Below, piece by piece: positions 1 to 30,695 of a stretch of 30,695 nucleotides of DNA. The stretch's first letter is position 1, and the number at the start of each line of letters is the position of its first letter. The DNA comes from a virus, in the IMG/VR virus record IMGVR_UViG_3300037485_000796, positions 1-30,695 of that record. The stretch is one strand, 5' to 3'. A model generated the notes under the pieces. It did no database searches and was not told the origin of the DNA. It saw only the letters and a list, made by a program, of their open reading frames with translations. Both the position numbers and the translations under genes were made by a program.

Positions 1-127
1 ATCAATTTGCTGCATTGGTAAAATCAATCGTTACCTCGATGAGTGTTGAGGTTGCAAAACAAATCGAATCGGTTAGAACTGAATTATCAGCTCAAATCGC
101 TGAGGTTAAAACCTCTCAAGTAGAAGT
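1..127. repeat. Left copy of 127-bp terminal direct repeat
   Basis: This stretch is identical to 30569-30695. It lies inside one continuous reading frame (the protease/scaffold gene), which reads through when the two ends are joined. A repeat of 127 bases is what a de Bruijn assembler with k = 127 leaves at the ends of a circular contig. I therefore read it as an assembly overlap of a circular or circularly permuted genome, not as a physical terminal repeat. Confidence 0.95.
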
Positions 128-233
128 AAAAGCATCTACAAAAGCAAAGCCCGAAGTTGCTCAAACTTCAAATTCAAACGTGAAATTGACACGTAATCAA
201 AAAATATTAAACAACATTAAAAATTTAAACTAA
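1..233 (+). CDS. C-terminal part of XkdF-like prohead protease/scaffold (continues from 29704)
   Basis: This is the last part of the gene that starts at 29704; the frame is open from base 1 and there is no true start here. Joining the two ends gives one protein of 365 aa. This segment encodes a Lys/Glu/Ala-rich, probably coiled-coil tail (SVEVAKQIESVRTELSAQIAE) and ends in a basic, Asn-rich stretch, as expected of a scaffold or delta-domain that lines the prohead interior. The stop at 231-233 is two bases before the capsid gene, so the two are almost certainly co-translated. The function is inferred from fusion to the protease and from position. Confidence 0.85.
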   Translation, partial: QFAALVKSIVTSMSVEVAKQIESVRTELSAQIAEVKTSQVEVKASTKAKPEVAQTSNSNVKLTRNQKILNNIKNLN

Positions 234-235
234 AA

Positions 236-1138
236 ATGGCTACAACTACAACTGTATCATCTAACTACTCCGGCCGTGACGCTGGAGTAATTATCGGTCA
301 AGCGTTCAAAACAATTGACACTATCGAAAAAAACGCGGTTACTATCGCTGAAAACGTAAATTACAAATTGTCTTTGCGTAAAATTGCCTACACTGACGGA
401 ACTACCGCTTACACTTGCGGATTTGCTCCTGCTGGGACTATCGTTTTAAACGAAAACTTAATCGAGCCTTTCAAATTCAAAAATGATTTTGACGTTTGTA
501 AAGAAGATTTTAGAGCTACATGGTCAGACGGTATCATGGGTGCAGGTGCTGCTAACTCAACCGCTCCAAGCGATATCATGGATGCAATCCAAGCTGAGGT
601 TTTGGGTGCTATCGGTGAAAAATTGGAGACTGACATTTGGCAGTCATCTACAAACTTCGACGGTTTCATTACTTTGTTTGATGCCGATGGAGATGTAAAC
701 AAGCCAACTGCTGACGCTGTTGTAAGTGAGTCAAACGTTTTGGCTAAGTATTTGAAACCTGCTTTGGCTGCTTTGCCAATCGCATTGAGAAATAAAGAGT
801 TAGTTTTCGCAGTATCTCCTGACGTTGCTCAATACTACGCTTTCTACTTGTCAACTCAAGGGATTGTTTACGGAAATGGTAACAACGACTTCGCTTTAAC
901 TTTCGGACGTCACACAATGACCGTATTAAACGGACTTCCTGCTAACTCAGTTGTTATCTACGAGCGTAAAAACTTAGTTTTTGCAACAGGTTTAACTGCT
1001 GACCACAATCAAGTTGCAATGGTTGACGAAGACGAAATCGGTTTATTGACTGGTAAAGTACGTGGTAAAGTAGTTTACAACGTAGGTGTTGGATATTACA
1101 ACCCTGAGGAAATCGTTTACTTGACTTACGAAGCATAA
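236..1138 (+). CDS. Major capsid protein
   Basis: A 300-aa protein directly after the protease/scaffold gene, the classical position of a major capsid protein. It begins with a Thr-rich MATTTTVSSNYSGRDAG segment. Residues 70-150 are mixed helix and strand (FKFKNDFDVCKEDFRATWSD, then a helical DIMDAIQAEVLGAIGEKLETDIW segment), and the C-terminal half is beta-rich, consistent with an HK97-type fold. Segments of this kind recur in capsid proteins of Bacteroidota phages. The length suits a mature HK97-fold shell protein without a built-in delta domain, which the upstream gene seems to supply. An intrinsic terminator follows 9 bases after the stop. The identity rests on context and general resemblance, not on a catalytic signature. 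Confidence 0.82.
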   Translation: MATTTTVSSNYSGRDAGVIIGQAFKTIDTIEKNAVTIAENVNYKLSLRKIAYTDGTTAYTCGFAPAGTIVLNENLIEPFKFKNDFDVCKEDFRATWSDGIMGAGAANSTAPSDIMDAIQAEVLGAIGEKLETDIWQSSTNFDGFITLFDADGDVNKPTADAVVSESNVLAKYLKPALAALPIALRNKELVFAVSPDVAQYYAFYLSTQGIVYGNGNNDFALTFGRHTMTVLNGLPANSVVIYERKNLVFATGLTADHNQVAMVDEDEIGLLTGKVRGKVVYNVGVGYYNPEEIVYLTYEA

Positions 1139-1146
1139 TACTAATA

Positions 1147-1176
1147 AAAACCGCCTCTTAATTGGGGCGGTTTTAA
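1147..1176 (+). terminator. Intrinsic terminator after capsid gene
   Basis: A perfect 9-bp stem AAAACCGCC / GGCGGTTTT (1147-1155 with 1166-1174) encloses a 10-nt loop. The T-rich right arm gives a short U run. It sits between the capsid gene and the next structural gene, so it probably sets a partial step-down after the capsid message. Confidence 0.85.
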
Positions 1177-1191
1177 ATACCTAAAATATAT

Positions 1192-1716
1192 ATGGCCTGT
1201 TTAATAACAAAGGGTAAATTATTGGGTTGCAAAGACCAACGCGGTGGGATTAAAAATTTGTATTTAGCAAATTTCGCCGAGTATGGTTATACTATTGCCG
1301 CTCAAGTATTGACCGACTTAGGAGATCTCGATGAGGTTTTCAAATATGAAGTAAAGGCTACAACAAACGCCTTAACCGAAACTGGTACTGTGTCGGAAGA
1401 CAACGGAACATTTTTAAACGCACAATCTTTGGCCGTAACTTTGCCAAAATTAGGCGCAGATTTACAAGCTCAAATCCAATTGATTTGCGCAGGACGTCCT
1501 CAAGTATTTGTTGAGGATTACAACGGTAACATCATGCTAATTGGTTTAACCAACGGCACGATGTCAAACTGCACAAAAGTAACAGGTGGAGCGGGTGGAG
1601 ACCTTAGCGGTTACACCTTGACAATCGCTGCTGAGGAGTCAAACTTATCGCCATTCTTGAGCGCGGGTATGGTAACGGCTCTTTATTCTTTGGTATCCGA
1701 GGCTGTTGTTTCTTAA
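1192..1716 (+). CDS. Probable virion protein, tail-tube-like
   Basis: A 174-aa protein placed alone between two terminators, right after the capsid gene, which suggests its own high expression level. The sequence is mostly beta-strand. A segment VEDYNGNIMLIGLTNG, followed by TGGAGGDLSGYTLTIAAEE, resembles the pattern in tube proteins of long-tailed phages, where a G-rich hairpin precedes a GYTLT-type strand. The start is the ATG at 1192, preceded by an AT-rich leader. I infer major tail tube or another abundant virion protein from fold pattern and context; no definitive motif is visible, and a capsid decoration protein is the main alternative. Confidence 0.5.
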   Translation: MACLITKGKLLGCKDQRGGIKNLYLANFAEYGYTIAAQVLTDLGDLDEVFKYEVKATTNALTETGTVSEDNGTFLNAQSLAVTLPKLGADLQAQIQLICAGRPQVFVEDYNGNIMLIGLTNGTMSNCTKVTGGAGGDLSGYTLTIAAEESNLSPFLSAGMVTALYSLVSEAVVS

Positions 1717-1740
1717 TTTCTTTCATAGTTTTGTCTCATT

Positions 1741-1766
1741 AAACGCTCCTTTTGGGGCGTTTTTTG
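1741..1766 (+). terminator. Intrinsic terminator
   Basis: A 9-bp stem AAACGCTCC / GGGGCGTTT (one G-T pair) closes a TTTT loop, and the hairpin runs straight into a T tract. It ends the 1192-1716 unit and is followed at once by a late-type upstream element, so it marks a boundary between transcription units. Confidence 0.88.
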
Positions 1767-1768
1767 TT

Positions 1769-1797
1769 ACAAATCAAATAAATTCAGTTATATAAGT
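1769..1797 (+). promoter_or_regulatory. Late bipartite element, copy 1
   Basis: ACAAATCA (1769-1776), a 7-nt spacer, TCAGTTAT (1784-1791) and a 6-nt gap to the ATG at 1798. The same two blocks with the same spacing occur at 22601 and 29675. The 18 bases 1783-1800 are identical to 22615-22632. It does not match the host-type TAnnTTTG box. It is either a phage-specific late promoter giving a very short or absent 5' leader, or a translation-initiation element. Confidence 0.65.
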
Positions 1798-2106
1798 ATG
1801 TGGACATTCAATTTAACTGCGCCTTATCAATTCCGTTGCATCCCCAGGGGGTACAATAGTGGCGAAATCACGTTTTTATTGCGTGACGAAACGCGAGATA
1901 TCACTCATACAATCGCAACAACTGCCGTTTATTATCAAAATAACGTCTTAGTTTTGATTTTTAACACGCCGATTTTAAAAGAGGGGCAATCGTTTGAGGT
2001 TACAATCAACGAAGACGACGAACTTATATATAGAGGCAAGGCATACGCTACGGCTCAAACTGATTTGGAGAATTTTGAACTCAATAACGGAGTTCTAAAA
2101 ATATAA
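1798..2106 (+). CDS. Hypothetical small beta-rich structural-region protein
   Basis: A 102-aa protein, first gene of the unit that follows the terminator at 1741 and ending 3 bases before the portal gene. It starts with MWTFNLTAPYQFRCIP and is dominated by alternating hydrophobic/polar strands (GEITFLLRDE, TAVYYQNNVLVLIFN), so a small beta-sandwich is likely. No catalytic motif, signal peptide or membrane segment is seen. Its place between virion genes suggests a minor head or connector component, but I do not recognise the family. Confidence 0.75.
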   Translation: MWTFNLTAPYQFRCIPRGYNSGEITFLLRDETRDITHTIATTAVYYQNNVLVLIFNTPILKEGQSFEVTINEDDELIYRGKAYATAQTDLENFELNNGVLKI

Positions 2107-2109
2107 TAT

Positions 2110-4014
2110 ATGGACAAACTACAAGTTATTAACCTATCGAATTACATCCGCCCCGAGATTAAAGAGGTGAGCGGTAAAAAATGGGTATTAAACGGCGAGC
2201 GAAACTCGTTTTATCAAACTATAATAGACGCCTATAACGGATCGCCAACAAATTCGGCGGTCATCGATAGTTATTCGCAGTTCATTTATGGTAAAGGATT
2301 GACCTCAAAAGACAAAGCCAAAAAGCCAAGCGAGTGGGCCGCGATTATATCGCTGCTTTCTAAAAAAGATTTGCGTAAAATATGCAAGGATTTTCAAATG
2401 TTTGGCGAGGCATCTTTGGAGCTTAAATATGTAAACAATAAAATTCAACGCTGCTTTCATATTGCAAAGCAACGCATCGCTCCCGAAGTAGCAAACGAGG
2501 AGGGCGATATCGTTGGGTATTATTACTCGTATGATTTCAGCAATGTAAACAAATATAAACCCGAACGCTTTGACGCGTTTGGATACGGCGAAGGCTCAGG
2601 CGAACGCTCCGAGATTTACGTTATTCACGATTATCAAGTAGGTCAATTTTATTATAGTAACCCCTCTTACGTATCGGGCCTTTCGTGGGCAGCCATGGAG
2701 AACGAAATAAGTAATTATTCAGTCAACCATATTCAAAATGGGTTGAGCTTCGGCCACATTATAAATATGAACGCGGGAGTGCAACCGAGTGAGGAGACAA
2801 TTATGCTCAACACCCAAGCGATACGTCAACACTTAACAGGCAGCTCAAACGCGGGCAAATTCTTTTTGAATTGGAACGATAGCAAAGAGAGTGAAATCAC
2901 AATCAGTAATTTAGAGGTTAGCGACGCACACCAACAGTATGCGTATTTAAGTGCGGAGGCAAGGCAACAACTTTGCACGGCCCACAAATTGACCTCGCCA
3001 ATGTTGGTGGGTATAAAAGAGGCGAGCGGATTTAGCTCAACTGCTGACGAAATTAAAGTCGGGTTTGAGGAGTTAATGATAAATGTAATCAAACCAAAAC
3101 AAGAGGTAATCTTGGACTCGTTAATGGAGATTTTTGCCGTTAATGGATTGACTTTACAATTAGACTTCGAGAGCTTAAGAGCTGAGGACATCGTTGTAAG
3201 CGATGCAATAGGAATAGACAAAGCAGCAAGCGACGCGGCGGTATCTTACAACGGTGCGCAAATCGCAAGCGCGATTGATATTTTCGCCAAAGTAAAAGAG
3301 GGTATTTTGACAACTGAGCAAGCGATTGTTTTCCTTGTTCAATTCTTAAACATCCCAGCACAAGTTGCCCAAGCGTTATTCTCACAACAGGCCGCAGCGG
3401 TTACTCAATTAAGTCAACACGTTTGTTGTTCAAAAGATGACAACGGCCTTTCGGAAGTAGCTGACGCGCTTATCGAGATGGGCGAAATTGTAGACGAGGA
3501 CGAGTGGGTTGAGGTTGATGCAATACCAGTGCAAGGCGATTTAGAGATTAACGAAATAACTTTGAATTTAGCCAAGTCATTTGCGAGCTTTCCAAACGTA
3601 ACGAGCGAACAGGATACGATGTTATTTAAAATCCGCTATACTTACGAGGGAAGTTTAGGCGCTGAGCGTGACTTTTGCCAAAAAATGGTAAGCGCGGGGC
3701 GTACTTATCGCAAAGAGGATATCACTATTGCAGGCTCAAAAGGAGTGAATAAAGGATTTGGCCCACAAGGAGCGGACGATTATAGCATTTGGCTCTATAA
3801 AGGTGGGGTAAATTGCAATCATTTTTGGATGCGAAAAATATATTTGCGTCGAAATAACAAACAATTAAGCGTAAACGAGGCGCGAAAAATGATTTTAGAC
3901 CTCGATCCTGCTGACCGACCAATGGCACAATGGCAACAAAACGAGCCACAAGTTGCGCAAACCGCGTCGGAGTCAAACAATTTTTGGTCACTAACTCCAA
4001 ACTATCGTCAATAA
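2110..4014 (+). CDS. Portal protein with extra C-terminal domain
   Basis: A 634-aa protein. Residues 1-400 have portal features: an N-terminal segment with YNGSPTNSAVIDSYSQFIYG, a central YYYSYDFSN region with VIHDYQVGQFYYSNPSYVSGLSW, and the long-helix segment LSAEARQQLCTAHKLTSPMLVGIKEASGFSS followed by IKPKQEVILDSLMEIF, which is characteristic of SPP1/HK97-type portals. Portals form the dodecameric ring for DNA entry. Beyond about residue 500 there is an extra domain (FKIRYTYEG at 506; YKGGVNCNHFW at 563-573) after a long acidic linker. The C-x-H-x-W arrangement recalls C-terminal parts of minor head proteins, so this may be a portal fused to a second head component. The stop overlaps the next start (TAATG). 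Confidence 0.82.
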   Translation: MDKLQVINLSNYIRPEIKEVSGKKWVLNGERNSFYQTIIDAYNGSPTNSAVIDSYSQFIYGKGLTSKDKAKKPSEWAAIISLLSKKDLRKICKDFQMFGEASLELKYVNNKIQRCFHIAKQRIAPEVANEEGDIVGYYYSYDFSNVNKYKPERFDAFGYGEGSGERSEIYVIHDYQVGQFYYSNPSYVSGLSWAAMENEISNYSVNHIQNGLSFGHIINMNAGVQPSEETIMLNTQAIRQHLTGSSNAGKFFLNWNDSKESEITISNLEVSDAHQQYAYLSAEARQQLCTAHKLTSPMLVGIKEASGFSSTADEIKVGFEELMINVIKPKQEVILDSLMEIFAVNGLTLQLDFESLRAEDIVVSDAIGIDKAASDAAVSYNGAQIASAIDIFAKVKEGILTTEQAIVFLVQFLNIPAQVAQALFSQQAAAVTQLSQHVCCSKDDNGLSEVADALIEMGEIVDEDEWVEVDAIPVQGDLEINEITLNLAKSFASFPNVTSEQDTMLFKIRYTYEGSLGAERDFCQKMVSAGRTYRKEDITIAGSKGVNKGFGPQGADDYSIWLYKGGVNCNHFWMRKIYLRRNNKQLSVNEARKMILDLDPADRPMAQWQQNEPQVAQTASESNNFWSLTPNYRQ

Positions 4015-4523
4015 TGGCAACTATTATACTTTTAAAAGAAAACGAACTCACAAAAAACACCCTATTGGGGGGTAATATTGATATTGACCTCTATATTCCC
4101 TGTATCGCAGACGCTCAGCGCACGCGATTAGAGGAGATTTTAGGGGAGACTTTATACAATAAGATTTGCGAGGACTTCGATAACGACGATTTAGTGGACG
4201 AATACCTAACTTTGTACGAAGATTATATCAAACCTTTTTTAATCTCGCAGAGCGCAGTTGAGTACCTCCTAATCGGGGCTTACAAAGTAAACAACAACGG
4301 TATATTTAAGGCCCAACCTGATAACTCGGTAGCGGTTGACAAGACCGAAGTTGATTATTTGGTAAATAATATGCGAATGAAGGCGGAAATGTATCAGGCG
4401 CGAATGGAGAAATGGCTTTGTCGTTTCCCTTTGCCCGAGTATAGAAGTAGCTCAAACAATATAGTTAACCCAATCCGCACGCGTTTGGTGTGTGGCAAAT
4501 GGTGGCTTGATAACCCATACTAA
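4014..4523 (+). CDS. Head-tail connector-like protein (DUF6712-like)
   Basis: A 169-aa protein. I chose the ATG at 4014, which overlaps the portal stop (TAATG), over an upstream in-frame start at 3930 that would overlap the portal gene by 84 bases. The N-terminal half has the pattern DIDLYIPCIADAQRTRLEEILGETLYNKICEDF, then a helical LTLYEDYIKPFLISQSAVEYLL segment. This resembles the small, mostly helical adaptor proteins (gp6/gp15 type) that dock under the portal, and the Bacteroidota phage family DUF6712. Position directly after the portal supports a head-completion role. Residues near the C-terminus are Arg/Trp-rich. Confidence 0.7.
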   Translation: MATIILLKENELTKNTLLGGNIDIDLYIPCIADAQRTRLEEILGETLYNKICEDFDNDDLVDEYLTLYEDYIKPFLISQSAVEYLLIGAYKVNNNGIFKAQPDNSVAVDKTEVDYLVNNMRMKAEMYQARMEKWLCRFPLPEYRSSSNNIVNPIRTRLVCGKWWLDNPY

Positions 4524-4527
4524 ATAT

Positions 4528-4662
4528 ATGCGCAAAACCGACAAGAGAACCGAGGAAAACATCAAAAAATTAAAACTATTCTTAAATGGCATCGACACTA
4601 AACTTCACGACAAAAAGGGGGGATACCTTCAAACAAACGGACTTTCAAATAAACGTAAATGA
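4528..4662 (+). CDS. Possible tiny basic protein
   Basis: An ATG 5 bases after the connector stop opens a 44-codon frame (MRKTDKRTEENIKKLKLFL...). The first half is Lys-rich and helical, but the frame overlaps the start of the next gene by 77 bases. It would fill the otherwise empty 62-base gap. The overlap part has no obvious coding pattern of its own, so this is only a possible gene. Confidence 0.3.
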   Translation: MRKTDKRTEENIKKLKLFLNGIDTKLHDKKGGYLQTNGLSNKRK

Positions 4663-4909
4663 AGTCCCTCTTAACTTAACAGGTGGCGATGTTAAAATGC
4701 AACTCAGAAAAGAGCCAGGGGGAGTTGTTGCTTTGGAGGTGCCAATCACTATTTTCGACGCGGTAAACGGAGAGTTTTGTATCGATGAGCAAATCATTGA
4801 TATTCAAGCCTGCTCCTATCGTTACGATATACAAATCACTCAAGCGAGTGGCGAGGTCGACACCTGGATAAGTGGACTCTTTACAGTAACCGACGATATT
4901 ACACGATAA
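4586..4909 (+). CDS. Small beta-rich protein, BppU-N-like
   Basis: A 107-aa protein starting MASTLNFTTKRGDTFKQTDF. The pattern RGDTF...F.I.VN..PLNLTGGDVKMQLRK, then strands ending in DTWISGLFTVTDD, resembles the N-terminal immunoglobulin-like domain of baseplate upper proteins of the BppU type. Such domains anchor receptor-binding fibres to the tail tip. The gene ends 2 bases before the large fibre gene, which fits a fibre anchor. The family link is by eye and moderate. Confidence 0.6.
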   Translation: MASTLNFTTKRGDTFKQTDFQINVNEVPLNLTGGDVKMQLRKEPGGVVALEVPITIFDAVNGEFCIDEQIIDIQACSYRYDIQITQASGEVDTWISGLFTVTDDITR

Positions 4910-4911
4910 GC

Positions 4912-7695
4912 ATGGCGGACAATGTAAACATTATAGTACAAGATACTATCAACGACATCGTCGTAAATGCTGCGGTTATAGTTGAGACGATTGACATCAA
5001 CGTACAAGCTGCGGTCGATGTGGTTGAGATTATAGCAAACCCAAATAACTACGTTGTAAATATCAATCGTATTATTGGCGAGCAGGTGCAATCGGATTGG
5101 GATCAAGCGGACGACCAAGCTCCCGACTATATAAAAAACAAACCGACAATCCCAACTGCAACTAGCGACCTTACTAACGATGGCGAGGATGGCATCAATC
5201 CCTTTATAACGGCTGCCGATGTAACGGCGCAAGTCAATTCGGATTGGGATGCAACGAGCGGCGTGGCTGAGATATTAAACAAGCCGACAATCCCTACAAA
5301 TACAAGCGACCTTGTAAACGATGGCGAGAATGGAGTTGATCCGTTTATAACGGCTGCCGACGTGCCAGCTTCGGTTACATCGGTGGGCCTTACAATGCCC
5401 TCAGCGTTTAGCGTAGCGAATAGTCCTATAACTTCAAGTGGGGATATAGCAGTTACAGGTGCGGGCGTGGTTAGTCAATACGTGCGAGGCGATGGCTCAC
5501 TTGCAAACTTCCCTACTTCAACAGGTGGCGGAGCGTCTTTGTCTTTTTACTTAAACGGCTCAGTTTCGCAAGGCACAATTGGTGGGGTTGCGTTTAGGGA
5601 GATGGATAGAACTCCAATCTTAGGGGCTGGTACTGATTTTACAATTGCAGCAAACGGATATATTCAATCATTTATAACGGACGCTAACGTACCTAATTTA
5701 TTGGAAATTCCTGCGGGTAATTGGAACTTTGAGACCTATTTTAGCGCGTCAAGTGGTGGCGGTAGCCCTTCGTTTTATGTTGAATTATACAAGTGGAACG
5801 GCACGACTTTATCTTTGATAGCGTCAAACTCAGCAACACCCGAAGGCATTACAAACGGCACGGCAATTGATTTATACGTGAGTGCGTTAGCAGTGCCACA
5901 AACTACGCTATTAGCTACGGATAGGTTGGCGATAAGAATATATGTAACACACTCAGGGCGCACAATTAAACTGCATACTGAAAACAGTCATTTGTGCCAA
6001 GTGATTACAACATTTTCGACAGGGTTGACTGCATTAAATGGATTGACTACGCAAGTGCAATCATTTGCAACAGGCACAAGCGGAACGGACTTCGGTATAA
6101 GTTCAGCGACAAGTACTCACACATTTAATCTACCTACGGCATCGGCTGCAAATCGTGGGGCGTTATCGTCTACGGATTGGACAACTTTTAACGGCAAATT
6201 CACACTTCCTGCACTTACAAGCGGCAGCGTTTTATTTTCAAATGGCACGACCATAGCGCAAGACAATGCGAACTTATTTTGGGATGACACGAATAATCGT
6301 TTAGGGATTGGAACAACAGCTCCTGCTCAAAGATTGACGGTTATAGGTGTAGCTTCAACAGCACCAACCAACTCAACGTGGATTAGTTCGGGAAGTCCTA
6401 TCGGCTCTTTCTATGGAGAGGGAGCAATTGGCAATATGGATTTTTTCATAGGTGGTGCATCTTCAACTGCTTCAGCACGACCTGTTTTAATAGGCAGAAA
6501 ATCGGGTGGAACATTAGCTGTTCCTACTGCTCTTGTGAATGGAGATAGTGTATTTTCGTTTTTATCTTCGGGTTATAGCGGAACACAATTTCTGAACACA
6601 GCCTCAATCAATATGATTGTTGACGGAGTTGTTAGTACAACATCAGTTCCACAAGCCATCACATTTGAAACAGGTACAACTTCAAGAGCAGAAAGAATGC
6701 GAATTTTTTCAAATGGTAACATCGCTATAAACACCACAACCGACGCAGGCTATAAATTAGATGTAAACGGCCCGGTGAGGATTCAAGACAATTTTTCAAT
6801 AAGTAGTGGTTTTTCAATATTAAGTTTGGGCAATAATGTAAATCTTCGCTCAAATTTAATAGGTGGTTCGGGATATGTAGTTAACGCACAATCTTACAAC
6901 ACATTAAATTCATCAAGTAACGAGCAAGGATTTGGAGTATTTACGGGAATATACGCGCCAACATCTGTAAGCGGCACACCTTCCTTTAATGCTTTAAAAT
7001 TAACTCCAACAATCAACCAAACAGGTGGCGCAAACGGAATAACAAGAGGTCTTTACATTAACCCTACTTTAACGGCTGCTGCTGATTTTAGAGCGATTGA
7101 AAATAGTGTAGGCAAAGTTTGTTTAAATACTACTTCGGGTAACACTATGATTGGCACCACAACCGACGCAGGGTATCGCTTAGACGTAAACGGCACGGCG
7201 AGGGTGAGTGGGAACGCTACATTTGGAACGCTTGGAACAGGCACGGGAATGTTTTGGGATAACACGAATAATAGGTTGGGTATTGGAACGAATGCTCCTT
7301 ATTCAAGATTTACAATCTACGGAGCTCTTTCAACATCTACTTCTCAGATAAGTATTGTAAATAGTGAAGGAGGACATTCTATTATACGTTCAGGGATAGC
7401 AGGAGTAAATAATACAGGTATTAGCTTAATTACAGCAAGTTTAGATGGTAGTAGTCAGGTTACAAGAATGGTTATTAATGCATCAGGAAACGTACTAATA
7501 AACACCACAACCGACGTTGCAAGTTCAAAACTAACTATTGAAAGTACAACTCAAGGCTTCCTACCACCGAGAATGACCACCACGCAAAAGAACGCAATAG
7601 CTACACCCGCAGCGGGATTGGTTGTTTACGATAGTACACTTGGGAAACTATGCGTTAGAGGCGCAGCAGCTTGGGAAACAATAACATCAATATAA
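4912..7695 (+). CDS. Tail fibre / receptor-binding protein
   Basis: A 927-aa protein. Residues 1-55 form an Ile/Val-rich N-terminal region that may anchor it to the tail. Residues 60-150 hold two copies of a ~45-aa unit (SDWDQ...NKPTIPT.TSDL.NDGE.G..PFITAADV), common in Bacteroidota phage fibres. A Ser/Gly/Thr-rich shaft follows, with repeated segments FWDDTNNRLGIGTTAP / FWDNTNNRLGIGTNAP and TTTDAGYKLDVNG / TTTDAGYRLDVNG. The C-terminus (GFLPPRMTTTQKNAI...YDSTLGKLCVRG) is a trimerisation-type tip found in many fibres of this phylum. It probably decides host range. Repeats are visible at DNA level, giving material for recombination. The downstream small proteins may assist assembly. Confidence 0.85.
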   Translation: MADNVNIIVQDTINDIVVNAAVIVETIDINVQAAVDVVEIIANPNNYVVNINRIIGEQVQSDWDQADDQAPDYIKNKPTIPTATSDLTNDGEDGINPFITAADVTAQVNSDWDATSGVAEILNKPTIPTNTSDLVNDGENGVDPFITAADVPASVTSVGLTMPSAFSVANSPITSSGDIAVTGAGVVSQYVRGDGSLANFPTSTGGGASLSFYLNGSVSQGTIGGVAFREMDRTPILGAGTDFTIAANGYIQSFITDANVPNLLEIPAGNWNFETYFSASSGGGSPSFYVELYKWNGTTLSLIASNSATPEGITNGTAIDLYVSALAVPQTTLLATDRLAIRIYVTHSGRTIKLHTENSHLCQVITTFSTGLTALNGLTTQVQSFATGTSGTDFGISSATSTHTFNLPTASAANRGALSSTDWTTFNGKFTLPALTSGSVLFSNGTTIAQDNANLFWDDTNNRLGIGTTAPAQRLTVIGVASTAPTNSTWISSGSPIGSFYGEGAIGNMDFFIGGASSTASARPVLIGRKSGGTLAVPTALVNGDSVFSFLSSGYSGTQFLNTASINMIVDGVVSTTSVPQAITFETGTTSRAERMRIFSNGNIAINTTTDAGYKLDVNGPVRIQDNFSISSGFSILSLGNNVNLRSNLIGGSGYVVNAQSYNTLNSSSNEQGFGVFTGIYAPTSVSGTPSFNALKLTPTINQTGGANGITRGLYINPTLTAAADFRAIENSVGKVCLNTTSGNTMIGTTTDAGYRLDVNGTARVSGNATFGTLGTGTGMFWDNTNNRLGIGTNAPYSRFTIYGALSTSTSQISIVNSEGGHSIIRSGIAGVNNTGISLITASLDGSSQVTRMVINASGNVLINTTTDVASSKLTIESTTQGFLPPRMTTTQKNAIATPAAGLVVYDSTLGKLCVRGAAAWETITSI
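5089..5370 (+). repeat. Two tandem ~45-codon repeats in fibre gene
   Basis: Two diverged copies begin near 5089 and 5236. Shared landmarks are AATCGGATTGGGAT / AATTCGGATTGGGAT, AAACCGACAATCCC / AAGCCGACAATCCC, and TTTATAACGGCTGCCGA in both. They encode the SDWD...PFITAADV units. The similarity at synonymous sites suggests recent or recombination-maintained duplication. Confidence 0.75.
6733..7516 (+). repeat. Three dispersed repeats in fibre shaft
   Basis: The 13-mer ACCACAACCGACG occurs at 6733, 7156 and 7504. The first two are followed by related sequence for about 35 more bases (encoding DAGYKLDVNG and DAGYRLDVNG). A second pair, GAATAATCGTTTAGGGATTGGAAC near 6291 and its variant near 7266, also encodes shaft units. 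Blocks between them differ, as in modular fibre shafts. Confidence 0.7.
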
Positions 7696-7705
7696 ATAAA
7701 TAAAA

Positions 7706-7957
7706 ATGGCACAAATTCAACCGATTGATTTCCCCTTTACAGGCGAAGCAACAATTTTAAAAGTTTTAATACTTAACTTTGAAACGACAGCAACAACTTG
7801 CACAACCTACAACGAGTTACTAACCGACGAAGGTGTAATGTGCGCTAATTGGAATTACACGCTAACCGACGACGAGTTTGCAGCGTGGGGCGAGGATAAC
7901 ACTTGGGTGGAAACTTGCGTAGCAAAAGACAAAAATATCACAATTTTAAGCTATTAA
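7706..7957 (+). CDS. Hypothetical protein downstream of fibre
   Basis: An 83-aa acidic protein 10 bases after the fibre gene. It starts MAQIQPIDFPFTGEATILKVLILN and contains a helical LTDDEFAAWGEDNTWVETCVAKD segment and three cysteines. No membrane segment is seen. Small proteins with a T(D)xEFxxWGxDN-type stretch often follow fibre or adhesin genes in Bacteroidota phages, so a fibre-associated or assembly role is possible. That is an inference from location only. Confidence 0.75.
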   Translation: MAQIQPIDFPFTGEATILKVLILNFETTATTCTTYNELLTDEGVMCANWNYTLTDDEFAAWGEDNTWVETCVAKDKNITILSY

Positions 7958-7958
7958 T

Positions 7959-8096
7959 ATGGAGGAGTTACAAGTAATTAAACAAGCGATTGAAATCGCA
8001 GTAAAAGCGGGAGTTTATCAAATGGCCGATGTTGTGGCTTTGTCACAAATATTGGATAAATTAGAGACAAAACTAAAAGAAAATGCAGACGATTAA
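7959..8096 (+). CDS. Small helical protein, 45 aa
   Basis: The ATG at 7959 follows the previous stop by one base (TAATATG), and the stop overlaps the next gene by 14 bases, as in the tightly packed genes around it. The product (MEELQVIKQAIEIAVKAGVYQMADVVAL...) is one or two amphipathic helices ending in a charged KLETKLKENADD tail. I know short proteins of this style beside the lysis genes of Bacteroidota phages, but no function is established. It may work with the holin. Confidence 0.72.
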   Translation: MEELQVIKQAIEIAVKAGVYQMADVVALSQILDKLETKLKENADD

Positions 8097-8280
8097 AGAA
8101 CATATACTGCCAATCATTCTAATCGTTTTGGGAATACTTGACCAAACGACTGATTTGTTGGTGGAATTGATATCGCAATTTGGCCTTCCAGTTTACTGCG
8201 GGACAATATTAAAAATAATAGTTATTACTTTGGGAGGTATTAAATTGTACCTTTCGCAGCCAAACAAATTAAACTCATGA
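8083..8280 (+). CDS. Putative holin, two membrane segments
   Basis: A 65-aa protein with two hydrophobic segments, about residues 7-20 (HILPIILIVLGILD) and 37-57 (VYCGTILKIIVITLGGIKLYL). They are separated by an acidic/amphipathic loop, and a short Asn/Lys tail follows. Size, topology and position two genes before a lysozyme are those of a class II-type holin, which opens the inner membrane to release the endolysin. It overlaps the following gene by 4 bases (ATGA), indicating translational coupling. No sequence family is claimed. Confidence 0.68.
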   Translation: MQTIKEHILPIILIVLGILDQTTDLLVELISQFGLPVYCGTILKIIVITLGGIKLYLSQPNKLNS

Positions 8281-8567
8281 GCATTGAAAGCGAACGCCTC
8301 GACCGTATAGAGCAACACATCAAAGAGATTAAAAAGGATAGCGAGATTCGCTCAGCAGACATTAAAGAGATTAAACAGGCTCTTTTGGGTAACGACCTCA
8401 ACGGATTTCGTGGCCTTGTTTGGAAAATCTCCGACATCGATAACCGAGTGATTGAACTTGAGGAGAACGACGCCGAGTTAAAAGTTTACGTTAAGCAAGC
8501 CAAAGTTATAGCCGTTGCATTTACGGCGGCCTTAGTAACCCTATTATTTAAAGCGTTCTCACGATGA
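8277..8567 (+). CDS. XhlA-like membrane protein (coiled coil plus C-terminal TM)
   Basis: A 96-aa protein. Residues 1-73 are heptad-rich and charged (ERLDRIEQHIKEIKKDSEIRSADIKEIKQ... DNRVIELEENDAELKVYVKQ), typical of a coiled coil. Residues about 74-92 (AKVIAVAFTAALVTLLFKAF) form one membrane anchor. This is the layout of XhlA/hemolysin-type proteins that cooperate with holins in lysis cassettes. The start overlaps the holin stop (ATGA), and the stop overlaps the lysozyme start by 4 bases, so the three are translationally coupled. Confidence 0.65.
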   Translation: MSIESERLDRIEQHIKEIKKDSEIRSADIKEIKQALLGNDLNGFRGLVWKISDIDNRVIELEENDAELKVYVKQAKVIAVAFTAALVTLLFKAFSR

Positions 8568-9013
8568 AACTAAATACGCAAGGATATCGATTAATTTGTA
8601 TGTTTGAGGGATTCAGCGCAAAACCGTACTTGTGCAGCGCGAAAGTGCCTACGATTGGCTACGGCAATACGTACTATTTAAATGGCAAAAAGGTTACACT
8701 CCTGGACAAACCAATCACGGAACTCGAAGCCTTTGAGATGTTCAAAGCAATCGCCGATAAATTCGCCGATAAAGTGAGTAAACTCGTAACGGCTCCAGTG
8801 GATCAAGCGCAGCTAAACGCTCTCGTTTCACTAACCTACAACATAGGCCCCGCAAACTTTCAAAAATCCACGCTATTGCGTAAGGTCAACTTCAACCACA
8901 ACGATCCGTCAATTCGGGCCGAGTTCCTGAAATGGAATAAGGCAGGTGGACAAGTTTTAAAAGGTCTCACAATTCGACGCAAGGCCGAAGCGGACATTTA
9001 TTTTGGAGAATAA
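8564..9013 (+). CDS. Endolysin, GH24 lysozyme
   Basis: A 149-aa muramidase that would cut the N-acetylmuramic acid/N-acetylglucosamine bond of peptidoglycan at lysis. The catalytic site is visible: E15 in MFEGF, C24 and T30, with the exact E-x8-(D/C)-x5-T spacing of T4 lysozyme (E11, D20, T26). The middle residue is Cys, as in the P1-type variant. GYGNT (32-36) and the helical segment LVSLTYNIGPANFQKSTLL are also family hallmarks, as is the final KGLTIRRKAEADIYF. There is no signal peptide or SAR anchor, so export depends on the upstream holin. Length is normal for the family. Confidence 0.93.
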   Translation: MKLNTQGYRLICMFEGFSAKPYLCSAKVPTIGYGNTYYLNGKKVTLLDKPITELEAFEMFKAIADKFADKVSKLVTAPVDQAQLNALVSLTYNIGPANFQKSTLLRKVNFNHNDPSIRAEFLKWNKAGGQVLKGLTIRRKAEADIYFGE

Positions 9014-10007
9014 AATCACATACAAGGGCGAAATCGCTCGCGAGTATATAGCAAAGTTTCCTAAGTCTTCAACGATGGCAATATCAAGGCTTTTGCATCA
9101 AGACTTCCCTATCGACTTTGCAAGCGTAGACAACGCTCGCGGTGTTGTAAGAACACACCGAAACGAACACGCAAATAGACAGCAAAAAGAGGCGGTCGGC
9201 GAACGAACGGACAAAGAAAAAAAAGACTTTATGAAAACCAAAGCATTTGAATTACCCGAAAGCGACTACGACAAACAAAAAGAGGTTATCGTCCCCAACA
9301 AAAACATTTTGTTTTTAACGGACATTCACTTCCCCTATCAAAACAACGACGCGCTCCGCTTGGCCATCGATTACGGCAAAGTCGAGAAGGTCGATTGCGT
9401 TTACCTCAATGGGGACACTATCGACATGTATATGCTCTCGCGTTTTATTAAAGACCGACGCTTGCGCAATATGGCCGATGAGCTTGAGATGACACGTAAT
9501 TTTTTAAAGAATTTACAAGACCATTTCCAATGCCCGATTTATTATAAGATTGGCAATCATGAGGATCGCTGGCAAAACTTTCTAAAATTACAGGCTCCCG
9601 AATTGTTGGGTATTCCTGATTTTGAGCTTGCGACGATTTTAAAGTTTGGCGAGTACGGCGTGCAGGAGGTTAAGTCAAAACAAATCGCAAAGGCGGGTAA
9701 ATTGCCACTTTTACACGGACACGAATTTTTTAGCGGCTTTGCGCCTCCAGTAAACCCAGCGCGTGGACTTTATATGAAAGCAAAAGAGAGCTGCATTATA
9801 GGACACCACCATAGAACGAGCGAGCATACTGAGGTAAATCTTAGCGGTGAGGTAACAACCACCTGGTCAGTCGGTGCGCTTTGCGGATTATCTCCCGAAT
9901 ATATGCCTTTCAACTCTTGGAATAACGGATTTGCACACATCAAAGTCTCAAAAGGCGGCGATTATGAGGTCAATAACTTGCGAATTGTAGAAAATAAAAT
10001 CAGATAA
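9003..10007 (+). CDS. Metallophosphoesterase (calcineurin-like)
   Basis: A 334-aa protein. Metal-binding motifs come in the canonical order: DIH near residue 103, GDTID, GNHED, HGH and GHHH. The target could be a nucleotide, nucleic acid or phosphoprotein; the sequence does not decide. Residues 1-60 form a small basic N-terminal region (AREYIAKFPKSSTMAISRLLHQDFP... ARGVVRTHR) common to this phage subfamily. No ATG precedes the first motifs in a suitable place, so I take the TTG at 9003, overlapping the lysozyme by 11 bases. The gene splits the lysis cassette and is flanked by a short near-repeat (9006-9018 and 10021-10033), which suggests later insertion. Confidence 0.88.
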   Translation: MENKITYKGEIAREYIAKFPKSSTMAISRLLHQDFPIDFASVDNARGVVRTHRNEHANRQQKEAVGERTDKEKKDFMKTKAFELPESDYDKQKEVIVPNKNILFLTDIHFPYQNNDALRLAIDYGKVEKVDCVYLNGDTIDMYMLSRFIKDRRLRNMADELEMTRNFLKNLQDHFQCPIYYKIGNHEDRWQNFLKLQAPELLGIPDFELATILKFGEYGVQEVKSKQIAKAGKLPLLHGHEFFSGFAPPVNPARGLYMKAKESCIIGHHHRTSEHTEVNLSGEVTTTWSVGALCGLSPEYMPFNSWNNGFAHIKVSKGGDYEVNNLRIVENKIR

Positions 10008-10017
10008 CGTACTTATA

Positions 10018-10485
10018 ATGGAAAATAAAATCAAATATATTTTTATTATATTGTTATTTGTTGGCTGCGGGGCGCGTAAAGTGAACAAAAGCACAACCGA
10101 AACGACCACAAAAAGCGAGATAACCGTCGTTGACTCGACTAAAATTGAGACCAAAGAGGACTCACAGGGCGAAATATATACGAATGAATACGAAATTATA
10201 CCAATCGATACGATTAAACCCCTGGTTATTATAGACAGTCAAGGCAAAAAGACCACAATCGTAAACGGACGTATTAAGAAACGAACGCAAATAAGCCGAT
10301 TTAAGGCCTTAAAATCTACAACGCTACACAATACACGTAAAACTCAAAAGACTGCCACACAAACCACCAAAGCAAGCGAGAAACACGTTGAGCGTAAAGA
10401 GCCGTTCGGTTGGTTGTGGTTGATCCTTATTATTGCGGTGATTCTCTACATTTACCGCCGCTTTTTTATCTCTCGTTTTATTTAG
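10018..10485 (+). CDS. Candidate unimolecular spanin (u-spanin)
   Basis: A 155-aa protein with a lipoprotein signal at the N-terminus (MENKIKYIFIILLFVGCG; lipidated Cys would be C17) and one C-terminal membrane helix at about residues 132-148 (WLWLILIIAVILYIY) followed by a basic tail. The middle is a polar Thr/Lys/Glu-rich periplasmic region. A lipid anchor in the outer membrane plus an inner-membrane helix in one chain is the u-spanin design known from phage T1 gp11, which fuses the two membranes in the last lysis step. It is the last gene of the lysis cassette. The lipobox has Phe at -3, which is tolerated but not ideal. The alternative is an unrelated membrane lipoprotein. Confidence 0.65.
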   Translation: MENKIKYIFIILLFVGCGARKVNKSTTETTTKSEITVVDSTKIETKEDSQGEIYTNEYEIIPIDTIKPLVIIDSQGKKTTIVNGRIKKRTQISRFKALKSTTLHNTRKTQKTATQTTKASEKHVERKEPFGWLWLILIIAVILYIYRRFFISRFI

Positions 10486-10520
10486 AATTTGTATAAATAA
10501 CAAACTTTCTTTAATTTTTT

Positions 10521-10551
10521 GTTGTTTAATTAATTTCTTGTTATATATTTG
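10521..10551 (+). promoter_or_regulatory. Host-type early promoter
   Basis: GTTG (10521-10524), a 19-nt spacer and TATATTTG (10544-10551) match the Bacteroidota -33/-7 consensus (TTTG, TAnnTTTG). It lies in the 99-base gap after the late operon and faces the tiny early genes. The leader that follows (to the ATG at 10585) is A-rich and unstructured. Confidence 0.8.
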
Positions 10552-10584
10552 CTGAAGAAATAACAACAAATAAAAACAAACACT

Positions 10585-10755
10585 ATGACAACTTCAATTT
10601 ACAAATTAGTATCAACAGGAAATTATGACGAAAAAGCAATTGCTAAATTTTACGCTAAACAAGTTAAGTTAAACAATGGAAATACAGATTTAGCAGATGC
10701 AATGGTTAGAATTTACCATCATAATTTTTTAATAAGAACTAAAAAAGCGTTTTAA
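10585..10755 (+). CDS. Hypothetical early protein, 56 aa
   Basis: First gene behind the host-type promoter, starting 34 bases after its -7 box. The product (MTTSIYKLVSTGNYDEKAIAKFYAKQ...) is a small, lysine-rich, mainly helical protein. The region is clearly more AT-rich than the structural genes, and its third codon positions are nearly all A or T. First-expressed small phage proteins often act on host functions, but nothing in this sequence shows a target. Confidence 0.68.
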   Translation: MTTSIYKLVSTGNYDEKAIAKFYAKQVKLNNGNTDLADAMVRIYHHNFLIRTKKAF

Positions 10756-10757
10756 TT

Positions 10758-10868
10758 ATGAAGCATTTACCTAAAATAAATTTATTACTTATAATTATTT
10801 TATTTGTTTTGGTTTGTATGACTATTTATAAATTTTTACAAATTTTAACTTTTAATTTTAAACTATGA
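10758..10868 (+). CDS. Tiny membrane protein, 36 aa
   Basis: The ATG at 10758 comes 2 bases after the previous stop and the stop overlaps the next start (ATGA), so it fits the operon. A single long hydrophobic segment (INLLLIIILFVLVCMTIYKF) fills most of the protein after a basic MKHLPK start. That gives a one-pass inner-membrane peptide with the N-terminus probably in the cytoplasm. Function is unknown; early membrane microproteins can serve in superinfection exclusion. Confidence 0.55.
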   Translation: MKHLPKINLLLIIILFVLVCMTIYKFLQILTFNFKL

Positions 10869-11161
10869 AAACAATTAACCCACCGCAGTTTTTAGAAAAA
10901 CTAACTGAATTAGAAAATAGAGCGAATAAAATAAATGATTTGTATTGTATCGATTTATTCCATCATTTTGAAATATTATTTAGCAAACAAGAAAACGAAT
11001 GGTTTAAAGCAGATAATAAAGCATTTACATCAACTTACGATGTTTGTATAAAGCTTTTTGAAATGAATTTAATCTGCAAAAAAGAAGAGCCAATTTATAG
11101 AAATAGTAGTTTTTGCGGCAACAATGTTTACTTTAAATACAATAAAAATCTAAAATATTAA
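10865..11161 (+). CDS. Hypothetical early protein, 98 aa
   Basis: It overlaps the preceding gene by 4 bases. The product (MKTINPPQFLEKLTELENRANKIND...) is soluble and mainly helical in its first half. The second half carries scattered Cys residues (CIDLF, CIKLFEMNLICKK, SSFCGNN), too irregular to call a metal site. The base composition is as AT-rich as the two genes before it, unlike the next group from 11258 on. I do not recognise the family. Confidence 0.7.
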   Translation: MKTINPPQFLEKLTELENRANKINDLYCIDLFHHFEILFSKQENEWFKADNKAFTSTYDVCIKLFEMNLICKKEEPIYRNSSFCGNNVYFKYNKNLKY

Positions 11162-11165
11162 AATT

Positions 11166-11258
11166 ATGAAATACTTTTTACAACATCGCAAGCCGCAGTA
11201 CATTTTTTGTTTAATCATGGCCGCCTATTTTATCGGTCAACTAATCTTTAGATCCTAA
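11166..11258 (+). CDS. Tiny membrane protein, 30 aa
   Basis: A 30-codon frame starting 4 bases after the previous stop and ending in a TAATG overlap with the next gene, which supports its reality. It has a basic N-terminus (MKYFLQHRKPQ) and one hydrophobic helix (YIFCLIMAAYFIGQLIF). It is the second microprotein with one membrane segment in this early operon; the sequences are not obviously related. Confidence 0.5.
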   Translation: MKYFLQHRKPQYIFCLIMAAYFIGQLIFRS

Positions 11259-11473
11259 TGGAAAACATCAACAAATCAATCCGTAAACACGAACGCGCTA
11301 TCAAAATACTTGAGGCGTACAAAGAAAGCGACCGACGCTTTAATGATCACAAAAGACGCTTAGAGAGTAACGAAACACTTTTTGGCCTCGACGTGCAAGA
11401 CTGGAATAAAAAACGAATGGTTGCAAACTTTAATATCGGCCTTAGATTGGCTCAAATGTATGAGAACTTATAG
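11258..11473 (+). CDS. Hypothetical early protein, 71 aa
   Basis: A highly charged helical protein (MENINKSIRKHERAIKILEAYKESDRRFNDHKRRLESNE...), with an Arg/Lys/Glu-rich first half and a segment LDVQDWNKKRMVANFNIGLRLAQMY. Translation is probably coupled to the gene before (TAATG) and after (overlap of 14 bases). A coiled-coil or nucleic-acid-associated role is possible from charge alone. No family is recognised. Confidence 0.72.
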   Translation: MENINKSIRKHERAIKILEAYKESDRRFNDHKRRLESNETLFGLDVQDWNKKRMVANFNIGLRLAQMYENL

Positions 11474-11630
11474 GCTATATTATTATACTGAGCACTACGA
11501 TGAGTGCTTTGATTACGACATCGACATTGAAGCCAGCAGCATCGCCGAGGCAATACTTATTTTTAATCAATCCTCAATAGTTTGTAAGCGCGTTTGGCGC
11601 GTTGAGGAGTTACCATTTAGACACAAATAA
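11460..11630 (+). CDS. Hypothetical early protein, 56 aa
   Basis: The ATG at 11460, at the end of the previous gene, is preferred over an in-frame ATG at 11382 that would overlap it by 92 bases. The product begins MRTYRLYYYTEHYDECFDYDIDIEASSIAEAILIF. This pattern, two strands followed by a helix starting at SIAEAI, is seen in many tiny phage proteins with a small alpha/beta fold. The stop overlaps the next start (TAATG). The function is unknown. Confidence 0.65.
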   Translation: MRTYRLYYYTEHYDECFDYDIDIEASSIAEAILIFNQSSIVCKRVWRVEELPFRHK

Positions 11631-11782
11631 TGAGAAACGAACGAGGCGCAGGCCGTAAAACTAAATTCGAGGAAGGAACGCAAACAAAAATACTGCACAA
11701 ACTTATCCCAGTAGACTCGGAAAACGAGGTAAAACAATCAATCGAAAATATAATTGAAAAATGGAAAAGAAAATCAACCTAA
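11630..11782 (+). CDS. Small GAGRK-type protein, possibly ribbon-helix-helix
   Basis: A 50-aa protein starting MRNERGAGRKTKFEEGTQTKILHKLIP. The basic G-A-G-R-K segment, a short strand (TKILHKLIP) and a helix (SENEVKQSIENIIEKWKRK) give the order seen in small ribbon-helix-helix DNA-binding proteins and in a widespread short phage family beginning with GxGRKxK. It could be an early DNA-binding regulator; only the order of elements supports that. It overlaps the previous gene by one base and the next by 22 bases. Confidence 0.6.
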   Translation: MRNERGAGRKTKFEEGTQTKILHKLIPVDSENEVKQSIENIIEKWKRKST

Positions 11783-11883
11783 AAGAGGCTAAAAAATTCG
11801 ACAAATGGATGCGCAAAACTGTCAAATCCGTTTACTATTACGACAACAAAAAAATGACAAACGCTTATTCAAAAATTAATTAA
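11761..11883 (+). CDS. Small basic protein, 40 aa
   Basis: A 40-codon frame (MEKKINLKEAKKFDKWMRKTVKSVYYYDNKKM...) that starts inside the end of the previous gene and ends 2 bases before the next ATG. Rich in Lys and Tyr, with no hydrophobic segment. It fills what would otherwise be a 103-base gap, and the tight junctions support it. No function can be assigned. Confidence 0.55.
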   Translation: MEKKINLKEAKKFDKWMRKTVKSVYYYDNKKMTNAYSKIN

Positions 11884-11885
11884 TC

Positions 11886-12335
11886 ATGGGAGCAACCGCA
11901 AAACTATTCTTAGAGAATTCCGAACAACTTATCACGATGTACGAGCCATCGTTTACAAAAAAAGACGCAATCCTCACTGGTAAGCGAATGGTCGACAATG
12001 TAATCGAGAGCGGCGACGTTGACAAACATATGTTTATGGCCAACATTTGCCGACTTAAAGAGGTCGTAAACTCAGCCGACGCCGAAATGCGTAAGCACTT
12101 ACCTGAGGAAAAAATGACCTGCTACGGCGTTGAGTTCACGCCAGTGAACGGAGGCGAGACAATCAACTACTCGGACGATCCAATTTATCAATCACTTAAG
12201 GCCGACCTTAAAGAGCGCGAGGAGCTGCTCAAATTGGCCCTTAAACAAACCCAAACAATTTTCGACGCTTACGGTAACGAGGTGCCACAGGTCTCAATCA
12301 CGCCGCGAAAGTCATCAATCACTTTAAAATTTTAA
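11886..12335 (+). CDS. Hypothetical replication-region protein, 149 aa
   Basis: A soluble protein: helical first part (LFLENSEQLITMYEPSFTKKDAILTGKRMVDNVIESGDVDKHMFMANICRLKEVVNSADAEMRKHL), a beta segment (MTCYGVEFTPVNGGETINYSDD), then a helix rich in Lys/Glu (LKADLKEREELLKLALKQTQ) and a strand-rich end (PQVSITPRKSSITLKF). This layout is common in phages of this phylum just before replication genes, but I cannot name a function. GC content is higher than in the tiny genes before it. Confidence 0.8.
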   Translation: MGATAKLFLENSEQLITMYEPSFTKKDAILTGKRMVDNVIESGDVDKHMFMANICRLKEVVNSADAEMRKHLPEEKMTCYGVEFTPVNGGETINYSDDPIYQSLKADLKEREELLKLALKQTQTIFDAYGNEVPQVSITPRKSSITLKF

Positions 12336-12337
12336 TT

Positions 12338-12544
12338 ATGGAAGTAGGAAAAAAAGTAAGACTGCGCGAGACAAGTATTTTCGTGCAATTAGAAGACCGC
12401 CACAACCCCCGCGATAAAGAGGGGACAGTCATCGAAATAGGCAACGAGTCAAAGGACAAACGCCGAACGCTGGAGCTGCCGATAGTGGTTGATTGGGGCG
12501 GGTTTACAAATTCATACCGATACCTCGATTTATATGAAATCTAA
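12338..12544 (+). CDS. Small beta-barrel-like protein, 68 aa
   Basis: Begins MEVGKKVRLRETSIFVQLEDRHNPRDKEGTVIEI, with strands and a G-T-V turn as in KOW/SH3-like barrels, and ends VVDWGGFTNSYRYLDLYEI. Such mini-barrels often bind nucleic acid or protein partners. The start is 2 bases after the previous stop, and the end overlaps the next gene by 11 bases. The fold suggestion is inference. Confidence 0.7.
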   Translation: MEVGKKVRLRETSIFVQLEDRHNPRDKEGTVIEIGNESKDKRRTLELPIVVDWGGFTNSYRYLDLYEI

Positions 12545-12959
12545 TCGCCCCATTGAAATCGCTAAAATTATCAAAGACGTTACAAAAATAAATGTCTTTG
12601 AGAAACGGCGGACTCTCGAAATAGTTGATGCCCGCGCCTTGTTCTGCTACGTTTTGAGAGTTGATTTAAGATACAAATCGGTTGAGATACGCGAGATAAT
12701 CCGCAAAAAACGCCCATACGATCACGCAACCGTTTTATACATGGTTAAGATATACGACACCGATGTAAGATATCGACGCCCCGACCTGGAGGAGTTAAGG
12801 CTCCAAATCATTAACAAGTACTCGCCTTACTTTACGATGTTAAAAAAGGTCAATGCTTTGACCGATGAGATACTAATGCAACAAATTATAAATTTAATCC
12901 AAGACCATGAAAGCACACAACAAGAAGGAGCTTATATTTGTGACGCGAGCTGCGTTTGA
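12534..12959 (+). CDS. DnaA domain IV-like DNA-binding protein
   Basis: A 141-aa protein from the ATG at 12534, chosen over an upstream TTG at 12489 because it gives the usual short overlap. Residues 8-75 follow the C-terminal (origin-binding) domain of DnaA: a helix with IAKIIKDVTKINVFEKRR, then LEIVDARALFCYVLR, then KSVEIREIIRKKRPYDHATVLYMVKIY. The hallmark D-H-x-T-V is at 63-67. No ATPase domain is present, so it binds DNA but cannot act as a full initiator. It sits just before the SSB-like gene and the candidate origin, and could steer host replication proteins to phage DNA or compete with host DnaA. That role is inference. Confidence 0.72.
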   Translation: MKSNRPIEIAKIIKDVTKINVFEKRRTLEIVDARALFCYVLRVDLRYKSVEIREIIRKKRPYDHATVLYMVKIYDTDVRYRRPDLEELRLQIINKYSPYFTMLKKVNALTDEILMQQIINLIQDHESTQQEGAYICDASCV

Positions 12960-13017
12960 GGCAGCTGCAATTTTACTAACCTTAATCGCAATCGGATGGC
13001 TAATTTCACACCTTTAA
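12907..13017 (+). CDS. Tiny membrane protein, 36 aa
   Basis: Starts inside the end of the DnaA-like gene and reads MKAHNKKELIFVTRAAF, then a hydrophobic helix (EAAAILLTLIAIGWLISHL). It is a one-pass membrane peptide with a basic N-terminus. Third microprotein of this shape in the early block. The 53-base overlap is larger than usual here, so confidence is moderate. Confidence 0.45.
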   Translation: MKAHNKKELIFVTRAAFEAAAILLTLIAIGWLISHL

Positions 13018-13096
13018 CCAGGATCAAAAGAGTAATGAATTTTTATTATAACAGGGGGGTAAATTCCGAGAGAGTCAATAAAATTTATAAAAAGAT

Positions 13097-13127
13097 TTTG
13101 TCAATCAAATTTAAAACAGTAATTTAG
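13097..13127 (+). promoter_or_regulatory. Probable promoter of SSB-like gene
   Basis: TTTG (13097-13100), an exact 19-nt spacer and TAATTTAG (13120-13127), one mismatch from TAnnTTTG. It lies in the 176-base gap between 13017 and 13194, which otherwise holds a GGGGGGT run at 13054-13060 and GC-rich short dyads at 13144-13162 in the leader. I see no gene in the gap. Confidence 0.6.
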
Positions 13128-13193
13128 CCTTATCATAATAACCGCAGCAAGGCTCGAGCTGCTTCATTTCGTGCCATAAAAAACAAATAAATT

Positions 13194-13865
13194 ATGATTA
13201 CTTCAAACCGACGCGCTGCTTTTACGCAGCCAACAACAAACCCAGCAGGTAAATTTTTTGAGTGGAAATCGAACGAAAAGACTTTCGTTTACTTCGACAA
13301 AGAGACAAAAGTAAACGTGACAGTTCCGCTGCCGTTTAAGTTCTTAGTTCTCGATGAGCTGCACACAATTAAAGGTTGGAACGACGCAACCGAGAGCGGC
13401 ATCTACGCCAACGAGGTAAAATTCATTTCACGCGATGAGATGGTTGTAAAACCATTTAAAGGAAACGAAATCGCTCGAGGTCTTTACAAAGACATCAAAG
13501 AGAAAGCGAAAGCCGCAGGCGGTCACTATGTTAAGAGCATTTATATAATGCTTGAGGATGGCTCGATTGCAAACCTACAACTCAAAGGAGCAGCATGCCA
13601 GGCGTGGGGAGATTTTACCTCCAAAGGCAAACAACGTCTTTTGGACGAGTGGGTAAGCGTAGTTGGTTTTGACGAGGCTAAAAAAGGCAGCGTTAAATAT
13701 ACAACGCCTATCTTTGGTTACTTGGCCTCTATTGGAGACGCTGAGAACGACCTTGCAAACGAGGCGTTTAATACCTTGGAGGCATACCTTAAAACGTATT
13801 TGGCAAAGGCTGAGGCGGTGGCTGAGGTTGAAACCGAAGAGGTACACGATGACTTAGAGTTTTAA
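13194..13865 (+). CDS. SSB-like protein with acidic C-terminal tail
   Basis: A 223-aa protein starting MITSNRRAAFTQPTTNPAGKFFEWKS. Residues 15-200 are a mix of strands and helices (FVYFDKETKVNVTVPLPFKFLVLDE... YIMLEDGSIANLQLKGAACQAW) with many aromatic and basic residues. Residues 211-223 form an acidic tail ending EEVHDDLEF. An acidic tail with terminal aromatic residue is the hallmark of single-stranded DNA-binding proteins and recruits partners. It has its own promoter and terminator and precedes the primase-helicase. Homologues in Bacteroidota phages are, to my knowledge, mostly unannotated; the SSB role is inferred from the tail and context. Confidence 0.62.
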   Translation: MITSNRRAAFTQPTTNPAGKFFEWKSNEKTFVYFDKETKVNVTVPLPFKFLVLDELHTIKGWNDATESGIYANEVKFISRDEMVVKPFKGNEIARGLYKDIKEKAKAAGGHYVKSIYIMLEDGSIANLQLKGAACQAWGDFTSKGKQRLLDEWVSVVGFDEAKKGSVKYTTPIFGYLASIGDAENDLANEAFNTLEAYLKTYLAKAEAVAEVETEEVHDDLEF

Positions 13866-13890
13866 AATTGGTTTGTTAAATAGTTGAATT

Positions 13891-13916
13891 AGGCGGTCTA
13901 CGGATCGCCTTTTTTA
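13891..13916 (+). terminator. Intrinsic terminator after SSB-like gene
   Basis: An 8-bp stem AGGCGGTC / GATCGCCT (one G-T pair) with a TACG loop, followed by six T. It closes the SSB-like unit 26 bases after its stop and opens the 301-base noncoding gap 13866-14166. Confidence 0.88.
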
Positions 13917-13924
13917 TTCCCTTT

Positions 13925-14035
13925 CGCAACACATAGCACACATTTTTAGGCTTTCCTATATACCCCTTAGGGAATAAAAAAAATATTTTTATAGGGGGGT
14001 GTACTTTTCGCAAAAAAATGTGTGCATGTGTTGCG
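13925..14035. other. Large inverted repeat, candidate replication origin
   Basis: Left arm 13925-13947 (CGCAACACATAGCACACATTTTT) and right arm 14014-14035 are reverse complements except for one bulged base. The arms are 66 bases apart. A nested pair lies inside (TATACCCC 13959-13966 with GGGGTGTA 13996-14003), flanking an A/T-only tract at 13974-13993. TTTCGCAA occurs on both sides (13922 and 14006). An AT-rich unwinding-type tract inside nested dyads, between an SSB-like gene and a primase-helicase, fits an origin. A regulator-binding site or attenuator is the alternative. Confidence 0.55.
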
Positions 14036-14063
14036 GATTATTAAAAATACTTTTATATATTTG
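14030..14063 (+). promoter_or_regulatory. Host-type promoter of primase-helicase operon
   Basis: TATATTTG (14056-14063) fits the -7 consensus exactly. GTTG (14030-14033) lies 22 bases upstream, slightly more than the usual 19-21. It overlaps the right arm of the large inverted repeat, so binding to that repeat could control the promoter. Confidence 0.65.
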
Positions 14064-14066
14064 TAC

Positions 14067-14154
14067 CGAAATGGAGTGGTAGCCATTAAATAACTTATTT
14101 ATAGGTCTGATTACCACGCGACTACCACCGCTGGTAATCGGGCCTTATTTTTTT
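14067..14154 (+). ncRNA. Structured leader: interleaved stems with terminator, candidate attenuator
   Basis: Stem A GTGGTAG (14076-14082) pairs with CTACCAC (14122-14128). Stem B (14104-14116, GGTCTGATTACCA) pairs with 14132-14144 over 13 bp with two G-U pairs, and is followed by TTATTTTTTT. The order A-B-A'-B' is that of an H-type pseudoknot, and stem B plus the T run looks like an intrinsic terminator. A can also pair with TTACCAC (14111-14117) inside B, which would break the terminator. It lies between a promoter and the ATG at 14167, so it could attenuate the replication operon, or end a short RNA. Confidence 0.6.
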
Positions 14155-14166
14155 AAACAATATCAA

Positions 14167-16494
14167 ATGATAGTATCAGTATTTAAGGACTTGTATCAGT
14201 CCACCGACGTGCCGTTTCACGTTCCAATTGATAAAATAATCAAGAGGATAAAGGCAGGCACCTCTAAGGAATTAGTCGAAGCCGTTAGAAGTGGTAACGC
14301 TAACAAAAAAAAGAAGCTCCCTTCAATTTTATTTGCTGGAACTTTCAACGAGCGAAACGCAAACTCATTACAAAAACATTCGGGACTTATGGTTGTGGAC
14401 TTTGATAAGTACCCAAGTAATGATGTAATGTATGAGCAGCTCGAGTTATTAAAACAAAACCCTCACTTTGTACTTTTGTTTATCTCACCAAGTGGTAAGG
14501 GAATTAAAGGAGTTTTAAAAGTAAGCGATCAACTTACAAAGGAAACTCATCCAAAAGTCTTTAAGGAGTTTTATAAAAAATATGAGTACGAGTATTTTGA
14601 TGTTGTCAACTCGGATATTTGTAGAGTATGTTTTGAGTCGTATGATCCGAATATTTACGTCAATATGGATGCTGAAATCTTTGAGCCAATATTAAAAGAT
14701 GAGGGATTTACAATATCCGAACGCGCTCCACTTGTTCCAATAACTGATGAGGACAAAATCATTGCTAAAATAATGGATTGGAACTGGTCAAAGGATTTTA
14801 GAGAAGGCGAGCGCAACTCTTATATTTTTGATTTAGCGGGTGCGTTTTGTGAGTATGGGATTTCCCAGTATAACTGCGAGATGTATATTTTAAATAACGT
14901 AGTGATTGGAGAGTTTTCGGAACAAGAGGCAAAGACCACAATAAAAAGCGCGTATAAAAAGCGAACATTTGACTCCAAATACTTTGAGAACTATGAGAAA
15001 ATAAATAGCATCAAGGTTGATTTAAAAAAGGGTAAAAAGGAAGTCATTGAGAAGTACGGTATTTCGGAGGGTACTTTCAACGAAATAAAGGAAGTAGCAG
15101 AACACGACGACTTTTGGTGCTATACGGACAAAAACAAATTAAAAATTGACAACTTAAAATATAAACTATTCCTTGAGCGAAATGGCTATAAAAAATATTT
15201 TCAATCCGATGCTCAAAAAGCGAGTTGGATTTTCATAAGCTCCAACAAAGTTGTCGAAACATCGTCTGAAAAAATCAAAGACTTCGTGTTAAATTTTTTA
15301 TTGGAACGCAACGAGTGGGATGTTTGGAATTATTGCGCCTCTTTTCAAAACATATTTAGCGAGACCTACTTATCAATGATTGAAAGCGTAGACTTACTAA
15401 TGTTAAAAGATAGTAAGTACAAGTCTTATATAGCCTTTGAAAATGGTATTTTAGAAGTAACTAAAGACACAACGAGGTTAATTGATTTTATCGATGTGGA
15501 GGGTTACGTTTGGAAGTCGCAGATCATTCCGCGTGATTATATCCCTCTCGACGATTTTAAGAACGAATACGCCACTTTTATAAAAAATATAAGTAATGGG
15601 GAGCCTTTGGCAATTGAGTGTGTTATAGGGTATCTTTTAAGCACGTATAAAAATAAAATGAATAATAAGGCAATAATCTTAAATGATGAGGTTATAAGCG
15701 AAAATCCCGAAGGAGGGACTGGTAAAGGTTTATTTGTGCAGGGCCTTAGGCAAATTCGTAAAGTAAGTATTTTAGATGGCAAGACTTTCGACGATAAAAA
15801 GAGTTTTCCTTACCAAACAGTCAGCCCCGAAACGCAAGTACTGGTATTTGATGACGTCAAAAAGAATTTTGACTTTGAGAGTAAATTTAGTTTGGTTACT
15901 GAGGGGATGACTTTGGAGCGTAAAAATAAAGACGCCATTAAATTAAAGGTTGAGGATAGCCCCAAAATGGTAATCTCAACCAACTACGCAATCAAAGGCG
16001 AGGGCAACTCGCATGATCGCCGACGCTTTGAGATTGAGTTTGCGCAATACTACGGCAAGACATTGACGCCTTACGATGAGTTTGACCGACAACTTTTTGA
16101 CGATTGGGACGACGATGACTTCCAACGCTTTGACAATTATATGGTGTATTGTCTTCAATCTTATTTGAAGCTCGGCCTTGTATCTCAAAACGCCAAAAAT
16201 ATAAAGATGCGTAAATTTATAGCCGAGACATCGATGGAGTTCTTTGAGTGGGTAAAAGAAACTGAAAACGTGCAGCACAACGACAGGCTCGAAAAATCGG
16301 TGTACTTCGCCAATTTTACGAACGAATACCAAGATTTTAAAAAATGGCTCACAAATAAAAAGTTTAACATTTGGGTGCAGAAATACGCCAACTTTATAGG
16401 GGCCGAATACAACGAGGGCAACTCTAACGGCTTCCGTTGGTTTATGATAAAATCAGATAGTAACCAAGTCGATAACGACGAAATATTTTTTTAA
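14167..16494 (+). CDS. Primase/SF3-type helicase
   Basis: A 775-aa replication protein. Residues about 50-170 match the BT4734-like/VirE-type N-terminal domain (HSGLMVVDFDKYP at 71-83, FVLLFISPSGKGIKGVLKV at 101-119). Residues about 205-270 (WNWSKDFREGERNSYIFDLAGAF) resemble a primase C-terminal PriCT domain. A linker follows, then the helicase: Walker A GGTGKG at 516-521, Walker B VLVFDD at 558-563 and motif C PKMVISTNY near 602, the superfamily 3 order. The protein probably primes and unwinds at the origin in the gap just upstream. One base overlaps the next gene (AATGG). No separate phage polymerase is seen, so host polymerase must extend. Confidence 0.88.
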   Translation: MIVSVFKDLYQSTDVPFHVPIDKIIKRIKAGTSKELVEAVRSGNANKKKKLPSILFAGTFNERNANSLQKHSGLMVVDFDKYPSNDVMYEQLELLKQNPHFVLLFISPSGKGIKGVLKVSDQLTKETHPKVFKEFYKKYEYEYFDVVNSDICRVCFESYDPNIYVNMDAEIFEPILKDEGFTISERAPLVPITDEDKIIAKIMDWNWSKDFREGERNSYIFDLAGAFCEYGISQYNCEMYILNNVVIGEFSEQEAKTTIKSAYKKRTFDSKYFENYEKINSIKVDLKKGKKEVIEKYGISEGTFNEIKEVAEHDDFWCYTDKNKLKIDNLKYKLFLERNGYKKYFQSDAQKASWIFISSNKVVETSSEKIKDFVLNFLLERNEWDVWNYCASFQNIFSETYLSMIESVDLLMLKDSKYKSYIAFENGILEVTKDTTRLIDFIDVEGYVWKSQIIPRDYIPLDDFKNEYATFIKNISNGEPLAIECVIGYLLSTYKNKMNNKAIILNDEVISENPEGGTGKGLFVQGLRQIRKVSILDGKTFDDKKSFPYQTVSPETQVLVFDDVKKNFDFESKFSLVTEGMTLERKNKDAIKLKVEDSPKMVISTNYAIKGEGNSHDRRRFEIEFAQYYGKTLTPYDEFDRQLFDDWDDDDFQRFDNYMVYCLQSYLKLGLVSQNAKNIKMRKFIAETSMEFFEWVKETENVQHNDRLEKSVYFANFTNEYQDFKKWLTNKKFNIWVQKYANFIGAEYNEGNSNGFRWFMIKSDSNQVDNDEIFF

Positions 16495-17726
16495 TGGAGC
16501 TTAGACCATACCAAGAGAAACTTTCAGCCGAGGCGTTGGGAGTTTTAAAGAGTCGGGGAATTGTTTACCTTGCGATGGAGGTGCGAACAGGCAAGACATT
16601 GACCGCTCTTAATACGGCTCAATTATTTGCAGCCAAGAGGGTGTTGTTTTTAACAAAAAAGAAAGCGATGTCATCAATCCAGTGGGACTACGACAACTTC
16701 GGTTTTGACTTTCATTTAACAATCATAAACGATGAGAGTTTACATTTAGTCACTGGAGACTTTGACCTCATCATTCACGATGAACACCACCGCTTTGGTG
16801 CATTTCCTAAACCCAATGCAACGGCTAAGGAGTTTAAAAAGCGATTTTCAAAACTCCCTATGATATTCCTAAGCGGAACGCCGACACCCGAGAGTCACTC
16901 GCAGTGGTTCCACCAATTTTGGGTAAGTGACAAGTCGCCATTTAAAAACTACACGAACTTTTATAAGTGGGCCGCTGAGTACGTCGACATAAAAGAAAAG
17001 CGTCTCGGCTATGCCGTTGTCAAGGACTACTCCCAAGCCGATGAGCGTTTAATACGAAGAATCACACGGCCGTATATTATAACTTTCACACAAGAGCAGG
17101 CAGGATTTACAACCAGCGTGAAGGAAATGGTACTGGAGTGCGAGATGCAGCCAATCACTTATGAGGTCATTCGTAGACTTAAAAAGGATTTGATTGTTAG
17201 AAACGGACAAGGGCAGGTCATTTTAGGGGACACAGGCGTAAAGCTCATGCAGAAAATACACCAACTGTCAAGCGGTACGTGTAAATTTGAGGATGGCAGT
17301 AGTAAAGTAATTGATAAGAATAAGGCGTTTTTTATACATAATCAATTCAAAGGTATAAAAATTGCGATTTTTTATAAGTTTAAAGCCGAGTGGGACGCGC
17401 TGCTGCAAGTTTATGGAGCCGATAACTTGACAAATTCAGTCGAGGAGTTTGACTCAACCGACAAATGCATCGCCTTGCAAATTGTGAGCGGACGCGAGGG
17501 AGTCAGTTTAAAGAACGCAAAGTATCTCGTTTACTATAACATCGATTTTAGTGCAACAAGTTACTGGCAAAGCCGTGATCGCCTCACAACGATGCAGCGA
17601 CAATCGAACGAGGTGTTTTGGATATTTAGTAAAGGCGGCATCGAGATGGATATTTATAAAACAGTATTACAAAAAAGAGATTACACACTAAAAATATTCC
17701 AAAGCGATGCAGCAAATACTATTTGA
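16494..17726 (+). CDS. SF2 helicase (DEAD/SNF2-like)
   Basis: A 410-aa helicase. Motifs in order: Q-like RPYQ at 4-7, motif I (EVRTGKT, 29-35), motif II DEHH (96-99), motif III SGTP (127-130), then a C-terminal RecA-like domain with ALQIVSGREGVSLKNAKYLVYYN and motif VI-like WQSRDR. The DEHH box and the compact size are typical of phage SF2 helicases of SNF2 type. Probably works in replication, recombination or restart. It follows the primase with a 1-base overlap and overlaps the methyltransferase-like gene by 20 bases, so the three genes form one translationally linked set. Confidence 0.88.
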   Translation: MELRPYQEKLSAEALGVLKSRGIVYLAMEVRTGKTLTALNTAQLFAAKRVLFLTKKKAMSSIQWDYDNFGFDFHLTIINDESLHLVTGDFDLIIHDEHHRFGAFPKPNATAKEFKKRFSKLPMIFLSGTPTPESHSQWFHQFWVSDKSPFKNYTNFYKWAAEYVDIKEKRLGYAVVKDYSQADERLIRRITRPYIITFTQEQAGFTTSVKEMVLECEMQPITYEVIRRLKKDLIVRNGQGQVILGDTGVKLMQKIHQLSSGTCKFEDGSSKVIDKNKAFFIHNQFKGIKIAIFYKFKAEWDALLQVYGADNLTNSVEEFDSTDKCIALQIVSGREGVSLKNAKYLVYYNIDFSATSYWQSRDRLTTMQRQSNEVFWIFSKGGIEMDIYKTVLQKRDYTLKIFQSDAANTI

Positions 17727-18387
17727 AACCGATAAGCAGCTGCTACAAAAAGGTACTGGTAATTTATTAGAATTATTTGCAGGATCCCGAAGTGTTGGGA
17801 ATATAGCTGACCAGTTAGGGATGGATGTTTTTAGTGTCGATTGGCAGAAATTTGACAATATAAATCTCTCAATTGATATTGGGGAGTTGACTAAAAAAGA
17901 TATACCGTTTATTCCCGACGTGGTTTGGGCCTCGCCCGATTGCACTACATACACAATCGCAGCAATTAGCACGCACCGAAACGGTGTTTTTCCCAAGACC
18001 GACTACGCTAAAAAGTGTGATCAGGTTAACCAGCACTTTATAAATCTAATTCGGGAGTATGAATTGATAAATCCTAACTTGGTTTTTTTTATCGAGAATC
18101 CGAGAGGCATGCTTAGAAAAATGCCGTTTATGAAAGATTTTATAAGACACACGATTTGGTATTGCCAGTATGGAGATGACCGAGCAAAGCCAACCGATAT
18201 ATGGACAAACAATTTAAACTGGAAGCCGAAAGCGGTTTGTTTTAATGGGAATAAAAATTGCCACCATCAAGCTGCACCTCGAGGATCTAAGACAGGAACT
18301 CAAGGTAAAAATGGAAGTTACGAACGCTCAAAAATTCCAAGTGAATTATGCGCTGAAATTTTAAACAGCTGCTTTGTTGATTATTAA
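17707..18387 (+). CDS. DNA cytosine methyltransferase-like protein
   Basis: A 226-aa protein. Motif I for S-adenosylmethionine is LLELFAGSRSVG (20-31), acidic VDW at 44-46 is in the motif II position, ASPDCTTYT (75-83) stands in the place of the catalytic PPCQ loop with C79, and FFIENPRGML (127-136) is the ENV/ENP motif VI. It is shorter than full 5-methylcytosine enzymes (usually over 300 aa) and lacks a clear target-recognition domain and canonical C-terminal motifs IX-X. It may be a minimal cytosine methylase that protects phage DNA from restriction; a related base-modifying activity is possible. The promoter for the next unit begins inside its 3' end. Confidence 0.75.
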   Translation: MQQILFETDKQLLQKGTGNLLELFAGSRSVGNIADQLGMDVFSVDWQKFDNINLSIDIGELTKKDIPFIPDVVWASPDCTTYTIAAISTHRNGVFPKTDYAKKCDQVNQHFINLIREYELINPNLVFFIENPRGMLRKMPFMKDFIRHTIWYCQYGDDRAKPTDIWTNNLNWKPKAVCFNGNKNCHHQAAPRGSKTGTQGKNGSYERSKIPSELCAEILNSCFVDY

Positions 18388-18405
18388 AATAAATTTGTAT
18401 ATTTG
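18373..18405 (+). promoter_or_regulatory. Host-type promoter of VRR-NUC/middle operon
   Basis: TTTG (18373-18376), a 21-nt spacer and TATATTTG (18398-18405), a full match to the Bacteroidota consensus. It overlaps the last codons of the methyltransferase-like gene. The first inverted-repeat arm starts 3 bases after the -7 box, near the expected transcription start. Confidence 0.8.
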
Positions 18406-18408
18406 ACA

Positions 18409-18475
18409 ACCGCCAAGACAAAACACACAACTATAACACCTCTCTTTTGCACTTGGCGGTCAATCGAGGGGTGTT
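18409..18475 (+). ncRNA. Structured leader with pseudoknot topology
   Basis: Stem A ACCGCCAAG (18409-18417) pairs perfectly with CTTGGCGGT (18452-18460). Stem B AACACCTCTC (18435-18444) pairs with GAGGGGTGTT (18466-18475) over 10 bp with one G-U pair. The order A-B-A'-B' is interleaved, and B' stands 8 bases before the ATG at 18483, followed by TATTTT. Folding would cover the region where ribosomes load, so translational or transcriptional control of the nuclease gene is likely. It is unrelated in sequence to the leader at 14067 but has the same plan. A DNA operator is the alternative for the outer dyad. Confidence 0.6.
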
Positions 18476-18482
18476 TATTTTC

Positions 18483-18743
18483 ATGCCAATGACCGAGCAG
18501 CAAATACAAACGAAAATTAAACGCAAACTAATCGAGCGAGGTTGGTACGTGACCAAACTAATCAAGACGTCGACCAACGGCATTCCCGACCTGCTGGCAA
18601 TCAAATACGGCAAGGCGATGTTCATTGAAGTGAAACGCGAAAGCGGGAAGCTCTCGCCAATTCAAGAGCTGCGCATCGAGGAGCTAAAAGCCGCAGGGGC
18701 AATCGTAAAGGTTTGGACTGACTTTGACACTGATTTTAACTAA
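18483..18743 (+). CDS. VRR-NUC endonuclease
   Basis: An 86-aa protein of the VRR-NUC branch of PD-(D/E)XK nucleases. The catalytic pattern is visible: NGIPDLLAI with D36, then FIEVKRESGKLSPIQ with E49, K51 and Q61. The family length (about 80-100 aa) fits. Start: the ATG at 18483 (or 18489); an in-frame TTG at 18447 would run through the leader stems and is less likely. Such stand-alone phage enzymes are thought to resolve branched DNA or nick during recombination. The structured leader suggests tight control, reasonable for a nuclease. Confidence 0.88.
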   Translation: MPMTEQQIQTKIKRKLIERGWYVTKLIKTSTNGIPDLLAIKYGKAMFIEVKRESGKLSPIQELRIEELKAAGAIVKVWTDFDTDFN

Positions 18744-18756
18744 AACAACCCTGACT

Positions 18757-19299
18757 ATGACACCAAAAGAGAAAGCATTTGAATTATACAAAATGTATAA
18801 TAATATTCTAATTGAAGACATAATCGACAGGCGACCAACCTATTTGGTTATGACTCATAAAATGGCTAAAAAATCGGCTTTGATTGCAGTTGATGAGATT
18901 TTGCAATTTGAGAATAAAATACATTGGAGTTATACACACGATGAATTAATTGAAAAAACAAAAATAATAAAATTTTGGGCAGAAGTCAAACAACAAATAA
19001 AAAAAACTATGAAATTTGAAGACGTTAACAACGAAATAAAAGTAATGCCAAACGGATTACGCCGAGTAGATATAAATGAAATTAAACACTTAATGAAACC
19101 ACAACATTATAACAATGGGCAGGCTTACGATGTGATTGACATCGTCAAGGACTACGACCTCAACTTCAACGAGGGCAATGCGCTCAAGTACATCGTGAGA
19201 GCTAGGCACAAAGGCCAGCACCTCGACGACCTACGCAAAGCGATTGACTACCTACAACGAGAAATTAAATACCATGAGAGCAGGATCGAGGATTTATAA
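18757..19299 (+). CDS. Fusion: small helical phage domain plus DUF3310
   Basis: A 180-aa protein from the ATG at 18757. Residues 1-83 (MTPKEKAFELYKMYNNIL... AKKSALIAVDEILQF... KIIKFWAEVKQQIKK) match a helical phage protein usually encoded alone and ending in a W-x-E-V-K-x-x-I helix. Residues about 107-175 (KPQHYNNGQAYDVIDIVKDYDLNFNEGNALKYIVRARHKG... LRKAIDYLQREI) are a complete DUF3310 domain, often annotated as nucleotide kinase-like without clear proof. The junction reads AAAAAACTATGAAA with an ATG (M85, 19009) that looks like an old start. Base composition changes from very AT-rich to GC-richer near 19120. So it is probably a fusion of two genes by loss of a stop. Confidence 0.75.
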   Translation: MTPKEKAFELYKMYNNILIEDIIDRRPTYLVMTHKMAKKSALIAVDEILQFENKIHWSYTHDELIEKTKIIKFWAEVKQQIKKTMKFEDVNNEIKVMPNGLRRVDINEIKHLMKPQHYNNGQAYDVIDIVKDYDLNFNEGNALKYIVRARHKGQHLDDLRKAIDYLQREIKYHESRIEDL

Positions 19300-19456
19300 G
19301 GGTCAAGATGTGCCAATTCACGCAGTTATTAACACGAACAAAGTCGGGCGAGAGTTTTATATCAGCGGGATTTGTTACAATACCGCTTTTATTCGTTATA
19401 TAGATAGTGGAGAAGTTATCGAAATTAAATTAGGACTATTAAAAAACTATTTATAG
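19274..19456 (+). CDS. Hypothetical small beta protein, 60 aa
   Basis: The ATG at 19274 is preferred over an in-frame TTG at 19244; it overlaps the DUF3310 gene by 26 bases. The product (MRAGSRIYKGQDVPIHAVINTNKVGREFYISGICYNTAFIRYIDSGEVIEIKL...) reads as five strands with a G-turn, a small SH3-like or Tudor-like barrel. No enzymatic residues are visible. Function unknown. Confidence 0.65.
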   Translation: MRAGSRIYKGQDVPIHAVINTNKVGREFYISGICYNTAFIRYIDSGEVIEIKLGLLKNYL

Positions 19457-19468
19457 CTTTGTAGCGAT

Positions 19469-19702
19469 ATGGTAAAACCTCACACTATAAGTACTAAAAT
19501 GTGGCTCGAACAAGAGGACGATGACCTTGGAATGGGTGGGAGCTTTGTCGAGTTTCGTTTAATGGTCGACGCAATCAACGGCTACTGGATCGAAAACGAG
19601 AGCGAGATATGCATCGTAGTACAAGGGACTGTCTACTATGTTGAGAATAACGAGGCCTTGCTGCTCTTTTTATCGGAATATTTTAACCCAATGCGGTTAT
19701 GA
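19469..19702 (+). CDS. Hypothetical acidic protein, 77 aa
   Basis: Begins MVKPHTISTKMWLEQEDDDLGMGGSFVEFRLMVDAINGYWIENESEICIVVQGTVYYV, a strand-rich acidic protein ending in a short hydrophobic helix (LLLFLSEYF). The stop overlaps the sigma-like gene by 4 bases (ATGA), so the two are translationally coupled. An accessory to the sigma-like protein is conceivable, but only from position. Confidence 0.68.
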   Translation: MVKPHTISTKMWLEQEDDDLGMGGSFVEFRLMVDAINGYWIENESEICIVVQGTVYYVENNEALLLFLSEYFNPMRL

Positions 19703-20127
19703 TACTTGATGAATTAGCCAAAAAAGATGCCCAATGGCGAAAAATGGCTTTTCAAATTTGCAAAGACAAAGACCTTGCAGATGAATTAGTGCAAGAGATG
19801 TACTTAAAACTATACCAAAATACCAATCTTATTAAAGATGGTTATATATATACAGTACTTAGGAATCTATTCTATGATTACACTAAATCTAATAAAGATA
19901 TTCTTATAGATTTTAGTAATATAGAGATAATAGATACTGAGTACGTGGAGCCTATTGACTACTTTCAGCTTATGAAAGGGTTAACCTGGTATGAAAGGAC
20001 GATGTTTGAACTCTCAACCTTAGTTGGGCAACGAGAACTCAGCCGTCAAACAGGCATCCATTTACAAACAATACACCGAATCTCTAAAAAAGTTAAAAAT
20101 CAAATCAATGGCAAAAAGAAGGACTAA
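19699..20127 (+). CDS. Sigma-70-family-like factor (ECF type)
   Basis: A 142-aa protein. Residues 12-62 resemble sigma region 2 (KMAFQICKDKDLADELVQEMYLKLY, then IYTVLRNLFYDYTKS, the core-binding and -10 recognition helices). Residues 95-135 form a helix-turn-helix like region 4 (LTWYERTMFEL... GQRELSRQTGIHLQTIHRISKKVK). Regions 1 and 3 are absent, as in ECF factors, and it is shorter than most. The gene is AT-rich compared with neighbours. It lies in the middle block, before late genes, so it is a natural candidate to read the non-host late element (1769, 22601, 29675). Related phage regulators may instead be anti-sigma or DNA-binding only. Confidence 0.7.
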   Translation: MILDELAKKDAQWRKMAFQICKDKDLADELVQEMYLKLYQNTNLIKDGYIYTVLRNLFYDYTKSNKDILIDFSNIEIIDTEYVEPIDYFQLMKGLTWYERTMFELSTLVGQRELSRQTGIHLQTIHRISKKVKNQINGKKKD

Positions 20128-20488
20128 AAAAGAAATGCAAGGCCTCGGCGATGTAATCGCTAATATTACCAACTCAGTTGGGATTGAGCCTTGTCAAGGA
20201 TGCAAAGAGCGTCAATTCGGACTGAATCGACTATTCAATTTTAAGAAGGTCAAAAGCGAAATGTCGCAACCCGATAAAGAGATGTATTTGGAATTTATGC
20301 AACTCAAAGGGCAACGCGTTGTCGATGGCAAACGAACTGAGCTGAATTTAGACGATATAAGCTACTTAAATGCTTTATACCTACATTACTTCGGTTTGGA
20401 CAATAGCAACTGCCCAACGTGCTCAAAAGTCCATGAGCAGATTATAAAAGACCTATTCAAACTTTACTCGTTCAGCGATGCCAATTAG
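20108..20488 (+). CDS. Cys-rich protein, possible zinc site, 126 aa
   Basis: The ATG at 20108 is chosen over one at 20024 that would lie deep in the sigma-like gene. The protein starts with a basic MAKRRTKKEM segment. Two Cys pairs, CQGCKER near residue 29 and CPTC near residue 105, are the only cysteines and could bind one zinc. A helical Tyr/Leu-rich region (LDDISYLNALYLHYFGL) lies just before the second pair. Overlaps of 20 bases upstream and 11 bases downstream place it in the same operon. The function is unknown; a nucleic-acid-binding accessory is possible. Confidence 0.7.
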   Translation: MAKRRTKKEMQGLGDVIANITNSVGIEPCQGCKERQFGLNRLFNFKKVKSEMSQPDKEMYLEFMQLKGQRVVDGKRTELNLDDISYLNALYLHYFGLDNSNCPTCSKVHEQIIKDLFKLYSFSDAN

Positions 20489-20783
20489 TTTCGATTATGA
20501 TGGGACACTCTCAACCAAAAAAGGCAAGACCTTAGCCGCTAAATTTATAAGCGATGGCAAAGATGTACGTATACTTACTGCTCGCAATATTGCTGACGAC
20601 AATAGCGACTTGGAGGCCACCGCCAAAAACTTAGGCATCGATACAATTTACTACACCAACGGCCGAGACAAATGGTCATTTGTAATCAAATACAACATAA
20701 AAGAACACTATGACAACAACCAGGAGCAAATCGACAAAATCAACGAAAAAACAAAAGCAAGAGGAATTCTATTTACTGATTGA
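20478..20783 (+). CDS. HAD-family phosphatase
   Basis: A 101-aa protein with HAD motifs: FDYDGTL (nucleophile D6 and acid D8), TAR at 34-36 for motif II (T34), K65 for motif III in NGRDKW, and an EHYDNN end (76-81) in place of the usual acidic motif IV. It lacks a cap domain, like the small nucleotidases and the phosphatase part of polynucleotide kinases found in phages. Probable substrate: a nucleotide or nucleic-acid end. The weak motif IV (HYDN rather than DD) is worth noting. It overlaps the next gene by 74 bases. Confidence 0.78.
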   Translation: MPISFDYDGTLSTKKGKTLAAKFISDGKDVRILTARNIADDNSDLEATAKNLGIDTIYYTNGRDKWSFVIKYNIKEHYDNNQEQIDKINEKTKARGILFTD

Positions 20784-20967
20784 TTTCATTGATCAAGTAA
20801 TCGATAACAAGCCCGAAGACGTTACACACAACGAACTTTGGCTTGCACCTAATCTTTACGATGTACTCAAATTAAAAGAGTATAGAGATTTCAGTATTAA
20901 TACCTCAACCGAATTAAAAGAAAACGACATAATTATAGGACAATGGCATACTCCCAAAAGCAAATAG
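20710..20967 (+). CDS. Hypothetical protein, 85 aa
   Basis: A frame starting at the ATG at 20710, overlapping the HAD gene by 74 bases. The overlap encodes a Thr/Lys/Gln-rich stretch (MTTTRSKSTKSTKKQKQEE), likely disordered. The non-overlapping part (FYLLIDFIDQVIDNKPEDVTHNELWLAPNLYDVLKLKEY) is a plausible small alpha/beta fold. It overlaps the small terminase by 25 bases. The true start could be further in, but no ATG is available there. Unknown function. Confidence 0.6.
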   Translation: MTTTRSKSTKSTKKQKQEEFYLLIDFIDQVIDNKPEDVTHNELWLAPNLYDVLKLKEYRDFSINTSTELKENDIIIGQWHTPKSK

Positions 20968-21359
20968 ACGAAATTTTTGATGATATCCTGCACGAGATTG
21001 AGCAAGGCAATTCGCTTATATCAATCCTTCGGCGTAAAGAATTCCCAAGTACCTCAACGTTTTATCAGTGGCTCGAAGCTGACGAATCAAAAGCGAAAAG
21101 GTACGCGCGCGCGTGCGAAATCCGAGCTGACGTTATCTTTGAGGACATCATTGACATCGCGGATCACTCCGACGAAGACCACACACCCTTCACTGGAGCG
21201 AATGTTGTCCAACGTGACCGACTCAAAATCGATGCACGTAAATGGATCGTTGCAAAATTGCACCCTAAAAAGTACTCCGAGAAAACGATGAGCGAGATAA
21301 CAGTTCACCAAGAGCAACCACTATTTCCCGATGTTTGTACGAACGACAGTAATAAATAA
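20943..21359 (+). CDS. terS: Terminase small subunit
   Basis: A 138-aa protein. Residues 1-60 form a helix-turn-helix (QIDEIFDDILHEIEQGNSLISILRRKEFPSTSTFYQWLEAD), the DNA-recognition part. Residues 62-115 (KAKRYARACEIRADVIFEDIIDIADHSDED... VQRDRLKIDARKWIVAKLHPKKY) are the typical oligomerising helices of ubiquitous small-terminase-like proteins. It would select the packaging site and load the large subunit. The stop overlaps the large subunit by 29 bases. Repeats at the end of the large-subunit gene are a candidate binding site. Confidence 0.85.
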   Translation: MAYSQKQIDEIFDDILHEIEQGNSLISILRRKEFPSTSTFYQWLEADESKAKRYARACEIRADVIFEDIIDIADHSDEDHTPFTGANVVQRDRLKIDARKWIVAKLHPKKYSEKTMSEITVHQEQPLFPDVCTNDSNK

Positions 21360-22494
21360 AGTCTTAGGACTTACCAAATTCACCAGGGGGATACAAGGAG
21401 GCACCTCAGCGGGCAAAACATTTGGAATCCTTCCAATACTTATTGACTTATGCTGCAAGACCGAACTCCTCGAGATTTCGGTTGTAGCGGAGTCGATACC
21501 CCATCTCAAAAGGGGAGCGATTAAAGACTTCAAAAAAATAATGGTATTAACAGGTCGATGGAATCCAAACCGATGGAACGCGACCGACTTTAAATACACC
21601 TTTGCCAATAATTCAGCAATCGAATTTTTTAGCGCAGAAAACGACTCTAAACTCCGAGGAGCCAGGAGAGATTTCCTGTATATGAACGAGGCGAATAATA
21701 TGACCTTCCACGCTTACACCGAACTCGCCTCACGTACTAAAAAAGGCGTCTATTTGGATTGGAACCCTGTCAACGAGTTTTGGTTTCACACCGATTTAAT
21801 GAACGACCACGACGTCGATTTTCTAATTGTAAACTACGAGGACAACGAGGCTTGCCCTGAGTCGGCCCTAAATTTTATTCTCAAAGCAAAAGAGAAAGCC
21901 AAGACCTCAACTTTTTGGGCGAACTGGTATAATGTTTATGGCTTAGGTCAACTCGGCTCACTTGAGGGCGTTGTATTCCCGAATTGGGAACAAATAGATA
22001 CAATACCAAGCGAGGCGAAGTTCTTAGGAATGGGCCTCGATTTCGGGTACTCGAATGATCCAACCGCTTTGATTGGTGTGTACGAGTACAACGGTAAAAT
22101 AATAGCCGACGAAATGATATACTCGACCTCACTTTTGAACTCGGATATTATTAAAATGATGCGACAAGACAAACGTCTACCAATTTGGGCAGACTCAGCG
22201 GAGCCGAAGTCAATCGAGGAGATACGACGAGCGGGTTTTAATATTAAAGCGGTAGTCAAAGGTGCCGACTCAATCAATTTCGGGATATCGGTATTGCAGC
22301 AGCGTGATATTTTAGTGACAAAGCAAAGCACTAACCTAATCAAAGAGCTGCGAAACTACTCCTGGGACGTGGACAAGACAGGCAAAAAACTTAATCGACC
22401 TATTGACGACTTCAACCACGCCATCGATGCGATGCGCTACTTCGCCATGATGGGCCTCGCTATAAAGCAACCGCGTAAAATGATTATAACGTAG
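21331..22494 (+). CDS. terL: Terminase large subunit
   Basis: A 387-aa packaging motor, PBSX-type. ATPase: Walker A GGTSAGKT at 23-30, Walker B FLYMNE with catalytic E120. Nuclease: D237 in GLDFGYSNDPTA, the second acid in ADSAEPKSIEEI near residue 289, and a C-terminal HAIDAMRY. All catalytic elements are present, so the enzyme should be active in both ATP hydrolysis and DNA cleavage. It overlaps the small subunit. Its last codons include the first of three CGTA-centred sites. Unlike most tailed phages, the next genes are tail genes; the portal is about 10 kb further on around the circle. Confidence 0.92.
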   Translation: MFVRTTVINKVLGLTKFTRGIQGGTSAGKTFGILPILIDLCCKTELLEISVVAESIPHLKRGAIKDFKKIMVLTGRWNPNRWNATDFKYTFANNSAIEFFSAENDSKLRGARRDFLYMNEANNMTFHAYTELASRTKKGVYLDWNPVNEFWFHTDLMNDHDVDFLIVNYEDNEACPESALNFILKAKEKAKTSTFWANWYNVYGLGQLGSLEGVVFPNWEQIDTIPSEAKFLGMGLDFGYSNDPTALIGVYEYNGKIIADEMIYSTSLLNSDIIKMMRQDKRLPIWADSAEPKSIEEIRRAGFNIKAVVKGADSINFGISVLQQRDILVTKQSTNLIKELRNYSWDVDKTGKKLNRPIDDFNHAIDAMRYFAMMGLAIKQPRKMIIT

Positions 22495-22590
22495 GTTATT
22501 TGATGCAAAACATTTGATTTTGTACGTTATAACGTACACCCGATAGGGTGCAAGTGCATGAATTTTTCCTAAAAGCGTACCCGAGGGGGT
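22484..22590. other. Palindrome and 43-bp-spaced CGTA sites, candidate packaging site or operator
   Basis: The 135-base gap 22495-22629 holds no gene. TTATAACGTA occurs at 22484-22493 and 22527-22536, 43 bp apart. A third site, CGTACCCGA (22576-22584), lies another 43 bp on and resembles CGTACACCCGA at 22533. The middle site is part of a perfect 18-bp palindrome TGTACGTTATAACGTACA (22521-22538), followed by hairpin CACCC-GATA-GGGTG (22536-22549). Spacing of about four helical turns puts all sites on one face of DNA. Position right after the terminase suggests pac/cos recognition; a late-operon operator is the alternative. Confidence 0.5.
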
Positions 22591-22600
22591 AAAAAAATAA

Positions 22601-22629
22601 ACAAAACAACATTTTTCAGTTATATAAGT
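22601..22629 (+). promoter_or_regulatory. Late bipartite element, copy 2
   Basis: ACAAAACA (22601-22608), 7 bases, TCAGTTAT (22616-22623), 6 bases, ATG at 22630. Spacing is identical to 1769 and 29675. It heads the tail operon 22630-29603. Confidence 0.65.
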
Positions 22630-23322
22630 ATGAGAGTAGTAATCCCAACAAACCTAAGCGAGATAAAATTGTCTCAATACACACGCTACCAAAAGGTATT
22701 AAAGGACAACCAAGACGATGAGACCTTTGTTTGCATCCAAATGGTGGCCATATTTTGCAACCTAAGCGTGGCCGATGTTATGAAAATCCCTGTTAACGAC
22801 TTCGCGGAGATCGTTGAGAGCATCGCCAAGACGCTCGATCAACAACCGAAGCTCGTGCAGACGTTCAAAATGGACGGCGTGAACTACGGATTTATCCCGA
22901 ATCTCGATAAGATGACACTCAGCGAACACGCAACCGCGGACACTCTACTCGGAAACGATGAAAACATACCGCTATTAATGTCGGTTTTATATCGACCAAT
23001 CAAAAGAAAAGCAGGAGCATTTTATGAAATCGAGGAGTTTGATGGCGATGAGAGCAAAGCGGATTTATTTAAAGACGTGCGAATGGATGTTGTGGTTGGC
23101 TCAATGCTTTTTTTTTGGACTTTAAGCAAAGACTTATTGAGCAATACTCTATTGCATTTGGAGGACAAGGCAGCGAGGGAGGGAGTGAATTTGGAGGAAA
23201 TTTTGGCGAGCGGTGGGGTTGGTATCAGTCATTTGTTAGAATTGCGCGAGAACTTAGAATCCACGTTCGCGATGTGGGAAAGGAGCCACTTCATGAGTCA
23301 CTCACGTTATTATCATACCTAA
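22630..23322 (+). CDS. Tail assembly chaperone-like protein, unshifted frame
   Basis: A 230-aa protein, first of the tail operon. Residues 1-160 are helical and acidic (LSEIKLSQYTRYQKVLKDNQDDETFVCIQMVAIFCNLSVADVMKI... SVLYRPIKRKAGAFYEIEEF). At residues 160-162 the codons CTT TTT TTT lie in a run of nine T. The zero frame continues 68 codons to the stop at 23322, while the -1 frame reads into a 86-codon extension. Two products from one start are typical of tail assembly chaperones (lambda G/GT). The zero-frame C-terminus (DLLSNTLLHLEDKAAREGVN...) is less distinctive. Not a recognised enzyme; chaperone role is from genome logic. Confidence 0.72.
   Translation: MRVVIPTNLSEIKLSQYTRYQKVLKDNQDDETFVCIQMVAIFCNLSVADVMKIPVNDFAEIVESIAKTLDQQPKLVQTFKMDGVNYGFIPNLDKMTLSEHATADTLLGNDENIPLLMSVLYRPIKRKAGAFYEIEEFDGDESKADLFKDVRMDVVVGSMLFFWTLSKDLLSNTLLHLEDKAAREGVNLEEILASGGVGISHLLELRENLESTFAMWERSHFMSHSRYYHT
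23107..23115 (+). promoter_or_regulatory. Candidate -1 ribosomal frameshift site
   Basis: CTT TTT TTT in the zero frame: T TTT TTT is a perfect X-XXY-YYZ slippery heptamer inside nine T (23108-23116). Shifting -1 leads from F162 into the frame at 23115. A perfect 6-bp hairpin GCAATA-CTC-TATTGC (23141-23155) lies 25 bases downstream, farther than a usual stimulator. Confidence 0.65.
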
Positions 23323-23375
23323 TCGACGAGGCCCAGGAGGAGGCCAAACAAATTAAAAAACAAATGAAATCATGA
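23115..23375 (+). CDS. C-terminal extension reached by -1 frameshift
   Basis: The -1 frame adds 86 residues to the first 162 of the chaperone-like gene, giving a fusion of 248 aa. The extension reads LDFKQRLIEQYSIAFGG, a Gly/Glu-rich linker, then FGERWGWYQSFVRIARELRIHVRDVGKEPLHESLTLLSYLIDEAQEEAKQ. The W-G-W-Y motif followed by a helix and a PLHESL.LLSYL segment is common in Bacteroidota phages just after chaperone genes, which shows the frame is coding. It has no ATG of its own; a TTG at 23115 could also start it. Its stop overlaps the next start (ATGA). Confidence 0.7.
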   Translation: MDFKQRLIEQYSIAFGGQGSEGGSEFGGNFGERWGWYQSFVRIARELRIHVRDVGKEPLHESLTLLSYLIDEAQEEAKQIKKQMKS

Positions 23376-23836
23376 GAGCATTTTACCAAGCAATCGACTA
23401 CATAAAGGCCACGCTCGAAAGCGCGCCGCTACTTACGACCATTACTCACGGCACCGATATAATCGACAACGTGAAAAAAAATATATTCCCCCTGGCTCAC
23501 ATCAACGTACTATCGTCGAGCGTAACCACTGGCGTGGTGACTTTCACTTTTGAGGTGGCCTGCGTTGATATTCGCAATATGTCAAAGGTGCAAGTGACTG
23601 ACAAATTTTTGGGCAACGACAACGAACTCGATAACCTCAACACGTGTCATGCGATACTCAATTACATGATTACAAAGATGAGGCTCCGACGCAACGACGA
23701 TGACATCGAACTCGTAAACGATCCAACGCTTCAACCTATTTTGATGGCGTTCACAAATGCCCTCGATGGGTGGCGTTGTGAGATTGAGCTGCAAGTTCCA
23801 AACGACGATTTCACAGTTTGCTGCGATGGAAACTAA
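23372..23836 (+). CDS. Tail completion/terminator-like protein
   Basis: A 154-aa protein with a helix (FYQAIDYIKATLESAPLL), then strands (HINVLSSSVTTGVVTFTFEVACVDI), a helical LDNLNTCHAILNYMITKM and a final strand pair (GWRCEIELQVPNDD). That order (helix, three strands, helix, strand) is the tail-terminator/gpU-like fold, whose hexamer caps the tail tube. Length fits. It overlaps the chaperone extension (ATGA) and the next gene by 11 bases. Assigned from fold pattern and order, not from close similarity. Confidence 0.62.
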   Translation: MRAFYQAIDYIKATLESAPLLTTITHGTDIIDNVKKNIFPLAHINVLSSSVTTGVVTFTFEVACVDIRNMSKVQVTDKFLGNDNELDNLNTCHAILNYMITKMRLRRNDDDIELVNDPTLQPILMAFTNALDGWRCEIELQVPNDDFTVCCDGN

Positions 23837-24356
23837 AATAGTACAGCAGGCCCTCAACGAATTTGGAGCGATGGTTGTGCAGCGCGCACAAGCCAACCTC
23901 AAAACAGGGGGCCGATACGGTACAAATAATGCGAGCGGTAAGTTATCAAGGTCGCTCAACTTTAAAACTAAGATTAACCCGAACTCTTTGGAGTTTGACT
24001 TTTACGCTGAGGACTATTGGAAGTTTTTAGATTACGGGACCAAAGGAAGTCAGTCGAGTAGAAAGGCACCGAACTCACCTTATAAGGCTGCAGCTTCAAC
24101 CGCTGCAATCGACAAGTGGGTAGTTCGTAAAGGACTCAAAGGAACGAGGGGTAAAGATGGCCGTTTTTCAAGTCGCAAGTCGATGGTTGACGCCATCACA
24201 AGGTCGATAAATAAAACAGGGACATACGAGACGAAATTCTTTAGGAACGCCTTTGATTTAGAATACAAAAATTTTGATGAGGTCATCGCTGAGAAGTACG
24301 GCCTCGATTTAGAATCATTTTTAAAATACGTAGTAAATGAAAATATTAAACGTTAG
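23826..24356 (+). CDS. HK97 gp10-like neck/tail completion protein
   Basis: The ATG at 23826 is preferred over one at 23757, which would overlap the previous gene by 80 bases. The 176-aa product starts METKIVQQALNEFGAMVVQRAQANL, a helix, followed by GGRYGTNNASGKLSRSLNFKTK and a strand LEFDFYAEDYWKFLDYGTKG. The helix plus YxxFLDYGTKG-type turn is the signature of HK97 gp10-family neck proteins. C-terminal half is basic and helical. It overlaps the following gene by 20 bases. Confidence 0.68.
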   Translation: METKIVQQALNEFGAMVVQRAQANLKTGGRYGTNNASGKLSRSLNFKTKINPNSLEFDFYAEDYWKFLDYGTKGSQSSRKAPNSPYKAAASTAAIDKWVVRKGLKGTRGKDGRFSSRKSMVDAITRSINKTGTYETKFFRNAFDLEYKNFDEVIAEKYGLDLESFLKYVVNENIKR

Positions 24357-25437
24357 GTCGCCCTATTTTATCGAAGTTGATGAGAACGATCAAGTTGCCG
24401 CGCAGGTTAAATTATGGATTTGGCATAAAGGCGAAACTGAGCCGACTGAGGCAACCTATACCCTGGAGAAAAATATCGTATCGGCTGCATCACCTGCGAT
24501 TATATTTAATATCGCGCCATATATCGCGGAGAAAATCATGCCGATTGATGCGGACCCGAGAGCATACGCTCACGAAGAGTCAAACGATGTTTGGGTGTAC
24601 GTTCGCGCCGAGTGGTATTACCAATTAGCAGGCGATAAAACGTGGCTTCCTGTGCGCGAGATTGATTACATTGGTGTAAATGGGTTTACTTCTTACATGG
24701 GTGGCGCAAATCAAGATACAACGGCTCCAATCGCGTACTTAACAAACCCCGATATCAATCAATATTATAACGAGGATACAATCCAAGACGATTTGCCCTA
24801 TTTCAACGTATTAATTGAGCATGATGGCGAGTCACTAACCGAGGCTAAATGGACCAATCGACGCACTTTTACATCAAGCACTCAAGTATTATTGGACGAT
24901 AGTTTTCCTGCTGACACTTATATGTTTATGATACCCGCAAAAGACGCGGGAATTGCAGACCATAACTACGGAAACGATGTAATAATCGAGAGCGAACTCG
25001 TAGAAACGATACAACCAACGGTCACTTTTCTGCCAATTTGCGAGGCGAAATATACGCCAGTGACTTGCGAGTTTATAAACCGATACGGAGGGTGGCAATT
25101 CCTTGTATTTTTCAAGGCTCAAACAAATAGTTTGCAGGTTGAAAACTCGACCTTTCAACTATTGCCCGATTATTGGGACTACAACCCGCTGCGAAATCAG
25201 TTTCAATCGTTCAATTTTAAAGGTAAGCAATCAGTCACTTTAAATACAGGGTGGGTTGATGAGAATTTTGCTAACGTGATTACCGATTTAATGTTGAGCG
25301 AGACCGTTTTATTGGACAATAAGCCTGTAAATGTAAAGACCAAATCGACTGCGCTTAAGACACGTCTTAAAGATAAAAATATCAACTATACAATCGAGTT
25401 CGATTACTCTTATAACCTTATAAATGACGTCGTATAA
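24337..25437 (+). CDS. Tail structural protein, distal-tail-like
   Basis: A 366-aa beta-rich protein starting MKILNVRSPYFIEVDENDQVAAQVKLWIWHKGE. The N-terminal half looks like two beta-sandwich domains. The C-terminal half, from about residue 235, has CEAKYTPVTCEFINRYGGWQFLVFFKAQT, LNTGWVDENFANVITDLMLSE and NINYTIEFDYSYNLINDV, a conserved block in uncharacterised tail proteins of Bacteroidota phages. It lies between neck genes and the large tail protein, so a distal tail or adhesin-hub role is likely, but order here is unusual. One base overlaps the next gene. Confidence 0.6.
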   Translation: MKILNVRSPYFIEVDENDQVAAQVKLWIWHKGETEPTEATYTLEKNIVSAASPAIIFNIAPYIAEKIMPIDADPRAYAHEESNDVWVYVRAEWYYQLAGDKTWLPVREIDYIGVNGFTSYMGGANQDTTAPIAYLTNPDINQYYNEDTIQDDLPYFNVLIEHDGESLTEAKWTNRRTFTSSTQVLLDDSFPADTYMFMIPAKDAGIADHNYGNDVIIESELVETIQPTVTFLPICEAKYTPVTCEFINRYGGWQFLVFFKAQTNSLQVENSTFQLLPDYWDYNPLRNQFQSFNFKGKQSVTLNTGWVDENFANVITDLMLSETVLLDNKPVNVKTKSTALKTRLKDKNINYTIEFDYSYNLINDVV

Positions 25438-27761
25438 TGCAGAACGTACAACTTTACATTTATGTTGACGATGCTCTTGGTGTACCTGTTGCGCATCGCA
25501 TTGAATTATTTAACGACGAAAAAATAAGCGTTACCTCAAGCATCCAAAACTTCAACGATATTGGCAAACTCTTTACCGACTACTCGCAGACGTTTACAAT
25601 CCCCGCGAGCAAACATAACAACGCGATTTTTCGCCACTGGTATGAATCGTCCGTGGGTGATACAAATGATATCAATCCCCAAAACGTAGATAACGCGTTC
25701 GACCATCGAATTAAGTACTACGGCTTTATCGAGATTGACACAGTCCCATTTCGTGACGGCAAATTCACAATGCAGAAGGCCAACAAAAAGAATGGATTTA
25801 TAGAATCTTATAGCATTAATTTCGTAGGGAATTTGGTGCAGCTCAAAGACAAATTCAAGGAGGATAAACTGAATCAACTTGAGGGCCTTGACGAGTTAAA
25901 TTTTGAGTATAATTTTGCAAATGTTATTACCGTTACTTTTGCTCAAGCCGACTTAAAATTTCCACTTATCGGAAGCGACCGACGCTATGAATATGAAACG
26001 GGAACTATAAGCGATATCACAACCACAACTGGAGCGATTAATTATGGGGAGTTGTTCCCTGCGGTTAGAGTTAGCAAAATATTTGATTACATAGAAAGTA
26101 GATACGGCATCTCTTTTGAGGGCGAATTTTTAAACTACGACCAATTCAAGCAGCTATTTTTATACTGCAAAAACACTGAGACATTTAATTTTTATAGCGA
26201 CCCTTTATCTCCAAATTTTAGCACAAAGGATGGAGGGTTTACTCAAATGGATTTAGCAACTGACACGCTTACATTTTCATTTCAGCAAGAGCCAAATGCA
26301 TTTCGTTTTGAATCGTGGATAAAAATTACACCTACAATTTCAACAATTACCTATAGCGTTCAAATTTATGACAACGGAACTCTTTGGAATACGTTTGAGA
26401 ATTTAACAGGCTACCAAGATTTAAATTATTTCAGCCGCTACCGTGCAGATGAGAATTTAATAAGCGGGCAATTCGTTACTCACGTTTTTACGTACAAATT
26501 AACATCCGAAGTTCCGATGACATTTGACTCGGAGGTAAATTTAAAAAAGAACAGCGGTATTTATAACCGAAAGGCTTGGGCTTATGCCGATACAACTTCG
26601 GGAGATTTACAAATTAGTAGATACATGCCTGATATGACAGTCGATACGTTTGTGACTGCAATCGTCAAAGCGATGAATTTGGTAATTGTGCCAATCGCTG
26701 AGGATAGGTTTTTATTCCAACCGATGGAGGCATGGTATCAAGAGGGAGACCTTAGAGACATTACGGAATTTGTTGAGGCTGAAGATATCGAGATATCAAG
26801 GCCCAACCTATTCAAACAAATAGCGTTCAAATATGAGAAATCGGAGAACGTATTAAACAACGCTTATCGAACGCTTTATAACTTAGATTATGGCGACCTT
26901 ATTTTCGACAATCCCGACTCGGCCTTTACTTCAAATTACGAGGTCAAGCTGCCATTTGAGGATATTATGTGGGAGCGATATACGGACACTAATTTTATAA
27001 CGGCAACCTGTTGGAATAAGGATTTAAAAGCGTACACTCCAAAGCCTATATTAATGTATTTAAATGGCACTCAATCACTCGCTGGAGGGGATCCAATTTA
27101 TTATACTGATGGAGTAATATTTGACACAAGTACTGAATATTTTAGGTTTACAAACGAAATCGCTTTGGGGGGTACTGATTTAAGTTATGTCAATACGCTA
27201 AATTGGAATACTGAAATCTCAACCTGGTATTTAGCGCAAGCGACAAACGGTTTATTTCAGCAGTACTATGCGAACTCGATTTTTAACATTTACAACCAAC
27301 GCACGCGAGTAATAAAAGCGAAGGCGCATTTTAATACTTACCTACTTACGTCTCTAAAATTAAATGATAAAATCGCGCTCTCAAATAAACGCTATATAAT
27401 CAACTCGATGACTACCGACCTAACCAGTGGAGAAGTTAACTTGGAACTATTAAACGACTTCCGAGTAATCGACGGCTCCCCACTTTTACGTTACTCAAAT
27501 ATGACCGCGCTATCGGTTGACAATACAGCCCAAGTTGTGCAGTTTTTAATATATAAAATTAACTACGATACATTTGACACGGTTACCTCGGGAGGCTTTT
27601 TAAGTTACCCGATTACAGCTGATAACGATGCGGATATTGTCTTGGACGTGACTATTCCCGCAAATACAAGCGGTATTGAACGCGATGACTCAATCGCTTT
27701 ACAATACTACAAAAATGGAGTTTTAACCGAAGTAAAAATAGACGTTATACAATATGCTTAA
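25437..27761 (+). CDS. Large tail protein, baseplate-hub-like
   Basis: A 774-aa protein. Its N-terminus (MQNVQLYIYVDDALGVPVAHRIELFNDEKISVTSSIQNFNDIGKLFTDYSQTFTIPASKHNNAIFRHWYES) has the F-(S/T)-DYSQTFTIPA element widespread in Bacteroidota phage tail proteins. The middle is rich in aromatic strands, and around residue 560-660 NYEVKLPFEDIMWERYTDTNF and KAKAHFNTYLLTSLKLNDKIAL resemble tail-hub domains. No lysozyme or protease motif is visible. Large size and position before the tape measure suggest a tip or hub protein. It overlaps the next small gene by 8 bases. Confidence 0.68.
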   Translation: MQNVQLYIYVDDALGVPVAHRIELFNDEKISVTSSIQNFNDIGKLFTDYSQTFTIPASKHNNAIFRHWYESSVGDTNDINPQNVDNAFDHRIKYYGFIEIDTVPFRDGKFTMQKANKKNGFIESYSINFVGNLVQLKDKFKEDKLNQLEGLDELNFEYNFANVITVTFAQADLKFPLIGSDRRYEYETGTISDITTTTGAINYGELFPAVRVSKIFDYIESRYGISFEGEFLNYDQFKQLFLYCKNTETFNFYSDPLSPNFSTKDGGFTQMDLATDTLTFSFQQEPNAFRFESWIKITPTISTITYSVQIYDNGTLWNTFENLTGYQDLNYFSRYRADENLISGQFVTHVFTYKLTSEVPMTFDSEVNLKKNSGIYNRKAWAYADTTSGDLQISRYMPDMTVDTFVTAIVKAMNLVIVPIAEDRFLFQPMEAWYQEGDLRDITEFVEAEDIEISRPNLFKQIAFKYEKSENVLNNAYRTLYNLDYGDLIFDNPDSAFTSNYEVKLPFEDIMWERYTDTNFITATCWNKDLKAYTPKPILMYLNGTQSLAGGDPIYYTDGVIFDTSTEYFRFTNEIALGGTDLSYVNTLNWNTEISTWYLAQATNGLFQQYYANSIFNIYNQRTRVIKAKAHFNTYLLTSLKLNDKIALSNKRYIINSMTTDLTSGEVNLELLNDFRVIDGSPLLRYSNMTALSVDNTAQVVQFLIYKINYDTFDTVTSGGFLSYPITADNDADIVLDVTIPANTSGIERDDSIALQYYKNGVLTEVKIDVIQYA

Positions 27762-27891
27762 TCACATTTTACAAATGCTCAAAATCGCTGAGCAATACGA
27801 GAACACCGAGACGATTGCAATCGCCAAGGGGCGATACGAATACACACGCAACTATTTACAACTATTTAAAAAGGCACTAAAATGGCAATAG
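27754..27891 (+). CDS. Small tail-operon protein, 45 aa
   Basis: A 45-aa helical, basic protein (MLNHILQMLKIAEQYENTETIAIAKGRYEYTRNYLQLFKKALKWQ). It starts inside the end of the hub-like gene and its stop overlaps the tape-measure start by 10 bases, matching the packing of the operon. Short helical proteins just before tape-measure genes may help its assembly. No further evidence. Confidence 0.6.
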   Translation: MLNHILQMLKIAEQYENTETIAIAKGRYEYTRNYLQLFKKALKWQ

Positions 27892-29603
27892 AGAAGGTAA
27901 TTGATATAAAAGTACAAGGCAACGCCGACCAAGCGGTTGGCAGTTTACGCTCGCAATTAAGAGAGGCGCAGGCGGATGTCGCTAAACTCTCGGATAAGTT
28001 CGGGGCCACTTCAGCGGAGGCGGTGAAAGCTGCACAAAAAGCCGCTGAATTAAAAGACCGAATCGGAGACGCCAAAGCCTTAACCGACGCTTTCAATCCC
28101 GATGCTAAATTCAAAGCGTTAACGAGTTCACTCGCAGGAGTTGCGGGAGGATTTGCAGCAGTCCAAGGAGGGATGGCTTTATTTGGTGTGCAATCAAAAG
28201 AAGTCGAGGCTACACTTTTAAAAGTTCAAAGCGCGATGGCCTTGTCTCAAGGAATACAAGCCGTTGGAGAAAGCGTTGACTCATTTAAGCAATTGAGCGC
28301 AGTTATCCAAAACTCAACGGCGTTTCAAAAAATTAATTCAGCAGCGACAACCGTTGCAGCCGTAATTCAAAAAGTTTTTACAGGAGCCGTAAATACAACC
28401 TCGGTTGCGTTTAATTCCTTAAAAGCTGCAATAGTTGCAACTGGTATCGGTGCGCTTGTTGTTTTAATTGGAACTGCTATACAATATATGAATAGCATGG
28501 GCGATGAGACCGAAGAGGCTGCAAGAAAACAAGATTTATTAAACGATGCAGTTGACCGCAGTAATGCCGCCTTAAGTGAAGAGTTAAAAGGTATTGATTA
28601 TGTAAACAAAGCAAGAAGATCAAGAGCAATTATTGCAGGACAAAGCGAATCTGAAATTGTTAAAATAGAAAAAGAGGCAAATCAAGAAAGACTCGCTGCG
28701 TTAAAATCCAACCAAGAGCGACAACTCGAGTTATTAAACAACTCAAAAGGCGATCGTAAAAAACAACAAGAGGCAGTCGTAAAAGCAGATAAAGAATATT
28801 ATGACGAAATTAATAGACAAGAGCTTGACAGACTACAAAAACAAGCGGATAACTCAGTAAAAGCAAGAGAAAAACAAGACTCAGAAGCCGCAAAAGCAAA
28901 AGAAAAGAGAATCTCTGACTATGAAAAAGACAAGGCAGAGACGATTAAGCAAAGTGAGGAAATTGATGAGTTGACCTACAATTTTAGAAAAGGCGCAGTT
29001 CAAAAAATCGCTCTAATAAATACTGAAAGTATAAACGCTAAATTAAAAGAGGATCAATTACTTGTTGAAAAAGAAAAAGAAAACTCAGACGCAAGAGTAA
29101 AATTAGCAGAGGCAGAGGCCGCAGCAAAGGAGGCTCTTATTGCAAAAACTGCAAGCGTACTAAGTAGAGGCGCAGACCTATTGGGTAAAAATACCGCAGC
29201 GGGTAAAGCGATGGCAATTGCAGCAGCAACCATAAATACTTACCAAGGTATTACTGCGGAGCTTGCGACCAAAACAGTTACGCCGTTTGAGATTGGTTTG
29301 AAAATAGCAAACGTTGCAATTATTGCCGCAACAGGTTTCAAAGCCGTAAAAGATATTATATCGGTAAAAGTCCCCGGCGGTGGCGGTGGCGGAGCTGCTC
29401 CCAGTGGCGGAGGTATGGCAGGCGGTGCAGGTGCAACGGCTCCACAATTCAACGTCGTTGGCTCAACAGGTGTCAACCAATTAGCGGGTGTAATGGGAGC
29501 GCAGCAACAAACGCCAGTGCAAGCCTACGTCGTAGCCAATAACGTGACAACGGCCCAATCACTTGACCGCAATATAATCCAAAGCGCAACGCTTGGAGGG
29601 TAA
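27882..29603 (+). CDS. Tape measure protein
   Basis: A 573-aa, mainly helical, Ala-rich protein. N-terminal coiled coil (SLRSQLREAQADVAKLSDKFGATSAEAVKAAQKAAELKDRI), then hydrophobic helical stretches, including about residues 185-205 (IVATGIGALVVLIGTAIQYM), then a long charged coiled coil (residues 210-420), a second Ala-rich hydrophobic region (AIAAATINTYQGITAEL...VAIIAATGFKAV) and a Gly-rich end (GGGGGGAAPSGGGMAGG). This profile is typical of tape measure proteins, which set tail length; its size predicts a rather short tail. Last gene of the tail operon, followed by a 100-base gap. Confidence 0.85.
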   Translation: MAIEKVIDIKVQGNADQAVGSLRSQLREAQADVAKLSDKFGATSAEAVKAAQKAAELKDRIGDAKALTDAFNPDAKFKALTSSLAGVAGGFAAVQGGMALFGVQSKEVEATLLKVQSAMALSQGIQAVGESVDSFKQLSAVIQNSTAFQKINSAATTVAAVIQKVFTGAVNTTSVAFNSLKAAIVATGIGALVVLIGTAIQYMNSMGDETEEAARKQDLLNDAVDRSNAALSEELKGIDYVNKARRSRAIIAGQSESEIVKIEKEANQERLAALKSNQERQLELLNNSKGDRKKQQEAVVKADKEYYDEINRQELDRLQKQADNSVKAREKQDSEAAKAKEKRISDYEKDKAETIKQSEEIDELTYNFRKGAVQKIALINTESINAKLKEDQLLVEKEKENSDARVKLAEAEAAAKEALIAKTASVLSRGADLLGKNTAAGKAMAIAAATINTYQGITAELATKTVTPFEIGLKIANVAIIAATGFKAVKDIISVKVPGGGGGGAAPSGGGMAGGAGATAPQFNVVGSTGVNQLAGVMGAQQQTPVQAYVVANNVTTAQSLDRNIIQSATLGG

Positions 29604-29636
29604 AAATCAATTTAAAAGTTAAAGATTGAGTCAAGT

Positions 29637-29658
29637 TTTTCAATTTAAAAATTGAAAA
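29637..29658. repeat. AT-rich perfect inverted repeat
   Basis: TTTTCAATTT (29637-29646) and AAATTGAAAA (29649-29658) are perfect reverse complements with 2 bases between. TCAATTTAAAA also occurs at 29607. It lies in the 100-base gap after the tape measure and 16 bases before late element copy 3. No T run follows on the + strand, so it is more likely a protein-binding dyad or weak RNA hairpin than a terminator. Confidence 0.5.
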
Positions 29659-29674
29659 CGAAAAAAAGTTTATA

Positions 29675-29703
29675 ACAAAACATTTAAAATCAGTTATTAA
29701 GAT
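29675..29703 (+). promoter_or_regulatory. Late bipartite element, copy 3
   Basis: ACAAAACA (29675-29682), 7 bases, TCAGTTAT (29690-29697), 6 bases, ATG at 29704. Spacing equals copies 1 and 2; the last 6 bases are slightly different (TAAGAT instead of ATAAGT). It heads the protease/capsid unit. Confidence 0.62.
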
Positions 29704-30695
29704 ATGGAAACGTACGAAGTAAAATTTAACGAGGGAGATAACGACGGGGTGTACTGCATTTCTATGGTCTCCGATCCTGCAATAGGGGTGCAATTTGTAA
29801 CCTTATCAAAACAAAGAGAGTTAAAGCTCGCAACTATAAACGAGGAGCAGCGTATTTTGTTGGGTGCGGTGTTAATACCAAACCAACCGATTTATCGCAA
29901 TCAGGACGGACACGAATTTAACATCGTATTTCCCGCCGAAACGATTAAGCAAGTACAACAAAATTTCAGTCGTCAAGGATATCAGAATAACTCAACGATT
30001 GAACACTCAGGCGACAACGTCCAAGACGTGACTTTTGTTGAGACGTGGATTAAGATGGACGAGGTACATGACAAATCGGTACACTACGGATTTAACGAGC
30101 CAGTTGGTACGTGGTTTGCTGCAATGAAAGTGAACAACGACGAGATTTGGAACGACTACGTTAAGACAGGCAAAGTCAAAGGATTTTCGATTGACGGCGT
30201 TTTTGATTTAGAGAAAATTAATTTAAATAGTGAATATAGTATGAATTTAGAAAGCATCGTTAACGCGATAAAAGATGGTTTCGCCTCGGTAAAATTATCG
30301 AACGAAACCGAGCAAGTGGAAGTGACTATGTCTACCATGATGCTCAAAGATGGTGTTACCGTTTTAGAGGCTGAATCTTTTGAGGCAGGTGTTCCTGTTA
30401 TGATTGTAGCTGAAAACGGCGACAAAGTTCCTGCTCCAATTGGAGAACACGAACTTGAGGACGGACGAATTTTGGTAATTACCGAAGAGGGAATTATTGC
30501 CGAAATTAAAGACGCAATGGTTGAAGAGGTAGAAGTTGAAGAGGCTCCTGTTGAAATGACAAGCGAGGATCAATTTGCTGCATTGGTAAAATCAATCGTT
30601 ACCTCGATGAGTGTTGAGGTTGCAAAACAAATCGAATCGGTTAGAACTGAATTATCAGCTCAAATCGCTGAGGTTAAAACCTCTCAAGTAGAAGT
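29704..30695 (+). CDS. XkdF-like prohead serine protease fused to scaffold (5' part; continues at base 1)
   Basis: The 5' part of a 365-aa protein that continues at window position 128 after the 127-bp overlap. Residues 1-175 resemble the XkdF-type phage serine protease (Peptidase_S78_2): ILLGAVLIPNQPIYR at 51-65, IEHSGD with catalytic-type H101, FVETWI at 111-116 and GFSIDG with S162. It would mature the prohead by cleaving scaffold. From M180 (MNLESIVNAIKDGF, 30241) an acidic, beta and helical scaffold-like region follows, rich in Glu/Val and ending in the coiled coil at the window start. The in-frame ATG at 30241, after an AT-rich patch, could also start a separate scaffold, as with lambda Nu3. 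Confidence 0.85.
   Translation, partial: METYEVKFNEGDNDGVYCISMVSDPAIGVQFVTLSKQRELKLATINEEQRILLGAVLIPNQPIYRNQDGHEFNIVFPAETIKQVQQNFSRQGYQNNSTIEHSGDNVQDVTFVETWIKMDEVHDKSVHYGFNEPVGTWFAAMKVNNDEIWNDYVKTGKVKGFSIDGVFDLEKINLNSEYSMNLESIVNAIKDGFASVKLSNETEQVEVTMSTMMLKDGVTVLEAESFEAGVPVMIVAENGDKVPAPIGEHELEDGRILVITEEGIIAEIKDAMVEEVEVEEAPVEMTSEDQFAALVKSIVTSMSVEVAKQIESVRTELSAQIAEVKTSQVE
30569..30695. repeat. Right copy of 127-bp terminal direct repeat
   Basis: Identical to 1-127. Joining the copies gives a circular map with one continuous protease/scaffold gene and no break in any other gene. Confidence 0.95.

Follow-up and report, generated by a model that had tools for sequence, protein, structure and literature searches.

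Three structural-gene units of a virus record of 30,695 bases (IMGVR_UViG_3300037485_000796, positions 1–30,695; analysed over its whole length and hereafter called the window) begin with the same pair of short sequence blocks at the same distance from the start codon, which raises the question of what reads these blocks and where the mRNAs behind them start. The genes of the window include those for a portal protein, terminase, tape measure, protease, tail fibre, endolysin, helicase and a primase-like protein. Among cultured phages, those of Flavobacterium psychrophilum have the closest terminase (54% identity), followed by Bacteroides phages, and the predicted hosts are Bacteroidetes-type bacteria. 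One open reading frame (ORF; 1–233) enters the window from the left end and the protease ORF (29704–30693) leaves it at the right end; the record probably represents a genome that is nearly complete and was cut inside the protease/capsid unit, and by gene order the capsid gene, following the protease, is likely located at the start of the window.

Three Copies of a Bipartite Element Precede Structural-Gene Units

The element, ACAAAnCA-N7-TCAGTTAT-N6-ATG, is present without mismatch on the + strand at 1769–1800, 22601–22632 and 29675–29706, as a preliminary description made from the sequence had claimed. No further match with three or fewer mismatches was found on either strand of the window; at that tolerance the chance expectation is 0.08 matches (dinucleotide shuffles; maximum 1), and three matches occurred in 0 of 100 shuffles. 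The core AGTTAT lies at 1786–1791 in copy 1 (ACAAATCA / TCAGTTAT), at 22618–22623 in copy 2 and at 29692–29697 in copy 3, with predicted transcription starts at the A of the ATG (1798, 22630, and 29704, respectively), and copies 1 and 2 agree in all of their final 18 bases, again as described. Each ATG is the start of a real ORF on the + strand and, in agreement with the structural role proposed for these units, opens the first gene of one of them: the portal-to-lysis unit (1798–2106, 102 aa), the tail unit after the terminase (22630–23322, 230 aa, with weak tail-assembly-chaperone similarity) and the protease/capsid unit (29704–30693, Peptidase_S78_2, reaching the end of the record). Where a terminator was reported at 1741, there is indeed a terminator-like hairpin (1741–1762) with a T tract (1741–1766 in all, + strand) that abuts copy 1; it is conserved in relatives, and a terminator-type T tract abuts the element before the 1798 orthologue in all listed relatives.

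The −7 box of the Bacteroidetes housekeeping promoter, TAnnTTTG, is not found in any of the three copies, which bears out one half of the earlier contrast between the element and host-type promoters before early genes. The other half needs qualification: TAnnTTTG has 28 matches on the + strand of the window and 26 on the − strand, so most of them are background, and one box, at 19454, looks real by its position (see below). In loci with a sigma gene, these boxes form a minor peak at −12 relative to ORF starts (21 vs. about 3 at other offsets), and some early genes may also be leaderless. Matches to E. coli σ70-type promoters number 54 in the window (41.3 expected, sd 7.2), an excess too small to tell anything.

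Conservation in Related Phages

Relatives were collected from IMG/VR by terminase, sigma factor, portal and protease. The element precedes the orthologues of the three late genes in 87, 68, and 58 distinct contexts and is thus found at all three homologous positions, where the preliminary description had held that its absence would count against it. Exactly 6 bases separate the hexamer from the ATG in 86/87, 65/68, and 57/58 of these contexts, a few copies having an ATG displaced by 1–2 nt. When only reliable starts are considered, the element stands at 56 of 60, 33 of 40, and 35 of 41 starts of the three late genes and at 0 of the 464 starts of other genes examined; the coupled genes are without the A-rich tract (−15 to −10) that other genes carry. 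A weight matrix trained on the relatives only, the sites being picked by a pattern that fixes the ACAAA and GT columns by construction, scores the three copies of the window at 40.1, 34.6, and 31.0.

The 18 bases common to copies 1 and 2 could be taken as a sign of chance, or of recent duplication of a short sequence without function. The 0.08 matches expected by chance and the freedom with which the spacer sequence varies between relatives while the blocks are kept speak against this explanation, and conservation at homologous positions in divergent phages already refutes it; its probability is negligible. The element is almost certainly the on-switch of the late (particle-building) genes.

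An ECF-Like Sigma Factor Gene in the Same Genome

The preliminary description made no link between the element and a sigma factor gene of the same genome. This gene (19699–20127, + strand) encodes 142 aa, with region 2 at about residues 1–71 and region 4 at about residues 81–142. The ORF passes the Pfam gathering score for Sigma70_r2 (27.5 vs. 24 bits), and Pfam region 4 was not detected in it; the NCBIfam model TIGR02937 (ECF superfamily) matches it end to end with 25.7 bits, below the cut-off of 42.9, and the protein is therefore named ECF-like and not placed as an ECF member. Both shortfalls count against reading the element as a sigma promoter. An AlphaFold2 model (pLDDT 78, pTM only 0.40) has a region-2 bundle, a linker and a region-4-like helix-turn-helix. 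As modelled, the protein would have neither region 1.1 nor region 3, the two-region layout of ECF (group 4) sigma factors; PDB matches of the predicted fold are ECF sigma factors in transcription complexes, and the predicted region 4 matches σE region 4 on −35 DNA at 2.2 Å. The genome combines a sigma gene with a repeated, predicted promoter before late genes, as do phages of the 7-11 and phiEco32 type.

Homologues of the sigma factor occur in 278 of 440 loci, and a profile search found divergent ones also in relatives such as L059–L070; among cultured phages they were found only in P12024L and P12024S, in addition to unannotated fecal records. The sigma ORF of one relative, L104 (from 10001), encodes 177 aa, with an insertion of about 35 residues in the linker between the domains. 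An ORF at 20024–20488, conserved in 121 loci, overlaps the 3′ end of the sigma gene; its product might be a partner of the sigma factor or control it.

A Fourth Copy Upstream of the Sigma Operon

The earlier view that the window has no fourth copy proved wrong. A diverged copy without ATG lies at 19371–19405 on the + strand (TTTGTTACAATACCGCTTTTATTCGTTATATAGAT followed by AGT), with ACAATAC at 19377–19383, CGTTAT at 19394–19399 and a predicted start at A 19406; the weight matrix scores it at 28.8, while the next best site reaches 13.3 and 20 Markov-resampled windows peak at 12.9. It ends 63 bases upstream of the first gene of the sigma operon, a small conserved gene (19469–19702, + strand), before which stands the host-type −7 box mentioned above (TAGCTTTG, 19454–19461, + strand; homologous to TATATTTG in relatives).

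A copy occupies the homologous site in 52 distinct contexts. One subclade has it between genes, with a host-type TATATTTG promoter downstream of it or overlapping it; in the subclade of the window it lies inside coding sequence, which counts against a promoter role. In this latter subclade the seven codons that make up the motif (TGT TAC AAT and CGT TAT ATA GAT) are unchanged in 29 of 29 sequences, collected by a peptide pattern and not by one containing the motif, whereas most neighbouring invariant residues in the same sequences do vary synonymously. Two other sigma clades have a copy of the element right at the sigma gene or the sigma operon. The fourth copy is likely autoregulatory, the sigma factor activating its own operon. 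In some relatives, such as L142 (9713–9760), L107 (3820–3860), and L151 (2007–2050), AGTTAT overlaps the host-type TATATTTG (AGTTATATTTG) before the sigma operon, an arrangement that could serve both sigma factors.

Prediction of the Start Site and of Leaderless Late mRNAs

A T directly precedes the ATG at about 99% of the coupled sites, compared with 38% of other ATG starts in the same phages; this position was outside the pattern by which the sites for the weight matrix were picked. Of the 52 non-ATG copies, 48 have T(−1)A(+1) as well, while the bases that follow vary; these copies are related sequences, yet they include several different spacer hexamers. The A/T-rich bases from −2 to −5 vary more than T(−1). 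Transcription commonly initiates at a purine that follows a pyrimidine, so the T-A step is best read as the start site, coincident with the A of the ATG, and leaderless late mRNAs are predicted as a consequence. Genes with leaderless mRNAs have the −10 element 6–7 nt before the start codon, and AGTTAT ends 6 nt from the ATG in 208 of 213 contexts; a start at the A also fits the 6–9 nt past the −10 element at which mapped phage-sigma promoters begin (PMC8948821). Such mRNAs are unusual for Bacteroidetes-type hosts, whose mRNAs are mostly leadered: in F. johnsoniae, 87% of mRNAs have leaders of more than 10 nt (PMC6847099).

The same interval of 6–9 nt would permit starts from −3 to +1 (PMC8948821), and the few copies with an ATG shifted by 1–2 nt agree with a phage-sigma promoter that starts a few bases upstream of the ATG and yields mRNAs with a short leader. 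This version is rather unlikely, because T(−1)A(+1) is held in register even where there is no ATG and the bases from −2 to −5 are the more variable ones.

The element might instead act in translation, as the preliminary description had proposed in the alternative: a block in the mRNA leader would guide ribosomes to the ATG 6 nt downstream, in a role like that of the Shine-Dalgarno sequence. The strictly fixed distance to the ATG is what such an element would have, and hosts of this type are without Shine-Dalgarno sites (PMC6847099). However, the conserved non-ATG copies still keep the −35 block, the −10 block and the T-A start, for which reason translation was dropped as the main explanation; there are two blocks of DNA type at promoter spacing, a terminator T tract abuts one copy, and the element is missing from all other genes, which have an A-rich leader. 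Nor did a search for RNA structure or a riboswitch at the element find a fold better than shuffled sequences, an Rfam match or a tRNA. A translation-start element is thus very improbable, and the other proposal of the preliminary description, a late promoter with a nearly leaderless mRNA, is the one that the comparative evidence supports.

What Reads the Element

At each of the two positions that vary within the blocks, −12 (A/C) and −9 (T/C), 109 of 110 pairs of copies from the same genome are concordant, a level reached in 0 of 2000 shuffles; on the sigma tree, whose deep forks are unsettled, −12 changes about six times and −9 twice. Since unlinked sites change together, a trans-acting reader is implied, and the phage sigma factor is the obvious candidate. 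The concordance is support and not proof, as shared ancestry inflates the agreement of copies. The small sigma factor encoded by the phage probably reads the late element.

Variation in concert would equally call for a trans-acting reader if host polymerase with a host sigma factor were activated by a phage DNA-binding protein on ACAAAAC or AGTTAT, and other conserved phage proteins exist, such as that encoded at 20024–20488. A promoter of this kind is nonetheless distinctly unlikely: TAnnTTTG, the −7 box of the host, is missing from the element, the pattern goes with the presence of a sigma gene in the phage and is found at sigma genes themselves, and both the spacing and the start distance are ECF-like.

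The Putative Promoter Sequence Across Sigma Clades and Cultured Phages

More widely, the element follows the pattern AC-N15..17-[A/C]GTT-N8-ATG, which has an ECF-like −35/−10 layout and recurs in divergent sigma clades. The spacer of a bipartite ECF promoter is about 16 nt; it is 15 nt in the clade of the window (AC-N15-[A/C]GTT), one below the usual ECF spacing and to that extent a point against a sigma promoter, 16 nt in other clades and 16–17 nt in the cultured Nonlabens phage P12024L. Among the sites of other sigma clades, 61 show [A/C]GTT at −12, 51 of them with T(−1), and AC lies 16 nt upstream of [A/C]GTT in 20 of the 61, compared with about 4 at most other offsets. Counted over all ORFs, [AC]GTTA at −12 of the start occurs 134 times (vs. 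a mean of 12.4). In P12024L, whose sigma gene is annotated with Sigma-70 region 2, seven gene starts carry a copy, in most cases of the form TAAAAC-like-N16/17-CGTT, with CGTT 7–8 nt before the ATG.

For a comparison of loci with and without a sigma gene, the three informative loci of the latter kind (49 genes) were too small a sample, and phage FPSV-S2, which has a related terminase and no sigma match, served as an outside control in their place; the core is near −12 in 1 of 59 genes of FPSV-S2 vs. 7 of 45 in P12024L. No clear [AC]GTT-ATG set was seen in sigma clades 2, 9, 10, and 13 (e.g., L060, L442, L346, and L381), a further point against the sigma-promoter reading; the divergent sigma homologues of these clades may read another promoter sequence.

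Proposed Mechanism and Its Significance

In the mechanism proposed here, an early host-type promoter would first give rise to the small ECF-like sigma factor (19699–20127), which would redirect host RNA polymerase to AC-AAAAC...[A/C]GTTAT, with 15 nt from AC to [A/C]GTT. RNA synthesis would begin at the A of the ATG, 8 nt past GTT[T/C], and the mRNAs of the three late units (tail after terminase; protease/capsid; portal to lysis) would be leaderless or carry at most 1–2 leader bases. Through the fourth copy, beside the host-type promoter, the sigma factor would raise its own production, late genes and more sigma factor following together. For late promoters read by a phage ECF-like sigma factor, leaderless late mRNAs and a self-boosting sigma factor, we estimate a probability of roughly 0.83. 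We lean, with less assurance, towards the broader view that the late start is fixed at the A of the ATG throughout a group of Bacteroidetes-type phages whose ECF-like sigma factors are divergent, that the change from host to phage sigma factor would also be one from leadered to leaderless translation, and that self-activation of the sigma factor occurs, in some of the phages through a copy within the upstream coding sequence.

A gene switch of this kind, simple and open to testing, would apply to a large group of aquatic Bacteroidetes-type phages of which hardly any is in culture, and the prediction covers the reader (the 142-aa sigma factor binding to these sites), the promoter code and the start nucleotide, along with the timing of expression; the cultured phages P12024L and P12024S make it directly testable. 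If the late mRNAs are leaderless, they would offer a natural system for leaderless translation in a phylum whose ribosomes do without Shine-Dalgarno sites. For metagenomic phages, the promoter pattern can also help in annotating late units and in correcting start codons.

Comparison with Known Systems

Phage late sigma factors, leaderless phage mRNAs and −10 elements fused to ORFs are already known separately. No earlier description of this promoter was found in the open literature, a coverage outside which most subscription journals and all preprints lie; as far as that literature shows, the promoter code, the strict fusion of late promoters to the ATG across a Bacteroidetes-type phage group and the copy at the sigma operon are new.

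ECF promoters, such as those of σE and σW, combine a −35 element containing AAC/AC, a spacer of about 16 nt and a short −10 core with GT, and are read by two-domain sigma factors. The element of the window has the −35/−10 layout and the two-domain sigma factor in common with them, but its core is GTT-A/T and not the typical GTC or TCAAA, the spacer in its clade is 15 nt, and it is tied to the ATG. The Bacteroidetes housekeeping promoter (TTTG/TAnnTTTG) stands before the sigma operon, at 19454 and as TATATTTG in relatives, and can serve early genes, whereas the late element has a different −10 core and no TAnnTTTG.

A comparable arrangement is that of Salmonella phage 7-11, in which gp47, a phage sigma factor, works with host RNA polymerase on bipartite late promoters (GTAAtg-16-aCTA, with starts 6–9 nt past the −10 element); 7-11 differs in consensus, host and sigma lineage, and the accessible part of its description reports no fusion of promoter and ATG (PMC8948821). 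Phage phiEco32 also has a phage sigma factor, gp36, that reads promoters before middle and late genes; its promoter has a single element (tAATGTAtA) and gp36 is without region-4 homology, whereas the sigma factor of the window has a region-4-like domain. In Deinococcus-Thermus, a −10 motif about 6–7 bp before the ORF likewise gives rise to leaderless mRNAs, but there the housekeeping RpoD acts on cellular genes through TANNNT (PMC12340547), while in the window a phage sigma factor would act on late genes only. Thermus phage phiYS40 likewise has middle and late mRNAs without leaders; it belongs to another phylum, in which leaderless genes are common (PMC3594737), and the likeness considered here is that of the leaderless mRNA.
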